Shown here: positions 1 to 64,000 of the stretch, piece after piece
How positions within the stretch are numbered: position 1 is the stretch's first letter
How the letters are laid out: every line of letters begins with the position of its first letter
NCBI RefSeq assembly: GCF_000348785.1
Contig: NC_020520.1
Coordinates: 1,984,001 to 2,048,000 of the forward strand
Direction of reading: 5' to 3'
DNA: 64,000 nt
Origin: Ilumatobacter coccineus YM16-304
GTDB taxonomy: Bacteria; Actinomycetota; Acidimicrobiia; Acidimicrobiales; Ilumatobacteraceae
Notes under the pieces: model-generated
Database searches by the model: none
Told to the model about the DNA's origin: nothing
Seen by the model: only the letters and a program-made list of their open reading frames with translations
Position numbers and translations under genes: made by a program

Positions 1-1641
1 CTCGATCCCGTACTCCTCCCCGGTCCGTGACAGGAGGAGGGTGCGGTTGACGAGGCCCACGATCCGCTGTTCCTGGAGGCAGGTCGCCATGGGGTTCTCT
101 GTCGGCTGCCGGGTCTCCTCGTCGACGATGTGGAACACCTGTCGCAACGGCTTGCCGCGAGCCTCTTCTGCCGACCAACCGGTGAGCCGTTCGGCCACCG
201 GGTTCATCCACTCGACGTCGCCGGACGGGTCGGCCGTGATCACCGCGTCGCCGATCGACATGAGCGTGACGCGCAACGACTCGTGGCTCTCGGCGAGCGC
301 CATCTCGGCGGCTTTGCGTTCGGAGATGTCCTGGTACGCGCACTCGAGCCGAACGATCTGGCCGTCTCGGTCGCGCTCGGCGAGCCCGAACACGCGCACG
401 CACAACCGGCGCTGCGTCGCGCTGACGAGTTGGAGTTCGTCGTCGAACGGTGTCCCGTCGTCGATGCAGCGGCGCATGTGTGCTCGCATGGTGTCGCGGT
501 CTTCGGGCACGAAGAAGTCCAGCACCTCCTCTTGCGTCGGAGACGTGCCAGGGGGAACCTCGTGCAGGGCGCAGGTGTCGTCGGGCCAGGTGACGACGCC
601 GGTGCGCACGTCGATACTCCACTCGCTCATCTGCGCAGCACGGTTGGCGATGCGCAGCAGCGCCTCGCTCCGCCGAAGCTCGCTTTCGGCCCGGCGCTGC
701 TCGATCATCGACCAGCATCGTTCGACGAACTCCTGGGTGATCTCGACCTCGTCGGGGGTCCACTGCCGCGGTTCGATCTGGTGCACCGCCATCATGGCGC
801 GCAGCACACCGTCGCGGACGAGGGAGCAACACACGATCGACTTGATGCCGATCGCGTTGAACATGTCGGCGCCCTCGCCGGGTTCGAGTTCGGCATCGAC
901 GTCACCCACCACGTACGTCCGGCCCTGCGAGAGTTCGCCCACCGCCTGCGATCCGAACAGTGACAGCTGGTAGCGCCCAGCGGTGCTCGGGCAGTCGTCG
1001 GTGTAGTCGTGCGGGATGGTGAACCACTCACCGTCGTGGTCGACGTGAGCGAACGCACAGCGCGACGCTCCGAGATGCTGGCCGAGCACCTCGAGTGCCG
1101 CAGGCAGGATCTCATCGGGGTCCCGTACGTCACGGGTTCGTTCGACCAGTTCGTGCAGGACCCGTGAGCGGCTCTCACTCTCGCGCAGTCGCCGTTCGGT
1201 CTCGAGTTGAGTGGTGATGTCGCGGACGATGCCGATCGCACCGACGGCTTCCGCGTCGCCGCCCCGCTGCACGACCACGTCGACGACGACGTCGACAGGC
1301 GTGCCGGATCGGGCGAGCATCTGCGCCCGGCGTTCGTGATCGGAGCCGCCCACCTCCCGTCGCGGCTGCACGAGGTCGGGGTGCTGTGCTGCCGATGCGG
1401 CCGTGAAGAAGCGGTCGAGTTGCTGTCCGACCACTTCGTGTCGCGAGAACCCGAGCACGGTGAGCCACTCGTCGGTCACCTCCAGGATCACGCCGCGGGC
1501 ATCGGTGATGTGGACCATCCCCGACCACGTCGAGACGAAACGACGAAGTGCTTCGGGTGCGAGGTCGGCGACGACGGGTTCTGTCTCAGGCGAGTGGGTG
1601 GGGGGATGGGCATCGGGCCCGGTGGATGAGTTGTCTGCCAT
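1..1641 (-). CDS. PAS/GAF multi-sensor signalling protein, C-terminus cut by window edge
   Basis: The frame stays open from an ATG at 1641 to the left edge of the window, giving 547 residues of an incomplete protein. Reading the minus strand shows a PAS domain at roughly residues 30-140, with GMVHITDARGVILEVTDEWL early and VRDITTQLETERRLRE at its end. A GAF-like domain follows at about 160-315 (ASRCAFAHVDHDG, then VCCSLVRDGVLRAMMAVHQ). A second PAS unit ends with YQDISERKAAE, and a third begins near GDAVITADPSGDVEWMNP, a form common upstream of GGDEF/EAL output domains. The output module lies outside the window, so it could be a diguanylate cyclase/phosphodiesterase, a histidine kinase or a PP2C phosphatase. 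A GGDEF-EAL gene two genes away makes cyclic-di-GMP signalling plausible, but this is inference. No strong ribosome-binding site is visible before the ATG. Confidence 0.85.
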   Translation of the reverse strand, partial: MADNSSTGPDAHPPTHSPETEPVVADLAPEALRRFVSTWSGMVHITDARGVILEVTDEWLTVLGFSRHEVVGQQLDRFFTAASAAQHPDLVQPRREVGGSDHERRAQMLARSGTPVDVVVDVVVQRGGDAEAVGAIGIVRDITTQLETERRLRESESRSRVLHELVERTRDVRDPDEILPAALEVLGQHLGASRCAFAHVDHDGEWFTIPHDYTDDCPSTAGRYQLSLFGSQAVGELSQGRTYVVGDVDAELEPGEGADMFNAIGIKSIVCCSLVRDGVLRAMMAVHQIEPRQWTPDEVEITQEFVERCWSMIEQRRAESELRRSEALLRIANRAAQMSEWSIDVRTGVVTWPDDTCALHEVPPGTSPTQEEVLDFFVPEDRDTMRAHMRRCIDDGTPFDDELQLVSATQRRLCVRVFGLAERDRDGQIVRLECAYQDISERKAAEMALAESHESLRVTLMSIGDAVITADPSGDVEWMNPVAERLTGWSAEEARGKPLRQVFHIVDEETRQPTENPMATCLQEQRIVGLVNRTLLLSRTGEEYGIE

Positions 1642-1696
1642 GAGGTTCCGCGCTGTTTCGAACGGGCGTACCCACCTCGGTTTCCGCACAAACAAC

Positions 1697-2530
1697 ATGC
1701 GGAGCCGTACGGATCATTCGCCCTCTGTGAGACAATACTCACTCAGCGCAGCGACGTTCGCGGACGGCACCGTTCGCCCGAGGTGGAGGCCAGCCAGTAC
1801 CGTCGTTCGCGAGCGTGCGACTGGGGGAGCACTGACGAACGAGATCACGACGCCGACGTCCACCGGATCGATCCGGTCGGCGGTCGCGCACGACCTCCGA
1901 GGATCCAGCTGGACGCGACGGGCGCTGCTCGTGGCGACGTTCGCGTGGATCGCGTACGAATGGGGTGCCGGCAACGAAGCGGTGACCCCGTGGTTGATCG
2001 TGCAGGTCATCAGCGAGTCGTCGGGCTGGACCTCGATCGTCGCCGCCGCGACCGTCGGCTTCGCATTCACCGCGTGTCAGCAGTTCGCATCGGGGATGAC
2101 CGCGGCAGCCGGTTTCGCCACGTTCGGCCAAACTGCGAGGGCCGCCTGGCAGCGGTTGACGTCCCGGCTCGGTCGGCCCCCGTCGAACTGGAACGACTGC
2201 TCGTGGACGGCGCGGGCCGTCGTGGTGTTCACCCTCGGGACGACCGCAGTCGTGCTCGTGCAGTCGGTCACGACCGGGGAAGTCGGTGCTCGACGCCACC
2301 GCCGCGTCGTCGCTCAGGCAGCACTGCTCTGTGGCCTGGTCGTGGGCCTGCTCGCCGCGATCGCGGCGGCGCTCGCCGATGTCGGTCGACGCGTCTCGTG
2401 GCTGGAAACACCCACCGAGTGGGTCCTCCGCATCCTCGGAAATCCGCTTTTCTGGATCGCCGTGGTCGTGCTGGTCGCGCTCGCCGGACGTTTTGGCAGA
2501 CAACGCGACTTCTCCGACAGCAGCGGCTGA
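1697..2530 (+). CDS. Multi-pass membrane protein of unknown function
   Basis: The family is not recognised. The protein has about five hydrophobic segments, for example RALLVATFAWIAYEWG, a long stretch around SIVAAATVGFAF, AVVVFTLGTTAVVLVQ, AALLCGLVVGLLAAIAAAL and PLFWIAVVVLVALAG. Short charged loops and a hydrophilic N-terminus of about 70 residues complete it. The true start is uncertain. The ATG at 1697 and the GTG at 1727 are both in frame, but a -10-like GACAAT at about 1731 would favour a later start and a shorter N-terminus. It lies divergently from the PAS/GAF sensor and ends 9 nt before the GGDEF-EAL gene, so cotranscription with that gene is likely. Confidence 0.6.
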   Translation: MRSRTDHSPSVRQYSLSAATFADGTVRPRWRPASTVVRERATGGALTNEITTPTSTGSIRSAVAHDLRGSSWTRRALLVATFAWIAYEWGAGNEAVTPWLIVQVISESSGWTSIVAAATVGFAFTACQQFASGMTAAAGFATFGQTARAAWQRLTSRLGRPPSNWNDCSWTARAVVVFTLGTTAVVLVQSVTTGEVGARRHRRVVAQAALLCGLVVGLLAAIAAALADVGRRVSWLETPTEWVLRILGNPLFWIAVVVLVALAGRFGRQRDFSDSSG

Positions 2531-2539
2531 GCCGCTCAA

Positions 2540-4996
2540 GTGGCACGGGTGGCGCGCCGAACACACCTTGTGCACGTCTCTGCGAATGCTGATGCGAGTC
2601 CGCTCGCTGCAGCGGGGGACACGGGCTCGATCGCCCGACCCGTCGTCACGCGCGTGCGCGTCGCGGCGGCCGTCTTCGCGGTATTGATCGCCGTGCACGC
2701 GAGCGGCCTGACCGGGCAACACCTGTATCCGGTCGTGACGTTGACCGCGACGGCCGCAGCCGTCATCGGCATCCGCAGCGCGGGCGAGGTCGATGGTCGT
2801 CCGTGGCGCCTGTTCGTGGCGACCGGGCTGCTCTGGACCGTGGCGGGAGCGCTGCGCACCGCACTCGACTCGACCGGCGATCTCACCTCGACCCGGCCGT
2901 TGCTGCCCGACCTCTTCGCGATTCCCGGCTACGTCTTCTTCGCGTTCGGGCTCTTCGGGTTGATGCGCGCCCGCGGCGTCGTCCGAGATTCGGCGATCAT
3001 CATCGACGCGGTGCTCATCGCCGTGGGTTCGGCCGCCGTGGTGTTCGCGACCGTGGTCGCTCCGACGCTGGTGATCGACGGGGCCTGGATGCCCGCTCGA
3101 CTCGCGGTGGCCGTGTACCCGGCCCTCTCGATGTGGCTGCTGGTGGCCGTGGTCCAGCTCGCGCTCGTGCGCCAGCGAAACCCGCGCGGCTTCTCCCTCG
3201 TGATCGCGGGGTCGGCATTCCTGTTGATCGGCGATGTGCTGTTCGCTCTCGGCGAGATCGGCCGCATCGATCTGCCGCGCAATGTCCTCGATCTCCCGTA
3301 TCTCGCAGTCGCAGCGTGCCTCGGCTGCGCCGCACTGCGCCCGGAGGTCCACCGTCCGCTCGGTGTCAACCGCATCGAGACCGTGGCCACCGATCCGAAA
3401 CGACTGCTCGCGGTCGGGGTCGCCCTGCTCGCCCCGATCGCCGCGATGGCGGCGGGCACCGAACTGCGTGCCGGGCGCGCGGTCCAGCTCGGTCTGCTGA
3501 GCTGCACGGCGATTCTCGCTGTCGCCCGCATCGCGGTCGCAGCGCGCTCGGAACACGCCGCACGCGAACAACTCGTCCGACGGGCGACGCACGACCAGCT
3601 CACCGGACTCGCCTCCCGAGAGCTAGTCATCGACTGGGCCAGAGAGCTGCTCGACAATCCCGACGGCCGCCCCATCGCCGTGATGTTCCTCGACCTCGAC
3701 GAGTTCAAGCTCGTCAACGACTCGCTCGGGCACGCGGCCGGCGACCTGTTGCTCATGGAGGTCAGCCATCGACTCGCGTCGGTCGTGCGCGAAGGCGACA
3801 TCGTCGGGCGCACCGGCGGCGACGAGTTCGTCATCGTCACGGTCGACCTCGACGCGGACGGAGCACGTGCGCTCGGTGACCGGATCCGTCGCCGACTCCG
3901 CGCCCCGTTCCTCATCGGGCTGAACGAGGTGTTCGTCTCGACATCGATCGGGATCACGCTGGCCGGCCCGTCGTCATCGGCCGAAGTGCTGATGCAGGAG
4001 GCCGACACCGCGATGTACCGGTCGAAGGCGCGAGGTCGCAACCATGTGACGGTCTTCGACCCGTCGATGCTCGAGCGCGTCAACCGGCGCGTCGAACTCG
4101 AACAGGGTCTCCGCCGCGCGCTCCGCAACGACGAGGTCTCGGTCGTGTTCCAGCCGATCGTCGACCGCTCGGTGCCCGAGATCGAGGGGTTCGAAGCGCT
4201 GATGCGTTGGTCGAGTGCCGGCGTCGACTACTCGCCCGCCGAGTTCATGGACATCGCGGAAGACTCCGGGCTCATCGTCTCGCTCGGTGAGTTCGTGTTG
4301 AGCGAGGCGTGCCGACAATTGGCGTACTGGCGGCGGGTGATCCCGGGCGGCGAGCACCTCACCATGTCGGTCAACCTCTCGGCGCGCCAAGTGCAGACGT
4401 CGAACATCGTCGACGTGGTCGCGAGCGTGTTGGAGTCGTACCAGTTGCCCGGTGATGCACTGTGGCTGGAGATCACCGAATCGGTGATGCTCGACGACAC
4501 GGCGACCACCATCGCGGTGATGAACGGCCTGCGCATGCTCGGAGTTCGGTTGGCCGTCGACGACTTCGGCACCGGATTCTCGTCGCTGTCGTACCTCAGG
4601 ACGTTCCCCGTCGATCGAGTGAAGATCGATCGATCGTTCATCACCGAGATGACGACGCAGCCCACTTCGGCGGCACTCATCGAGGCTGTCGTCGGAATCG
4701 GTCGGTCGATGGAACTCGACGTGGTGGCCGAAGGCGTCGAGACACCCGAGCAGGAAGCTCATCTGACGAAGATCGGATGCACGCGTATCCAGGGGTTCCT
4801 CTATGCCCAGCCCGTCTCGGCCGACCACGTACCGGAACTGATCGAGCACTACGCCCGTCGAGGCAGCGATGGTTCGTTCGCCGCGAACTCCGACTCGGCG
4901 GCCGGGTCGACGGCAGGGTCGACGACGGATTCGACATCGTCGAGGACGGGAGACGCGGCGGATCGTCGCCGCGGGCAACGGCGCTGCCGCAACTGA
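2540..4996 (+). CDS. Membrane GGDEF-EAL cyclic-di-GMP signalling protein
   Basis: This is a predicted cyclic-di-GMP turnover enzyme of 818 residues. The N-terminal third (about residues 35-335) holds eight to nine hydrophobic segments forming a membrane sensor. The GGDEF domain follows, with the start signature THDQLTGLASR, the metal-binding motif FLDLDEFKLVNDSLGH and an intact GGDEF at about residues 426-430. This part therefore looks cyclase-competent. The EAL domain starts near residue 530, with FEALMRW at about 551, SVNLSARQ, LEITESVMLD and DDFGTGFSSLSYLR, then VAEGVETPEQ. The usual EAL catalytic residues seem present. The net activity (synthesis or hydrolysis) cannot be told from sequence. 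It starts at a GTG directly behind the upstream membrane-protein gene. The C-terminal 40 residues are a low-complexity Ser/Thr/Asp/Arg tail. Confidence 0.93.
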   Translation: MARVARRTHLVHVSANADASPLAAAGDTGSIARPVVTRVRVAAAVFAVLIAVHASGLTGQHLYPVVTLTATAAAVIGIRSAGEVDGRPWRLFVATGLLWTVAGALRTALDSTGDLTSTRPLLPDLFAIPGYVFFAFGLFGLMRARGVVRDSAIIIDAVLIAVGSAAVVFATVVAPTLVIDGAWMPARLAVAVYPALSMWLLVAVVQLALVRQRNPRGFSLVIAGSAFLLIGDVLFALGEIGRIDLPRNVLDLPYLAVAACLGCAALRPEVHRPLGVNRIETVATDPKRLLAVGVALLAPIAAMAAGTELRAGRAVQLGLLSCTAILAVARIAVAARSEHAAREQLVRRATHDQLTGLASRELVIDWARELLDNPDGRPIAVMFLDLDEFKLVNDSLGHAAGDLLLMEVSHRLASVVREGDIVGRTGGDEFVIVTVDLDADGARALGDRIRRRLRAPFLIGLNEVFVSTSIGITLAGPSSSAEVLMQEADTAMYRSKARGRNHVTVFDPSMLERVNRRVELEQGLRRALRNDEVSVVFQPIVDRSVPEIEGFEALMRWSSAGVDYSPAEFMDIAEDSGLIVSLGEFVLSEACRQLAYWRRVIPGGEHLTMSVNLSARQVQTSNIVDVVASVLESYQLPGDALWLEITESVMLDDTATTIAVMNGLRMLGVRLAVDDFGTGFSSLSYLRTFPVDRVKIDRSFITEMTTQPTSAALIEAVVGIGRSMELDVVAEGVETPEQEAHLTKIGCTRIQGFLYAQPVSADHVPELIEHYARRGSDGSFAANSDSAAGSTAGSTTDSTSSRTGDAADRRRGQRRCRN

Positions 4997-5031
4997 CGGG
5001 GGAGGCCGGGCGAAGCGAGCCGGCGTCTCGA

Positions 5032-5712
5032 TCAGGTACCCGGCAGGGGGTGCGGAAGTTCGGCGGCGTACCAGGTCTGTCGGTCGATCGTTTCGACCGT
5101 GGCCGACGGGAAGTTGGACCCGATGCGTTGCACGAGCGAGTCGGTGTCGAACGCCATCCGATTGAACTCGCAGATGTCGAACACCAGCACGCCTCCCTCA
5201 CGAGCCGGGATGTTCCACATCTCCATGTACAGGCGGTTGAAGAGTGTCATGCCGCGGTGTTCGGGCGACACTGCAACGAGGATGCCGAAGTAGATCCGAT
5301 CGGCGGCCGCGTGGTCCGGGTACTTCGCCCGGAGATACCGGGGCGAGATCTGCGGAACCGACTCGAGGTGGTTGGTCAGCATCGCCAACCCGACCGGCGT
5401 GTCGCCCTCCCAGCCGACGAGCTTGGTGATGCGCGGGTTCGCGAGTTCGGCGAGCACCTCCTCGCGCTCGTAGAGGTGCTGGAGGATCGCGAGTTCTTCG
5501 AGCGGCGAGAAGTTGAGCCGATACGCCTCCCACAACAGCTCGGCATCGTGACCTTCGATCACGCTCTCGATGGTGGTGGTGACGGCGGGAGGCGTCGGAT
5601 GCGCGTCGAGGATCGACTGGTCGGGCGGCGCCAGGGGAGCGATGGGAGTCGCCTCGCCGGGGCCGGCGTCGACGTCGTCGGAGATGGTGGAGGCGGCATC
5701 GGGAGGTGTCAC
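5032..5712 (-). CDS. GNAT-like N-acetyltransferase family protein
   Basis: A 226-residue protein starting at GTG (5712). The first 45 residues are a Pro/Ala/Asp-rich, probably disordered leader. The remainder reads like a GNAT fold, with a substrate loop ending KLVGWEGDTPVGLAMLTNHLE and then YFGILVAVSPEHRGMTLFNRLYMEM. In the latter, the R/G-rich VSPEHRGMTLFNRL corresponds to the acetyl-CoA pyrophosphate loop and following helix. A final strand and helix follow (VLVFDICEFNRMAFD). The substrate cannot be predicted. The gene is convergent with the GGDEF-EAL gene (35 nt gap) and divergent from the CYTH gene. Confidence 0.65.
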   Translation of the reverse strand: MTPPDAASTISDDVDAGPGEATPIAPLAPPDQSILDAHPTPPAVTTTIESVIEGHDAELLWEAYRLNFSPLEELAILQHLYEREEVLAELANPRITKLVGWEGDTPVGLAMLTNHLESVPQISPRYLRAKYPDHAAADRIYFGILVAVSPEHRGMTLFNRLYMEMWNIPAREGGVLVFDICEFNRMAFDTDSLVQRIGSNFPSATVETIDRQTWYAAELPHPLPGT

Positions 5713-5795
5713 GCCACGCCAAGGTACAACACGGCGCCGCGAGACGGGTGTGGCGAGACGGGTGTGGCGCGCCGGCGCGCTGCGATACTCGGTGT

Positions 5796-6323
5796 GTGGG
5801 AGACGAGATCGAGCGCAGGTTCCTGGTCGACGACGTACCGAGTGGCACGGCGGTCGAGTCGGACGAACGGTTGGAGCAGGGGTATCTGGCGATCGACGGG
5901 GCAGCCGTCGTCCGGGTCCGACGCAGTGAGCGCGGATGGGTGCTCTGCATCAAGGGCGGGTCCGGTCTGGTTCGTACCGAGGTCGAACGTGATCTCGACG
6001 TCGCCGAAGGGGAACAGCTCTGGGAGCTGACGCTGGGGCGGCGCATCGGCAAGCTGCGGCAACGCATCCGACTCGACCACGGCCTCGTCGCCGAGCTCGA
6101 CACCTTCGACATCGACCTCGACGGTTTGCAGATCGTCGAGGTCGAGTTCGACTCCGAAGCGGCGGCCGCAGCGTTCGTTCCACCCGCATGGTTCGGGCGC
6201 GAACTGACCGACGACCCACGATGGAGCAACGTCGCGCTCGCCACGACGGGGCGCCCCGACACCGGGACGGGATCGTCGTCGTCGGCCTCGCCGGTGTCGG
6301 AGCCCAGCGAACGTCCCGGGTAG
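5796..6323 (+). CDS. CYTH domain protein (class IV adenylate cyclase / triphosphatase fold)
   Basis: A 175-residue protein of the CYTH superfamily, a triphosphate tunnel metalloenzyme fold. The diagnostic N-terminal ExExK motif appears as E-I-E-R-R at residues 4-8, with Arg in place of Lys. It is followed by FLVDD and by alternating charged strands (VVRVRRSERGWVLCIKGG, RTEVERDLD, RQRIRLDHGLVAELDTF, GLQIVEVEFDSE). Bacterial members act on inorganic tripolyphosphate, thiamine triphosphate or ATP; the substrate here is unknown. The GTG at 5796 is chosen because the conserved motif begins within four residues of it; an ATG 90 nt upstream would add an unlikely Arg-rich extension. Galactokinase starts 3 nt after its stop, so the two form an operon. 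Confidence 0.8.
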   Translation: MGDEIERRFLVDDVPSGTAVESDERLEQGYLAIDGAAVVRVRRSERGWVLCIKGGSGLVRTEVERDLDVAEGEQLWELTLGRRIGKLRQRIRLDHGLVAELDTFDIDLDGLQIVEVEFDSEAAAAAFVPPAWFGRELTDDPRWSNVALATTGRPDTGTGSSSSASPVSEPSERPG

Positions 6324-6326
6324 CGA

Positions 6327-7493
6327 GTGCGTGCTCGTATCGTGGGCGTCGTGGAACAGCGCGCCGCACGAAGGCGAGCCGTCGACCGGTTCGGCACGCG
6401 ATGGGGCGCACCCGATCTGCTGTCGACGGCCCCGGGGCGGGTCAACCTGATCGGCGAACACACCGATTACAACGACGGCTTCACGCTGCCGATGGCGCTG
6501 CCGTTTGCGACGGCGATCGCGCTCGGCTCGACCGGTGACCGCGAATCGGGCGATGTTCGAATCGACTCCACCGGATTCGGTGAGCTCGTGATCGCGGGCG
6601 ACGGCGAGGTGCCCGCATGGGCACGGCACCTCGTCGGCGTCATCGAACTGCTCGAGGCCACGGGGGTGCCCGCCCGCGGTTGGTCGGCCACCATCGACAC
6701 CGACATTCCGACCGGTGCGAGCCTCTCGTCGTCGGCAGCGCTCGAAGTCGCCGCGATCAACGCGTTGCTCGCCCGGGCGGGTCTGACGTGGGCGCCGATC
6801 GACGTGGCCCGACTCGGCCGGCGTGTCGAGAACGAGATCGTCGGACTGCAGAGCGGGATCATGGATCAGTTCATCTCGGCCGGGGCCGTGGCGGGGCACG
6901 CGAGCCTCATGGACTGTCGCGAGCTGACGCTGACGCCCACACCGCTGCCGAACGACGCCGTCATCGCCGTGATGGACACGGGCACACGACGCGTGCTCGC
7001 CGACGTCGCCTACGACGATCGACGCGCCGCGTGTGAACGCGCGGCTGCCGAGCTCGGCGTCGCGGCACTTCGCGACGCGACCATCGACGATCTCGACCGC
7101 ATCAGCGATGCCACCGATCGGCGGCGCGCTCGGCATGTCGTCACCGAGAACGCGAGAGTCCTCGACGTGGTCGAGCGCTGCCGCTCGGGTGACATCGTCG
7201 GGATCGGCGAGCTGATGGATCTCAGCCACGAGTCGCTGCGTGACGACTACGAGGTGTCGGGCCCAGGGCTCGACGCGATCGTCGACATCGCACGAGAGGC
7301 ACCCGGCTGCCTGGGCGCCCGGATGACCGGTGGTGGATTCGCCGGCTGCGCCGTCGCACTCGTGCGGCGCACCGACGCCGAGTCGTTCACCTCGCACGTG
7401 ATCGAGCGGTACGACCACGACCGACACGAAGCTCGGGTCTGGTTGTGTGAACCGTCCGGCGGGGCGTCGGTCGACCGGACGGTTTGTCTCTGA
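6327..7493 (+). CDS. galK: Galactokinase
   Basis: GalK phosphorylates galactose with ATP to galactose-1-phosphate, the first step of the Leloir pathway. The 388-residue product shows all GHMP-kinase signatures: the galactokinase motif GRVNLIGEHTDYNDGF near residue 37, the ATP-binding motif PTGASLSSSAALEVAA, the catalytic-Asp segment GLQSGIMDQF, and the C-terminal GHMP motif GARMTGGGFAGCAVAL. Its start lies 3 nt after the CYTH gene stop; GTG at 6327 is used and a second GTG 21 nt later is possible. It faces galT, and the two stops share a perfect inverted repeat. With galT next door this is a galactose utilisation locus; galE and a regulator are not in the window. Confidence 0.95.
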   Translation: MRARIVGVVEQRAARRRAVDRFGTRWGAPDLLSTAPGRVNLIGEHTDYNDGFTLPMALPFATAIALGSTGDRESGDVRIDSTGFGELVIAGDGEVPAWARHLVGVIELLEATGVPARGWSATIDTDIPTGASLSSSAALEVAAINALLARAGLTWAPIDVARLGRRVENEIVGLQSGIMDQFISAGAVAGHASLMDCRELTLTPTPLPNDAVIAVMDTGTRRVLADVAYDDRRAACERAAAELGVAALRDATIDDLDRISDATDRRRARHVVTENARVLDVVERCRSGDIVGIGELMDLSHESLRDDYEVSGPGLDAIVDIAREAPGCLGARMTGGGFAGCAVALVRRTDAESFTSHVIERYDHDRHEARVWLCEPSGGASVDRTVCL

Positions 7494-7507
7494 GACAAAC
7501 CGTCCGG
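7475..7507. terminator. Bidirectional terminator between galK and galT
   Basis: A perfect 16-bp inverted repeat (arm CCGGACGGTTTGTCTC at 7475-7490, complementary arm 7492-7507) separated by one base. The galK stop codon (7491-7493) lies at its centre and the galT stop is 4 nt downstream. Because the arm contains GTTTG/CAAAC, it gives a strong hairpin in both transcripts. Confidence 0.8.
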
Positions 7508-7510
7508 CGG

Positions 7511-8374
7511 TCAGCGGAGGGCGCGCAGTCGCTCGGCGAGTTCTTCGGGCACCACGGGGTTGAAGTACTCCTCGCTCGCCACCTCGGCGGCGGCGATGAA
7601 GCGTTGCACCCCGGCCGAGCGCCACGGCGAGACGATCTCGATGTTGAACCAGGCATCGGCATCGGCGGTCGTCGGTCGCTGGTTGAGCCACATCATGTAC
7701 GGCAACGGCTGGTCGTAGAGACGGTCGAGACGATCGAAGACGTCGACGAGCATGTCGGCGAGGCGGTCACGGTCGTCGGCGCTCATGGACGGCAGATCGG
7801 CGACGTGATGGTCGGGCGCGACGTCGATCGACACCGGATACGTCGGGGCGTACGGCACCCACGCCGACCATCCGCCGGCAGCGGTGACGAGCCGATCGCC
7901 CGGATCAGGGTCGGGACGCCACCCGCCGTCGAGTCGTCGTCGCTGCCGGGACGGGACGTGGTCGTAGGCGTAGATCTGCCCGTGTGGATGAGCGATCGTC
8001 GCCCCCACGTCGAGGCCACGGTTCTCGAAGACCAGCACGTAGTCGACATCGTCTCGCGAGCCCAGCGCCTCGGTGCGTTGCGCCCACAGGTCGACGACGC
8101 TCCGCACACCGTCGGATCCGAGCGAGGGGAGTGTGGCGTCGTGATCCGACGTGTAGAGCACGACCTCGCACCGATCGCCGTCGAGCGCCGGCCATCGGTT
8201 GGCGAACGACCGCACGTCGTACGGTTCGGGAGCCTCGAGCCCACCGACACAGAACGGGCAACCGGTCGACGGTCGGTTGGGACGCTTCTGACGGGCACCG
8301 ACGATGTGGACGACGGTGCCGAGGTGTGGATCGCTTCGCGTGTCGGACGCAGACGGAGCGTCGTGGCGGCTCAT
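7511..8374 (-). CDS. galT: Galactose-1-phosphate uridylyltransferase
   Basis: GalT exchanges UMP between UDP-glucose and galactose-1-phosphate in the Leloir pathway. The 287-residue protein contains the zinc-site motif CPFCVGG, the segment FANRWPALDG, and the active-site motif ATIAHPHGQIYAY, with the nucleophilic His-Pro-His. A C-terminal WFNIEIVSPWRS region follows, typical of the family. It is shorter than the 348-residue E. coli enzyme, as actinobacterial forms often are. The ATG at 8374 is preceded by a good GGAGG ribosome-binding site 8 nt upstream. Longer open frames running further upstream on this strand are antisense to the next gene. It is convergent with galK. Confidence 0.93.
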   Translation of the reverse strand: MSRHDAPSASDTRSDPHLGTVVHIVGARQKRPNRPSTGCPFCVGGLEAPEPYDVRSFANRWPALDGDRCEVVLYTSDHDATLPSLGSDGVRSVVDLWAQRTEALGSRDDVDYVLVFENRGLDVGATIAHPHGQIYAYDHVPSRQRRRLDGGWRPDPDPGDRLVTAAGGWSAWVPYAPTYPVSIDVAPDHHVADLPSMSADDRDRLADMLVDVFDRLDRLYDQPLPYMMWLNQRPTTADADAWFNIEIVSPWRSAGVQRFIAAAEVASEEYFNPVVPEELAERLRALR

Positions 8375-8563
8375 GGCGTTGCCTCCGTGCAGTTGGTTGC
8401 CGAGCACGTCGGCCGGCATCGCGGCAGCGTGAGTCTCGATCGGAATCGGACGCAAACCTAACGAGGCCCTCACGGGGGCGCAACGCCGACGACGGGCGGG
8501 CGATTGACGTCGGCGACCGCCAGGCGAGTACGGTCCGGCGTCTACACGGGAAGAGGGACGAAC

Positions 8564-10111
8564 ATGACAGGGATGCTCAGGGCAACGATCGCGGCAGCGA
8601 TCGCCGTTGCCGGCGTGGCTGGCGCGCACACGGCGGAGGCCGGAGACGTCGAGACGACCGCGTCGATCACGGTGCGGTACGAGTTCGACGAAGGGCGCGA
8701 AGCGTCGGCCGAGAGCCTCACGCAGGCAGAAGCCGACGCGACCGACCCGCTGCTGTTCCTGCGTGCCGAACCGGCGCCGCTCGACATCAGCAACGGTGGG
8801 ATGTGTATCGAAGAAGCGACGGCGCGCGAGAACTCCGGTACCGACGGCAGGTTCGAGAAAGACCTCGTCTGTGGTGACGTCGACGCGACGGGCTCGGTGT
8901 ACGACTTCGGGATCGATGCGGTCCCGAGCCGGTTCTTCGTCGGCCGGGTCAACTGCTTCGAGAACCGGAACAGCGTGTTCCTCTCCGACACCGAGCCGAC
9001 GCTGACACCCGCACCCGGCGAGGACTGGGAGTGCTACGTCAGCATCGAGCCGAAGCCGCTCGTGTTCATCGACAAGGTGGTCGACTTCGACGCCGTGTGC
9101 GACGACTTCGAGGACGAAGCGACGTGTCTGAGCGAGCTCGGCCTGTCGTGGGATTCGACCGATTTCCCGCTGGAGATCTACGACGCGGACGGCGAACAGG
9201 TGATGTTCGAGAGCCCGGTCCTCGACCCCGACCGTGACGAGTGCGAGCCGGACGTCGAGTTCGGCGGTGACTTCTTCGGCCCGGGCACAGCGGCGACCGC
9301 CTCGCTGCTCCCGGTCGACGACAGCCTGTGCGTTGCCGTGCCACTGGCTCCCGGCGAGTACACGATGGGCGAGGTGCTGCCCAGCCACGGCTACGAGGCA
9401 GCGCACCTGTACTGCGTCAGCGTGAGCCCCGGTGGCAACGAGATGTTGCCCGCCGAGGACTTCTCGTTCGTCGTCAGCGATCGCTGGAGCGAAACGACGT
9501 TCTGCGTGCTGGTCAACGAGTACCTGGTGCAGACGCTGGTCGCCGATCTCGTCATCGACGGCGGCGATCTGGGGCCGGCCGCACCCGCCGACTTCGTCAT
9601 CAGCGTGACCCGTGATGGCGACGACGCGGTCGTCGCCACCGGCTTCGACCCCGAACCGGGCGTCGACAACGCCTCGGCCGAGTTCGAATTGCCGGTCGGC
9701 GCCTACAGCCTCGGCGTCTCGGCACCGGACGGCTACACCGCAACGGTGGAACTCTCGGCCGACGCGGTGGGTCGCTTGCAAGCACCCGCAGCCGACGCCG
9801 ACTCGGTCGGCCACGAGTTCATGCTGAGCCGCTCGGTCGCGGCGTCGGCCGTGATCACGGTCACCTACGCCGTCGCCACCACCACCACGACGACCACCAC
9901 GACGCCGGCCACCACCGTTCCGGCCACGACCGCAGCACCCGTCACGACGGCAGCGCCCGCCGTGACCACGACGGTCGGCCCGACGACGACGCTCACCGTT
10001 GCCCTGCCGGCGACCGGCAGCGACGGAGGACAGACGACGAACCTGCTGCTTCTCGCCATCGGGCTGCTGGCCCTCGGCGGCGGCATCGTCACCGTCTCAC
10101 GCCGCCACTGA
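8564..10111 (+). CDS. Secreted surface protein with LPATG sortase anchor
   Basis: A 515-residue extracellular protein of unknown function. The N-terminus is a signal peptide (hydrophobic IAAAIAVAGVAGA, cleavage likely after AHTAEA). The body is acidic and holds several Cys residues and Ig/prealbumin-like repeats, such as LVADLVIDGGDLGPAAPADFVISV and LPVGAYSLGVSAPDGYTA. A Thr-rich stalk follows at about residues 445-485. The C-terminus is a canonical cell-wall sorting signal: LPATG, then the hydrophobic segment LLLLAIGLLALGGGIVTV and the basic tail SRRH. The protein is therefore expected to be linked to peptidoglycan by a sortase that is not encoded in this window. The ATG at 8564 follows AAGAGGGACG, a reasonable ribosome-binding site. 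No ligand or enzymatic motif is recognised. Confidence 0.87.
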   Translation: MTGMLRATIAAAIAVAGVAGAHTAEAGDVETTASITVRYEFDEGREASAESLTQAEADATDPLLFLRAEPAPLDISNGGMCIEEATARENSGTDGRFEKDLVCGDVDATGSVYDFGIDAVPSRFFVGRVNCFENRNSVFLSDTEPTLTPAPGEDWECYVSIEPKPLVFIDKVVDFDAVCDDFEDEATCLSELGLSWDSTDFPLEIYDADGEQVMFESPVLDPDRDECEPDVEFGGDFFGPGTAATASLLPVDDSLCVAVPLAPGEYTMGEVLPSHGYEAAHLYCVSVSPGGNEMLPAEDFSFVVSDRWSETTFCVLVNEYLVQTLVADLVIDGGDLGPAAPADFVISVTRDGDDAVVATGFDPEPGVDNASAEFELPVGAYSLGVSAPDGYTATVELSADAVGRLQAPAADADSVGHEFMLSRSVAASAVITVTYAVATTTTTTTTTPATTVPATTAAPVTTAAPAVTTTVGPTTTLTVALPATGSDGGQTTNLLLLAIGLLALGGGIVTVSRRH

Positions 10112-10116
10112 CGCCG

Positions 10117-10142
10117 TCGCCCGGTCCTGACGGGCCGGGCGA
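10117..10142 (+). terminator. Terminator-like hairpin after LPATG protein gene
   Basis: An 8-bp GC-rich inverted repeat (TCGCCCGG at 10117-10124, CCGGGCGA at 10135-10142) starts 6 nt after the stop codon. No T-tract follows, which is usual for GC-rich actinobacterial terminators. Confidence 0.5.
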
Positions 10143-10186
10143 TCGGGAGTCGGCGAGCGCGTCGCCGGGGTCCGATCGGCCAGACT

Positions 10187-11149
10187 GTGATCTGGATGAA
10201 GAAGCTCGCCTCGCGCCCGATCGACACCGTCGACCTGCTGTCGCTGCCGGTCTTCGTCGCGACCATGGCCTGGGAGTCGCGTGTGCTGGCCAGACGCGAA
10301 CTGCGAGAACTCGGCGACCTCGACAGCGCCACGAACGACGAACTCTCCGACCCGACGTTGCCTGCCGACCCGCTCGTCCCACTCGGCTACGAACGGCGCG
10401 ACACCAAGGCGAGCCTGACCATGCTCGCCGGCAACGTGGTGGTCAACCTCGCCGTCGCCGGTGCGGTCGGAGCCATGAGCAGGTTCGTGTTCAAGCGTCG
10501 AATCGTGAATCTGCACGCCACCACGTGGTCGCTACCAGCCGCCATGGTCGCCTGGGACTTCATGTACTACTGGAACCACCGCTGGATGCACGAGATCCGC
10601 CTGTTCTGGGCCAACCACGTCACGCACCACTCGAGCGAGCGCTACAACCTGTCGACCGCGTTGCGGCAACCGTGGTCGGGATACCTGATGTCGTGGGCCT
10701 TCCTGCCGATGCCGCTGCTCGGCATCCCCGCACATCACGTCGCCAAGGCCGGTCAGATCAACCTGCTGTACCAGTACTGGATCCACACCGAAGCCATCGA
10801 CAAGCTGGCCCGGCCGCTCGAAGCAGTGCTCAACACCCCGTCGCACCACCGTGTCCACCACGGAGCGAACCCGCAGTACCTCGACAAGAACTACGGCGGC
10901 ATCCTCATCGTGTGGGACAAGCTGTTCGGCACGTTCGAACCCGAGGTGCGCCGCATCAAGTACGGCCTCACGAAGAACATCCGCACGTACAACCCGATCC
11001 GCATCGGCTATCACGAGTTCGTCGACATCGCCCGCGACGTGGTTCGCGCCACGGGCTGGCGCAACAAGCTCGGCCACGTCGTCCGCCGTCCCGGCTGGCG
11101 GCCCACGACGGGGCCCACCGCCGACCCCGCCGCGATGTCGGCTGCCTGA
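10187..11149 (+). CDS. Sterol desaturase / fatty acid hydroxylase family membrane protein
   Basis: A di-iron membrane oxygenase of the fatty acid hydroxylase superfamily. The 320-residue protein has the three histidine clusters that hold the iron pair: HRWMH (in YYWNHRWMHE), HVTHH and HRVHH (in SHHRVHHGANP). Hydrophobic stretches surround them, and the conserved LDKNYGGILIVWDKLFGTFEPE lies near the C-terminus. Family members hydroxylate or desaturate sterols, carotenoids, fatty acids or alkylglycerols; the substrate is not predictable. The start is GTG at 10187 or ATG at 10196. It stands alone between the LPATG protein and the branched-chain dehydrogenase operon. Confidence 0.88.
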   Translation: MIWMKKLASRPIDTVDLLSLPVFVATMAWESRVLARRELRELGDLDSATNDELSDPTLPADPLVPLGYERRDTKASLTMLAGNVVVNLAVAGAVGAMSRFVFKRRIVNLHATTWSLPAAMVAWDFMYYWNHRWMHEIRLFWANHVTHHSSERYNLSTALRQPWSGYLMSWAFLPMPLLGIPAHHVAKAGQINLLYQYWIHTEAIDKLARPLEAVLNTPSHHRVHHGANPQYLDKNYGGILIVWDKLFGTFEPEVRRIKYGLTKNIRTYNPIRIGYHEFVDIARDVVRATGWRNKLGHVVRRPGWRPTTGPTADPAAMSAA

Positions 11150-11210
11150 CCGCGAACGATTGCACCGTCTCCACCGGTCGCGCCGCGCGCGGGGCCTCGT
11201 CGGTGTCACA

Positions 11211-11216
11211 TAGTGT
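11211..11216 (+). promoter_or_regulatory. Candidate -10 box for the bkd operon
   Basis: TAGTGT in the context CACATAGTGTCTGTGG lies 22 nt before the E1alpha start codon. The same CATAGTGT string occurs upstream of the second substrate-binding lipoprotein gene (47279). No clear -35 is visible, so this is tentative. Confidence 0.3.
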
Positions 11217-11237
11217 CTGTGGTGACGAGGGGCACCG

Positions 11238-12479
11238 ATGCAGAGCGACGACGACGGCACGAAGCTGAGCTTGCGAATCCCGGCACCGGCGCGAGGCGAG
11301 CACCCGCCCGATCGGGTGCGCTACATCAGTCGGGCCGGCGAGATGCACAAACCGGCGCTCGACGAGAAGGTCGAGCGCATCGCCCTGATGCGCAAGCAAC
11401 TCGTTCGGGTGATCGACGACGACGGGCAGGCGGTGGGGGACTGGGTGCCCGACCTGACGGTCGACGAGAAGGTCCGTGGCCTGCGCGACATGATGCTGAC
11501 GCGTGCGTTCGACGCCCGACTGTTGCGCGCACACCGCCAGGGCAAGACGTCGTTCTACATGCAGTCGCTCGGTGAGGAGGCCATCGCGTGTGCACAACAG
11601 CGCGCCCTGCGCCCCGGCGACATGCACTTCCCCACGTACCGGCAGCAGGGGCTGCTGATCTCGAGTGGGTATCCGCTGGTCGACATGATGAACCAGGTGC
11701 TGTCGAACGAGTTCGATCCGTTGCACGGCCGGCAGTTGCCGGTGATGTACTCGGCGAAGTCGCACGGGTTCTTCTCGATCTCCGGCAACCTCGCGACCCA
11801 GTACATCCAGGCCGTCGGTTGGGCGATGGCGTCGGCGCTGAGCGGCGGCACCGAACTGGCCTCGGCATGGATCGGTGAAGGGGCGACGGCCGAGTCCGAC
11901 TTCCACGCCGCCTTGGTCTTCGCCTCCACGTACCAGGCGCCGGTGATCTTGAACATCGTCAACAACCACTGGGCGATCTCGACACCCGAGGACTTCGCCC
12001 GCGGTGCCTCCGCGACGTTCGCCGATCGCGGGTACGGGTTCAGCATCCCGGCGTTGCGCGTCGACGGCAACGACTACCTCGCGGTGTACGCGGCGTCACA
12101 GTGGGCGGCCGAACGTGCCCGCACCAACCTCGGTCCGACGCTCATCGAGTGGATCACGTTGCGCGTCGGCGCCCACTCGACCTCCGACGACCCGTCCGTG
12201 TATCGGCCACCCGACGAGACCGAACGTTTCCCGCTCGGCGACCCGGTGGAGCGGTTGCGTCGGCACCTCGAGTCGATCGGCGAGTGGAACGACGAACGCC
12301 ACGAGTCGCTCCAAGCGGAGGTCGACACACAGATCGCCGACGCGTTCGCCGAAGCCGACGCACACGGCTCGGTGAAGACCGGCGACGTCGGCAGTGCACG
12401 AACCCTCTTCGACGACGTCTACGCCGAGGTGCCACGTCACCTCCGCGAACAGCGCGAGCGGATGGAGGAGTCGACGTGA
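11238..12479 (+). CDS. bkdA: Branched-chain 2-oxoacid dehydrogenase E1 alpha subunit
   Basis: The alpha subunit of the thiamine-diphosphate-dependent decarboxylase of a 2-oxoacid dehydrogenase complex, most likely acting on branched-chain 2-oxoacids from Val, Leu and Ile. The 413-residue protein carries the ThDP/Mg motif as G-E-G (WIGEGATAESDFHAAL) followed about 25 residues later by IVNNHWAIS. It also has the phosphorylation-loop-like AHSTSDDPSVYRPPDE and the E1alpha segment FPTYRQQGLLISSGYP. These features and a long N-terminus fit 2-oxoisovalerate rather than pyruvate dehydrogenases. The stop overlaps the E1beta start (GTGA), indicating translational coupling. It is the first gene of a three-gene operon. 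Confidence 0.9.
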   Translation: MQSDDDGTKLSLRIPAPARGEHPPDRVRYISRAGEMHKPALDEKVERIALMRKQLVRVIDDDGQAVGDWVPDLTVDEKVRGLRDMMLTRAFDARLLRAHRQGKTSFYMQSLGEEAIACAQQRALRPGDMHFPTYRQQGLLISSGYPLVDMMNQVLSNEFDPLHGRQLPVMYSAKSHGFFSISGNLATQYIQAVGWAMASALSGGTELASAWIGEGATAESDFHAALVFASTYQAPVILNIVNNHWAISTPEDFARGASATFADRGYGFSIPALRVDGNDYLAVYAASQWAAERARTNLGPTLIEWITLRVGAHSTSDDPSVYRPPDETERFPLGDPVERLRRHLESIGEWNDERHESLQAEVDTQIADAFAEADAHGSVKTGDVGSARTLFDDVYAEVPRHLREQRERMEEST

Positions 12480-13489
12480 CCGCGATGACGATGATCGAAG
12501 CGATCCGCGACGCGCACGTCGTCGCGATGGAACGCGACGACAAGGTCGTGGTGTTCGGCGAAGACGTCGGCTACTTCGGCGGAGTGTTCCGATGCACCCA
12601 GGGCCTCCAGGAACGCTTCGGCGACCACCGCTGTTTCGACTCGCCGATCAGCGAGGCCGGGATCGTCGGGGCTGCGGTCGGCATGGCCGCTTACGGGCTG
12701 CGGCCGTGCGTCGAGATCCAGTTCGCCGACTACATGTACCCGGCATACGACCAGATCGTGTCGGAGGCCGCACGCCTTCGGCATCGGTCGGCGGGCGATT
12801 TCACCGCGCCGCTCGTCGTGCGGATGCCGACCGGCGGTGGCATCTACGGAGGCCAGACCCACTCACAGAGCCCGGAGGCGTTGTTCACCCACGTCGCCGG
12901 CCTCAAGACCATCGTGGTGTCGAACCCGTACGACGCGAAAGGCCTGCTCATCGCGGCCATCGAAGACGACGACCCCGTCGTCTTCCTCGAACCGAAGCGG
13001 GTCTACAACGGTCCGTTCGACGGCCACCACGACCGACCGATCGTGCCGTGGTCGAAGCATCCGTTGGGCGAGGTGCCGGACGGTCACTACACCATCGACA
13101 TCGGCTCCGCCCGCATTCACCGCGCAGGCGACGAGGTCACGGTGCTCGCCTACGGCACGCTCGTCCACGTCGCCCAGGCCGCTGCCGACGAGCAGGGCAT
13201 CGACGCCGAGATCATCGACCTCCGCACGCTCGTTCCACTCGACGTCGACTCGATCGTGGCATCGGTCCGCAAGACGGGCCGCTGTCTGGTCGTGCACGAG
13301 GCGACGCTCACGTCGGGCTTCGGTGCCGAGCTGTGTGCCACCGTGCAGGAGCGCTGTCTCTTCGAACTCGAAGCACCCATCGTGCGGGTCTGCGGTTGGG
13401 ACACGCCGTACCCACACGCTCACGAATGGTCGTACTTCCCCGGGCCTGCTCGCGTCGGACGGGCCATGCGAGACGTGGTGTCGCAATGA
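12476..13489 (+). CDS. bkdB: Branched-chain 2-oxoacid dehydrogenase E1 beta subunit
   Basis: The transketolase-like beta subunit that completes the E1 heterotetramer with the preceding gene product. The 337-residue sequence shows the family landmarks MTMIEAIRDAH, VVVFGEDVGYFGGVFR, FDSPISEAGIVGAAVGMA, EIQFADYMYPAYDQI and RMPTGGGIYGGQTHSQSPE. The C-terminal transketolase domain follows (VLAYGTLVHVAQAA, IDLRTLVPLD, VHEATLTSGFGAEL). The GTG start at 12476 overlaps the E1alpha stop, and its own stop overlaps the E2 start (ATGA), so all three subunits are translationally coupled. Confidence 0.93.
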   Translation: MTAMTMIEAIRDAHVVAMERDDKVVVFGEDVGYFGGVFRCTQGLQERFGDHRCFDSPISEAGIVGAAVGMAAYGLRPCVEIQFADYMYPAYDQIVSEAARLRHRSAGDFTAPLVVRMPTGGGIYGGQTHSQSPEALFTHVAGLKTIVVSNPYDAKGLLIAAIEDDDPVVFLEPKRVYNGPFDGHHDRPIVPWSKHPLGEVPDGHYTIDIGSARIHRAGDEVTVLAYGTLVHVAQAAADEQGIDAEIIDLRTLVPLDVDSIVASVRKTGRCLVVHEATLTSGFGAELCATVQERCLFELEAPIVRVCGWDTPYPHAHEWSYFPGPARVGRAMRDVVSQ

Positions 13490-14760
13490 GCCGGTTCGAG
13501 ATGCGGCTTCCCGATGTCGGCGAAGGCGTCGCCGAGGCCGAGATCGTCGAATGGTTCGTGGCCGTCGGTGATCGTGTCACGCCCGACACCGTCGTCGCCG
13601 AGGTGCTCACCGACAAGGCGACCGTCGAGGTGTCGGCACCGGTCGACGGTGTGGTCGCCGAACTCCACGGCGAACCGGGCGACGTCCTCGCCGTCGGTGG
13701 TGACCTCATCGCGATCGACACCGACACGCCCGGCAACGCAGAGGCCGGCTCGGAGCCGGGCCACGCCAGCAGCGCCGGCGGCGACACCCCCGGCCCCATG
13801 CCGAACGACACCGCGAGCGACACGGCGAGCGGCACCGCAGTCGAGGCGCCGGTGCCGGCTCGCCCGCCCGGTGAGCGCGCCGCCGCGGCGCCGGCGGTTC
13901 GTGCCCGAGCGACGTCGCTCGGGATCGACCTGTCGTCCATCGCCGGAACGGGACCCGACGGCCGTGTCGTCCACGGCGACCTCGATCAGGAGTTGTTGCG
14001 GCGCATCGACGCGAGCACGGGCGGGCAACCGGCCGCTCGCCCTGCCCCGGCCACGAGCGACGGTGTCTCCACGCCGGTCCGGGGGCTCCGTCGTCGCATC
14101 GCCGAGCGGCTGTCGGCAGCGTGGAACGACATCCCGCACATCACGTACGTCGACGACGTCGACGTCACCGAGGTCGAACGGCTCCGTCGCGAGCTCAACG
14201 ATCGGCCGACGAACGACGGCGTGCATCTGACCCTCTTGCCGTTCCTCGCACGAGCGCTCGTGCTCGCTGTGGCCGATCAGCCACGGCTCAACGCGCACTA
14301 CGACCACGCCTCCGAAACGCTGACGACGTTCGCCGCCGTACACATCGGCATCGCGACGCAGACCGACGACGGACTCCTGGTGCCGGTGGTTCGCCATGGC
14401 GAGTCGCTCGGGCTCCGGAACATGGCGAGCGAGATCGGTCGAGTCACCGCGGCAGCCCGTGAGGGTTCCGCCCGCCGTGAAGAACTCGGTGGGTCGACCA
14501 TCACCGTCACGTCGCTCGGCGCGCTCGGCGGCCTCGTGACCACCCCGATCATCAACCCGCCGGAGGTCGCGATCATCGGCGTCAACAAGATCGAGACCCG
14601 GCCCGTGTGGCGCGACGGCACCGTGCAGCCACGTCAGGTGATGAACCTCTCGTCGAGTTTCGACCACCGGATGGTCGACGGCTGGGACGCGGCGACGTTC
14701 GTCCAACGGATCAAGGCGCTGCTGGAGACCCCGGCGCTGCTCTTCGTCGACGAGCGCTGA
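13486..14760 (+). CDS. bkdC: 2-oxoacid dehydrogenase E2, dihydrolipoamide acyltransferase
   Basis: The E2 core transfers the acyl group from E1 to CoA through a lipoyl arm. The 424-residue protein has one N-terminal lipoyl domain (about residues 3-77, lipoylated Lys in LTDKATVEV). An Ala/Pro/Thr-rich linker follows, then a peripheral subunit-binding domain (about 130-165, VRARATSLGIDLSSIAGTGPDGRV), another flexible linker, and the catalytic domain from about 195. The active-site motif FDHRMVDGWDAA lies near the C-terminus. Only one lipoyl domain is present. The E3 dihydrolipoamide dehydrogenase gene is not in the window, so it must be encoded elsewhere or shared with other complexes. Confidence 0.94.
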   Translation: MSRFEMRLPDVGEGVAEAEIVEWFVAVGDRVTPDTVVAEVLTDKATVEVSAPVDGVVAELHGEPGDVLAVGGDLIAIDTDTPGNAEAGSEPGHASSAGGDTPGPMPNDTASDTASGTAVEAPVPARPPGERAAAAPAVRARATSLGIDLSSIAGTGPDGRVVHGDLDQELLRRIDASTGGQPAARPAPATSDGVSTPVRGLRRRIAERLSAAWNDIPHITYVDDVDVTEVERLRRELNDRPTNDGVHLTLLPFLARALVLAVADQPRLNAHYDHASETLTTFAAVHIGIATQTDDGLLVPVVRHGESLGLRNMASEIGRVTAAAREGSARREELGGSTITVTSLGALGGLVTTPIINPPEVAIIGVNKIETRPVWRDGTVQPRQVMNLSSSFDHRMVDGWDAATFVQRIKALLETPALLFVDER

Positions 14761-14843
14761 CGCCCCGGCCCGCCACGAACCGGGAACGAGTACAGCGCCG
14801 TGCTTCAATGAACCGGCCGGACCACAGACAGGACTCGAACACG

Positions 14844-15491
14844 ATGGACTCACCGACCACGATCACCGAAGAGGCCGCCCTGCGCGCCGTGTATCGCGAG
14901 CCGACGCAGACGGTGTACGACAAGGCGACCGACCACATCGACGGGGGAGCAGCCGATTTCATCGCGAGTTCGCCGTTCGTCGTGCTCTCCACGTCGAGCG
15001 ACGATCGAACGGATGCGTCGCCCCGTGGTGGCCCACCCGGCTTCGTTCGGGTGCTCGACCGTCAGCGTCTGGCCTGGGGTGACCTCACGGGCAACAACCG
15101 CCTCGACTCGTTCGGCAACCTGATCTCGCATCCGAGCATCGGGCTGCTGTTCCTCGTGCCTGGCGTGCTCGAGACGCTGCGCGTGAGCGGCACCGCCCGG
15201 TTGGTGCGCGACGACGAGACCTTGGCGGCGTGCGCGATCGACGGTCGGCTTCCGAAGACGGCCGTGGTGGTCACGGTCGACGAGTGTTTCATCCAGTGCG
15301 GTGCGGCACTGCGACGCAGCGGCATGTGGGACACCGGCACCTGGCAGTCGGCCGACCAGCGGCCGTCTGGTGCTGCGATCCTCGCCGGTCATCTCGGCGT
15401 GAAGGAAGCCGCCGACGACATCGAACGCGGGCTCGCCGACTACTACGACAATCACATCTGGGCGGCCGGCGGACGCAACGACGACGCCTGA
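14844..15491 (+). CDS. Pyridoxamine 5'-phosphate oxidase-family (flavin-binding split-barrel) protein
   Basis: A 215-residue protein resembling the MSMEG_1061-like branch of the PPOX/FMN-binding split barrel family. The core reads FIASSPFVVLSTSSDDRTDASPRGGPPGFVRVLDRQRLAWGD, then LTGNNRLDSFGNLISHPSIGLLFLVPG and the strand ETLRVSGTARLVRD. The C-terminus carries HLGVKEAADDIERGLADYYDNHIW. Such proteins bind FMN, F420 or haem; the cofactor cannot be inferred here. The ATG at 14844 is preferred, with an AGGA about 11 nt upstream; an ATG 36 nt earlier is also in frame. It is monocistronic. Confidence 0.8.
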   Translation: MDSPTTITEEAALRAVYREPTQTVYDKATDHIDGGAADFIASSPFVVLSTSSDDRTDASPRGGPPGFVRVLDRQRLAWGDLTGNNRLDSFGNLISHPSIGLLFLVPGVLETLRVSGTARLVRDDETLAACAIDGRLPKTAVVVTVDECFIQCGAALRRSGMWDTGTWQSADQRPSGAAILAGHLGVKEAADDIERGLADYYDNHIWAAGGRNDDA

Positions 15492-15578
15492 CCTCAGCGA
15501 CCGTCCGACGACGCTCGTCGACCGGAGGGTGGGCTAAATCGCCGCAGCGAGGTTCGACGCGACCCTAGATTCCGATGG

Positions 15579-16331
15579 ATGAGTGATCGTGTCGACCTCG
15601 TTCGTGCGTCGCATCGCTGGGGAGCCACCCCGCTGCTCGTGATGTCCCTCCTCGTGGGCGCCTGCGGGTCCGACGAGCCAGCCGACTCGGGCCTCGCCTC
15701 GGGTTCGGCGTCCACCCCGGCAGCGTCGTCGGACGTCGCCGACTCGACGGCGCCCGAGCCCGCCGACACCACGCCCGACACCGCGTCCGACGCGACACCG
15801 GCGCCAGAGGAATCGACGTCGGTTCCCGCCACGACCGAACCGGAGCCGCAGCCCGACCCGGCGACTCCCGACGGGGACTGTTCGTTCGAGTACACGATCG
15901 GAACGACGCAGGTCGTGGGCGAGGAGGGCGACGTCGTCCTCTGGTCCGACTCGGCCGAACGAGAGAGTCGAGTGCTGGTCGGCGATCCGAACGGTGACGG
16001 TCACGGCGCACAGCTCACGTTCACGACGGAGACAGGAATTCGGTCGACGGGTGACCCCGTCACCGGTGTGGGCCCGTACTTCGTCCGGTTCGCCGACTTC
16101 CTGGCCGACGGCGAAACGTCGCTGGGCGCGTCGGTGTCGAACACCGGCGAGGGCGAGATCACGATGTACGACGCGGGCGTGGCGGTCGCCGGCCAGGCCA
16201 CCGGAACGGTGGGTGGGATCGGCAACCCGCTCGACTTCTCGCTCTCGTTCGCGGTGTACGACAACGGTGACGACACCGGCGACGCCGACGTCTTCAGATG
16301 CATCATCGGAGTGTCAACGGGAGGTTCGTGA
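15579..16331 (+). CDS. Predicted lipoprotein of unknown function
   Basis: A 250-residue protein with a lipoprotein signal peptide (TPLLVMSLLVGAC, lipobox LVGA before Cys29). A Ser/Ala/Thr/Pro/Asp-rich linker of about 75 residues follows. The globular C-terminal half is beta-rich, with many Gly, Asp and Thr residues (CSFEYTIGTTQVVGEEGDVVLW, QLTFTTETGIRS, FSLSFAVYDNGDDTGDADVFRC). Its two Cys at either end of that domain could form a disulphide. It should be anchored in the cytoplasmic membrane facing outward. No family is recognised. Confidence 0.75.
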   Translation: MSDRVDLVRASHRWGATPLLVMSLLVGACGSDEPADSGLASGSASTPAASSDVADSTAPEPADTTPDTASDATPAPEESTSVPATTEPEPQPDPATPDGDCSFEYTIGTTQVVGEEGDVVLWSDSAERESRVLVGDPNGDGHGAQLTFTTETGIRSTGDPVTGVGPYFVRFADFLADGETSLGASVSNTGEGEITMYDAGVAVAGQATGTVGGIGNPLDFSLSFAVYDNGDDTGDADVFRCIIGVSTGGS

Positions 16332-16335
16332 CCGC

Positions 16336-16376
16336 ACGCTTGTTTCCCCCGGACCTGGACCGAGGGAAACAAGCGT
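16336..16376. terminator. Bidirectional terminator, lipoprotein gene / topoisomerase A gene
   Basis: A perfect 13-bp inverted repeat (ACGCTTGTTTCCC at 16336-16348, complementary arm at 16364-16376) with a 15-nt loop, lying between two converging stop codons. The TTTCCC/GGGAAA pair gives it the same AT-containing arm style as the galK-galT terminator. Confidence 0.75.
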
Positions 16377-16382
16377 TCGCGA

Positions 16383-18766
16383 TCAACCGATGATGCGACT
16401 GATGACGGTGCTGTGCCCGCGGATCTTGCCGGGCTTGGCGTCGCGAGCGGTCTGGGGGAACGCCCCGACCGACACGGAGATCGGCTCGGTGCTGTCGCTG
16501 CCGTCGAGTACGAGGACGTCGCTGTTGCCGGTCAGCGCCCCGGCGTGGAGCGTGCCCCACTTGCCGGCCGGCAGCACGCGGACGCCCTTGCCGCCACGGT
16601 TCTGCTCGGGCAGCTCCGACGGGTCGCAGCGCTTGCCCAGCCCCTTGGTGGTGGTGAGCAACAACACGTCGTCGTCGCTCGGCACGCCACCGAACACGAC
16701 GGTCGCGTCGGTCTTGATGCCGCGCACCCCGGCAGCGGCTCGACCCATCGGCCGCAGCCCCTCCGGCGAGAAGCGGATGCCCTGTCCCTCGGACGTCGCG
16801 ATGACGATCGGGGCAGCGTCGTCGAACGCCTCGACGGTGACCACACGTGCGTCGCCGGCGAGCTTGACGATCGAGATGCCGCCCTTTCGGTCTCCGCCCT
16901 CGCAGTCGGCGGTGGCGATGCGTTTCACCTGACCGTCCGACATGACGAGCAGCAGCTCCTCGGGAAGGTCGGGTTCGAGCCACCAGCGGATCGGTTCGCC
17001 GGCCAAGCCGGGGAGCACGCTCGCCGCCGCGGTCGGCTTCTCGCCGACGCTCGCCACGAGCGTCCGGAACAGATGCCCGCTGTCGGTGATCGCCACGAGC
17101 GTCGTGGCCGTCGTGGTGTCGAAGGTGTGCAACGGCCTGATCTTCGGCTTCGCCTTCGAACCCTGACCGATCGCCTGCATCCACCCGGCGGCGTCGACGT
17201 GCAGCGTCGTCGGCACGTCGAGCACCATCTGTGCCTTCGACACCTTCGGCGCGCTCTCGGTCGTGATGGTGGTGACCCGCGGCGGCAGGTCGTCGAACGC
17301 CTTCATCGTCTCCTTCAGCTCACGCGCGACCTGCGTGCGCTGCCGCGTCTCCGACGACAACAGCAACTCGAGCTTCTTCTGCTCGTCTTCGAGGTCGGAC
17401 GCCTCGGTCTGGAATTCGATGACCGCGTCTTCGGTGAGCTGACCGAGGTTGAGGTCGAGCACGGCGTTGGCCTGCGTCTCGTCGATCGAGAAGCGTTCGA
17501 CCAACCGCTCGCGAGCGATGGCTCGGGTCTTCGACGTGCGCACGATGGCGATCGTCTCGTCGATGTCGACCAGCACGGCCAGGAAGCCGCGCAGGCGGTG
17601 CAGACGCTCGGCGATCTTGTCGAGGCGATACTCCGAGCGTGACACGACCACGCGGATGCGGTGCGCGATCCACGCCTGCAGCGCACTGCGCAGGTTGTAG
17701 AGACGCACGGTGTCGTGCTCGTCGAGAAAGTGCATCTGCACCTTGTTGGTCACCTGCAGGTTGGTGAATCGCAGAAGGCCCGGAACCACCATGTCGGCAT
17801 CGACGCCGGCGGCGAGCTCGACCGTGATGCGGGTCAATCCGTTCGACGATTCGTCGTTGAAGCTGACGATCCCGGCGAGGTCGCCGTTGTCGAGCGCGTC
17901 GCCGACCTGGGCGATGAACTTCTCGACCGATCCGAGGGTGGTGTCGGCGTACGGCAGCGACGTGACGACGATCTGCTGTCGCCCACGACCCACCGGCTCG
18001 ACGACCCATGCGCCGCGCACCACGATGCGGCCCTGACCGGAGCGGTAGATGTCGTTGAGTTCGTCACCGTTCGTGACCGTGCACTCCGAGGGGAACGACG
18101 GACCGGGCAGCACGGTCATCAGCTCGTCGACGCTCGCCGACTTGCGATCGAGCAACATCAACGCCGCCTGGCAGACCTCGCGCGGGTCGTGCGGCGGCAG
18201 ATACGACGACAACCCGACGGCGATGCCGTTGGCACCGTTGACGAGCAGGTTGGGGTAGGCCGACGGGAGCACGACCGGCTCGACGGTGGAGCCCTCGTAG
18301 TTCTCGACCATGGTGACGACCCCGAGGTCGATCTCGTCGAGCAGCAAGACCCCGAACGGGCCGAGCCGGGTCTCGGTGTAGCGCGGTGCGGCCGGAGCGA
18401 AGTCGGGAGAGCCGACGTTGCCGTGGAAGTCGAGCAACGGCACCAGGTTGGAGAACGGCTGAGCGAGACGAGCGAGGGCGTCGGCGATCGACGCGTCGCC
18501 GTGCGGGTGGAACAGCGCCATCGTGTCGCCGACCACTCGGGCCGTCTTCACGAACGGTCGGTCGGGGAGCAGACGCTGCGTCCACATGTCCCAGAGGATG
18601 CGGCGGTGCACCGGCTTGAGGCCGTCGGCGGCCGCCGGGATGGCGCGGTCTTCGACGACGGCGCGGGCGTACGCGAAGTAGTCGCGATCGAGCTGGTCGC
18701 CGGCCGACAGGCCGACGATCGTCTCGGTGAACTCGACGGCTGCGGCCGCCTTCTTCTTGCGGGCCA

Positions 18767-18767
<1 letters not shown>
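16383..18767 (-). CDS. Type IIA DNA topoisomerase subunit A (ParC/GyrA-like)
   Basis: The breakage-reunion subunit of a type IIA topoisomerase. The 794-residue protein has the winged-helix/tower core with VVEDRAIPAAADGLKPVHRRILW, VVGDTMALFHPHGDASIADALARLAQPF, and the catalytic tyrosine Tyr130 in APRYTETRLGPFG. A coiled-coil region follows at about residues 345-470 and a C-terminal six-blade beta-pinwheel. The GyrA box that marks gyrase appears in altered form as QNRGGKG (usual form QRRGGKG). It may therefore be a topoisomerase IV-type decatenase or a second gyrase. It shares one base with the preceding subunit-B gene stop, forming a two-gene operon, and converges on a lipoprotein gene. Confidence 0.93.
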
Positions 18768-20749
<1,982 letters not shown>

Positions 20750-20912
20750 TTCACTGGGGGAGAGTACGAGGCACGAGCGCGTCACGGAACGATGGTGCAC
20801 AACTCATCTGCTGGCACAGGTGTCGACGAGAAGCGCTGCCTGGGGCGACGTCAATGTACGGTGGAGGAGTGGAACCGGCGCAGCACACCCCTCCAGCCCG
20901 GCGCCGCACCTG

Positions 20913-23480
20913 GTGACCGCCTTCTCGGCGGCCGCGCACCACCCCTTCCGAGGCGGCCACGACGAACTCAGGAGCGCCGACGGCAGCATCCGTGAGCACT
21001 GGGCGGGGCTGGTGGAGGCCTACCAGCGGCTCGGTCACGGTGAGCTGGCGCGTCGCCAGAGCGAGATCCAGCGGCTCCTCGAACACGACGGCGTCACCTA
21101 CAACGCCGGTGGTGACGAGGCTCGGTCGGTCCGACCGTGGACGCTCGACCCGGTCCCGTTCGTCGTGCCGAGCGACGAGTGGCAGGCGATCGAGCGCGGC
21201 ATGGTCCAGCGCGCCGAACTGCTCGATCTCGCCCTCGCCGATCTCTACGGCGAACGCCGCCTGCTCCGCACCGGGGTGATTCCGCCCGAGATGGTGCTCG
21301 CCGACCCGCAGTTCTTCCGAGCGTGTGACCAGATCTCGCTGCCCGGCGGCAAGCAGGTGGTGTTGCTCGGCACCGACCTGGCTCGCGCCGGCGACGGCCG
21401 TTGGCTCGCCCTCGGTCATCGAGCGCAGGCGCCGTCGGGAGCGGCGTACGCCATGGAGAACCGCCGCGTGCTCTCACGCGTGTTCCCGCAGGCGTTCCGC
21501 CAGACCGGTGTCGAACGGCTCGGCTCGTTCGTCGACGCACTGCGCTCGGCGCTGCTCGCCGCAGCGCCGGTCGGCGTCGACGACCCCTCGATCGTGATCC
21601 TGTCACCTGGGTCCCTCTCCGAGACGGCGTTCGAGCACGCATCGATCGCTGCCCAGCTCGGATGTCCGCTCGTCCAGGGATCCGACTTCGAGCTTCGCGA
21701 CGGTCGTGTCGGCCTGCGCACCGTCGGCGGTTGGGCACCCGTCCACGTCATCCTGCGACGCGTCGACGCCGGGTTCTGCGATCCGCTGGCGCTTCGTACC
21801 GACTCCACCCTCGGCGTGCCGGGACTGGTCGACGCCTGCCGGGCAGGCACCGTGAGCGTCGTCAACACCCTCGGATCGGGGATCCTCGAGAACGCCGGAC
21901 TCGCCGCGCTGATGCCCGCGCTCGCCGAGCACCTTCTCGGAACCGACCTGCTGCTCGACTCGGTTCCGTCGTGGTGGTGCGGCGATCCGGCCGCTCGTTC
22001 GCACGTCCTCGCCAACCTCGGTTCGCTCGTCGTCCGACCGCTTTCACGCGTGTCGCTCGAGCACTCGATCGACACCCGTCGGCTCACCGGCGCCGAGCGT
22101 CGGCGGCTGCGAGCCCGCATCGAGGCCGAGCCGGCGCAGTGGGTCGGGCAGGAGCGGATCACGCCCGGAGCGACGCCGGTGTTTCGCGACGGGACGATCG
22201 AACCGCGGCCGACCGTGGTGCGCTCGTTCGTCGTCGCCGGGAGCGACTCGTACACCGCCATGCGCGGCGGGCTCGCGCGCACGGCCGCAGGCGACGGCGA
22301 GGGGCCGATCACCGCTCGCGCCGGCGCCAGCTCCAAGGACGTCTGGGTGCTCAGCTCGTCGTCGCAGCCCGCGGCCGAGTTCTGGCCGACCGCTCCCGTC
22401 GCCGCCGCCGGCGCCTCGACCGCGGCGCTGCCGGCGCGCGCGGCAGAACACCTCTTCTGGCTGGGGCGCTACGCCGAGCGAGCCGAGGGCACGGTGCGGC
22501 TCATCCGCACGGTCACCGCGCGCTGCGACGAGTTCCTCGACACGCCGAGCGGCCCCGGACCCGCATCGTTGACCGTGCTCCTCGAAACACTCACTCGACT
22601 CACGGGCACGTACCCGGGCTTCGTCGGCGACGACGCCGTCGCGCTGCTCGACGACCCGACCGACGAATTGTTCTCGCTCGTCGTCGACGATCGACGTCCC
22701 GGCACCGTGGCGCACGCCGTGCGTCGCATGTTCGACGCACTCGACGTCGTGCGCGACCAACTGTCGGTCGACACCTGGCTCGTCGTCGGCTCGCTGCAGC
22801 GCGAACTCGAGCGCATCGAACGAGATGCCGACGACCTCGGGGCCGCCGACCGCGACGACCGGTTGACCAACGTCCTCAGCCAACTCCTGCAGGGGCTGCT
22901 GTCGCTGTCGGGCATCGCCAACGAATCGATGGTCCGCGACCTCGGATGGCAGTTCATGGACGCCGGACGCCGCGTCGAGCGGGCGATCCACGTCGCCTCG
23001 CTGGTCGGAACCTCGCTCGGCACCCAGCGCAGCGCCCCGGTCGAGAGCCTGGTGGTCGAATCGGTCCTCACGGCGGGGGAGAGCATCATCACGTCGCGGC
23101 GGCGATACCGGGCCCGAGCGTTCGTCCCCAGCACCATCGCCCTGCTGCTCGCCGATGGCGGCAACCCGAGATCGTTGCGCTTCCAGGTCGATCGTCTCGT
23201 CGACACCGTCGCGTCGATCTCCCCGGAACGAGCGAGTGGTCCGATGTCGTCGTCGGCGCTGATCGGCGAGGTGGCCGACCTCTTCGACTCCACCGACTTC
23301 ACCCGGCTCGCCGACGTCGACGACCTCGGACGACGGCCCGGTCTCGAGGCATTCTCCGCATTGATGCGCTCGAAGCTCGCCGGGTTGTCGGATGCGATCA
23401 CCGCCGAGTCGTTCCGGCGCCTGCACTCGCAGCAGACCATGGTCAGCCCGATCGTCGCCGAGCCGAGGAGTTCGTCGTGA
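20913..23480 (+). CDS. Circularly permuted ATP-grasp / alpha-E fusion protein
   Basis: A fusion of two domains usually encoded by neighbouring genes. Residues up to about 480 form a circularly permuted type-2 ATP-grasp domain (VTYNAGGDEARSVRPWTLDPVPFVVPSDEW, SLPGGKQVVLLGTDLARAGDGRW, YAMENRRVLSRVFP, SFVVAGSDSYTAMRGGLAR). From about 505 to the end is the alpha-helical alpha-E domain (LPARAAEHLFWLGRYAERAEGTVRLIR, GWQFMDAGRRVERAIHVA). Comparative work on ATP-grasp amidoligases predicts that such proteins, with a transglutaminase-like peptidase, make or process a peptide tag or metabolite. The exact product is unknown. The in-frame GTG at 20913 is the best start I can find, but the N-terminal boundary is uncertain. 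Its stop overlaps the next start (GTGA). Confidence 0.87.
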   Translation: MTAFSAAAHHPFRGGHDELRSADGSIREHWAGLVEAYQRLGHGELARRQSEIQRLLEHDGVTYNAGGDEARSVRPWTLDPVPFVVPSDEWQAIERGMVQRAELLDLALADLYGERRLLRTGVIPPEMVLADPQFFRACDQISLPGGKQVVLLGTDLARAGDGRWLALGHRAQAPSGAAYAMENRRVLSRVFPQAFRQTGVERLGSFVDALRSALLAAAPVGVDDPSIVILSPGSLSETAFEHASIAAQLGCPLVQGSDFELRDGRVGLRTVGGWAPVHVILRRVDAGFCDPLALRTDSTLGVPGLVDACRAGTVSVVNTLGSGILENAGLAALMPALAEHLLGTDLLLDSVPSWWCGDPAARSHVLANLGSLVVRPLSRVSLEHSIDTRRLTGAERRRLRARIEAEPAQWVGQERITPGATPVFRDGTIEPRPTVVRSFVVAGSDSYTAMRGGLARTAAGDGEGPITARAGASSKDVWVLSSSSQPAAEFWPTAPVAAAGASTAALPARAAEHLFWLGRYAERAEGTVRLIRTVTARCDEFLDTPSGPGPASLTVLLETLTRLTGTYPGFVGDDAVALLDDPTDELFSLVVDDRRPGTVAHAVRRMFDALDVVRDQLSVDTWLVVGSLQRELERIERDADDLGAADRDDRLTNVLSQLLQGLLSLSGIANESMVRDLGWQFMDAGRRVERAIHVASLVGTSLGTQRSAPVESLVVESVLTAGESIITSRRRYRARAFVPSTIALLLADGGNPRSLRFQVDRLVDTVASISPERASGPMSSSALIGEVADLFDSTDFTRLADVDDLGRRPGLEAFSALMRSKLAGLSDAITAESFRRLHSQQTMVSPIVAEPRSSS

Positions 23481-24346
23481 TCTACGAGGTGTCGCACTCG
23501 ACGCAGTACGACTACGACGCGCCCGTTGCCACGAGCTTCGCCGAGGTGCGCCAACTCCCCGATGACGTCGACGGACAGGTGTGTGTGCGTCGCGAGGTGA
23601 TCACCGAGCCGCGGCCCGAACACCAGCGAGAGCATCGTGACTACTTCGGCAACCTCACCGCCACCGCCGTCATCCGCGAGCGACACGAGCGACTCGTCGT
23701 GACCAGTTCGAGCCTGGTCGACACCTCGGCGCGGCCGACCACGTTCGGCACGCACGGCCGCCGCCCGTGGACCTCGTACACCGCCGAGCGCGCCGCCGCC
23801 GACGATCTCGACGCGATCGAGTTCTCGCTCGACTCCGCCCTCGTCGCCCGGTCGCCGCTGCTCGCCGAGTACGCGACACCATCGTTCGGAGACGGAGTGT
23901 CGCTCGCCGACGGTGTCATGTCGCTGTGCGGCCGCATTCATGCCGACTTCGCCTTCGACGCCAACGCCACCAAGGTCGACACGCCGCTCGACGAGGTGAT
24001 GACGCTGCGCCGCGGCGTCTGTCAGGACTTCGCCCACGTGATGATCGGGGCGTTGCGCTCGATCGGACTCCCGGCGTCGTACGTCAGCGGCTATCTCGAG
24101 ACCGAGCCACCGCCGGGCCAACCCCGACTCGCCGGCGTCGACCGCACGCACGCGTGGGTCGGCGTGCTCGTGGGCGACGGGCACTGGATCGGTGTCGACC
24201 CCACCAACGACCAGCTGGCCGGCCCGCGCTACGTCACGGCCGCCCGTGGTCGTGACTACTCCGACGTGCCGCCGCTCAAGGGCGTGATCTTCACCGATGC
24301 CAAGAAGAGCAAGCTGACCGTCTCGGTCGACGTGGCTGCGCAGTGA
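23477..24346 (+). CDS. Transglutaminase-like cysteine peptidase family protein
   Basis: A 289-residue protein with an N-terminal beta-sandwich (YEVSHSTQYDYDAPVATSFAEVRQLP), as in bacterial transglutaminase-like proteins, followed by the papain-like catalytic core. The triad is visible as Cys in RRGVCQDFAHVMIGALRS, His in RTHAWVGVLVG and Asp in GVDPTNDQ. The C-terminal AARGRDYSDVPPLKGV motif is characteristic of the group found beside ATP-grasp/alpha-E proteins. It may hydrolyse or transfer an amide bond in the product of the preceding enzyme. The GTG start overlaps the preceding stop, so expression is coupled. Confidence 0.9.
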   Translation: MIYEVSHSTQYDYDAPVATSFAEVRQLPDDVDGQVCVRREVITEPRPEHQREHRDYFGNLTATAVIRERHERLVVTSSSLVDTSARPTTFGTHGRRPWTSYTAERAAADDLDAIEFSLDSALVARSPLLAEYATPSFGDGVSLADGVMSLCGRIHADFAFDANATKVDTPLDEVMTLRRGVCQDFAHVMIGALRSIGLPASYVSGYLETEPPPGQPRLAGVDRTHAWVGVLVGDGHWIGVDPTNDQLAGPRYVTAARGRDYSDVPPLKGVIFTDAKKSKLTVSVDVAAQ

Positions 24347-24365
24347 CCGACGAGCAGCGCCACCC

Positions 24366-25181
24366 GTGAACGACGTCATCCAGCCGACGTTCAACCAGCG
24401 GCGAGCGGTCTCGGCCCACCTCGAGCTGTTCGTGGTCGAGGAGTCCGACCTCGTGCTCTCGGTCGCGGCAGCGAACCGGTACGAACGCCAGAACGAGCAG
24501 CTGCTCGTGAGCGTCGACGGCGTCGCCATCAGCTCGTCGGTACACGGTCACCTCTGCTTTCTCGAACGCGTGCCTCCCGGCCTGCTCCTCGTCGACTATC
24601 AGGCGACGATCATCGGCGATGCCCCAGCGGCGACGGCGACCATCGACGACGTGTTCCAATACATCCGGCCGAGCCGCTACTGCGAGTCCGACCGGCTCGG
24701 CCCGCTGGCCCGAGCCGAGTTCGACGGTCTCGCCGGCGCCGACCTGCTCGCCGGTGTGTCGAGTTGGGTCGGCCTCAACATCGCCTACGTCGCCGGCTCA
24801 TCACGGCCGATCGACGGAGCCGTCGCCACGCTGCTCGCCCGGGAGGGCGTGTGCCGGGACTTCGCGCACCTCACCACGGCGCTGCTTCGAGCGAACAACG
24901 TCGCGGCACGCGTCGTGTCGGTGTACGCCCCCGGACTCGACCCGATGGACTTCCACGTCGTCACCGAAGCGTGTCTCGACGGCGCCTGGTACGTGGTCGA
25001 CCCGACGCGGCTCGCGCCACGCAGCTCGATGGTGCGGATCGGAACCGGGGCCGACGCCTCCGATGTCGCATTCCTCACCACCCTCCGAGGCGCCGTCGAA
25101 CTCGGGCACATGTCGGTCTCGGCCACCACCGACGCCGACCTGCCCGTCGACGATCTCACGCAGCTCGCGCGTCTCTACTGA
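24366..25181 (+). CDS. Second, divergent transglutaminase-like protein
   Basis: A 271-residue paralogue-type protein 19 nt downstream of the first transglutaminase. The catalytic triad is again present: Cys in AREGVCRDFAHLTTALLRA, His in MDFHVVTEACLDG and Asp in WYVVDPTRLAPRSS. The N-terminal domain differs from that of its neighbour (HLELFVVEESDLVLSVAAAN). It belongs to the two-domain transglutaminase group that often co-occurs with the ATP-grasp/alpha-E system. The GTG start at 24366 is the first in frame after the upstream stop. It ends the three-gene operon. Confidence 0.85.
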   Translation: MNDVIQPTFNQRRAVSAHLELFVVEESDLVLSVAAANRYERQNEQLLVSVDGVAISSSVHGHLCFLERVPPGLLLVDYQATIIGDAPAATATIDDVFQYIRPSRYCESDRLGPLARAEFDGLAGADLLAGVSSWVGLNIAYVAGSSRPIDGAVATLLAREGVCRDFAHLTTALLRANNVAARVVSVYAPGLDPMDFHVVTEACLDGAWYVVDPTRLAPRSSMVRIGTGADASDVAFLTTLRGAVELGHMSVSATTDADLPVDDLTQLARLY

Positions 25182-25337
25182 AGCGTTGGGTGCGAGGTGT
25201 GACAAACGGACGTGCCGCGGACCGCGGGACGGCGACATGCGGCTGCAAAGCTGGCGTGCACATGACGACGAAAACATCGGCGCCGTGCCCACCGGCGGCG
25301 ACATGACCGACACCCACGAGGCGAATCGAGCAGACCG

Positions 25338-26411
25338 ATGACCAGCCCCACCGTTGCCGACGAAACCCCCGTCCTCGAACGGCTGTCGCGACTCGACCGC
25401 TTCCTGCCGGTGTGGATCATCCTGGCGATGGTCGTCGGGCTCGCGCTCGGCCGGTTGATCCCCGATCTCAACGACGCGCTCGAGGAGGTCAAGGTCGCCA
25501 CGGTGTCGCTGCCGATCGCGATCGGGCTGCTGATGATGATGTATCCGGTGCTGGCGAAGGTGCGCTACTCGCGGATCGACGAGGTCGCCTCCGACCGCAA
25601 GCTCCTGGTCACCTCGCTCGTGCTGAACTGGCTGGTGGGTCCAGCGCTCATGTTCGGCCTCGCCTGGCTGTTCCTGTCGGACCTGCCCGAGTACCGGACC
25701 GGGCTGATCATCGTCGGCCTCGCCCGGTGCATCGCGATGGTGCTGATCTGGAACGACCTCGCCTGTGGCGACAGCGAAGCGGCCGCGGTGTTGGTGGCCC
25801 TCAACTCGGTGTTCCAGATCCTGGCCTACGCCGTGCTCGGCTACTTCTATCTCGAACTGCTGCCGGGCTGGCTCGGCCTCGACACCGCGTCGCTCGACGT
25901 GTCGATGTGGGAGATCGCCAAGATCGTCCTGATCTTCCTCGGGATCCCGCTCGCCGCCGGCTACCTCACCCGGCGATGGGGCGAAGCGAGCCGCGGCGTC
26001 GAGTGGTACGAGCAGACGTTCCTGCCGCGAATCGGGCCCTGGGCGCTCTACGGGCTGCTCTTCACGATCGTGATCCTGTTCGCACTGCAAGGCGAGACCA
26101 TCACCGATCAACCCGGCGACGTCGCCCGCATCGCCGTGCCACTGCTCGTCTACTTCGCGTTGATGTGGGGTGTCTCGTTCGTCGTCGGACTCCGGCTCGG
26201 ACTGCCGTACGAGAAGAACACGACGCTCGCCTTCACGGCCGCAGGGAACAACTTCGAACTCGCCATCGCAGTCGCGATCGGCGTCTTCGGAGTCACGTCC
26301 GGCCAAGCGCTCGCCGGCGTCGTCGGTCCGCTCATCGAGGTGCCGGTGCTGATCGGGCTCGTGTACGTCGCACTCTGGGCACGAGGACGCTTCTACCCGC
26401 AGCCCACCTGA
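25338..26411 (+). CDS. acr3: ACR3-family arsenite efflux transporter
   Basis: An inner-membrane arsenite/antimonite exporter of the ACR3 (BART superfamily) type, 357 residues with about ten hydrophobic segments. The hallmark TM4 motif is intact as GLARCIAMVLIWNDLACGDSEAA, containing the essential Cys. FTAAGNNFELAIAVAIGVFG near the C-terminus is the conserved TM9 region. No arsR or arsC lies next to it; an ArsR-type regulator occurs 8 kb away but shows no visible link. The 156-nt gap upstream separates it from the transglutaminase operon. Confidence 0.94.
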   Translation: MTSPTVADETPVLERLSRLDRFLPVWIILAMVVGLALGRLIPDLNDALEEVKVATVSLPIAIGLLMMMYPVLAKVRYSRIDEVASDRKLLVTSLVLNWLVGPALMFGLAWLFLSDLPEYRTGLIIVGLARCIAMVLIWNDLACGDSEAAAVLVALNSVFQILAYAVLGYFYLELLPGWLGLDTASLDVSMWEIAKIVLIFLGIPLAAGYLTRRWGEASRGVEWYEQTFLPRIGPWALYGLLFTIVILFALQGETITDQPGDVARIAVPLLVYFALMWGVSFVVGLRLGLPYEKNTTLAFTAAGNNFELAIAVAIGVFGVTSGQALAGVVGPLIEVPVLIGLVYVALWARGRFYPQPT

Positions 26412-26452
26412 GCCGGGGGAGCGGACGGGCCGCCTCGGCGCGGGAGTGCGCG

Positions 26453-27124
26453 TCAGGCGCCGACGGAGAGCTGGGGCTCGTCGTCGAAGTGGATGTCGTA
26501 CGCGCAGGTGTGGGCGCCCTGCGTCTTGTGCGTGATCCGTTGCAGGTGCGCTTCGGGAATCAACGCCTGGAGGTAGTCGAACTCCGCCGAACAGGCCTGT
26601 GGGTACCGGTTGGCAACCGACCAGATCGCACAGTTGCGGAGGTTGAGTCGGAAGTGACCGTTGCCGAGACACTCGAAATCGGCGAGGTAGCCCTGCTCGT
26701 CGAGGAGCCGGGTGAGGATGGCGAGCTGCTCGTCGACCGACTTGCCGGCGAAGCGATGCTCGTTCGTGTCGACCATGCGGCGGCGACGGCGGTCGAAGAC
26801 CCGCCCGATGAGCGCCGGCTCCTCGGCCTCCATGTGTTCGAGCAACTCGATCGGCAAGGTGTCGGCCGCCGACGAGAACAGCGGTTCGGTGAGCGTGGTG
26901 GCTCGGTATCTGTCGGCGGGGCGACCCGCGTGGCCGTGGTCCTTGTGCGCTTCCTTGTGCGACACCACGAGGCCGGCGGTGCGCAGCGCAGCGAGGTGCT
27001 GGCGCACCGCGCTCGACGAGATCTCGAGCGCTTCGGCGAGTTCGCTCGACGTGATCTCGCCGCGCCGTTTGACCACTTCGAGGACATGACGCTGGGTCGG
27101 CGAGAGTTCAGCGTCATTCGTCAT
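26453..27124 (-). CDS. sufR: SufR-type iron-sulfur-responsive transcriptional regulator
   Basis: An ArsR/DeoR-like winged-helix repressor of the suf operon, 223 residues, divergent from it. The N-terminus is a helix-turn-helix (SPTQRHVLEVVKRRGEITSSELAEALEISSSAVRQHLAAL, wing AGLVVSHKEAHKDHGHAGRPADRYRAT). The C-terminal half carries four Cys likely to bind an Fe-S cluster, spaced C-x12-C-x12-C-x28-C (DFEC, LRNC, PQAC, AHTC). SufR proteins in cyanobacteria and mycobacteria repress suf when they hold a cluster, which gives feedback control. The ATG at 27124 begins MTNDAELSPTQ; a longer upstream reading would cross into the promoter. Confidence 0.9.
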   Translation of the reverse strand: MTNDAELSPTQRHVLEVVKRRGEITSSELAEALEISSSAVRQHLAALRTAGLVVSHKEAHKDHGHAGRPADRYRATTLTEPLFSSAADTLPIELLEHMEAEEPALIGRVFDRRRRRMVDTNEHRFAGKSVDEQLAILTRLLDEQGYLADFECLGNGHFRLNLRNCAIWSVANRYPQACSAEFDYLQALIPEAHLQRITHKTQGAHTCAYDIHFDDEPQLSVGA

Positions 27125-27161
27125 GATCTTCAACAATAGCAACGATTCCGTGATGACGCAG

Positions 27162-27176
27162 TTCCGCAAGGCGGAA
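27162..27176. promoter_or_regulatory. Candidate SufR operator in the sufR/suf divergent promoter
   Basis: An inverted repeat TTCCGC-AAG-GCGGAA lies 38 nt upstream of sufR and 111 nt upstream of the ferredoxin start. It is flanked by CAAC and GTTG repeats (CAACAATAGCAAC at 27131-27143 and GTTGG elements from 27177). A position between divergent genes is what an autoregulating repressor would use. Binding is inferred. Confidence 0.45.
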
Positions 27177-27286
27177 GTTGGTAAATGCGTCTGAGTTGGA
27201 TACACATGGGGGTCATCGACGAGTGTTTCGTCGGACCCATCGAAGGCTGGTGAACGTCCGTGTTCAGCCGGTCGGAAGGAGACCCC

Positions 27287-27553
27287 ATGAAGGTTTGGAT
27301 TGACCAAGATCTGTGCACCGGCGACGGACTCTGCGAAGAGATCGCACCCGACGTCTTCTTCGGGATGGACGACGGTCTGTTCTACGTCAAGGAGACCGCG
27401 GCGAACTTCGGCAGCGAGAAGCTGTTCGACGGCAACGCGAACCCGGCCGGCTCCGACGGCATGGCTCGCATCCCCGACGGCGGCCTCGAGAGCGTCATCG
27501 AGGCAGCCGAAGAATGCCCCGGTGAGTGCATCTTCATCGACGTCGAAGGCTGA
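27287..27553 (+). CDS. Ferredoxin, first gene of the suf operon
   Basis: An 88-residue acidic ferredoxin. It begins KVWIDQDLCTGDGLCEEIAPDVFF and ends AAEECPGECIFIDVEG, giving a C-x5-C and a C-x3-C pair. This arrangement suits a single 3Fe-4S or 4Fe-4S cluster of the actinobacterial P450-type ferredoxin group. The ATG at 27287 has a strong GAAGGAG site 6 nt upstream. It lies 9 nt before sufB and is divergent from sufR, so it may supply electrons for cluster assembly or be a cluster acceptor. This is inferred from position. Confidence 0.88.
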   Translation: MKVWIDQDLCTGDGLCEEIAPDVFFGMDDGLFYVKETAANFGSEKLFDGNANPAGSDGMARIPDGGLESVIEAAEECPGECIFIDVEG

Positions 27554-27562
27554 TCATCGTCG

Positions 27563-29786
<2,224 letters not shown>

Positions 29787-29790
<4 letters not shown>

Positions 29791-31034
29791 CGGGAGCCCC
29801 AGCGGCCGTCGACCCCGTCGTGGCCGTGCGGACCGCCGCACTCGACTGGGTCGAGGCACACGGATACCCCACACGTCGCGACGAAGCGTGGCGGTACGCG
29901 CCGCACCGCTCGCTCGACGCGCTGTCGTTCGGTCCGCCGGTCCCGCTCACGGGTGGCGTCCCCGACATCGACGCGATGGTGCCGGCGCTCGACGGACCAC
30001 GCATCGTCATCGTCAACGGCGTGGTCGATCTCGCCCTCTCGACCACCAGCGGTCCTGACGGTCTGCACCTCTCCGCGCTCGCCGACGCACGTCGCGAGCA
30101 TCCCGAAGTCGTCGCTGCGCACTTCGACCTCGACGCCGACCAGATCACCGACGCCTACATGGCGCTCAACCTCGCGTTCGGCGGTGACGGCGCCGTCGTG
30201 CGCATCGCCGACGACGTGCAACTCGACGTGCCGATCCAGATCGTCGACGTCGAGGTCCCCGACGAGTCGCACAACGCGTCGTGCACCGGCGTGGTCATCG
30301 AACTCGGAGCCCGCAGTTCGGCCACGGTCGTCGAGACGCGGATCGGCGCCGGTGACGGCGTCGGTGGCTCCAACATCCGCACCACCATCGACATCGGCGA
30401 GGCGGCGACGCTCGAGCACATCCTGCTCCAGGACGTGCCGTCGAGCCACGTGCACCTCGGCCACGTCGCCGTGCGTCAGGCGGCTGGCAGCACGTTCAAC
30501 GCTCGCTCGTTCAACCTCGGCGCCTCGTACGGCCGTGCCTCGTATGACGTCGACCTCACGGGAGCCGGTGCGCACGCCGACCTCTCCGGACTGTTCTTCG
30601 GCGCCGGCGATCAGGTGCTCGACCAGCAGATCGACGTCATCCACTCGGCCGAGAACTGCACGAGCCGCCAGACGTATCGCGGTGTGCTCGACGATTCGAG
30701 CACCGGCGTGTTCAGCGGCGGCATCGACGTGCGGCCAGGAGCCGACGGCACCGATGCCGAGCAGTCGAACGACAACCTGATCCTCTCCGATCGGGCCGAG
30801 ATCAACACCCAGCCGCGTCTCGAGATCCTCGCCGACGAAGTCGCCTGCAAACACGGCGCGACCGTCGGTCAGCTCGACGACACGGCGATGTACTACCTGC
30901 GAAGCCGCGGCATCGCGGTCGACGAGGCTCGGCGCCTGTTGATCAACGGGTTCGCCGACCAGGTCGTCGACGAGGTCGAGATCGCCGCGGTGCGCTCGTG
31001 GATCATGCGTCGCCTCGGACGTGACGATGTCTGA
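29787..31034 (+). CDS. sufD: Fe-S assembly protein SufD
   Basis: The partner of SufB in the scaffold heterodimer, 415 residues. It opens with AALDWVEAHGYPTRRDEAWRYAPHRSLDAL, the SufD N-terminal helical domain. The beta-helix follows, with FNLGASYGRASYDVDLTGAGAHADLSGLFFG, and the conserved LADEVACKHGATVGQLDDTAMYYLRSRGI contains the invariant Cys-Lys-His. The GTG start at 29787 overlaps the sufC stop. The cysteine desulfurase SufS and the SufU/IscU-type sulfur carrier that usually follow are missing. Confidence 0.96.
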
Positions 31035-31593
31035 TCAGCCGGTCAGCGTCGGCAAGACCAAGGGCTTCACCCTGCCTCGCGATGTCGAGGTCACGGTGGT
31101 GCCCGACGGGCACCGGCGTGTGCTCACCGCCGGCGATCGCGTCACGCTGCAGCAGGCCCTCGGTGCCAACGCCACGGTCACGACCAGCGATGGGGCGATG
31201 GCCAGGCTCTCGCCGGCCGATTCCGTCGAGTTCGGATTCATCGATGCAGCCCTTGCGCCGTCGGCGAACTACAGCGGTCCGTTCAGCGTCGACCAGGTCT
31301 GGGAAGCTGCGACCACGGTGTACGACCCCGAGATTCCGGTCGACATCGTCGAGCTGGGGCTCGTGTATCGGGTCGACACCGAGCAGCTCGACAGCGGCGG
31401 ATGGCGTGTCGAGATCGACATGTCGGTCACAGCGCCGTTCTGTGGCATGGGCGACATCCTGCGTCTCGACCTTCGTGACGCCGTTGCCGCCATTCCCGAC
31501 GTCGAGTCGGTCGAGGTCAACCTCGTGTTCGATCCGCCATGGGATGCCTCGCGCCTCTCCGATGTGGCGCGTCTCGAACTCGGGATGATGTAG
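31027..31593 (+). CDS. sufT: SufT / MIP18-family (DUF59) Fe-S maturation factor
   Basis: A 188-residue SufT of the longer two-part form. Residues 1-80 are a family-specific N-terminal domain (GFTLPRDVEVTVVPDGHRRVLTAGDRVTLQQALGA). The rest is a MIP18/DUF59 domain: VWEAATTVYDPEIPVDIVELGLVYRV, SVTAPFCGMGDILRLDLRDAVAAIPDVESVEVNLVFDPPWD, with the functional Cys in APFCGMG. SufT proteins help mature Fe-S or lipoate-dependent enzymes. The ATG at 31027 overlaps sufD by 8 nt; a GTG two codons earlier is equally possible. It closes the suf operon. Confidence 0.9.
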   Translation: MSDQPVSVGKTKGFTLPRDVEVTVVPDGHRRVLTAGDRVTLQQALGANATVTTSDGAMARLSPADSVEFGFIDAALAPSANYSGPFSVDQVWEAATTVYDPEIPVDIVELGLVYRVDTEQLDSGGWRVEIDMSVTAPFCGMGDILRLDLRDAVAAIPDVESVEVNLVFDPPWDASRLSDVARLELGMM

Positions 31594-31643
31594 CCCCGCT
31601 CGAGTTCGCCGTTGCGCCGGAGCGGCGTGAGCGAATCTCCTCG

Positions 31644-32246
31644 TCAGGCGGAGCGCAGCGCGGCGACCAGGAACGACGAGTCGGCGTCGAACGGTCGGAG
31701 ATCCCACGAGGCCAACCGCAACTCGGTCACGAGCCCTGCTGCCTCGGCGTCGGCGAAGAACTCGTCGAACGGGTATCCGCGGTCGGCGCCGAAGCCGACG
31801 ACCAGCCGCCCGTCGGGTGCCAGGTGGCTGCGCAAGCGACGGAGCACGTCGCGTCGTGTCGCCGGGTCGAGGAACGTCATCACGTTTCCTGCCGACACGA
31901 TGACGTCGAACGGTTCGGCGATCCCGTCGCTCGGCAGATCGAGTGTGGAGAGGTCGCGGGTGAGCCAGGTGACGTCGGGATGGTCTGCTTCGGCGGCGTC
32001 GATCAGTTCGGGGTCGAGGTCGACGCCGACCACCTGATGCCCGAGGGCCATGAGCCGAGCGCCGACTCGTCCCGGCCCGCACCCGGCGTCGAGGATGCGT
32101 GCACCGCGTTCGGCCATCGCATCGATCAGGCGGGCCTCGCCGTCGAGGTCCCGTCCTTCGTCGGCCATCGTCCGGAACCGTTCGATGTACCAGGCCGAGT
32201 GCCCGGGGTTCTCGTCGATCAGCTTCAGCCATCCGTTGTCGCTCAC
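31644..32246 (-). CDS. Class I SAM-dependent methyltransferase
   Basis: A 200-residue methyltransferase with a Rossmann fold. Motif I is ILDAGCGPGRVGARL, motif II the acidic end of HQVVGVDLDPELIDAA, then WLTRDLSTLDLP and FDVIVSAGNVMTFLDPATR. It starts at GTG (32246) with MSDNGWLKLIDENPGHSAWYIERFR, a beginning common to a small actinobacterial group. The substrate is unknown. It converges with sufT (50 nt gap). Confidence 0.85.
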   Translation of the reverse strand: MSDNGWLKLIDENPGHSAWYIERFRTMADEGRDLDGEARLIDAMAERGARILDAGCGPGRVGARLMALGHQVVGVDLDPELIDAAEADHPDVTWLTRDLSTLDLPSDGIAEPFDVIVSAGNVMTFLDPATRRDVLRRLRSHLAPDGRLVVGFGADRGYPFDEFFADAEAAGLVTELRLASWDLRPFDADSSFLVAALRSA

Positions 32247-32370
32247 GCCCGTGACCGTATCGACACGACAGGTCGCTCGCTTCCGTCGTCTTCTTCATCA
32301 TCACGGCGACCATCACCGTCACCGCGGCTCGCCGGTCGTGGTCATCTGCTTCGGTTGTGGTTGCGGTCTA

Positions 32371-32400
32371 TATGATCTTATGAAATCGACAGATCATAAG
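32371..32400. promoter_or_regulatory. AT-rich palindromic operator/promoter before membrane protein gene
   Basis: Two overlapping inverted repeats stand out in an otherwise GC-rich region. TATGATCT (32371-32378) pairs with AGATCATA (32391-32398), and CTTATGA (32377-32383) pairs with TCATAAG (32394-32400). A -10-like TATGAT lies inside. They end 19 nt before the start codon of the gene at 32420, as expected of a repressor site. Confidence 0.5.
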
Positions 32401-32419
32401 GTCAGGAGGCTCGCTGACG

Positions 32420-33550
32420 ATGAGCGAGAGACAGGAGCGCGCGGCGCTCACCCCAGACGAGCGAGCTGCGGCACGGGCGTTCGTGGCCCGCTGCGAGGTG
32501 CGCATCTCGACGTTCCACCGCATCGCGGTCGGCCTGCTCTCGGGTGCCGGTCTGCTCGTCGTGCTGCCCGTGGTGGCCCGCGACTCGATCACCGGCATCC
32601 TTCGCGCACTCGCTGTCGGCGAGTTCACGCTGTCGGATGGACTGCTCGGTGTCATGGTGCTGGCGATCCTCGGCGTGCCTGGCTTCGCGCTGTGGCTGCT
32701 GTTCGCCGACCTGACCCGGTTCTACTTCCATGCGAACCACCTCGGGAGCGGACGCGAGACGTTCACCCCACGGTTCACGTTGACCGCCCTGCGACTGCCC
32801 GGAGACGAACTGGGGCCTTCGGCTGCGGCAGAGCTCGAACGGTCGCGTCGTGCGCCGTGGGTGGTCGAACTGCTCGTCCCGAGCAACGACACGTCGCGGG
32901 CGCGCATCGACCGTCAACTCGACGCGTACAGCGCCACGCAGGCACACGTCCGAGGAGACGACCTCGGGCGGGCCGACGGGCTGTTCGAACTGGCGGCGTC
33001 CCATCCCCGCCCGCTGCTCGACGAGGTCGCGAAGATCGAGTACGGCATGGTGCGGCACGGGCTGCGGCTCAGGAGCATCGTGCTCCGCTACGTGAAGGCG
33101 GTGCTCGCCGTGTTGGCAACAGCGGTCGCCGTGTACTGCGGTGACGCGGTCGTCAGCGGACTCGATTCGTCGGTGGGCCTCGGCGTCACCAACTCGGTGT
33201 GGATGGCGGGCATCGGATTGGTCTGGGCGCCGATCCTCGTCCTCGCGCTCACGTCTCCGGTTCGCTGGATCGAGCAGGCGATGCGCGACGACGGCGCCCC
33301 GTCGACGGCGGTGGCGAGCGATCCCGAACTCACGCACGTCGAGCGGGTCGCGCTGCCGGTCGCTGCCGCCGGTTGGGTCGCCAGCGCCGGGGCGATGTTG
33401 CTCGCCGTCGCCGACGTCGACCTCTCGACCGCAGCGCGTGTCGTCGGCCTGAGCGTCCTCGCCGTGTCGACGGTCGCCATCTTCGTCGCCGTGTCGACCG
33501 GTCGCTTCCGGAGTCTCGTCTCGTCGAAGCGGCCCGTCGCAGGTGCGTAG
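32420..33550 (+). CDS. Multi-pass membrane protein of unknown function
   Basis: A 376-residue protein of no recognised family. Two hydrophobic segments lie near the N-terminus (IAVGLLSGAGLLVVLPVVA, LGVMVLAILGVPGFALWLLFADL). A cytoplasmic-type region of about 110 residues follows, with a notable LVPSNDTSRARIDRQLDAY. Four more segments complete it (VLAVLATAVAVYCGDAVV, SVWMAGIGLVWAPILVLALTS, VALPVAAAGWVASAGAMLLAVADV, VVGLSVLAVSTVAIFVAVS). The ATG has an AGGAGG site 10 nt upstream. It sits directly behind a palindromic AT-rich promoter, so it is probably tightly regulated. Confidence 0.75.
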   Translation: MSERQERAALTPDERAAARAFVARCEVRISTFHRIAVGLLSGAGLLVVLPVVARDSITGILRALAVGEFTLSDGLLGVMVLAILGVPGFALWLLFADLTRFYFHANHLGSGRETFTPRFTLTALRLPGDELGPSAAAELERSRRAPWVVELLVPSNDTSRARIDRQLDAYSATQAHVRGDDLGRADGLFELAASHPRPLLDEVAKIEYGMVRHGLRLRSIVLRYVKAVLAVLATAVAVYCGDAVVSGLDSSVGLGVTNSVWMAGIGLVWAPILVLALTSPVRWIEQAMRDDGAPSTAVASDPELTHVERVALPVAAAGWVASAGAMLLAVADVDLSTAARVVGLSVLAVSTVAIFVAVSTGRFRSLVSSKRPVAGA

Positions 33551-33590
33551 CGCTCCGTGGGGGTGGGGAAGCAGCGACCGGGCCGATGAC

Positions 33591-34607
33591 TCAGTCGTCG
33601 ACGTCGGGCGGTGCTTCGTGGTCCTCGGTGCTCTGTTGGATCGCGGCGATCTCGTCGCCGCCCACGTACACGGTGACCGGTCCGTCTCGCGACACCACGA
33701 ACACGATGCGCTCCTGGTGGTCGAACGAGTAGCGGCGCGCCGCGGCGTGACGTGTGCCGTGCGTCGGATCGAGCACCACGCTGACGTGGCTCTGCGCTGA
33801 CGAGCGGAGATGGGCTTCGATCGCGACCAGATGGCCTGACCGGTTGAGTACCGCGGCGCCGTCGACCTGAGCGAGCAACTGCCGGATCGCCGCACGCTTC
33901 GCCAACTCGCTGAACGACAGGTGAGGGATCGGCGTCGGCGGCCGCAGCGGGTTGAGGCCGGTGACGCCGTCGAGCGAATCGGCATCGAGTGCCCAGACCA
34001 GACAGGCGCCGGCATCGGCGGGGCTCATGGTGTGGACGCAGAAGTCGAGGAGGCTGTCGAGGATCTCACCCGGAGCATTCGGGACGGCATCGAGCACGGC
34101 CCGAGCGAACGGGGCGGCGTAGGGCTTGGCCCACCAACGGGCGCCGTCCCAGATGAACAGTCCGTCCGGACCGATCACACGCACGGTGCCGTTGTCCCGC
34201 CGCTGCACCACCGCAGTCGAGGCGTGATTGCTCTTCTTGCGCAGCCGAACGAGTTCGGCTTCGCGATCGTGGGGCGTGTCGACGAGGAGCAGCGATGCCG
34301 ATTCGCCGTGGCGCAGCACGAAGGAGTGGCGACCGTCGGCCAGGCGACGGAGCACCACGGGTTCGGTGACCTCGGTGGTGGTGAACGTTCCGTCGAAGTC
34401 GGGGGCGTCGATCTCCGGGTCGACGAGCACGGCGCCGTACGCGTGCAACACGCCCTCGTGTAGTGGTGGGAACCTCGCGTAGTCGAGTTCCTCGATGAGC
34501 GAGCGTCGGAGCCCCTGTGCAGCGGGGAGTGCGATGCCGGCGTCGACGAGTTCTTCCCGGAGACGGCGTTGGCGTCGTCTCGTGAGCCGGTCGCGCTTGT
34601 TCGACAT
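33591..34607 (-). CDS. Diadenylate cyclase (DisA_N/DAC) domain protein
   Basis: A 338-residue protein whose C-terminal part (about residues 220-320) matches the DAC domain that makes cyclic-di-AMP from ATP. The DGA motif is in LLAQVDGAAVLNRSGHLVAIEAHL and the RHR-type motif is in THGTRHAAARRYSFDHQERIVFVVSRDGPVTVYVGG. The latter reads G-T-R-H followed by A instead of R, so activity is uncertain. The N-terminal 200 residues are unlike DisA or CdaA and may be a sensor domain (FCVHTMSPADAGACLVWALD lies just before the DAC part). ATG 34607 is used; a GTG five codons earlier is possible. It lies 52 nt downstream of an ArsR-family regulator on the same strand, suggesting an operon. Confidence 0.7.
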   Translation of the reverse strand: MSNKRDRLTRRRQRRLREELVDAGIALPAAQGLRRSLIEELDYARFPPLHEGVLHAYGAVLVDPEIDAPDFDGTFTTTEVTEPVVLRRLADGRHSFVLRHGESASLLLVDTPHDREAELVRLRKKSNHASTAVVQRRDNGTVRVIGPDGLFIWDGARWWAKPYAAPFARAVLDAVPNAPGEILDSLLDFCVHTMSPADAGACLVWALDADSLDGVTGLNPLRPPTPIPHLSFSELAKRAAIRQLLAQVDGAAVLNRSGHLVAIEAHLRSSAQSHVSVVLDPTHGTRHAAARRYSFDHQERIVFVVSRDGPVTVYVGGDEIAAIQQSTEDHEAPPDVDD

Positions 34608-34659
34608 CTCGTTCAGGGTCACCCGCCGTTCCGGCCGGTCGCGCTGGAGTCGTCGGCGG

Positions 34660-35004
34660 TCATCGGCGCTGCTCGTAGCTCACAGCGTCCATGTCGGCGA
34701 GCAGTTCGCCGTCGTTCGCCAGGCGGGTCATGATGATCTGCTTCGCCACGCCGAGTAGTTCGAAGATCTGCGGATCCAGCACCGAGTAGATCATCGACGA
34801 ACCCTGTCGTTCGGCGCCCACGATGCCTGCTCGCCGCATGATCGCGAGCTGTTGCGAGAGGTGCGCCGATTCGACACCGACGTCGGGCTGCATCGCCGAC
34901 ACCGATCGTGGGCCTCCGGCGAGCACTTCGATCACCCGGACCCGTACCGGGTGACCCAGGACCTTGAAGAACTCTGCCTTGGCCCGATACACGGAATCGC
35001 TCAT
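34660..35004 (-). CDS. ArsR-family winged-helix transcriptional regulator
   Basis: A 114-residue regulator: YRAKAEFFKVLGHPVRVRVIEVLAGGPRSVSAMQPDVGVESAHLSQQLAIMRRAGIVGAERQGSSMIYSVLDPQIFELL. The recognition helix is around SAHLSQQLAIMRRAG and the wing around GAERQGSSMIYSV. It has no Cys, so it is not a thiol-type metal sensor. It is followed closely by the diadenylate-cyclase-domain gene. The 68-nt region upstream contains a small palindrome that could be its own operator. Confidence 0.9.
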   Translation of the reverse strand: MSDSVYRAKAEFFKVLGHPVRVRVIEVLAGGPRSVSAMQPDVGVESAHLSQQLAIMRRAGIVGAERQGSSMIYSVLDPQIFELLGVAKQIIMTRLANDGELLADMDAVSYEQRR

Positions 35005-35020
35005 CTGCAGAGATTACAAC

Positions 35021-35037
35021 TTCGACAGATGTTCGAA
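35021..35037. promoter_or_regulatory. Candidate operator upstream of arsR-type gene
   Basis: An inverted repeat TTCGA-N7-TCGAA lies 17 nt upstream of the ArsR-family start, inside a locally AT-richer stretch. It is short, so support is weak. Confidence 0.3.
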
Positions 35038-35072
35038 ACGTCGGGCCCGGCGGGCCGCCGGACGGCGAGCTC

Positions 35073-35567
35073 TCAACGAAGGTCGCGGGGGCGTGTGTCG
35101 GGGACGCCGTCCGGCGATCGAAGGATCCGGTCGGTGATTCGGGCGAGCTGCTGGACCTGAGTGCGCGTGAGCGGATCGAAGACCAGACGGCGGACCTCCT
35201 CGACGTGTCCTGGTGCCGCGGCCGCGAGTGCCTCGAAGCCCGCGTCGGTCAAGGTGGCGAGGGTCGACCGGCCGTCGTCGGGATCGGGGCGACGGGCGAG
35301 CCATCCTGCCTTCTCGAGTCGTGACGTGACCTGCGAGAGGCGGGGGAGCGACCCCTCGGTCAACGCCGAGAGTTCGCTCATGCGGAGGGTTCGCTCGGCG
35401 GTCTGCGACAGTATGACCATGACCTGGTAGTCGAAATGCGTGATGCCGGCGTCGCGTCGGAGCTGTCGGTCGAGAGCGGCCGGGAGTCGGAAGAACACGG
35501 TCATCAGCCCGATCCAGGCTGCGCGCTCCTCGTCATCGAGCCATCGCGTGTCGTCGCCGTCGGTCAT
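35073..35567 (-). CDS. MarR-family transcriptional regulator
   Basis: A 164-residue MarR protein. The N-terminal helix reads DEERAAWIGLMTVFFRLPAALDRQLRRDAGITHFDYQVMVILSQ. The winged helix follows (RTLRMSELSALTEGSLPRLSQVTSRLEKAGWLARRPDPDDGRSTLATLTDAG), where DPDDGR is the canonical wing. The ATG at 35567 is preceded by GGAGAATCAGGAG. It is the last gene of a doxX / extradiol dioxygenase / marR operon. By analogy with MarR systems it probably represses this operon and responds to a phenolic or quinone compound. Confidence 0.92.
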   Translation of the reverse strand: MTDGDDTRWLDDEERAAWIGLMTVFFRLPAALDRQLRRDAGITHFDYQVMVILSQTAERTLRMSELSALTEGSLPRLSQVTSRLEKAGWLARRPDPDDGRSTLATLTDAGFEALAAAAPGHVEEVRRLVFDPLTRTQVQQLARITDRILRSPDGVPDTRPRDLR

Positions 35568-35586
35568 CTCCTGATTCTCCCCGACT

Positions 35587-36408
35587 TCACGCCGCTCGTG
35601 TTGGACCGAAGCGGTATCCGGAGCTCCACAGCCAGCCCATGACGCGTTCTTCGTGATAGTTGCGGTGCCCTGGATCATCACCGGCAGCGCCGATCACGAC
35701 CATGCCGGGGAGAAAGTGTTCCTCGCGCGGGTGGGCGACGCGGGCGAACGGTGCGTCTTCCCACGCGAGCAGGCGCTCGACGCGAGCTTCGGCACTGCTG
35801 TTGACCATCGTCTCGGTCAACCAGGCGTCGAATGCCGCCGATTCGACGGCAACGTTGTTCACCCTCATGTTGTGATAGCTGGGTACTCCGCTGCCGATGA
35901 TGAGGACGTTCTCGTCGCGTAGCGGTGCGAGTGCGCGTCCTGCCGCGAGGTGTTCAGTTGGGTCGAGTCCGGCGCGGAGAGAGAGTTGGAAGACCGGGAT
36001 TTCGGCGTCGGGGAACGCGACGTGCATCGGCGCGTACACGCCGTGATCGAAGCCCCGGGCGTCATCGGTGTGTGCCACGATTCCGGCTGCCGTCAGTAGT
36101 TCGACGACCCGGTCAGCGATCGCCGGCGCCCCGGGTGCCGGATACTGGATCTCGTAGGTGTGCTTCGGAAACCCGTAGTAGTCATAGATCATCGGCGGGT
36201 TCGGCGAGGTCTGGACGGTGAACTCGGGCGCTTCCCAGTGCGCCGACACGACCAGGATCGCCGACGGCTTCGTGCCGATCTCTTCGGGTATCGCTCGGAG
36301 CGAATCGGCGAGACGAGCGAAGTCGACCGGCATGGCCGTGGAGTCGAGCCACGGCCACGGGCCGCCGCCATGGTTGATGAAGTAGGTGGGGAGTTGGTGC
36401 GTGGTCAT
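35587..36408 (-). CDS. Class III extradiol ring-cleavage dioxygenase (4,5-DOPA dioxygenase family)
   Basis: A 273-residue LigB-type dioxygenase of the YgiD/DODA family, which opens catechol-like rings with a single metal ion. Likely metal and catalytic histidines appear in INHGGGPWPW, VVSAHWEAP, GFDHGVYAPM and VAHPREEHFLPGMVVIG. FPDAEIPVFQLSLRAGLDP is also typical. The ATG at 36408 has AGGAGT 7 nt upstream. It lies between doxX and marR in one operon, so it probably detoxifies a catechol or quinone-type compound that the MarR protein senses. The real substrate is unknown. Confidence 0.92.
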   Translation of the reverse strand: MTTHQLPTYFINHGGGPWPWLDSTAMPVDFARLADSLRAIPEEIGTKPSAILVVSAHWEAPEFTVQTSPNPPMIYDYYGFPKHTYEIQYPAPGAPAIADRVVELLTAAGIVAHTDDARGFDHGVYAPMHVAFPDAEIPVFQLSLRAGLDPTEHLAAGRALAPLRDENVLIIGSGVPSYHNMRVNNVAVESAAFDAWLTETMVNSSAEARVERLLAWEDAPFARVAHPREEHFLPGMVVIGAAGDDPGHRNYHEERVMGWLWSSGYRFGPTRAA

Positions 36409-36457
36409 GTGTCGACTCCTGTTCGAGTGCGGTCCGGGATGAACGGAGGGCTGTCGG

Positions 36458-36832
36458 TCAGAACGACTCGGCACCGAAGCGCATGGTGGCGACGAAGACG
36501 GACAGCGCGCCGAGCACGATGGCAGGCACGGCAGCAGCAACGCCGTCGCCTCGACGGATGTGAACGATGGCGGCGCCTGCCATGGTCAGTGCGAGACCGA
36601 CGGCGGCGATTGGAGCGAGGACAGGGGCGATGTCGACCATCGGGGGGAGGATCAGCCCGATGGCGCCGAGGAGTTCGATGGCGCCGATGCCGCGTACTTG
36701 GGCTTCGGAGACGTCGGCGACCCACGGCATCTTCGGAAGCAGGTCAGCTTTCGACGTGGTGAGCTTCATCAGGCCGGCGCCGGCGAAGGCGAAGGCGAGC
36801 AGTCCGGCGATGATCCACAAGGTGAGATTCAT
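36458..36832 (-). CDS. DoxX-family membrane protein
   Basis: A 124-residue protein with four transmembrane segments (LWIIAGLLAFAFAGAGLMKL, VRGIGAIELLGAIGLILPPM, VLAPIAAVGLALTMAGAAIVHI, AVPAIVLGALSVFVATMRF). The FAGAGLMKL and IELLGAIGLILP wording is typical of DoxX. DoxX proteins accompany thiol/quinone redox and dioxygenase genes. The ATG at 36832 gives MNLTLW. It is the first gene of the operon, directly behind the palindrome at 36886-36913. Confidence 0.9.
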   Translation of the reverse strand: MNLTLWIIAGLLAFAFAGAGLMKLTTSKADLLPKMPWVADVSEAQVRGIGAIELLGAIGLILPPMVDIAPVLAPIAAVGLALTMAGAAIVHIRRGDGVAAAVPAIVLGALSVFVATMRFGAESF

Positions 36833-36885
36833 GAGGGTGTTCTTTCTGATCGTCGACCGACGACTGTCGGCCATTGGTTAAACAG

Positions 36886-36913
36886 TGAAGTAAATACTAT
36901 GGGCAATACTTCA
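36886..36913. promoter_or_regulatory. Palindromic operator in the doxX-dioxygenase-marR promoter
   Basis: A perfect 7-bp inverted repeat TGAAGTA (36886-36892) / TACTTCA (36907-36913) encloses a nested AGTA-AATACT / AATACT pattern. It sits in the only strongly AT-rich patch of this region, 54 nt upstream of the doxX start. MarR dimers bind palindromes of about this size, so this is the probable autoregulatory site. Confidence 0.6.
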
Positions 36914-36970
36914 ACATGCAACCAAAATCGGAAAGAAGTCAGATGTCGACGGGGGCGGGGAATCCGCCGG

Positions 36971-37222
36971 TCACTGCCGGAGGCCGCACCGCCAGCACTC
37001 GTCGTGAAGATCGCGAGCACCGAGGTGCACCGCCAGTCGTTTCGGACGGACCAGGCGGGTGGTGCCGTCGGCCGCGGACAGGCGCACCGTGACCGAGTTC
37101 GAACCCGGTCGGCTCTCGATCGACGAGACGGTGCCCGTACTGAGCGCGAATCCTCGATCGTCATCGTCGTGGACGTGCACCTCGGTGCCGACTCGGAGTG
37201 CGTTCCAATAGGCGGCGATCAT
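36971..37222 (-). CDS. Small SH3-like beta-barrel protein with C-terminal CxxC
   Basis: An 83-residue protein, MIAAYWNALRVGTEVHVHDD onward, with alternating hydrophobic/charged strands (GFALSTGTVSSIE, NSVTVRLSAADG, LVRPKRLAVHLG) that look like a small beta-barrel. It ends with ECWRCGLRQ, a CxxC pair. Its ATG overlaps the stop of the preceding small gene (ATGA), which argues strongly that both are real. The function is unknown; a nucleic-acid or metal-binding role is only a guess. Confidence 0.65.
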   Translation of the reverse strand: MIAAYWNALRVGTEVHVHDDDDRGFALSTGTVSSIESRPGSNSVTVRLSAADGTTRLVRPKRLAVHLGARDLHDECWRCGLRQ

Positions 37223-37428
37223 CGTGCGCTGCTCGCTCCGCCCGGCGTGCCGGCGGCCTCGGTGACGCGACGGTCAGACGCTTCGACGTCGGAGCAACCG
37301 GCACACGACCACGGGTCGTGTGCCCCAGCGGGTGGGGCCGCCACCGACATCGGGAAGTGCAGTCGGCAACGAGCGCACTGTCGAAGCGGCGGAGGGGTCG
37401 GTCGGACGAACGGTGTGGGCTCAGACAT
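37219..37428 (-). CDS. Small zinc-ribbon-like protein
   Basis: A 69-residue protein with two CxxC pairs (QCARCRLHFP and SCAGCSD) separated by about 25 residues, suggestive of a zinc ribbon. The ATG at 37428 is preceded by AGGAGA at good spacing. The gene is translationally coupled to the next small gene. No family name can be given. Confidence 0.65.
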   Translation of the reverse strand: MSEPTPFVRPTPPPLRQCARCRLHFPMSVAAPPAGAHDPWSCAGCSDVEASDRRVTEAAGTPGGASSAR

Positions 37429-37488
37429 GGTTCTCTCCTGGGTCGATGGATCGATGTTGCGGCGACTCGCCGATGGGCGAATCGCCTC

Positions 37489-37596
37489 TCAGCGTTCGAG
37501 CGGCTTGGGCGCTGACTTGGCCCGCTTCGCTTCCCGCTTCTCCTTGAGGGTCTTGCCGACCTTCTTGCTGTCTCGACGTTGTGGTGACTTGGCCAT
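37489..37596 (-). CDS. 35-residue highly basic small protein
   Basis: A very short gene: the product begins MAKSPQRRDSKKVGKTLKEK, is 35 residues long and is rich in Lys/Arg with no hydrophobic core. Support comes from GAAGGAG placed 8 nt before the ATG at 37596 and from its position in a run of small same-strand genes, each with its own ribosome-binding site. Similar Lys-rich microproteins occur in actinobacteria. A nucleic-acid-binding role is possible but unproven. Confidence 0.6.
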   Translation of the reverse strand: MAKSPQRRDSKKVGKTLKEKREAKRAKSAPKPLER

Positions 37597-37714
37597 GAGG
37601 TGCTCCTTCGTTGTCGACTCGAGGTCGGGTGACCTGGTCGTTGGTTCGACTGGAACGGGTCGGCGCGTCGGCCGCCCGGGCGACGGCATGCGGGCGTGCC
37701 GGATGCCGTCGAGG

Positions 37715-37900
37715 TCAGGCTGCTTGCTCGCGCTCGGTCAGGTCGGTCGCCGACCGCTCGCCGACGAGGCGGATCCACGGATGGCCGATCATCGTCGATC
37801 GTGACGCGACGGCGCTGTCGCTCGTCTCGAGAGTCCTGGGAACCTCCGGATCTCTGGGTGTTCCGGAATCGGGCCCGGTTCGGTGAGGTCGTTGCGACAT
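37715..37900 (-). CDS. 61-residue small protein of unknown function
   Basis: The frame from the ATG at 37900 has AGGAGA 5 nt upstream. The product begins MSQRPHRTGPDSGTPRDPEV and ends IRLVGERSATDLTEREQAA. It is polar and Pro/Arg/Asp-rich with no domain recognised. It is the most upstream member of the small-gene run. Real coding status rests mainly on the ribosome-binding site and local order. Confidence 0.5.
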   Translation of the reverse strand: MSQRPHRTGPDSGTPRDPEVPRTLETSDSAVASRSTMIGHPWIRLVGERSATDLTEREQAA

Positions 37901-38039
37901 TGCGTCTCCTGTGAGCAAGGGCTCAGAGGAGGCGACCGCATCGTGTCGACGTCACGCGTCGAGCGTCAGAAGAGGTCCCCGGTGAGTCGGTGAAGCGCCC
38001 AACGTATCACGTTCTCGTCGGCGCTGACCGGCGGTTGAT

Positions 38040-38456
38040 GTGACCAGGTGCCGCGACGTTTTTCGCCACGTCGTCGTAGTGTCGCCACCCGCCATCTGGC
38101 AGACCATCGTCGCCGCCGGCCGTCAAGACATCGACCCCGACGATCTTCGCAGCCCAACCGGGGTGACCGTGCTCGCTGCCAGCAGCGACCATCTCGTGGT
38201 CCGAACCGAGGCTCGTGTCGTGCCCGGCGACGAGATCAGGTTCGAGCCCGGATACTCGGCGGTACTCAGGGCGATGACGTCGCCGTTCGTCGAGAAGGTC
38301 GTTCGCGAGCGACAGGGCGACCGCCCGATCGTCGCCGTGTCGAGTAGGCGACCGCGACCGGCGTCCGCTCCGTCGCCGTCCGATCGAACGCCGAACCTGA
38401 CGGTGGTGCCCCGTCCGACGCCCGAGGCGCGTCGGCGTGCGCGTCTCGAGATGTGA
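38040..38456 (+). pseudogene. Orphan C-terminal fragment of an ornithine/alanine racemase-like enzyme
   Basis: A 138-residue frame starting at GTG. Residues about 8-95 (VFRHVVVVSPPAIWQTIVAAGRQDIDPDDL, then VTVLAASSDHLVVRTEARVVPGDEIRFEPGYSAVLRAMTSPFVEK) read like the C-terminal domain of PLP-dependent fold-III racemases of the ornithine racemase type. In that family, GRQD, ASSDH and AMTSPYV-like motifs close the protein. The TIM-barrel with the PLP lysine is missing: nothing similar lies upstream in any frame. The last 40 residues are Pro/Arg-rich and look disordered. It is either a decayed remnant or a free-standing C-terminal domain. Confidence 0.5.
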
Positions 38457-38487
38457 GTGGGCCGAGCGGTGCCCGGCCGTTCGGACC

Positions 38488-39963
38488 TCAGGCGTCGACG
38501 AGCGGCGGGGGAGCGAAGCGCTGGCCGAGCACCGAGCTAATCTCTTCGCCGATGCTGATGATCTTGTGATCGGACCACTTCGGCCCGATCAGTTGCACGC
38601 CGACCGGAAGACCGTCGTCGGTGTGGCCGATCGGAATCGCCACCGACGGGAGGTGGGGCATCGTCGCCAGGCCGGCCCAGAACAGGATGCCGCGGTACGG
38701 CGCGTCGGCGCCGTTGACGCTGAACGTGCGTTTGCCGTAGGGGCGTTCGATGTCGTGAGGGAACGCGGCCACCGGAAGCACCGGCGCCATCACGACGTCG
38801 ACCTTGTCGAACACGTCGGCCCACGCTCGTTGCGCATGCGCTCGCTGCTCGTTCGCCGACAACCAGCCTCGGTGCGACAGCGTCGTGTCGCGGGCGAACA
38901 TCACGCCATCGTCGTCGACGACCGCGTCGGAGTCTCCCGCTTTCGCCACCAGGCTCTCCCACATGGCGCCGGGGATTCCTGGTGACAACGTCGAGTTGAG
39001 AAGCCGCATGTAGGTCCGATGGAGGTCGGCAGAGGCGATCGACGGACGGAGCTCGGGGTCGACCCGGGCGCCCTCGGTGGCGAGGCGACTGGCCGCTGCT
39101 TCGATGAGGTCCTTCACCGAGTTGTCGACGGGTGCCATCTCGTCGTCCGACCACACGCCGATGCGGAGGTCGGCGATGTCGGGCTGCTGTTCGAAGCGCG
39201 GGAGTTCGGCGCCGGGGATGCCACCGAACGCGGTGACCGAGTTGGTCAACACCTCGAGGAGCAGCCGGAGATCCCCGCACGATCGGCCGAGCGGTCCGAA
39301 CACGCCGAGGTCGCTCGACGTGAGTGAGCCGGACGGACCGGGAATGTGGCCGCGGCCCGAGACCAGACCGTGGGTGGTCTTGATGCCGAACACGCCGTTG
39401 AGGCTGGCGGGTTGGCGGATCGAGTTGCCGATGTCGCTGCCGACTTCGGCCGTGGTGAACCCGCAGGCGACCGCCGCGGCAGCGCCGCCCGACGATCCGC
39501 CGGCCGTGCGTGTGAGGTCCCACGGGTTGTTGGTCACGCCGTAGACGTCGTTGTAGGTCTGGTGGTCGCCGGCCATGTACGGCACATTCGTCTTCGCCCA
39601 GACGATGGCTCCCGCCCGACGGAGCAGTCGGACGACGTCGGCGTCACGGTCGGCCAGGTGGTCGGCGTGTTGCGGATCGCCGGCTGCGGTGACGAGATCG
39701 AGCGTTTCGTAGCAGTCCTTGATCGTCATCGGCAGGCCGTGCAACGGACCGCACTTCTCGCCTGCTGCTCGCGAGTTGTCGGCTGCGGTGGCCTCGGCAC
39801 GGGCTCGTTCGAGGTCCGTCGCCACGACCGCGTTGACGGCGGGGTTCATCCGCTCGATGTTCGCCAGCATGCCCTCGAGCAGTTCGACGCTCGACACCTC
39901 GCGCCGCTCGAGTGCCCGAATCAGTTGCACGGTGGTGGCGGTGGCGAGGTCGGGACTGCTCAT
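38488..39963 (-). CDS. Amidase signature family hydrolase
   Basis: A 491-residue amidase with the Ser-cisSer-Lys triad. The lysine lies in GLPMTIKDCYETL, the Gly/Ser-rich motif is DLTRTAGGSSGGAAAAVACGFTTAEVGSDIGNSIRQPAS, and the acylating Ser is in GSDIGNSIR. The IGNS replaces the more usual IGGS. The C-terminal VQLIGPKWSDHKIISIGEEI is typical. Substrates in this family range from aryl amides to Gln-tRNA; GatA is unlikely because gatC and gatB are absent. Its upstream region is occupied by the 36-bp tandem repeat array. Confidence 0.93.
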   Translation of the reverse strand: MSSPDLATATTVQLIRALERREVSSVELLEGMLANIERMNPAVNAVVATDLERARAEATAADNSRAAGEKCGPLHGLPMTIKDCYETLDLVTAAGDPQHADHLADRDADVVRLLRRAGAIVWAKTNVPYMAGDHQTYNDVYGVTNNPWDLTRTAGGSSGGAAAAVACGFTTAEVGSDIGNSIRQPASLNGVFGIKTTHGLVSGRGHIPGPSGSLTSSDLGVFGPLGRSCGDLRLLLEVLTNSVTAFGGIPGAELPRFEQQPDIADLRIGVWSDDEMAPVDNSVKDLIEAAASRLATEGARVDPELRPSIASADLHRTYMRLLNSTLSPGIPGAMWESLVAKAGDSDAVVDDDGVMFARDTTLSHRGWLSANEQRAHAQRAWADVFDKVDVVMAPVLPVAAFPHDIERPYGKRTFSVNGADAPYRGILFWAGLATMPHLPSVAIPIGHTDDGLPVGVQLIGPKWSDHKIISIGEEISSVLGQRFAPPPLVDA

Positions 39964-40038
39964 GCGGCGAGCGTAGTGATCACCCTCGCGAGCCAGGAAC
40001 CCACCACCCGACGGCGATTTCTGCCCAGGCTCGATGTC

Positions 40039-40233
40039 GTCGCGTGAGGGTGATTTTTGCCCAGGCTCGATGTGGTCGCGTGGGGGTGATTTTTGCCCAG
40101 TCCAAGTGTGGTCGCGTGGGGGTGATTTTTGCCCAGGCCAAATGTGGTCGCGTGGGGGTGATTTTTGCCCAGGCCAAATGTGGTCGCGTGGGGGTGATTT
40201 CTGCCCAGGCCAAATGTGGTCGCGTGGGGAGTT
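40039..40233. repeat. 36-bp tandem repeat array (five full units plus partial ends)
   Basis: Five head-to-tail 36-bp units start at 40039, 40075, 40111, 40147 and 40183, each beginning GTCGCGTG. Units 4 and 5 differ by a single base and unit 1 is the most diverged. A degenerate half unit precedes the array (about 40010-40038) and a 15-nt partial unit (40219-40233) runs up to the stop codon of the phosphatase gene. The units contain GTGATTTTTGCCCAGG, which is more AT-rich than the surroundings. All frames stay open through the repeats because 36 is a multiple of three, so the encoded 12-residue periods are a by-product. There are no spacers, so this is not a CRISPR. Confidence 0.9.
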
Positions 40234-41968
40234 ACTTTGCGGGGGTCGGGCGGCGCTCGCGGCCGCGGAACGTGCGCTTCCACGGGCCCTCGACGTCGCT
40301 CTGGCTGTCGCCGCTGATGTCGCCCTCGTCCCAGTCGCCGACCGGGGCGTAGTCGAGGTCGATCACCGCGAGAATGGTGTCGTCGTCGCGTCTGCGGCCC
40401 GACAGCATCGCCTCGATGAGTCCCTCCGGCTCGAGGCCGTGCGTCGAGATGGCCTGCTCGAACCGATCGAGTCCGTGGTCGATCGTCTCGTCACGGGTCT
40501 CGACGAGGCCATCGGAGTACATGGCGAGGGCCGAACCGAACGGCACCTCCACGGTGGCGGTGCAGCGCTCACCCTGCGGCAGGCCGATCAATGCGCTGTT
40601 CGCGCCATCGAGCCGTCGATATCCATCGGGCAGAACGAGCACGGGTGGCGGATGCCCGGCGCAGGCGTACTCCAGCGTGCGAGCATCCGGGTCGAAGACC
40701 CCGATCCACGCCGTGGAGAAGCGAATCGACGGTTCGATCTGGGAGAAGCCGTCGAGCTTGCTCAGCAGGCGTGCCGGCTCCGGATTGATCGCAGCCTCGA
40801 GAATCAGACCACTGCGCACGGCCACCATCGCCCGTGCCGATTTGAGGTCGTGTCCCACGATGTCGCCGACGCCGAACACGAGGCGGCCGTCTTGGGTCGG
40901 CCGCACGACATACCAGTCGCCACCGACTCCGACGTCTTGGATCGCGGCGTCGTACACGCCACGGACGCGGAAACCCTGACCGGCCATGGTGCGCGGCGGG
41001 AGAAGGAGCCCTTGGAGATCTTCGACGGTCTCCAGACGGCGCTTGACGTCGGCCGTGGCGATCGCCGCTTCGTTGGTCTCGGCAGCCACGAAGTAGGCGG
41101 TCATCGCGAACACCAGGAACTGCAGCTTCAGCGTGGTGAGTGCCGTCGAGGGAGCAAGACCCACGACCAGACCGTCGGGATCGGTCGACAGCGAGATTCC
41201 GACGATGATGGCGATGGCGATGCCGATCACGGCGACGGTTCGAACGTCGAACGAGGCGCCAGCGACGATCAGTGCGCCGAGCACGAGGAACATCAGTGGG
41301 AGATCGGTGGCGAAGAGCGTGATCGCCGTGCCGATCCACACACTGGCGAGCAGTATCAGAGCTGCTGGGCCGCGCCACGGCCGAGGGCCCGTCGTGGCGT
41401 TCCATGCCAGCAACGCGGGCGCGACCACCGCGACGCCGAGCGCATCGCCCAACCACCACTGCGGTCCGACCGAGGTGACCGGGGAGCCGAACTGCCACCA
41501 CGCCGTGAGCGCGCCGATCACCGACGACACGAACGGGCCGATCGCCACGGCGGCAATCGTGAACACGATGAGATCCCGTCGGCGTCCGAGATCGGGCAAC
41601 GTTCGAGAACCAGGGGAGCGATGCAGGAGGCGCCCGGCGACGATCGCCCCGACGAGCGGGCCGATGAAGTTGGCCGCGCTGAAGCCGAGCAGCGACGCCA
41701 TGTTGTCGAAGCGACCGACGGTCAGTCCCGTGGTGATCTCGCCGGCGACGACCGCAGCGACGACGACGGGCCAATCGCGGCGCGGCAGCGCGAGGAAGGC
41801 GACGACCGTCATCCCTGCCGGCGGGAAGAAGACCGCGGAGAGTCCCGACGCGTTGATGGTCCACCAGGCGAGGCTTCCGCCGATGACATAGAGCGCGTAG
41901 ACGATCAGGAACACGACGGGCGCTTCGATTCGTCGTGCTCGCAGCACGGGGTGTGCGTCCGTTTGCAT
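40232..41968 (-). CDS. MASE1-type membrane sensor with PP2C/SpoIIE phosphatase domain (RsbU-like)
   Basis: A 578-residue protein. The N-terminal half (about residues 15-310) has eight or more hydrophobic segments and the MASE1 landmarks GLSAVFFPPAGMTVVAFLALP and GDALGVAVVAPALLAW. After a short helix, the C-terminal half is a PP2C-type serine phosphatase: VGGDWYVVRP, VFGVGDIVGHDLKSARAMVAVRSGL, LEYACAGHPPPVLV and MYSDGLVETRDETIDHG supply the metal-binding Asp residues. RsbU-like phosphatases switch sigma factors by dephosphorylating anti-anti-sigma factors; no such partner is nearby. The ATG at 41968 has GGGAGG upstream. The stop codon touches the end of the 36-bp repeat array. Confidence 0.9.
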   Translation of the reverse strand: MQTDAHPVLRARRIEAPVVFLIVYALYVIGGSLAWWTINASGLSAVFFPPAGMTVVAFLALPRRDWPVVVAAVVAGEITTGLTVGRFDNMASLLGFSAANFIGPLVGAIVAGRLLHRSPGSRTLPDLGRRRDLIVFTIAAVAIGPFVSSVIGALTAWWQFGSPVTSVGPQWWLGDALGVAVVAPALLAWNATTGPRPWRGPAALILLASVWIGTAITLFATDLPLMFLVLGALIVAGASFDVRTVAVIGIAIAIIVGISLSTDPDGLVVGLAPSTALTTLKLQFLVFAMTAYFVAAETNEAAIATADVKRRLETVEDLQGLLLPPRTMAGQGFRVRGVYDAAIQDVGVGGDWYVVRPTQDGRLVFGVGDIVGHDLKSARAMVAVRSGLILEAAINPEPARLLSKLDGFSQIEPSIRFSTAWIGVFDPDARTLEYACAGHPPPVLVLPDGYRRLDGANSALIGLPQGERCTATVEVPFGSALAMYSDGLVETRDETIDHGLDRFEQAISTHGLEPEGLIEAMLSGRRRDDDTILAVIDLDYAPVGDWDEGDISGDSQSDVEGPWKRTFRGRERRPTPAK

Positions 41969-41996
41969 CCAGGTCCTCCCTACGACACAGCGTACG

Positions 41997-42060
41997 GGAA
42001 TCTCACCGAGGGTAGCGGTGCAAACGCTTGGAATCTCACTATTCGTGAACTCTGTCTCAC
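41997..42060. promoter_or_regulatory. Phased direct repeats upstream of the phosphatase gene
   Basis: GGAATCTCAC occurs at 41997-42006 and 42030-42039, with a partial copy ending in TCTCAC at 42055-42060. The start-to-start distances of the TCTCAC cores are 33 and 21 nt, close to three and two helical turns. They lie in the 208-nt gap between the phosphatase start and the selenoprotein start, so they may serve either gene. Confidence 0.35.
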
Positions 42061-42176
42061 GGTGACGTCGGTCCGTGGTGCGTGCGTCGCGGCGCCGTCC
42101 GTCGGCCGAGTCGCCGGGCAGGTGGCCGCGGTGGGCCGACTCGTCGCGTGCCGGGGCCGAATGCGAACGTGGGGGG

Positions 42177-42731
42177 ATGGAGTTCCTGGATCCACGCGGT
42201 GTGCCGACTCGCGAGATGGAGTCGTACGATCTCACCACCGACCTGGTCGACGGCGACACCATCGCCCTGTTCGCCAACGGCTTTCCGGACTCGGTGGCCT
42301 TTCTCGAGCACGTCGAGTCGTCGCTCTCCCGAGAGCTGCCCGGTGTTCGCTTCCTGCACCTGAACAAGGGCAATGCGAGTGCGCTCGCCAGCCCGGAGCA
42401 CCTGTCGACGATCGCCGACTCGTGTTCCGCGGTCGTGGCCGCCTACGGGCATTGAGGCAGCTGTACTTCCGGCACCGTGCGTGACGGAATCGAGGTGGCT
42501 CGTCGAGGTCGAGCAGCGGTCGCTCTGGTGACCGAGCAGTTCTGGATGCAGGGTGACTCCGTCGCCCGGTCGGCGGGTATGCCCGACATCCCGCGGCTTC
42601 GACTCCCTCACCCGGTGGCCGGCACCGGCCACGACGCGATGGGGCAGGTCGCCGATGCGTTCGCCCGACGCATCGTCGACGTGCTGCGTGGTGACGCACG
42701 TCCCGACAACGACGCGGTCGAACCGGCATGA
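42177..42731 (+). CDS. UGSC-type selenoprotein, in-frame TGA at 42453-42455 read as selenocysteine
   Basis: Two open stretches in the same frame (42177-42452 and 42456-42731) are separated only by TGA. Read through, they give one 184-residue protein with the redox motif Sec-Gly-Ser-Cys at residues 93-96, in the context AAYGH-U-GSCTSGTVRDGIEVA. A family of prokaryotic (seleno)proteins is named for exactly this UGSC motif, with Cys replacing Sec in some members. The N-terminal half looks like an alpha/beta fold (TTDLVDGDTIALFANGFPDS, ADSCSAVVAAYGH) and the C-terminal half continues it (AAVALVTEQFWMQGDSVARSAG). A SECIS-like hairpin follows the TGA. The ATG at 42177 follows GGGGGG. The stop overlaps the next gene (ATGA). 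The function is unknown, but probably redox. Confidence 0.8.
42453..42489 (+). promoter_or_regulatory. Sec codon TGA with SECIS-like hairpin
   Basis: Downstream of the TGA, TTCCG (42467-42471) pairs with CGGAA (42485-42489). A single G/A mismatch (42472/42484) is followed by CAC (42473-42475) pairing with GTG (42481-42483). The 5-nt apical loop CGTGC (42476-42480) contains G-U. The loop begins 20 nt after the TGA, within the 16-37 nt window known for bacterial SECIS elements recognised by SelB. Confidence 0.65.
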
Positions 42732-43813
42732 GCGCGTCGATCATGACCGCTGCCGACGAGGCCGACGCGCTCGAGGTGCTGCATGCGTCGGGGTGTACCG
42801 ACGGCCTCCCCGTGGTGATCCCGACTCGCGAACGTGTCGAGCGCCTCGTGCTCGCCTCCGGTCTCGACGGTGACACGCTGCTCGGTGAGATGGGCCCGGG
42901 TGGCGGTGCGGCGACGATCGAGAAGGTCGCCATCAACGCGGTGATGGCCGGGTGCCTCCCCGATCACGTTCCGGTCGTGGTGGCAGCGATCAGAGCGCTG
43001 TTGCAGCCCGAGTTCGATCTCGGCGAGATGCAGTCCACGACGCACAGCACCGCGCCGTTGACCATCGTCAACGGGCCGGTCGTCAACCACTGCGACATCG
43101 TCGGAGGCTTCGGCGCACTCGGCCCGGGGCACCGGGCCAACGCCTCGATCGGCCGTGCGATCCGGTTGTGCATGATGAACATCGGAGACGCTCGCCCGGG
43201 TGTGTCCGACATGGCCCTGCTGGGGCACCCGGGCAAGTTCGGTCTGTGCCTGGCGGAAGACGAACGGTCGTCGCCCTGGGAACCGTGGTCGCACACGCTC
43301 GGTTACGGCCCGGATGACTCGACGGTGACGATCCTCGGCGCTGAGGCACCGCACTCGGTGGTGTTCACCAACGACGCCGACGACCCCGATTCGCCGAACC
43401 GGTTGTTGCGAGCGCTCGCCGCCGTCATCGCCAACACCGGCTCGAACAACGCCAACTTCGGTGCAGGTGCCGTCGCCGTCGCGCTCAACCCCGAACACGC
43501 CGACGTGCTCGCCGGGGCAGGCATGTCGCGAGCCGACGTGCGGTGCGAACTCCAGCGACTCGCGGTGAACACGCGCGGCCATCTCCGGTCGCTGAACACG
43601 GGGTTCATCCGGCCCGGCGACGACGATGACCCGATCCACGCCGTGCGACGCTCCGACGACATCGTGTTGTTCGTCGCTGGTGGAAGTGGTCTGTACTCCG
43701 CCGTCTTCCCGTCGTGGGCAGCCGGAGCCCACCGCAACGCGGTGGTGCACGAGCTGGTCGTCACGGGGGAATCGTGCGAGATCCCGTGGGCGGTCGGAGC
43801 GTCGCCCGAGTAG
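42728..43813 (+). CDS. Partner protein of the UGSC selenoprotein, function unknown
   Basis: A 361-residue protein whose ATG overlaps the selenoprotein stop, so the two are coupled. It contains DGLPVVIPTRERVERLVLASG, ATIEKVAINAVMAGCLPDHVPVVVAAI, TTHSTAPLTIVNGPVVNHCDIVGGFGALGPGHRANASIGRAIRLCMMNIGDARPG, and ANTGSNNANFGAGAVAVALNPEHADVL. Several conserved-looking Cys (VMAGCLP, NHCDIVGG, GLCLAEDE, DVRCELQRL) could take part in a thiol/selenol relay. I do not recognise an enzymatic class. Proteins with this layout are, to my memory, usual neighbours of UGSC proteins. The sequence shows no signal peptide or membrane segment, so it is cytoplasmic. Confidence 0.75.
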   Translation: MSASIMTAADEADALEVLHASGCTDGLPVVIPTRERVERLVLASGLDGDTLLGEMGPGGGAATIEKVAINAVMAGCLPDHVPVVVAAIRALLQPEFDLGEMQSTTHSTAPLTIVNGPVVNHCDIVGGFGALGPGHRANASIGRAIRLCMMNIGDARPGVSDMALLGHPGKFGLCLAEDERSSPWEPWSHTLGYGPDDSTVTILGAEAPHSVVFTNDADDPDSPNRLLRALAAVIANTGSNNANFGAGAVAVALNPEHADVLAGAGMSRADVRCELQRLAVNTRGHLRSLNTGFIRPGDDDDPIHAVRRSDDIVLFVAGGSGLYSAVFPSWAAGAHRNAVVHELVVTGESCEIPWAVGASPE

Positions 43814-43925
43814 CGCGATCGCGGTTCGGTCGTCGAGGCGATCGGCGTGTCGTCGCAGGTATTGTCGGTCGCACCGACGCCACCGGCACCGATGCCGCGG
43901 GCACCGCCACGAGATCGAGGACACC

Positions 43926-45479
43926 GTGACCACCATCATTCACCCGAGCCCGCTTCCCGACGTCGAGATCCCCGAGGTCACCATCACGCAGCACGTGCTG
44001 CGGCGGGCGGACGAACTGGCCGACCGAGTCGCGATCCGTGATGCGGCCGGAACCAGTTCGTACACCTACACCCAACTCTCCGCGGCGATCCACTCGCTGG
44101 CCGGCGGTCTGGCCGAGCGGGGTGTGCAGCCTGGCGTGGTCGTCGGACTGATGGCGCCGAACCTCCCCGAGTACGCCGTCGTGTTCCACGGCGTCGCCGT
44201 CGCCGGGGGAGCGGTCACCACGATCAACCCGACCTATGGGCCCGAGGAGGTCCGTCACCAACTCCAGGACGCCGGAGCGACGCTGCTCTTCACCGTCGGG
44301 CCGTTCGTCGACACCGCACTGTCGGCGATCGAAGGGACCGACGTGACCGAGGTGATCGTCATCGGCGACGCCGCACCGGGTACCACCGGGATGGCTGACG
44401 TCTTCGGTGAACCGATCGAGCAGGTGTCGGTCGACCTGGCCACGCACACCGTGGTGCTGCCGTACTCGTCGGGCACCACCGGGCTGCCGAAGGGCGTCAT
44501 GCTCACGCATCGCAACCTCGTGGCCAACATCGAACAGTGCATCCACGCGATCAAGTACACCGACGACGAAGTGGCGCTCGCCGCCCTGCCGTTCTTCCAC
44601 ATCTACGGCATGCAGGTGCTGATGAACGGTCTGCTCGCCAACGGCGTCACCACCGTGTCGATGCCGCGATTCGACATGGTCGAAGCGCTCACCGCGGTCC
44701 AGGAGTTGAAGATCACCCGCTTCTTCGCCGTGCCGCCGATCATCCTCGGGCTCGCCAAAGCGCCGATCGTCGGCGACTACGACACGTCGTCGATCCGCCA
44801 GATCTTCTCGGGCGCTGCTCCGCTCGGCGCCGAACTCGCGGCCGAAGCCGCTGCCCGCCTCGGTTGCGAAGTGGTGCAGGGGTTCGGCATGACCGAGCTC
44901 AGCCCGGTGAGCCACTGCACGGTCGAGGGTGACTACCGGCCCGGCACGAGTGGGGTCACCGTGTCGAACACCGAGAGCCGCATCGTCGATCCCGACACCG
45001 GTGAGGATCGTGGGGTCGGCGAGCGCGGTGAGCTCTGGGTGCGCGGCCCGCAGGTGATGACGGGGTACCTCAACAACCCCGACGCGACCGCCGCCACGAT
45101 CGACGACGACGGGTGGTTGCACACCGGCGACGTCGCGATCATCGACGAGTTCGGGCACATGACGATCGTCGACCGGCTGAAGGAGCTGATCAAGTTCAAG
45201 GGATTCCAGGTCGCACCGGCCGAGCTCGAAGCGCTCATCATCACGCATCCGAAGGTCGCCGACGTCGCCGTGATCGGTGTTCCCGACGACGAAGCCGGCG
45301 AGGTGCCCAAGGCGTTCGTGAGCGCGGTGCCCGGCGAGACGATCACCCTCGACGAGATCCAGGCGCTCGTCAGCGAGCACCTCGTGAGCTACAAGCAGAT
45401 CCAGCAGCTCGAAGTGGTCGAGGCCATTCCGAAGAGTGCGGCCGGAAAGATCCTGCGCAAGGAGCTCCGCGGCCGCTGA
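43926..45479 (+). CDS. AMP-dependent acyl-CoA ligase (4-coumarate-CoA ligase-like)
   Basis: A 517-residue adenylate-forming enzyme that activates a carboxylic acid with ATP and CoA. The P-loop motif is VLPYSSGTTGLPKGVMLTHRN. The A4/A5 motifs are FFHIYGMQVLMNGLL and GFGMTELSPVSH. The hinge and C-terminal domain read GWLHTGDVAIIDEFGHMTIVDRLKELIKFKGFQVAPAELE, and the catalytic lysine is in IPKSAAGKILRKEL. The overall wording fits plant-type 4-coumarate-CoA ligases and long/medium-chain acyl-CoA synthetases. The GTG at 43926 is chosen because upstream sequence in frame overlaps the previous gene. The substrate is unknown; a functional tie to the UGSC pair is not evident. Confidence 0.93.
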   Translation: MTTIIHPSPLPDVEIPEVTITQHVLRRADELADRVAIRDAAGTSSYTYTQLSAAIHSLAGGLAERGVQPGVVVGLMAPNLPEYAVVFHGVAVAGGAVTTINPTYGPEEVRHQLQDAGATLLFTVGPFVDTALSAIEGTDVTEVIVIGDAAPGTTGMADVFGEPIEQVSVDLATHTVVLPYSSGTTGLPKGVMLTHRNLVANIEQCIHAIKYTDDEVALAALPFFHIYGMQVLMNGLLANGVTTVSMPRFDMVEALTAVQELKITRFFAVPPIILGLAKAPIVGDYDTSSIRQIFSGAAPLGAELAAEAAARLGCEVVQGFGMTELSPVSHCTVEGDYRPGTSGVTVSNTESRIVDPDTGEDRGVGERGELWVRGPQVMTGYLNNPDATAATIDDDGWLHTGDVAIIDEFGHMTIVDRLKELIKFKGFQVAPAELEALIITHPKVADVAVIGVPDDEAGEVPKAFVSAVPGETITLDEIQALVSEHLVSYKQIQQLEVVEAIPKSAAGKILRKELRGR

Positions 45480-45575
45480 ATCGTGCCCCGACAAGATGAT
45501 CGACGCCTGATGGAACGAGGTGTTGCGAGGCCGTCCGTCCGACTCTGATCGTGGCCGCGGCGCGTTCTAGGGTGA

Positions 45576-45609
45576 CCTCCGACACGGGCCGGGGGGTCCG
45601 GGTCGGAGG
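45576..45609 (+). promoter_or_regulatory. Leader hairpin of first substrate-binding lipoprotein gene
   Basis: CCTCCGAC (45576-45583) pairs with GTCGGAGG (45602-45609) around a one-base mismatch. An inner CGGGCC / GGTCCG stem closes a GGGG loop (45591-45594). A TAGGGT -10-like box ends 3 nt upstream (45568-45573), so the hairpin would lie at the very 5' end of the transcript. A matching hairpin precedes the paralogous gene. Confidence 0.5.
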
Positions 45610-45656
45610 CGCAGCAGGAGCTGTCGTCGTCTTCATCTGAACAGGGGAATTCACAC

Positions 45657-47132
45657 ATGAAACACTCATCACGGCGCACGTCTCGTGCGCTCGTTGCACT
45701 CGGCTGCGTCTTCGGGCTCGTCGCTGCGTCTTGCGGAAGCGACGACGACGGCGACTCGTCGGCGCCGGAGACCGCGGCCGAACAGGCAGAGGAATCACCG
45801 GCCGAGGAAACCGACGAGCCGGCGGAGGAGACCGACGCGCCGGCCGAGGAGACCGATGCGCCGGCGGACGAGCCAGCCGACGAGACCGACGAGCCGTCAC
45901 CTTCCGGCGAGGCGACCGGTGAGCCGTTCCGGATCGGCGTGCAGAACCCGGAGGGCGACCCGAACGGCTCGTTCCCCGAGGCGTCGGCGGGCATTCTCGC
46001 AGCAGCGGAGTACGTGAACGCCGAGCTGGGCGGCCTCGGTGGTCGTCCGATCGAGATCGAGCTCTGCAAGAGCGTGATCTCACCCGACGACTCGCAGCGG
46101 TGCGCAAACGAACTGTCGGCGAGCGGCGTCGATCTCGTCATCTCGACGATCAACTTCTTCGGCAACTTCTACGAGATCTACCAGGGCTCCAACATTCCGG
46201 TCGTCGTCACGACGCCGGTGACGATCGCGGACTTCACCACCGAAGGAGCCTTCGCCATCGGCAGCGGTTGCCTCGGTGCGCACACCGCACTGGTCGAGTT
46301 CGTGACGAACCAGATCAACGACTTCGAAGGAATCACGGTCGAGCGTGTCGGCGTCCCGTGGGCCGACACCCCGCCGGGCGTCGTGTGCTACAACGACCTC
46401 GAAGCCAAGCCGCTCGACGTCATCAACGGCACCGAGCCGGGTGATTCGGCTCGCTTCGGTGAGCAGCCCGACCTGACGTACATCGGTGTGCCGGTCGCTC
46501 CGGCATCGCCCGACCTCACGCCGCAGGCGACCGAAGTGCTCTCGTTCGATCCCGACGCGATCATCTTCTCGGCCCAGGGCGCCGACTGCTGGAACCTCGT
46601 CGATGCGCTCGGTCGCATCGGTTGGACACCGGAGGAGACGCCGATGGTGATGTCGAACTCCTGCACGGACTTCGACGCCATGCGTGCCGCCGGCGACCTC
46701 GCGGTCGGTCTCTACATGATCGGCAACGTCGGCAGCATCCTGGCGAACCCCGAGGGGCTCACCGGCGATCACCTCGCCAACGTCGAGACCTACAACGAGA
46801 AGGCTCCGCAGTACGGCATGGCGCCGGAAGACATGACGAAGGGCTTCGGCGCTGCCGGGTTCGCGGCGATCATGAACATCTGGCAGGTCGCCAACGCCGT
46901 CGACGGTGACGTGACCGGCGATGCCATCGCCGAGGCGTTCAAGGCCACCGACGGCAGCACGCCGAACTTCGGTGGTGCGCCGCTCAACTGCGCCGGGGCG
47001 CCCGAGCCCTACGTTGCGGTGTGCGCTGCCGAACAGAGCATCGAGCGCTGGGACGGCGAGCAGCTGGAGACGGTCGTGCCGTCGATCTCCGGCGTCGACC
47101 TCGTCGCCGGAACCGAACTCCGTCCGGGCTGA
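45657..47132 (+). CDS. ABC-type substrate-binding lipoprotein (periplasmic-binding family 6-like), copy 1
   Basis: A 491-residue extracellular binding protein. The N-terminus is a lipoprotein signal peptide with lipobox LVAASC (Cys25). A strikingly acidic Glu/Asp/Ala/Thr/Pro linker of about 60 residues follows. The globular part resembles branched-chain amino acid/amide-type binding proteins (IGVQNPEGDPNGSFPEASAGILAAAEYVNAELGGLGGRPIEIELC, VPVVVTTPVTIADFTTEGAFAIG, AIIFSAQGADCWNLVDALGRIGW). Several paired Cys may form disulphides. No permease or ATPase genes accompany it. The next gene is a close tandem paralogue, including the leader. AGGGGA upstream of the ATG serves as ribosome-binding site. 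Confidence 0.88.
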   Translation: MKHSSRRTSRALVALGCVFGLVAASCGSDDDGDSSAPETAAEQAEESPAEETDEPAEETDAPAEETDAPADEPADETDEPSPSGEATGEPFRIGVQNPEGDPNGSFPEASAGILAAAEYVNAELGGLGGRPIEIELCKSVISPDDSQRCANELSASGVDLVISTINFFGNFYEIYQGSNIPVVVTTPVTIADFTTEGAFAIGSGCLGAHTALVEFVTNQINDFEGITVERVGVPWADTPPGVVCYNDLEAKPLDVINGTEPGDSARFGEQPDLTYIGVPVAPASPDLTPQATEVLSFDPDAIIFSAQGADCWNLVDALGRIGWTPEETPMVMSNSCTDFDAMRAAGDLAVGLYMIGNVGSILANPEGLTGDHLANVETYNEKAPQYGMAPEDMTKGFGAAGFAAIMNIWQVANAVDGDVTGDAIAEAFKATDGSTPNFGGAPLNCAGAPEPYVAVCAAEQSIERWDGEQLETVVPSISGVDLVAGTELRPG

Positions 47133-47170
47133 ACATGAGCTGACGGCAAACACGCCGACAGGATTCGATG

Positions 47171-47200
47171 CCACCTGCCTTCGTTCGCGAGGGCAGGTGG
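47171..47200 (+). terminator. Terminator-like hairpin after binding-protein copy 1
   Basis: A 9-bp stem CCACCTGCC (47171-47179) / GGCAGGTGG (47192-47200) with a 12-nt loop, 38 nt after the stop codon. It would separate transcription of the two paralogues, so each copy probably has its own promoter. Confidence 0.55.
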
Positions 47201-47290
47201 TGTCGCGTCCGGGGTCGGTTGTGTTGGCACGCCAAAGACGTCAGTTCGTCTGACGCTTTCCTGATCGAGGCCACGACATAGTGTGACACT

Positions 47291-47316
47291 CGACACGGAC
47301 CGGGGGGTCCGCGTCG
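47291..47316 (+). promoter_or_regulatory. Leader hairpin of second substrate-binding lipoprotein gene
   Basis: CGAC (47291-47294) pairs with GTCG (47313-47316), with a one-base mismatch, then CGGACC / GGTCCG around a GGGG loop (47302-47305). It matches the hairpin before copy 1: one inner pair is A-T here and a G-T wobble there, so pairing is preserved. A CATAGTGT -10-like box lies 6 nt upstream (TAGTGT at 47279-47284). Confidence 0.5.
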
Positions 47317-47366
47317 GCCAGGGCAGCACCAGTTGTCGATGGCTTCATCTGAACAGGGGATTCAAC

Positions 47367-48836
47367 ATGAAACATTCACCACGGCGTACGTCACGTGCGC
47401 TCATTGCTCTCGGGTGCGTCTTCGGACTCGTCGCCGCATCCTGCGGAAGCGACGACGACGCGGGCGGCGACCCGCCCGAGACTGCAGCCGAGCAAGTCGA
47501 AGAGACGCCAGCAGAAGAACCGGCCGAAGAGCCACCCGCTGAAACCGACGAACCCGCCGAAGAGTCGGCGGAAGAACCGGCCGAAGAAACCGATGAGCCG
47601 GCACCGTCCGGTGAAGCGACCGGCGAACCGATCAAGATCGGTGTGCAGAACCCCGAGGGCGACCCGAACGGATCGTTCCCGGAAGCGTCGCTCGGTATCC
47701 AAGCGGCCGCCGACTACGTCAACGCCGAGCTCGGCGGAATCGGAGGACGACCGATCGAGATCGAGCTCTGCAAGAGCGTGATCTCGCCCGACGACTCGCA
47801 GCGATGCGCGAACGAACTCGCTGCCAGCGAGGTCGAGATGGTCATCTCGACCATCAACTTCTTCGGCAACTTCTACGAGATCTTCAAGGGCTCCGACATC
47901 CCGGTCATCGTCACCACGCCGGTCACGATTGCCGACTTCACCACCGAAGGTGCGTTCGCGATCGGAAGTGGTTGCCTCGGCGCCCACACCGGGCTCGTCG
48001 AGTTCGCGACCAACCAGATCGAGGAGTTCGAAGACATCACCGTCGAACGAGTCGGTATTCCGTGGGCCGACACGCCTCCCGGCGTGGTCTGCTACAACGA
48101 CCTCGAAGCGAAACCGGTCGACGTGATCAACGGCACCGAGCCGGGTGATTCGGTTCGAGCCGGTGAGCGCCCCGACCTGACGTACATCGGCGTGCCGGTC
48201 GCTCCGGCGTCGGCCGACCTCACACCGCAGGCGACCGAAGTGCTCGCGTTCGATCCGGATGTGATCATCTTCTCGGCGCAGGGCGCCGACTGCTGGAACC
48301 TCGTCGATGCGATGGGTCGTATCGGCTGGAGCCCGGAGGAGACGCCGATGGTGATGTCGGGTTCGTGCATCGACTTCGACGCGATGCGCGCCGCCGGACC
48401 GCTCGCCGAGGGGCTCTACATGATCGGCAACGTCGGCGGCGTGTTGGCCAACCCCGAGGGTCTCGAGGGCGACCATCTGGAGAACGTCCTGACGTATCGC
48501 GAGAAGGCGCCTCAGTACGGCATGTCGGAAGCCGACATGAACAAGGGCTTCGGGGCCGCCGGATTCGCAGCGGTCATGAACATCTGGGAGATCGCCAACG
48601 GCATCGACGGTGACGTCGACGGTCAGGCGATCGCCGATGCGTTCGCCGCGACCGACGGCAGTGCCTCGACGTTCGGCGGTGCGCCTCTCAACTGCAGCGC
48701 CGCACCGACGCCGTACGTTGCGGTCTGCGCCGCCGAAGTCAGCATCGAGCGATGGGACGGCGAGCAACTCGTCAACGTGATCCCGTCGCTGTCCGGTATC
48801 GACCTCGTCGCCGGTACCGAGTTGCGCCCGGGCTGA
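47367..48836 (+). CDS. ABC-type substrate-binding lipoprotein, copy 2 (tandem paralogue)
   Basis: A 489-residue paralogue of the preceding gene, nearly colinear with it. It has the same signal peptide (ALGCVFGLVAASC), an acidic linker of different composition rich in EEPAEE-type repeats, and almost the same core (VISPDDSQRCANEL, INFFGNFYEI, CLGAHTGLVEFATNQIEEFEDITVERVG, WADTPPGVVCYNDLEAKP). Differences concentrate in the linker and in scattered surface positions, for example GPLAEGLYMIGNVGGVL against GDLAVGLYMIGNVGSIL. The two presumably bind related ligands. The ATG at 47367 follows AGGGGATTCAAC. No transporter subunits are adjacent. Confidence 0.88.
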   Translation: MKHSPRRTSRALIALGCVFGLVAASCGSDDDAGGDPPETAAEQVEETPAEEPAEEPPAETDEPAEESAEEPAEETDEPAPSGEATGEPIKIGVQNPEGDPNGSFPEASLGIQAAADYVNAELGGIGGRPIEIELCKSVISPDDSQRCANELAASEVEMVISTINFFGNFYEIFKGSDIPVIVTTPVTIADFTTEGAFAIGSGCLGAHTGLVEFATNQIEEFEDITVERVGIPWADTPPGVVCYNDLEAKPVDVINGTEPGDSVRAGERPDLTYIGVPVAPASADLTPQATEVLAFDPDVIIFSAQGADCWNLVDAMGRIGWSPEETPMVMSGSCIDFDAMRAAGPLAEGLYMIGNVGGVLANPEGLEGDHLENVLTYREKAPQYGMSEADMNKGFGAAGFAAVMNIWEIANGIDGDVDGQAIADAFAATDGSASTFGGAPLNCSAAPTPYVAVCAAEVSIERWDGEQLVNVIPSLSGIDLVAGTELRPG

Positions 48837-48883
48837 TCGAGTTCCTGCGATGAGGTGACCTCGCGGTCAGCCGAACACCGACG

Positions 48884-48913
48884 CCGCCCGTTCTCGTGCT
48901 CGAGAGCGGGCGG
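48884..48913 (+). terminator. Terminator-like hairpin after binding-protein copy 2
   Basis: A two-part stem: CCGCCCG (48884-48890) pairs with CGGGCGG (48907-48913). After a one-base mismatch, TCTCG pairs with CGAGA around a TGCT loop. It lies 48 nt after the stop codon. Confidence 0.6.
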
Positions 48914-48987
48914 TGCCGCGTTCGGGGTCCTGGCTGGGTCGTCGACGTTCGGGTGCCATATCGTCGGCTCCCGTGAGACGACGGACG

Positions 48988-49797
48988 ATGACACGGCGCC
49001 ACGTGGTGGCGTCGGGTGTCGCCGTCGTCGGGGCGGTGATCGCCGGTGCCGGCGCTCGGGCGACGACGCGACCTGCACCTCGGTTGTCTCGCGCCGGGAC
49101 CCGGGCTCGTGTCGACCAGCCGGCCGTCCGCAACGGAGCGCCGATCGGAGCGACCGGCTGGTCGCGCAGCCTGCTGGGGACGAGCGTGGAGGGGCGTCCG
49201 ATCGAGCGGTGGGACGCGCTGCCCGACCATCTGCCGACGAGTTCGCTCCGTCGGGTCGTGGTGATCTGCGGTATCCACGGTGACGAACGTGCCGCTGACG
49301 TGCTCGCCGAACGATTCGGCCGAGTCGAGGTGCCCGCCGACCTGCACCTGACCATCATCCCGCGCCTCAACCCCGACGGCTGGGAAGCCGGGACTCGCAA
49401 CAACGCCAACGACATCGATCTCAACCGCAACTTCCCGTGGCGCTTCTTCGACCCGGAAGGTGGCGTCGAGGCCAACTCCGAGCCCGAGACGCAGGCGATC
49501 ACGCGCATGATCACCGACGAACGTCCCGACCTCACGATCTGGGTGCACCAACCGCTCGGCTACACGGTGTCGATGCCCAACACGCCGGCGTGGTGGTCGG
49601 CGCTGTGGTCGGAGACCGTCGGCCTCGACCATCGCGATCTCGTGCTCGTGGGCGGCGGCGGAGAGAGCTGGTCGGCTCAGGTGGTGGGGTGTCGATCGAT
49701 CCTGATCGAAGGGCGCCCGGACATGTCGAGCGACGAAGTCGACGCACACGGCAGAGCGCTCGAACGCCTGCTCCCGCACGTCGTCACGATCGGCTGA
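48988..49797 (+). CDS. M14-family zinc carboxypeptidase (MpaA-like murein peptide amidase)
   Basis: A 269-residue exported hydrolase. The N-terminus MTRRHVVASGVAVVGAVIAGAGA is a signal peptide or anchor with an Arg pair that could also be Tat-type. The catalytic domain has the zinc motif HGDE in VICGIHGDERAAD, the segment LNPDGWEAGTRNNANDIDLNRNFPW (substrate-binding Asn-Arg and YxR-like region), a third ligand candidate in IWVHQPLGY, and a Glu in SILIEGRPD as the likely general base. MpaA-type enzymes cleave the gamma-D-Glu-diaminopimelate bond of peptidoglycan peptides. The ATG at 48988 is chosen to place the hydrophobic signal at the N-terminus. Confidence 0.85.
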   Translation: MTRRHVVASGVAVVGAVIAGAGARATTRPAPRLSRAGTRARVDQPAVRNGAPIGATGWSRSLLGTSVEGRPIERWDALPDHLPTSSLRRVVVICGIHGDERAADVLAERFGRVEVPADLHLTIIPRLNPDGWEAGTRNNANDIDLNRNFPWRFFDPEGGVEANSEPETQAITRMITDERPDLTIWVHQPLGYTVSMPNTPAWWSALWSETVGLDHRDLVLVGGGGESWSAQVVGCRSILIEGRPDMSSDEVDAHGRALERLLPHVVTIG

Positions 49798-49876
49798 GCG
49801 ACGTCACGATCGGCTCACGGCCGCTGGCGCGTCGACTCGCTTGGACGGCGACCTCTTGGCGCCTGTTGGCGCGATG

Positions 49877-50158
49877 TCAGCGGTTGGCTTTGGCGGCGAG
49901 CTTGGCGAGACGCTTGGCGGTCCGCCCGATCGGCTCGATGTTGCGGTGGTCGAGGTCGCCGACTTCGGCGCCGTTCTCGAACAGCACGCGGTAGCGCTGC
50001 CAGTTGAACCCGTTGGCCAGCAGCACCTTGCCCTCGGTGCCGACCGGAACCCCGTGGATCTCGGCGGTCGAGCGCACCTTGTCGTTGATCTTCAGGAAGA
50101 TCTGACCCTCGTGCGGGGAGGCGAGCTTGTGCGGCTTCCAGTACTCCATCGCTGTCAT
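49877..50158 (-). CDS. Small conserved-looking hypothetical protein
   Basis: A 93-residue protein divergent from trigger factor. It begins MTAMEYWKPHKLASPHEGQI. Then comes a beta-rich core (VRSTAEIHGVPVGTEGKVLLANGFNWQRYRVLFENGAEVGDLDHRNIEPI), which looks like a small SH3/KOW-like barrel, and a basic helical tail (RTAKRLAKLAAKANR). It was identified by reading the minus strand: the frame stays open far beyond this start, but only this segment looks like protein rather than antisense. The function is unknown. Confidence 0.7.
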   Translation of the reverse strand: MTAMEYWKPHKLASPHEGQIFLKINDKVRSTAEIHGVPVGTEGKVLLANGFNWQRYRVLFENGAEVGDLDHRNIEPIGRTAKRLAKLAAKANR

Positions 50159-50293
50159 TCTGTCTCGTTCCGGTGGCAAATGCACGATTTGGGCGCACGA
50201 TCGTCCGAAACAGCCGTCGATCACGTCGCCCATTCGGGTCCGATGACGATCACGGGAGGGCGAATCACTCATCACAGATAGCCTCGGGGATCT

Positions 50294-51697
50294 GTGAAGA
50301 GCTCGGTTGAAGTCCTCGAGGACAACAAAGTCAAGGTGTACGTCGAAGTCGATGAGTCGGAGTTCGACAAAGACATCGACAAGGCATTCAAGGTGATCGC
50401 CAAGGAGGTGAACCTGCCGGGCTTTCGAGCCGGCAAGGTGCCTCGCAAGGTGCTCGAAGCCCGCGTGGGCATGGGGCCTGCTCGCGAGCAGGCGCTGCGT
50501 GACGCGGTGCCGAACTATCTCGCCCAGGCGGTCAAGGAGCACGACGTCGACCTGATCGCTCAGCCCGAAGTCGAGATCACCGAAGGCCAGGAATCGGGAC
50601 CGGTCGAGTTCGACGCCACCTGCGAGGTCCGTCCGATCATCACCGTCCCCGGTTACAACGGCCTGCGCATCGAACTGCCGTCGGTCGAAGTGTCCGACGA
50701 CGACATCACCGCCGCCCAGGAGCAGGAACTCGCTCGCGAGGCGTCGCTCGAACCCGTCGAGCGTCCCGCCGAGTCGGGTGACTTCGTCATCGTCGACATC
50801 GCCGCCGAACGCAACGGTGACGAGGTCATCGGCCTCAACACCGAAGACTTCTCGTACGAGATCGGCCAGGGTTGGGTCACCGACGACTTCGACGAGCAGC
50901 TCACCGGCGCCTCCGCCGGCGACGAGCTCACCTTCACCTCCACGCCGAAGGGCACCGAGGAGCCGGCCGACTTCGTGGTCAAGGTCCAGGTCGTCCAGAC
51001 CCGTGAACTCCCCGAACTCACCGACGAGTGGGTCGACGAGAACATGACCGAGTTCGCCACCGTCGCCGAGTGGACCGAGAGCCTCCGTGAATCCCTCGCC
51101 GAGCAGAAGCTGAGCGTCGCCCGCCAGCAGGCCGGCACGAAGATCAACGATGCGCTCGCCGAGCTCGTCGACATCGACCCGCCGGAGTCGCTCGTCAACG
51201 CCGACCTCAACCAGCGGGTGCAGGGCACGATCCAGCAGTTCCAGTCGCAGGGCATCGATTTCGAGCAGTGGATGCAGGCAACGGGCCAAGACCCCGAGAG
51301 CTTCATCGAAGGCATGCGAGGCCAGTCCGAACAGGCCGTCAAGGTCGACCTCGCCCTCCGTGCGGTGGCCGTTGCCGAAGAGATCACCGTCGACGACGAC
51401 GAACTCGAGCGCGAATACGCCCGCATGGCCATGCAGTACAACCAGAAGGCCAAAGACATCCGCAAGGCCTACGAGCAGAACGACGCCGTGCCCGAGCTGA
51501 TCTCCCAGATCGTCAAGTCGAAGGCGTTCGACGTCCTCGTCCACGGCTGTGAGTACGTCGACGAAGCCGGCAATGCCATCGACGCCGACGCGTTGATCGG
51601 GCACACGCACGATCACGACGAGCACGACCACGACGCGGCCGACGAACCGGCCGCCGACGAAGCAACCACAGAAGCAGCTACCGCAGAGGACGCCTGA
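50294..51697 (+). CDS. tig: Trigger factor, ribosome-associated chaperone and peptidyl-prolyl isomerase
   Basis: Trigger factor binds the ribosome exit tunnel and holds nascent chains. The 467-residue protein has the N-terminal ribosome-binding domain with [17 protein letters not shown], the PPIase domain at about 150-240 ([30 protein letters not shown]), and the C-terminal chaperone arms. The last 35 residues are unusual: a His/Asp-rich segment ([11 protein letters not shown]) followed by an Ala/Glu/Thr tail, which may bind metal. The GTG at 50294 starts [18 protein letters not shown]. Its TGA shares one base with the clpP ATG, so tig and clpP are coupled. Confidence 0.96.
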
Positions 51698-52329
51698 TGG
51701 ATCTCGAAGCACGCAACTACATGGTTCCCAACGTCGTCGAGCAGACCGCTCGCGGCGAACGCTCCTACGACCTGTACAGCCGGCTGCTCAAGGAGAACAT
51801 CATCTTCTTGCAGACGCCGGTCGACGACACCGTCGCCAGCCTCATCGCGGCGCAGTTGATCCACCTCGAGTCGGAGAACCCCGACAAGGACATCAACATC
51901 TACATCAACAGCCCGGGTGGCGACATCACAGCGCTGTTCGCCATCTACGACACGATGCAGTTCATCAAGAACGACATCGCCACGATCTGTCTCGGCCAGG
52001 CCGCGTCGGCGGCTGCGGTCATCCTCGCAGCCGGCACGAAGGGCAAGCGTCTGGCGCTGCCGCACAGCCGTGTGTTGCTGCACCAGCCCTCGGGCCAGGT
52101 CGGCTACGGACAGGTCACCGACCTCGAGTTGGCGGCCAACGAGATCCAGCGTATGCGTGAGATCCTCGACGGAATCCTCTCGAAGCACACGGGCCAGCCG
52201 ATCGAGCAGATCAACAAAGACACCGACCGTGACTTCGTCATGGAAGCGCAGGCCGCGCTCGAATATGGCATCATCGACGAAGTGATCTCCGCTCGCGAAG
52301 CGATCGATCGCGGCGGTCCGATCCGCTGA
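51697..52329 (+). CDS. clpP: ATP-dependent Clp protease proteolytic subunit
   Basis: A 210-residue ClpP serine peptidase that forms the barrel capped by ClpX or ClpC. The catalytic Ser104 is in [20 protein letters not shown], His129 in [11 protein letters not shown], and the Asp is in the NKDTDRDF region. [16 protein letters not shown] is the conserved oligomerisation strand. No second clpP is adjacent, unlike the clpP1-clpP2 arrangement in mycobacteria. It is coupled to tig upstream, with clpX 157 nt downstream. Confidence 0.97.
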
Positions 52330-52486
52330 TCGGACGGTCGAGTCGCACGAAACGGTGCGACACGGAGCTCCAGAACTGACAAGATCGTCACGGTCCCCAC
52401 ACGGCGCCGCCTCGTGAGGCACAATGTGAGGCCTGGCTCCGGCCAACGACGAACGACTGACGACGAGCGAGACTGAGGATTCAAAC

Positions 52487-53770
<1,284 letters not shown>

Positions 53771-53826
53771 CCCGCGGCGGATGGTGACCGTCACCATCCG
53801 CGGCATCACCACCCGACAGGACACCC

Positions 53827-55116
53827 ATGGATTATCAGGCCGCGCTCGCGTACCTCGACGAGCACATGTCGTACCAGAAGACGGGCCGCATCGACTCTCC
53901 GACGATCGAGCCGATCACGGCGATCTGCGGTGCACTCGGCGACCCGCAGTTGAGCGCGCCGGTCATCCACGTCACCGGCACGAACGGCAAGGGGTCGACC
54001 GTGCAGATGATCTCGCGGCTGCTCGCCGCGCACGGCCTCACGGTCGGCACGTACACGAGCCCACATCTCGAGCACATCACCGAGCGGTTCAAGCGCAACG
54101 GTGAGTCGATCACCGAGGAAGAACTGGGCGAGCAGATCGGGGCCGTCGCCGAGGTGGCGCCGCTGGTCGGGCAGAATCCCGGCTACTTCGAGATCCTCAC
54201 CGCGGCGGCGTTCCGGTGGTTCGCCGACATCGCCGTCGACGTGATGGTGATCGAGGTGGGGTTGCTCGGCCGGTGGGATGCGACCAACGTCGTCCAGTCG
54301 CAGGTGGCGGTCGTGACCAACATCGGGATGGACCACAACGAGTTCGCGGGCCCGTCGTTGCGTCACGTCGCCGAGGAGAAGGCCGGCATCGTGAAGCCGG
54401 GTTCCGCAGTGATCATCGGCGAGACCGACCCCGAGTTGATCGAGATCTTCGAGAACGCCGGGGGAGCGACGAGCCTGGTCGTCGGCGACGACTTCGCCGC
54501 GGTCAGCAACGCGCTCGCAGTCAACGGTCGCCTGCTCGACCTGCGCACGCCCACCACCATCTACTCCGACGTGTTCGTCCCGCTCAACGGCGCTCATCAG
54601 GGGACCAACGCTGCGGTGGCGTTGGCGGCCGTCGAGACGTTCTTCGCCGCTCCGCTGCCCGACGACGTCGTGCACGAGGGGTTCGGCGAGGTCACGATGC
54701 CCGGACGGTTCGAGATCATGGGGCGGCAGCCGCTCACGATCATCGACGGAGCGCACAACCCGCAGGGTGCCGACACGTGTGCCGAGGTGTTCTTCGGCGA
54801 CTTCCATCCCGAGGGCCGCCGCATCCTGGTGGTGGGTACCTTGCGCGAGCCGGCGGGCATGCTGGCAGCGCTGCGCGCCGACGAGTTCGACATGGTGTTC
54901 GTGTGCACCGCGCCCACGCCGCGTGGCATTCCTGCGGTCGAACTCGAACGAGCGGCCAAGGAACTCGGCTGCGATCACGTGGTGGCGTTCGAGTCGGTCG
55001 AAGCAGCGTGCGTCCGAGCGATGGAGTACGCCGACGGCGACGACGCCGTCCTCGTCACCGGCAGCCTCTACACCGCCGGCGCCGCTCGTTCCACGCTGAG
55101 CCGCCTCTCCGACTGA
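53827..55116 (+). CDS. folC: Folylpolyglutamate synthase / dihydrofolate synthase
   Basis: FolC adds glutamate to dihydropteroate or tetrahydrofolate with ATP. The 429-residue Mur-ligase-fold protein has the P-loop VIHVTGTNGKGSTVQMISRLL, GTYTSPHLEHITERFKRNG, the second-domain motif MVIEVGLLGRWDATNVV and GMDHNEFAGPSLRHVAEEKAGIVK. The C-terminal domain has EIMGRQPLTIIDGAHNPQGADTC. The ATG at 53827 begins MDYQAALAYLDEHMSY, the usual start. It follows clpX by 56 nt and precedes the REP/transposase island, whose first palindrome starts 4 nt after its stop. Confidence 0.95.
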   Translation: MDYQAALAYLDEHMSYQKTGRIDSPTIEPITAICGALGDPQLSAPVIHVTGTNGKGSTVQMISRLLAAHGLTVGTYTSPHLEHITERFKRNGESITEEELGEQIGAVAEVAPLVGQNPGYFEILTAAAFRWFADIAVDVMVIEVGLLGRWDATNVVQSQVAVVTNIGMDHNEFAGPSLRHVAEEKAGIVKPGSAVIIGETDPELIEIFENAGGATSLVVGDDFAAVSNALAVNGRLLDLRTPTTIYSDVFVPLNGAHQGTNAAVALAAVETFFAAPLPDDVVHEGFGEVTMPGRFEIMGRQPLTIIDGAHNPQGADTCAEVFFGDFHPEGRRILVVGTLREPAGMLAALRADEFDMVFVCTAPTPRGIPAVELERAAKELGCDHVVAFESVEAACVRAMEYADGDDAVLVTGSLYTAGAARSTLSRLSD

Positions 55117-55119
55117 CCC

Positions 55120-55177
55120 CGTCATCCGGTGTCAGACACCCGATGACGCATCATCCGGTGTCAGACACCCGATGACG
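55120..55177. repeat. Two tandem REP-like 29-bp palindromes, left of RAYT gene
   Basis: Two adjacent 29-nt copies (55120-55148 and 55149-55177) differ only in the first two bases. Each has a left arm (CGTCATC, then a C/C mismatch, then GGTGTC), a central A, and the complementary right arm. They start 4 nt after folC and may also end its transcript. Confidence 0.85.
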
Positions 55178-55215
55178 CAGCCAACTGTGAGGCACGCCGT
55201 CGTCACACTGGACGC

Positions 55216-56061
55216 ATGGGCCGAACGCAACGCATCGACTGGGAAGGTGCCTGGCACCACGTGATGAACCGTGGGGCCGGACGGCGGATCGTGTTCAGGG
55301 ACGACGACGATCGAGCGTGCTTCGTGCGCCTCGTCTCCGAACTCGAAGAGCGGTTCGGGCTCGAAGTCCACTGCTACTGCCTGATGGGAAATCACTTTCA
55401 CCTGCTGGTTCGATCTCGAGAGGGGCGTCTCTCGGAGGCGATGAAGTGGCTCGGTGCCGAGTTCACTCGGAAGGCCAACACCCGGCGCCAGGTCGACGGC
55501 GCCGTCTTCCGTGGTCGCTTCCATTCGGTGCCGGTCACGCTCGACGCACATCGCCTGTGGCTCGTGCGGTACATCCATGCGAACCCGCTCGACCTGGGCT
55601 GGGATGCGCCACTCGCGGCGTACCGATGGTCGAGCCTCGGGATTCTCGTCGGTGACCGCGCCGACGGAGAGTGGCTCAACCAGTCGTTCGTCCGCGAGCA
55701 TTTCGGACACGGAGGAGCGCGCGTCGATCGTTTCGTCGAGCGAGCGCGCGACGTCGAACCCGACGCGGCAGGCCGCTGGAGCGACAGCGAGATCGAGGCG
55801 GCGGTCACCGTGGCAAGTGGGCCGTGCCCGGAGGTGCACTCGCTCGCGGAGCGACGCGCGGCCCAGACCCTCGTGGCCCGGTCATCGGGCTTGGAGTTCG
55901 ACGAGATCTCGACCGTGAGCGAACTCGGCGACGGTGCGGCCCGCAGCTACGTAGCCCGGTGCGAACGCCGCCTGGAATCGTCGCCATCGCTGCAGCAGTT
56001 GATGGCTCGGGCCATGTCGGTCTTGGCCGTCGAGGTGGAGCCTGCGTCATCCGGTGTCTGA
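55216..56061 (+). CDS. REP-associated tyrosine transposase (RAYT, HUH/Y1 type)
   Basis: A 281-residue single-strand DNA transposase of the IS200/IS605-related Y1 superfamily, RAYT branch. The opening GAWHHVMNRGAGRRIVFRDDDDRACFVRLV is characteristic, the HUH motif is in CYCLMGNHFHLLVRS, and the catalytic tyrosine is in LVRYIHANPLDLGW. The C-terminal 100 residues extend beyond the usual RAYT size. They contain a helix-turn-helix resembling the DnaA DNA-binding domain (AERRAAQTLVARSSGLEFDEISTVSELGDGAARSYVARCERRLE). It is flanked on both sides by palindromes of its presumed target class, and its own stop codon lies at the centre of the first right-hand palindrome. Confidence 0.92.
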   Translation: MGRTQRIDWEGAWHHVMNRGAGRRIVFRDDDDRACFVRLVSELEERFGLEVHCYCLMGNHFHLLVRSREGRLSEAMKWLGAEFTRKANTRRQVDGAVFRGRFHSVPVTLDAHRLWLVRYIHANPLDLGWDAPLAAYRWSSLGILVGDRADGEWLNQSFVREHFGHGGARVDRFVERARDVEPDAAGRWSDSEIEAAVTVASGPCPEVHSLAERRAAQTLVARSSGLEFDEISTVSELGDGAARSYVARCERRLESSPSLQQLMARAMSVLAVEVEPASSGV

Positions 56062-56073
56062 CACCGGATGACG
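56045..56073. repeat. REP-like palindrome overlapping the RAYT stop codon
   Basis: A perfect 14-bp inverted repeat (arm CGTCATCCGGTGTC) around a central T. The transposase TGA (56059-56061) uses that central T and the next two bases. It is the same family as the left pair, but here the arms match fully. Confidence 0.85.
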
Positions 56074-56108
56074 GGCGGGGCGGGTGAGGGCAGCATCTGC
56101 GCCACTTC

Positions 56109-56137
56109 CGTCAATCGGTGTCTGACACCGATTGACG
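56109..56137. repeat. REP-like palindrome upstream of ndk
   Basis: A perfect 14-bp inverted repeat (arm CGTCAATCGGTGTC) around a central T, 35 nt after the previous copy and 30 nt before the ndk start. It differs from its neighbour at two arm positions (CAATC for CATCC), with matching changes on the other arm, so pairing is conserved. Confidence 0.85.
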
Positions 56138-56166
56138 GGGCTCGTGGGGCGGTAGCGTTCTCGGCC

Positions 56167-56577
56167 ATGTCAGATCGCACTCTCGTCCTCCTCAAGCCCG
56201 ACACCGTCGAACGCAAGCTCATCGGCGAGGTCGTCTCGCGTTTCGAGTCGAAGAACCTCGACATCGTCGCGATGGACCTGCGCACGCTCGACGCCGACAC
56301 GCTCGCTCGTCACTACGAAGAGCACGTCGGCAAGGGCTTCTACGGTGAGCTCGTCGAGTTCATGAGCCGCGGCCCGGTCCTGGCGATGGTCGTCGAAGGT
56401 CCCGAAGACACCTGGCAGGTCGTCCGGAACATGATGGGCGCCACCAACCCTCGCGACGCCGCCCCCGGCACGATCCGCGGCGACCTCGGCATCCTGTTCA
56501 CCGAGAACCTCGTGCACGGCAGCGACTCGCTCGAGTCGGCCACCCGCGAAATCGGGATCTTCTTCCCGAATCTGTAA
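56167..56577 (+). CDS. ndk: Nucleoside diphosphate kinase
   Basis: Ndk equilibrates nucleoside di- and triphosphates via a phospho-histidine. The 136-residue protein is full length: RTLVLLKPDTVERKLIGEVVSRFE, HYEEHVGKGFYGELVEFMSRGPVLAMVVEG, RNMMGATNPRDAAPGTIRGDLG, and the active-site His in NLVHGSDSLESATREIGIFF. The ATG at 56167 gives MSDRTLV. Its promoter region is occupied by two palindromes of the REP family. Confidence 0.97.
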   Translation: MSDRTLVLLKPDTVERKLIGEVVSRFESKNLDIVAMDLRTLDADTLARHYEEHVGKGFYGELVEFMSRGPVLAMVVEGPEDTWQVVRNMMGATNPRDAAPGTIRGDLGILFTENLVHGSDSLESATREIGIFFPNL

Positions 56578-56663
56578 CATTCAACGATCATGAATTCCGG
56601 CCGCAAACGTGCGTGCCAGAATGAAGTTCTCGAATCAACAGCTCGCGAAGGAGGGCCAACAAC

Positions 56664-57698
56664 ATGGCCCGCAACAACCCACTCAGCCTGGGGCGTGACC
56701 TTGCCATCGACCTCGGCACGGCGAACACACTGATCTACGTGCGCGGCCAAGGTGTCGTGCTCGACGAGCCGTCTGTCGTCGCCATCAACGTCAACGACGG
56801 CCGCCCCGTGGCGGTCGGTATGGAAGCCAAGCGGATGATGGGTCGCACGCCGAACCACATCAAGGCGATCCGCCCGCTCAAAGACGGTGTCATCGCCGAC
56901 TTCGAAGTGTGCGAGAAGATGCTGCGCTACTTCATCCAGAAGGTGCACGCGTCGAAGTGGTCGAAGCCGCGCATGGTCAGCTGCGTGCCGTCGGGCATCA
57001 CCGGTGTCGAGCAGCGCGCCGTGCAAGACGCCGCCGAGTACGCCGGAGCGCGCAAGCCGGTGCACATCATCGAAGAGCCCATGGCCGCAGCCATCGGTGC
57101 CGACCTGCCGGTGCACGAACCGTCGGGCAACATGATCGTCGACATCGGCGGTGGCACCACCGAGGTCGCCGTCATCTCGCTGGGCGGCATCGTCACGGCG
57201 CAATCGGTCCGCGTGGCCGGTGACGAACTCGACGACGCGGTGCTGCAGTACGTGAAGAAGGAGTTCTCGCTGGCGATCGGTGATCGCACGGCCGAAGAGG
57301 TCAAGATCCAGATGGGGTCGGCCTGGCCGCTCGACGAAGAACTCACCGCCGACATCCGCGGCCGTGACCTCATCTCGGGTCTGCCGCGAACCATCCAGCT
57401 CACGACAGAACACGTCCGTGAAGCCCTTGCCGAGCCGATCTCTGCAATCGTTGACGCGGTGAAGACAACGCTCGACAAGACCCCGCCCGAGCTCGCTGCC
57501 GACATCATGGAAGACGGCATCATGATCGCCGGCGGCGGCGCCCTCATCGGTGGCCTCGACGAACGGCTCAGCCACGAGACCGGCATGCCGATCCGAATCG
57601 CCCACGAACCGCTCTACAGCGTCGTGATCGGCTCCGGCCGGGCGCTCGAGAACATCGACGCGATGCGCGGCCTCATGTCGATGGGCGGCGAAGACTGA
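56664..57698 (+). CDS. mreB: Rod shape-determining actin homologue MreB
   Basis: MreB forms membrane-associated filaments that guide lateral wall synthesis. The 344-residue protein shows the actin-fold ATP site: phosphate-1 IDLGTANTLIYV, connect and adenosine regions, phosphate-2 MIVDIGGGTTEVAVISLGG, and IMIAGGGALIGGLDERL. The ATG at 56664 is preceded by AAGGAGG. It begins the mreB-mreC-mreD-PBP2-rodA block and points to a rod-shaped or elongating cell, which many actinobacteria lacking MreB do not have. Confidence 0.97.
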   Translation: MARNNPLSLGRDLAIDLGTANTLIYVRGQGVVLDEPSVVAINVNDGRPVAVGMEAKRMMGRTPNHIKAIRPLKDGVIADFEVCEKMLRYFIQKVHASKWSKPRMVSCVPSGITGVEQRAVQDAAEYAGARKPVHIIEEPMAAAIGADLPVHEPSGNMIVDIGGGTTEVAVISLGGIVTAQSVRVAGDELDDAVLQYVKKEFSLAIGDRTAEEVKIQMGSAWPLDEELTADIRGRDLISGLPRTIQLTTEHVREALAEPISAIVDAVKTTLDKTPPELAADIMEDGIMIAGGGALIGGLDERLSHETGMPIRIAHEPLYSVVIGSGRALENIDAMRGLMSMGGED

Positions 57699-57729
57699 TC
57701 CGTCCGGATTTCCGGAGCAGTCATTCATC

Positions 57730-58884
57730 ATGGCGATCTACACGGTCGGTCGGAGGCGAGTCATCATCGCGCTCCTGTTGTCATCGGCGCTGATCCTCAC
57801 GCTCGATCTGCGGGGCAATGCGGTGCTCGACCGAGCCCGCGATGCGTTCGGGGTGGCGATGACGCCGGTCGAGACCGCAGCCGACGTCGTGACCAACCCG
57901 GTGAAGCGGGCGTGGGACTCGTACTCCAACTACGACGACCTCGAACGTGAGAACGAGATCCTGCAGCAGCGCGTCGACGAGTTGATCGGCACGCAAGCCG
58001 CGGCCGAAGCGAGCGTCGTCGACTCCCAGCAGTTGCTCGCGCTCAACGACCTGCCGTCGCTCGCCGGTATCGACACCGAGAAGGCCGAAGTGGTCGGCGC
58101 CTCGGCGAACAACATCGACCAGATCATCGAGATCAACAAGGGCAGCCTCGACAACGTCGCGATCGGCATGCCGGTGGTCAACCGCGCTGGGCTCATCGGT
58201 CGTGTCACCCGCGTCCGCCTCAACTCGTCGCAGGTCATGCTCGTGACCGACCCGCGTTTCGCGATGCCGGTCGAGATCCTCGGCGGTACCGGCAGCGTCG
58301 ACGGCGACGGGTCCGACGACGAGACCTCCACCACCACGCCATCGGGATTCGACGACGACGAGATCGCCGACATCGTCGACCCAGACGTACCGACCACCAC
58401 GACGGCGCTCGACGTGCTCGGCGACCGCTTCGAATTGCCGCAGGCCGACACGTCCGACCCCGACGAGACGACGTCGGTCACCTCCACGACGGTGCCCGAG
58501 GGGCTCGATCTCCCGCCGGCCATCCCGGCAGACGGCAGCCCGGTCCAGACGACGATCCCGCCCGTCGTCACCACCACCACGCTGCCGCAATTCCAGAAGG
58601 AGTTCGGAGCGATGGAGGGGCAGGGACAAGATCGCCTGCCGCAGATCAGGTTCCTGCAAGACAACCCGTCGCTCGCCATCCTGCAGGAGGGTGACCTGGT
58701 CACCACGGCAGGCGGCGCCGACAGCCTCGCCCCGCCCAACATTCCGATCGGACGGGTCGTCAACCGTGCCGACCGTCCCGGCGTGGCCGGCCCCATCCTC
58801 GAAGTCATGCTCAACGCCGACCTCGACCGACTCAACTTCGTGCAGGTCGTGTTGTACCGACCCGCCTCCGAAGTCGAGCAGTGA
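57730..58884 (+). CDS. mreC: Rod shape-determining protein MreC with long low-complexity insertion
   Basis: MreC is an anchored extracytoplasmic scaffold linking MreB to PBP2. The 384-residue protein has an N-terminal transmembrane helix (RVIIALLLSSALILTLDL), a coiled coil (YDDLERENEILQQRVDELIG), and the first beta domain (EVVGASANNIDQIIEINKGSLDNVAIGMPVVN, LIGRVTRVRLNSSQVMLVTDPRFAMPVEI). A Thr/Asp/Pro-rich insertion then spans roughly residues 195-295 (DDETSTTTPSGFDDD, VPTTTTALDV, VTSTTVPEG, PPVVTTTTLP). The second beta lobe resumes after it (IRFLQDNPSLAILQEGDLVTTAGGADSLAPPNIPIGRVV). The insertion lies between the lobes rather than at the end. Confidence 0.93.
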   Translation: MAIYTVGRRRVIIALLLSSALILTLDLRGNAVLDRARDAFGVAMTPVETAADVVTNPVKRAWDSYSNYDDLERENEILQQRVDELIGTQAAAEASVVDSQQLLALNDLPSLAGIDTEKAEVVGASANNIDQIIEINKGSLDNVAIGMPVVNRAGLIGRVTRVRLNSSQVMLVTDPRFAMPVEILGGTGSVDGDGSDDETSTTTPSGFDDDEIADIVDPDVPTTTTALDVLGDRFELPQADTSDPDETTSVTSTTVPEGLDLPPAIPADGSPVQTTIPPVVTTTTLPQFQKEFGAMEGQGQDRLPQIRFLQDNPSLAILQEGDLVTTAGGADSLAPPNIPIGRVVNRADRPGVAGPILEVMLNADLDRLNFVQVVLYRPASEVEQ

Positions 58885-58891
58885 GCGGCAC

Positions 58892-59431
58892 GTGCTCGCT
58901 GCGCTGTACCAGAGTTCGCTGATCCGCCTCGTCCCCGTCGGGATGATCGTGCTCGCCCTCCAGCGAACGCTGTTCGTCGACCTGCAGATCAGCGGCGTCA
59001 TCGTGCAACTCGTGTTGGCGCTCGTCGCCGCAGCCGGTGCCGTCGGCGGCTCCGAAGGCGGTGCCATCGCCGGGTTCACACTCGGCATGATGTTCGATCT
59101 CGTCGAAGGAACGCCGCTCGGCTCCACGGCCATCGCGTTCACGCTCGCAGGCGTGGTGGCCGGATTGCTCGCCTTGATCGCCGCCGACCCGCAGTGGTGG
59201 CTGCTCGCGATCTTCGTGTTCTTCGGCGCCGCAGCGGGCGAAGCGCTGCTGCCCGTGGTGCGACTGTTCATCGGCCAACGCAACCCGTGGCCGGCCGACA
59301 TGGCGAAGGTGGTGCCCATCGTCGCGTTCAGTTCGATGGTGATCAGTCCGATCATGGTGCCGGTCGCCCGATGGTGTCTGCGCGTCCGGGGGAGCGAGTG
59401 GACCGCCCCGACGACCCAGGATCTGATCTGA
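58892..59431 (+). CDS. mreD: Rod shape-determining membrane protein MreD
   Basis: A 179-residue hydrophobic protein with five to six membrane segments (LIRLVPVGMIVLALQ, GVIVQLVLALVAAAGAVGG, GAIAGFTLGMMFDLVEGTPLG, AIAFTLAGVVAGLLALI, WLLAIFVFFGAAAGEALLPVV, VVPIVAFSSMVISPIMVPV). GFTLGMMFDLVEGTPLG corresponds to the MreD motif around GFxxGLxxD. The GTG at 58892 starts 7 nt after the mreC stop. Confidence 0.88.
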   Translation: MLAALYQSSLIRLVPVGMIVLALQRTLFVDLQISGVIVQLVLALVAAAGAVGGSEGGAIAGFTLGMMFDLVEGTPLGSTAIAFTLAGVVAGLLALIAADPQWWLLAIFVFFGAAAGEALLPVVRLFIGQRNPWPADMAKVVPIVAFSSMVISPIMVPVARWCLRVRGSEWTAPTTQDLI

Positions 59432-59485
59432 AGAGTTTCGCGGTTCTGCCATGTATGACGGTTGTGTGACAGGCAGAATGGTTCG

Positions 59486-61702
59486 ATGGCAGTAGACAAG
59501 CGGGCCGCTCGCCTCGGTGTTCTGGCGCTCGTCGCAACGATGCTCTTCGGGCTCGTCGGTGCTCGCCTGTGGTTCTTGCAGACCGTCGAACAGGAAGGGC
59601 TGCAAGAAGAGGTCGACCAGACCAAGCGGCGCACCGTGCCGTTGCTCCCCGAGCGCGGACGCATCTTCGACGCCGATGGACGGATCCTCGCCGACAACGA
59701 GCGGGTGCTCACCGTCGGCATCGACTGGGAGGTGCTGCGCAGCGAATCGAACCGCACCGAACTCTTCAGCCGGGTGTCGGGCTGGGTCGGCGTGCCGGTC
59801 GAAGAGATGGAACGCCGGTTCCAGAGCCAGGTCTACAGCCCGTTCCTGCCGATGCCGGTCGCCGAAGACATCGACGAGCGCACCGCCGCAACGCTGCTCG
59901 AACGAGTCGAAGACCTGCCCGGCGTGCAGATCATCGAAGAGGCGCGCCGCGTCTATCCATATGCGCCGCTCGCCAGTCACGTCGTCGGCTACATGGGCAG
60001 CATCACCGCCGAGACCAAAGATGCCTACGTCGGCGACGGCTACTTCCTCAACGAACGAGTCGGCCAGTTCGGCATCGAAGCGAGCATGGAACGCGAGCTC
60101 CACGGACAGTGGGGATACGTCGTGTACGAGGTCGACAAGTCGAGTCGGATCGTGCGAGAGATCGAGCGCGTGCCGGCGATCAACGGCAACGACATCCAAC
60201 TCACGATCGATCTCGACCAGCAGCAGTACGCGGAGCAGGCGCTCGAGAGTCAGCTCAAGCTGCGACGACTGGCAACGGCGCGCAATGGGCTCGACCCCGA
60301 GACGAACTTCGTCGAGCGCTTCTTCCCCGAGTACCCCGAAGAGGTGCCGTTCAAAGCGCCCGCGGGAGCGGTCGTGGTCCAGAACTGGGAGAACGGGCAC
60401 ATCGTCGCCTTGGCGAGCTACCCGACGTTCGACAACCGGTGGTTCGAGTCCGACCTCGGTGGGGGCAAGTTCGAGCAGTTGTTCCCGGCCGTAGACGAGT
60501 TCGGCGACCCGATCGACCCCGACGAGTCGATCCTCGTCAATCGAGCGATCCAGGGTCGCTACAACCTCGGCTCGACCTTCAAGCCGTTCACCGCGTACGC
60601 CGCGCTGAGCACCGGTTTGATGGGGGTGAACGACTACTACACCGACGAGGGCACGTATCGAATGACGTCGATCGACCAAGACCGGTGCAACTCCGGATTG
60701 GTGCGATGCGTGTTCAAGAACGCCACATGCAGCGGCACCGGCCGACCCTGTGTCTACGGCTCCGTCGACGTCGAGACCGCGCTCGCGGTGTCGAGCGATG
60801 CGTTCTTCTACCGCATCGGCGAGAACATCATGGTCGAGAACGACTTCGGCCCGGTCCTCCAGGAGCAGGTGCGACTCTTCGGGTTCGGTGAAGACACCGG
60901 CATCGCCCTACCGTTCGAATTCGACGGCACGGTGCCCGACAAGGAGCTCAAGGCGCGCTACGCGGAGCTCGGCGTGATCTCCGAGGCCGAAGGTCAGGAC
61001 TACTACACCGGCGACAACGTCCAGTTGTCCATCGGACAGGGTTTGTTGTCCGCGTCGCCGCTGCACCTCGCCACCGGCTACTCGACGCTCGCGAACGGCG
61101 GCTTCGTGCTGAAGCCCGAGATCGTCAAGGCGATCTACCAGCCAGGCGTGCCCGACTCCGTCGAGCCCGGCTTCGCCGACATCGCTCAGGCACAGTTCGC
61201 GGTCGAACCGAACGTGCGGGGCGATCTGGTTCGACAGATCCCATTCCCGCAGGAGTTCAAAGACGAGATCACGACCGGCTTGCAGCGCGTGATCTACGGC
61301 CCCGGCACGACCAGCGACTACTACCACTCGACCACCGGCGAAAAACTCTTCTACTACTACCCGCGTGGCTCCGAGGCGATCCCGCTCGCCGGCAAGACCG
61401 GTACGGCCCAGGGACGCAACAACTACCCGTGGAACGACTCGTCGGCGTTCGCCGCCTACAGCACCGACGCCGAGCGGCCGTACACGGTGAGCGCCTACCT
61501 CGAGAAGGCCGGCTACGGCTCGCAGGCCGCCGGCCCCGTGGTGAAGTGCATCTTCATGCAGTTGTCGGGACTCGCCCCGGCCGATCCGGTCGTGCTGTCC
61601 GATCCGCTCGACACCAACTCGATCTTCGCGGCGCCCGAGAACGACTTGACCGATCAGTCGTGCTACGCCGGTCGGTACTCCGCCGTGAGCACCACCGAGT
61701 GA
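59486..61702 (+). CDS. mrdA: Penicillin-binding protein 2, elongation transpeptidase
   Basis: The class B PBP of the elongasome, 738 residues. One N-terminal membrane helix (LGVLALVATMLFGLVGARLWFL) is followed by a dimerisation/pedestal domain (VPLLPERGRIFDADGRILADN). The transpeptidase domain has the active-site motif LGSTFKPFTAYAAL, SxN-type VSSDAFFYRIGE, and KTGTAQGRN. A Cys-rich insertion follows the SxxK helix, with four Cys in about 20 residues (RCNSGLVRC, ATCSGTGRPC). Two more Cys lie near the C-terminus (VVKCIF, DQSCYAG), probably forming extracellular disulphides. The ATG at 59486 begins MAVDKRAAR. It works with RodA. Confidence 0.94.
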   Translation: MAVDKRAARLGVLALVATMLFGLVGARLWFLQTVEQEGLQEEVDQTKRRTVPLLPERGRIFDADGRILADNERVLTVGIDWEVLRSESNRTELFSRVSGWVGVPVEEMERRFQSQVYSPFLPMPVAEDIDERTAATLLERVEDLPGVQIIEEARRVYPYAPLASHVVGYMGSITAETKDAYVGDGYFLNERVGQFGIEASMERELHGQWGYVVYEVDKSSRIVREIERVPAINGNDIQLTIDLDQQQYAEQALESQLKLRRLATARNGLDPETNFVERFFPEYPEEVPFKAPAGAVVVQNWENGHIVALASYPTFDNRWFESDLGGGKFEQLFPAVDEFGDPIDPDESILVNRAIQGRYNLGSTFKPFTAYAALSTGLMGVNDYYTDEGTYRMTSIDQDRCNSGLVRCVFKNATCSGTGRPCVYGSVDVETALAVSSDAFFYRIGENIMVENDFGPVLQEQVRLFGFGEDTGIALPFEFDGTVPDKELKARYAELGVISEAEGQDYYTGDNVQLSIGQGLLSASPLHLATGYSTLANGGFVLKPEIVKAIYQPGVPDSVEPGFADIAQAQFAVEPNVRGDLVRQIPFPQEFKDEITTGLQRVIYGPGTTSDYYHSTTGEKLFYYYPRGSEAIPLAGKTGTAQGRNNYPWNDSSAFAAYSTDAERPYTVSAYLEKAGYGSQAAGPVVKCIFMQLSGLAPADPVVLSDPLDTNSIFAAPENDLTDQSCYAGRYSAVSTTE

Positions 61703-61747
61703 CCCAGTGGCACCTCCGACGCTTCGCAGCTTTGCGATACTGACCTC

Positions 61748-62899
61748 GTGACCGCCTTCCTGACGCGCAGGCCCGATTCCGGGCTCGGCAACATCAAAGC
61801 GAGTCCGGCCGACCCCAGTCGCAACATCGACTGGATCCTGATGACCGTGCAGGTCGTGTTGGCCGTCGGTGGTTGCTTCATCGTGTTCTCCACGTCGCGT
61901 GGGCGCATCGTGTCCGACCCGTACGCGTTCGTCACCCGTCAGGTGGTGTTCGGCATCGTCGCCGCGGTGGTGATGGTCGGCGTGATGGCCGTCGACTACG
62001 AGTTCTGGAAGGAGCGGGCCCGCACGCTCTACATCGTCACCGTCGTCAGCCTGGTGTTCCTGTTCCTGCTCGGCGTGGCCAGCGGACAGGACCGCATCTC
62101 GTTCGACCTCGGCCCCATCAACGTGCAACCGGCCGAGCTCGCGAAGTTCACGACCTTGCTGATGCTCGCTGCGTTCCTCGCCGAAGAACGCAGCGAAGAG
62201 GTCTCCTATGCCCGCTTCCTCGGAGGGCTGATCATCGTCGGGCTGCCAGCCGTGCTGGTGATCGTGCAACCCGACCTCGGCTCGGCATCGGTCATCGTGT
62301 CGATCGCGATGGGCGTGCTGCTCGTCGCCGGGGCGAAGGTGCGCTACATCTTCGCCATCTCGTTCCTGTCGATCGCCACGGTCGCAGCGGCGTTCGTCGG
62401 GCGCCTGGTCAACTCGTATCAGGTGGCTCGCATCCAGGCGCTGATCAACCCGTCGGCCGCCGGCGCCGACGACACGTACCAGGCCGACAACGCCATGCGC
62501 GCCCTCGGCACCGGGGGCGTGTGGGGCAAGGGCTGGCTCCAGGGGCCGCTCACCAACGATGGCGACATCCCCGTGATGTGGGCCGACTTTCCGTTCGCCG
62601 CGGTCGGTGAGCAGTTCGGGCTCGTCGGCTGCGCCGTGGTGCTCGGCCTCATCGCCATCGCACTCATCCGCATCTGGCGCATCGCCCACTTGTCGCGCGA
62701 CCTGCTCGGTACCTACCTGTGCGCCGGCGTGTTCGTCATGCTCCTCTGGCAGACGTTCCAGAACGTCGGGATGACGCTCAAGATCATGCCGGTCACCGGC
62801 CTGCCGCTCCCGTTCATCAGCTACGGCGGCTCCGGTCTCATCGTGTACTTCGCCATGTTCGGCATCGTCCAGAGCGTCCACATGCGGCGCATGCGCTGA
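61748..62899 (+). CDS. rodA: RodA-type peptidoglycan glycosyltransferase (SEDS family)
   Basis: A SEDS polymerase paired with PBP2 in lateral wall synthesis, 383 residues with about ten membrane segments. Landmarks: WILMTVQVVLAVGGCFIVFSTS, DLGPINVQPAELAKFTTLLMLAAFLA, VLVIVQPDLGSASVIVSIAMGVLL, the extracellular loop with GTGGVWGKGWLQGPLTNDGDIPVMWADFPFAAVGEQFGLVG, and KIMPVTGLPLPFISYGGSGLIVYFAMFGIVQSV. The conserved Asp of SEDS proteins is in the NDGDIP / ADFPFA region. The GTG at 61748 starts 45 nt after the mrdA stop. The stop codon lies within a short perfect hairpin. Confidence 0.94.
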   Translation: MTAFLTRRPDSGLGNIKASPADPSRNIDWILMTVQVVLAVGGCFIVFSTSRGRIVSDPYAFVTRQVVFGIVAAVVMVGVMAVDYEFWKERARTLYIVTVVSLVFLFLLGVASGQDRISFDLGPINVQPAELAKFTTLLMLAAFLAEERSEEVSYARFLGGLIIVGLPAVLVIVQPDLGSASVIVSIAMGVLLVAGAKVRYIFAISFLSIATVAAAFVGRLVNSYQVARIQALINPSAAGADDTYQADNAMRALGTGGVWGKGWLQGPLTNDGDIPVMWADFPFAAVGEQFGLVGCAVVLGLIAIALIRIWRIAHLSRDLLGTYLCAGVFVMLLWQTFQNVGMTLKIMPVTGLPLPFISYGGSGLIVYFAMFGIVQSVHMRRMR

Positions 62900-63048
62900 C
62901 TCCGTCAGCGCCCGGCGACTTCGTCGCCTCACCCCGACTGCGTCGGGGATGCGCCTTTTCGACGGCTGACGCCGCCGCTCGCCTGCGGCTCGACTGTGAG
63001 ATCCGGTGTTTCGCTCGGCGACTGGCGGCGGGGCGACTTCGTCGCCGA
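62893..63048. repeat. Cluster of short hairpins sharing the GACTNCGTC core
   Basis: Four perfect small inverted repeats have the same core: GCGCTGAC-TCC-GTCAGCGC (62893-62911, containing the rodA stop codon), GGCGAC-TTC-GTCGCC (62914-62928), CCCCGAC-TGC-GTCGGGG (62932-62948), and GGCGAC-TTC-GTCGCC again (63032-63046). The last is also enclosed by an outer TCGGCGAC / GTCGCCGA pair (63015-63022 with 63041-63048). No gene is seen in 62900-63236; the rest of this spacer is plain sequence plus the two larger palindromes. Confidence 0.7.
62932..62959 (+). terminator. Probable intrinsic terminator of the mre-pbp2-rodA block
   Basis: The 7-bp GC stem CCCCGAC / GTCGGGG with a 3-nt loop is followed after 7 nt by TTTT, the only T-tract downstream of rodA. 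It lies 33 nt after the rodA stop. Confidence 0.55.
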
Positions 63049-63100
63049 GGCCTGGTCGTGGTGCGACACGTTCACCCCACCCTCACCCGATCAGCCGAGC

Positions 63101-63139
63101 AAGTTGATGACGTTGCTCCCGGAGCGATGTCATCAACTT
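63101..63139. repeat. Large nested palindrome, first of a pair
   Basis: An 11-bp outer arm AAGTTGATGAC (63101-63111) pairs with GTCATCAACTT (63129-63139). Inside it, a small GCTCC / GGAGC hairpin has a one-base centre. The architecture (outer stem, internal loop, tight inner hairpin) is the same as in the next element. A regulatory site or REP-like element is possible. Confidence 0.65.
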
Positions 63140-63147
63140 TGGCGTGA

Positions 63148-63184
63148 ACCTGGTTACTTCCATCCGGGATGGGCGTAACCAGGT
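63148..63184. repeat. Large nested palindrome, second of a pair
   Basis: A 10-bp outer arm ACCTGGTTAC (63148-63157) pairs with GTAACCAGGT (63175-63184). Inside it, a CCATCC / GGATGG hairpin has a one-base centre. It lies 52 nt before the radical SAM start, so it may overlap that gene's promoter. Confidence 0.65.
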
Positions 63185-63236
63185 GGAGCACGGAGGGTCC
63201 GGCCTGCGGCACAGGGGGTGACGGTAGAATCGTTCG

Positions 63237-64000
63237 ATGACTTCGGTGTGGGCTGACCTCGAGCCGTTGCTGGCTCGGGTCCAGAAGCCGGCACGGTACA
63301 TCGGGCTCGAAGACGGCATCGCCGACCCGCACCACCATCCCGCCAAGGTCTCGTGGCTGTTGGCGTACCCCGACACCTACGAGATCGGGCTTCCCAACCA
63401 GGGCCTGCAGATCCTGTACGAGATCCTCAACGAACGCTCCGACGCGGTCGCCGAGCGCACCTACGCGCCGTGGGCCGACCTCGATGCCGAACTGCGGGCC
63501 AACGATCTGCCGCTGTTCTCGGTCGACACCCATCGGTCGGCGAGCGACTTCGACATCCTCGCGTTCAACCTCTCGGCCGAACTCGTCTACACCAACGTGC
63601 TCAACATGATCGACCTGGCCGGAGCACCGGTTCGCCAGGCCGAACGTGGCGACGACGACATGTTCGTGGTGGTCGGCGGGCACTGTGCGTTCAACCCCGA
63701 ACCGCTCGCCGACTTCATCGATCTCGCCGTGCTCGGCGAAGGCGAAGAGGTCATCAGCGAGATCACCGAAGTGCTGCACGGGTGGAAAGTCGATCGCGCC
63801 GCCGGTCGAGCGGTCGATCGAGCGTCGGTGTTGCGCCGACTGTCGAAGGTGCCCGGTGTCTATGTGCCGTCGCTGTACGAGGTCACGTACGCCGAACCGG
63901 TCGATGGGGAACCGATGGGGCGGATCGCCGCTGTCACGCCTCGGTTCGACGACGTGCCCGCCACGGTCGACAAGCGCACCGTCGCCGACCTGGGGGAGTG
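63237..64000 (+). CDS. Radical SAM family protein (B12-binding/TIGR03960-like), cut by window edge
   Basis: The frame is open from the ATG at 63237 to the right edge, giving 254 residues. The sequence VWADLEPLLARVQKPARYIGLEDGI, VSWLLAYPDTYEIGLPNQGLQILYEILNERSDAVAERTYAPWADLDAELRANDLPLFSVDTHR matches the N-terminal cobalamin-binding-like part of a large radical SAM family. The following segments FDILAFNLSAELVYTNVLNMIDLAGAPV, VVVGGHCAFNPEPLADFIDLAVLGEGEEVI and LSKVPGVYVPSLYEV also match. That family is usually encoded beside ribosomal L21/L27 genes and followed by a small DUF2344-type partner. The CxxxCxxC cluster motif lies beyond the window. Confidence 0.88.
   Translation, partial: MTSVWADLEPLLARVQKPARYIGLEDGIADPHHHPAKVSWLLAYPDTYEIGLPNQGLQILYEILNERSDAVAERTYAPWADLDAELRANDLPLFSVDTHRSASDFDILAFNLSAELVYTNVLNMIDLAGAPVRQAERGDDDMFVVVGGHCAFNPEPLADFIDLAVLGEGEEVISEITEVLHGWKVDRAAGRAVDRASVLRRLSKVPGVYVPSLYEVTYAEPVDGEPMGRIAAVTPRFDDVPATVDKRTVADLGE

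Follow-up and report, generated by a model that had tools for sequence, protein, structure and literature searches.

UGSC-containing selenoproteins are described in the Global Ocean Sampling (GOS) survey of 2008, passages of which report 255 such sequences, rank them among the commonest marine selenoproteins, describe a fusion with a domain called 'Unknown_1' and suggest that they are thioredoxin-like thiol-disulfide oxidoreductases (PMC2398784). According to passages of subsequent work, UGSC accounted for 8.2% in a later survey; UGSC selenoproteins are reported in Geodermatophilaceae even with UAG as the selenocysteine (Sec) codon (PMC5330540); and a 2026 review of prokaryotic selenoproteins calls UGSC functions, where it touches on them, largely uncharacterized (PMC13188914). 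How does a gene compare with these proteins if standard gene calling leaves it in two pieces? In the stretch of DNA analysed here (64,000 nt; hereafter the window), a single forward-strand frame runs from the ATG at 42177-42179 through a TGA at 42453-42455 to the terminal TGA at 42729-42731 without any further stop, and its read-through product (42177-42731, 184 residues) carries Sec at position 93 and Cys at position 96 (codon 42462-42464), i.e. the motif U93-G94-S95-C96.

A preliminary description of this DNA had proposed that the frames on both sides of the internal TGA share one phase and are both coding, and that read-through creates the Sec-Gly-Ser-Cys motif of a known family. Both proposals hold: one Pfam profile (UGSC, PF24696) spans the two halves, covering residues 3-171 of the read-through protein with 138.2 bits against a gathering cut-off of 25 (E 3.9e-40), and codon changes relative to the nearest relative (L084) are mostly synonymous in each half, i.e. 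24 synonymous and 16 others of 80 upstream, and 23 and 10 of 74 downstream. Upstream of the TGA, the comparison gives 22 synonymous and 33 other changes with L073, and 22 and 30 with L074. The anticipated splitting by gene calling is also seen, the standard code yielding a piece that measures 126 aa when begun at a preceding GTG (92 aa when begun at the ATG) and another of 84 aa, which illustrates how such genes are lost by plain gene calling; and the predicted ATGA overlap with the next gene, whose ATG begins at 42728, is found at 42728-42731. The NCBIfam equivalog model for UGSC (NF041046) scores the protein at 96.3 bits, under its curated cut-off of 125, so that membership is assigned in the wider Pfam family alone, where the protein counts as divergent. 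Cys96 is invariant in an alignment of the window with 41 of the 67 UGSC stretches listed, the rows of which were picked for the exact motif; it is not universal, as L137 reads UGSS and L148 reads CGTS.

Relatives were gathered with the downstream partner gene as the query, so that the TGA was unable to bias the sample. A UGSC match is present at 73 of the 80 named loci, and the 77 matches comprise 63 with TGA, six with Cys and eight without an exact [UC]GSC string, which by eye resolve into six with TGA, one with Cys (L148) and one with neither Sec nor Cys (L151, a weak homologue of 58.6 bits). A tree of the quick kind, with long branches flagged and with the exclusion of identical matches, of matches scoring below 80 bits or shorter than 120 residues and of those lacking the exact motif, contains 119 rows (106 Sec, 13 Cys) and implies at least seven changes of label, three of them forced by starred branches. 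The window, whose nearest row is from an uncultured Ilumatobacter, falls inside a 48-row clade that is starred and comprises 44 Sec and four Cys rows; homologues thus carry either TGA or Cys at the Sec site, as asked for earlier, L151 being the exception among the matches. Acidimicrobiia occur in this clade side by side with Pseudomonadales and other Proteobacteria, which makes transfer between phyla likely. One further clade member resides on a contig titled as a Klebsiella pneumoniae MAG (L109), which is probably mis-named or mis-binned.

The genome, a single contig of 4,830,181 bases, contains all four components of the Sec machinery for which a search had been advised. selA scores 413 bits; selB lies 41 nt from it and scores 275 bits against a cut-off of 242, being matched over positions 2-346 of the 581 in the profile; tRNA-Sec, with anticodon TCA, scores 66.5 bits, above a cut-off that is also passed in 5 of 14 control genomes; and selD scores 369 bits. 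The last of these has its own in-frame TGA within SHGAGUGCKLAP (L161; G000:C1:2441028-2441951, minus strand), suggesting that selenophosphate synthetase is here probably itself a selenoprotein. The genome holds three UGSC genes with one in-frame TGA each, the third of which (L011; G000:C1:634318-634845 and on, minus strand) has the motif CUGSCTPAV and forms an in-frame fusion with a partner domain. Two PrdB-like genes (L188 and L208; G000:C1:313708-314133, minus strand, and 1392006-1392428, plus strand, each with its downstream extension) contain a TGA in frame, within the motifs UPLC and UPVC, followed in each by a hairpin with the loop CGUGA, and probably represent two more selenoproteins. 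A clear selA (E under 1e-30) was found in 117 of 138 genomes with UGSC versus 142 of 257 without it (odds ratio 4.5), with 16 weak matches (E above 1e-30) scored as absent. Among the 21 UGSC genomes with no clear selA, six have a UGSC match free of a stop (G023, G141, G217, G218, G314 and G340; the site reads as Cys in G141, G218 and G314), five, all of them drafts, have a TGA in the match (G188, G292, G361, G362 and G377), and ten have no UGSC match among the matches listed.

The stem-loop pointed out previously, UUCCG-G-CAC-[CGUGC]-GUG-A-CGGAA at 42467-42489, is present as described, with its apical pentaloop (CGUGC, 42476-42480) 20 nt after the TGA and with G-U in the loop. Its assignment as a SECIS element stands in so far as the core, CCG-G-CAC-[CGUGC]-GUG-A-CGG (42469-42487), is kept at the RNA level in relatives, and gets no support from folding energy. 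The conservation is seen in codons +6 to +10 after the TGA (GGC ACC GTG CGT GAC), i.e. the 15-nt block GGCACCGTGCGTGAC at 42471-42485, in which 42 distinct Sec rows of the clade show no synonymous change, one row having Ser for Arg. Out of 28 conserved, degenerate columns between -30 and +44 in these 42 rows, only these five consecutive hairpin columns are frozen, and the block is altered in all four Cys relatives, partly through amino-acid change. The string TGA-N15-GGCACCGTGCGTGAC occurs in 12 of 395 genomes of the class, once in each and, by coordinates, at UGSC genes, with a reversed control giving 0. Compensation in the lower stem takes the form of G-C in place of C-G in five rows and of U-A in three; not one of 500 shuffles attains these eight cells or the covariation score, but 259 do attain the count of two compensatory pairs. 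Four core pairs never vary, and the invariant upper stem consequently says nothing on covariation; the outer pair, columns 16-36, is unpaired in 37 of the 42 rows.

Folding energy, by contrast, is ordinary against shuffles in each of three stretches (z -0.25, +0.93 and -0.00), the hairpin being part of the best fold of 42453-42500 and 42440-42510, and another fold being best for 42453-42493 (z +0.93). Against synonymous recodings, with identical 63-base stretches, edge-cut and N-bearing rows dropped, the window's clade averages z +0.49 in its 42 Sec rows and -0.04 in its four Cys rows, and energy was for this reason rejected as a SECIS test in the clade; across the remaining rows it does separate 63 Sec rows (mean z -1.19) from 10 Cys rows (+0.02). 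Rfam at its gathering scores matched nothing over the 64,000-nt window. A SECIS can be found through codon freezing where folding energy misses it, and here it is freezing and compensation, with an energy that is not unusual, that argue for a hairpin just downstream of the UGA whose small apical loop contains G. Canonical UGSC rows carry a different hairpin, with a seven-pair stem and a loop that is mostly AGUGU, in which 96.3% of cells pair in 61 rows and 37 compensatory cells fall in four pairs (alignment A3, from which L011 and the first L127 row were excluded). The loops of the genome's three UGSC and two PrdB-like genes, AGUGU, CGUGC, CGUGAU, CGUGA and CGUGA, all hold GUG; they were assigned by stem pairing, AGUGU and CGUGC being read from the stem where the computed best fold differs. 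The element of selD looks unlike them.

Could the TGA nevertheless do what the standard code says and end translation, making the second half the relic of a former Cys gene broken by a nonsense mutation or a sequencing error? The lack of support for the SECIS from folding energy would fit such a history. It deserves practically no credence, however, when the same codon is TGA in 44 of the 48 clade rows and a TGA also interrupts the genome's two other UGSC genes, when tRNA-Sec, selA, selB and selD are all at hand, when the codon freeze is limited to the hairpin, and when synonymous changes outnumber others in both halves against L084. That a near-cognate tRNA places another amino acid, e.g. Trp or Cys, at the UGA is also very improbable, given a tRNA-Sec with anticodon TCA alongside selA, selB and selD, given that Cys is the replacement in relatives, and given that the frozen block is absent from the four Cys relatives. 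Recoding as Sec, as originally proposed, is thus supported by the machinery, by the exchange of TGA and Cys among homologues and by the frozen codons, and the gene very probably encodes a genuine selenoprotein of UGSC type, a known family whose function is unexplained. Comparison strongly supports a mechanism in which SelB and Sec-tRNA(UCA) would read UGA 42453-42455 as selenocysteine and the hairpin just downstream of it would direct the insertion.

The partner gene (42728-43813, forward strand, 361 aa) belongs to an unnamed family with Cys76 and Cys174 invariant in a 36-row alignment (A5; L088, L103, L135, L137, L144 and L151 dropped, of 42). Across 395 genomes of the class, by lists transcribed by hand, both genes occur in 132, UGSC only in six and the partner only in three. 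UGSC comes first at 40 of the 41 named loci of the clade, 6-87 nt separating its match from that of the partner, and a contig end cuts the remaining locus; the 39 loci outside the clade comprise 20 UGSC-first, 10 partner-first, three in which the genes are not adjacent and six without UGSC, two of which sit at a contig end. In the L011 fusion, UGSC and the partner domain share one frame of about 570 residues, from which Cys174 of the partner is missing. (L015, L022 and L070, of 33, were dropped from alignment A1; the UGSC alignment of 41 stretches plus the window is A4.) To judge from the published description of the fusion, 'Unknown_1' of the GOS paper may be the same family as the window's partner; passages of the open-licence PubMed Central literature contain no statement that was found of a separate, near-obligate UGSC partner. 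The neighbourhood was examined for hints of the substrate but yielded none: its families, taken from 60 of 150 extracted ORFs at 30 clade loci plus two window genes, are mixed and largely catabolic, none occurring in more than 4 of 62. Elsewhere in the window, an array of near-identical repeats at 39960-40283 gives repeated peptides such as AQAKCGRVGVI in translation, and two adjacent, closely alike ORFs lie at 45657-47132 and 47283-48836, the first of which matches the substrate-binding family Peripla_BP_6 (Pfam).

What kind of protein is the partner? It has no Pfam match, its 36 aligned members reaching at best E 0.02 against Pfam and E 0.059 against NCBIfam, and profile searches of PDB sequences gave best E values of 0.34 for the partner and 0.14 for UGSC. 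Its structure model (pLDDT 89.8) led to candidates that were rejected: the first 17 Foldseek rows are class I fumarases (E 7.8e-5) but with TM scores of 0.22-0.27, and the best VIA match, a cyclic amide hydrolase (Z 5.6, rmsd 2.8 over 80), was not accepted. Kinship with GrdE (PF09338) was likewise dismissed, as the score of 22.2 is exceeded among 25 column shuffles, which go up to 28.4, and no relation to that family is detectable.

The model of the UGSC protein (pLDDT 93.7) is an alpha/beta fold of five alternating strand-helix units, in which Sec93 is placed between a strand (85-91) and a helix (94-109). Most of its listed PDB matches resemble Rossmann, flavodoxin or receiver folds, at modest Z, the best VIA match being a designed protein (Z 11.5, rmsd 2.9 over 125); they are of the common alpha/beta kind and show no function. 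No thioredoxin is among those listed, which is compatible with either fold. Thioredoxin itself has another strand-helix order, and the predicted fold therefore departs from the GOS suggestion, sharing with thioredoxin-like selenoproteins the UxxC motif and differing from them in the predicted order of strands and helices. The UxxC motif is what would make UGSC a thiol-disulfide oxidoreductase of thioredoxin-like fold with an ordinary redox motif; this is rather unlikely in the light of the modelled topology, the character of the PDB matches and the profile similarity to GrdB/PrdB described next, with a thiol-redox role within another fold being possible.

When GrdB and PrdB sequences were taken from the phylum and extended to the Sec motif, hhalign matched the UGSC profile to 14 GrdB-type rows at 84% (score 43), to 11 PrdB-like rows at 68% (score 38) and to the pooled set, which had no shuffle control, at 94% (score 55), over spans of 63-106 columns and with Sec entered as Cys on both sides, which raises the score; 40 column shuffles each of the GrdB-type and PrdB-like sets scored at most 19.8. 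Within the Pfam model, GrdB and PrdB gave 8.6% and 0.5%, i.e. the match appears only after extension to the Sec motif, and at E 0.001 the UGSC genes are not among the genome's matches to PF07355. The likeness is a distant profile similarity only, located beyond the end of the Pfam model. The GrdB-type genes of the phylum (L163-L176) have UGTG at the TGA in 13 of 14 cases and UGTS in the other, with no second Cys of a UxxC motif. As for relatedness between UGSC and GrdB/PrdB, no statement was found in passages of the open-licence PubMed Central literature.

Near-obligate adjacency and the natural fusion support the view that the UGSC protein and the product of the overlapping gene (42728-43813) would together form a two-component enzyme. 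The likeliest role, though at somewhat less than even chances, is that Sec93, at the start of the helix, would act in it as a nucleophilic or reducing selenol for reductive bond cleavage in a small organic substrate, by analogy with GrdB and PrdB, and that Cys96 would help to recycle it; the partner might, still more tentatively, supply the substrate site or the electron input. Sequence conservation suggests that Cys76 and Cys174 of the partner could serve in redox or metal binding, and this invariance in the 36-row alignment, together with the lack of credible matches to Pfam and NCBIfam profiles or to PDB sequences, would also suit a maturation or electron-transfer factor in place of a substrate-binding subunit. 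Class I fumarases hold Fe-S, and the weak Foldseek likeness to them (E 7.8e-5 but TM 0.24) points the same way. Such a factor is nonetheless somewhat unlikely, as the fusion and the near 1:1 adjacency are more in keeping with a stoichiometric subunit than with a factor that is shared, and as Cys174 is missing in the L011 fusion. Reading the pair as a two-component enzyme leads to a tentative and, on balance, doubtful proposal: UGSC and its partner, present in Acidimicrobiia, Pseudomonadales, Chloroflexota and others, may constitute an undescribed selenoenzyme. A compact domain related to the selenol domain of GrdB/PrdB would in that case work with a substrate subunit of unrecognised fold, and the enzyme would cleave bonds reductively outside the amino-acid fermentations that are the classic setting of GrdB and PrdB. 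With a partner that is nearly obligate, a fold modelled with confidence and the GrdB/PrdB link, a test of function becomes possible.

Compared with GrdB of glycine/sarcosine/betaine reductase and PrdB of D-proline reductase (PF07355), the UGSC protein has a similar sequence at and after Sec; unlike them, it consists of a single small domain, has a partner that does not resemble GrdE and gives no match to PF07355 at E 0.001. The known UGSC selenoproteins (PF24696, NF041046, PMC2398784) resemble the window gene, as far as passages on them tell, in the Pfam match over residues 3-171, the UGSC motif, the Sec/Cys exchange, a hairpin after the UGA and a fusion partner domain. The window gene, in contrast, lies below the NF041046 cut-off and in a separate starred clade, and the hairpin of this clade differs from that of canonical UGSC rows in its sequence, in a G-A mismatch in the stem and in the distance from the UGA to the loop, which is two nt greater. 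What the locus adds to the known family is thus a putative clade-specific SECIS, a near-obligate unnamed partner and a link to GrdB/PrdB.
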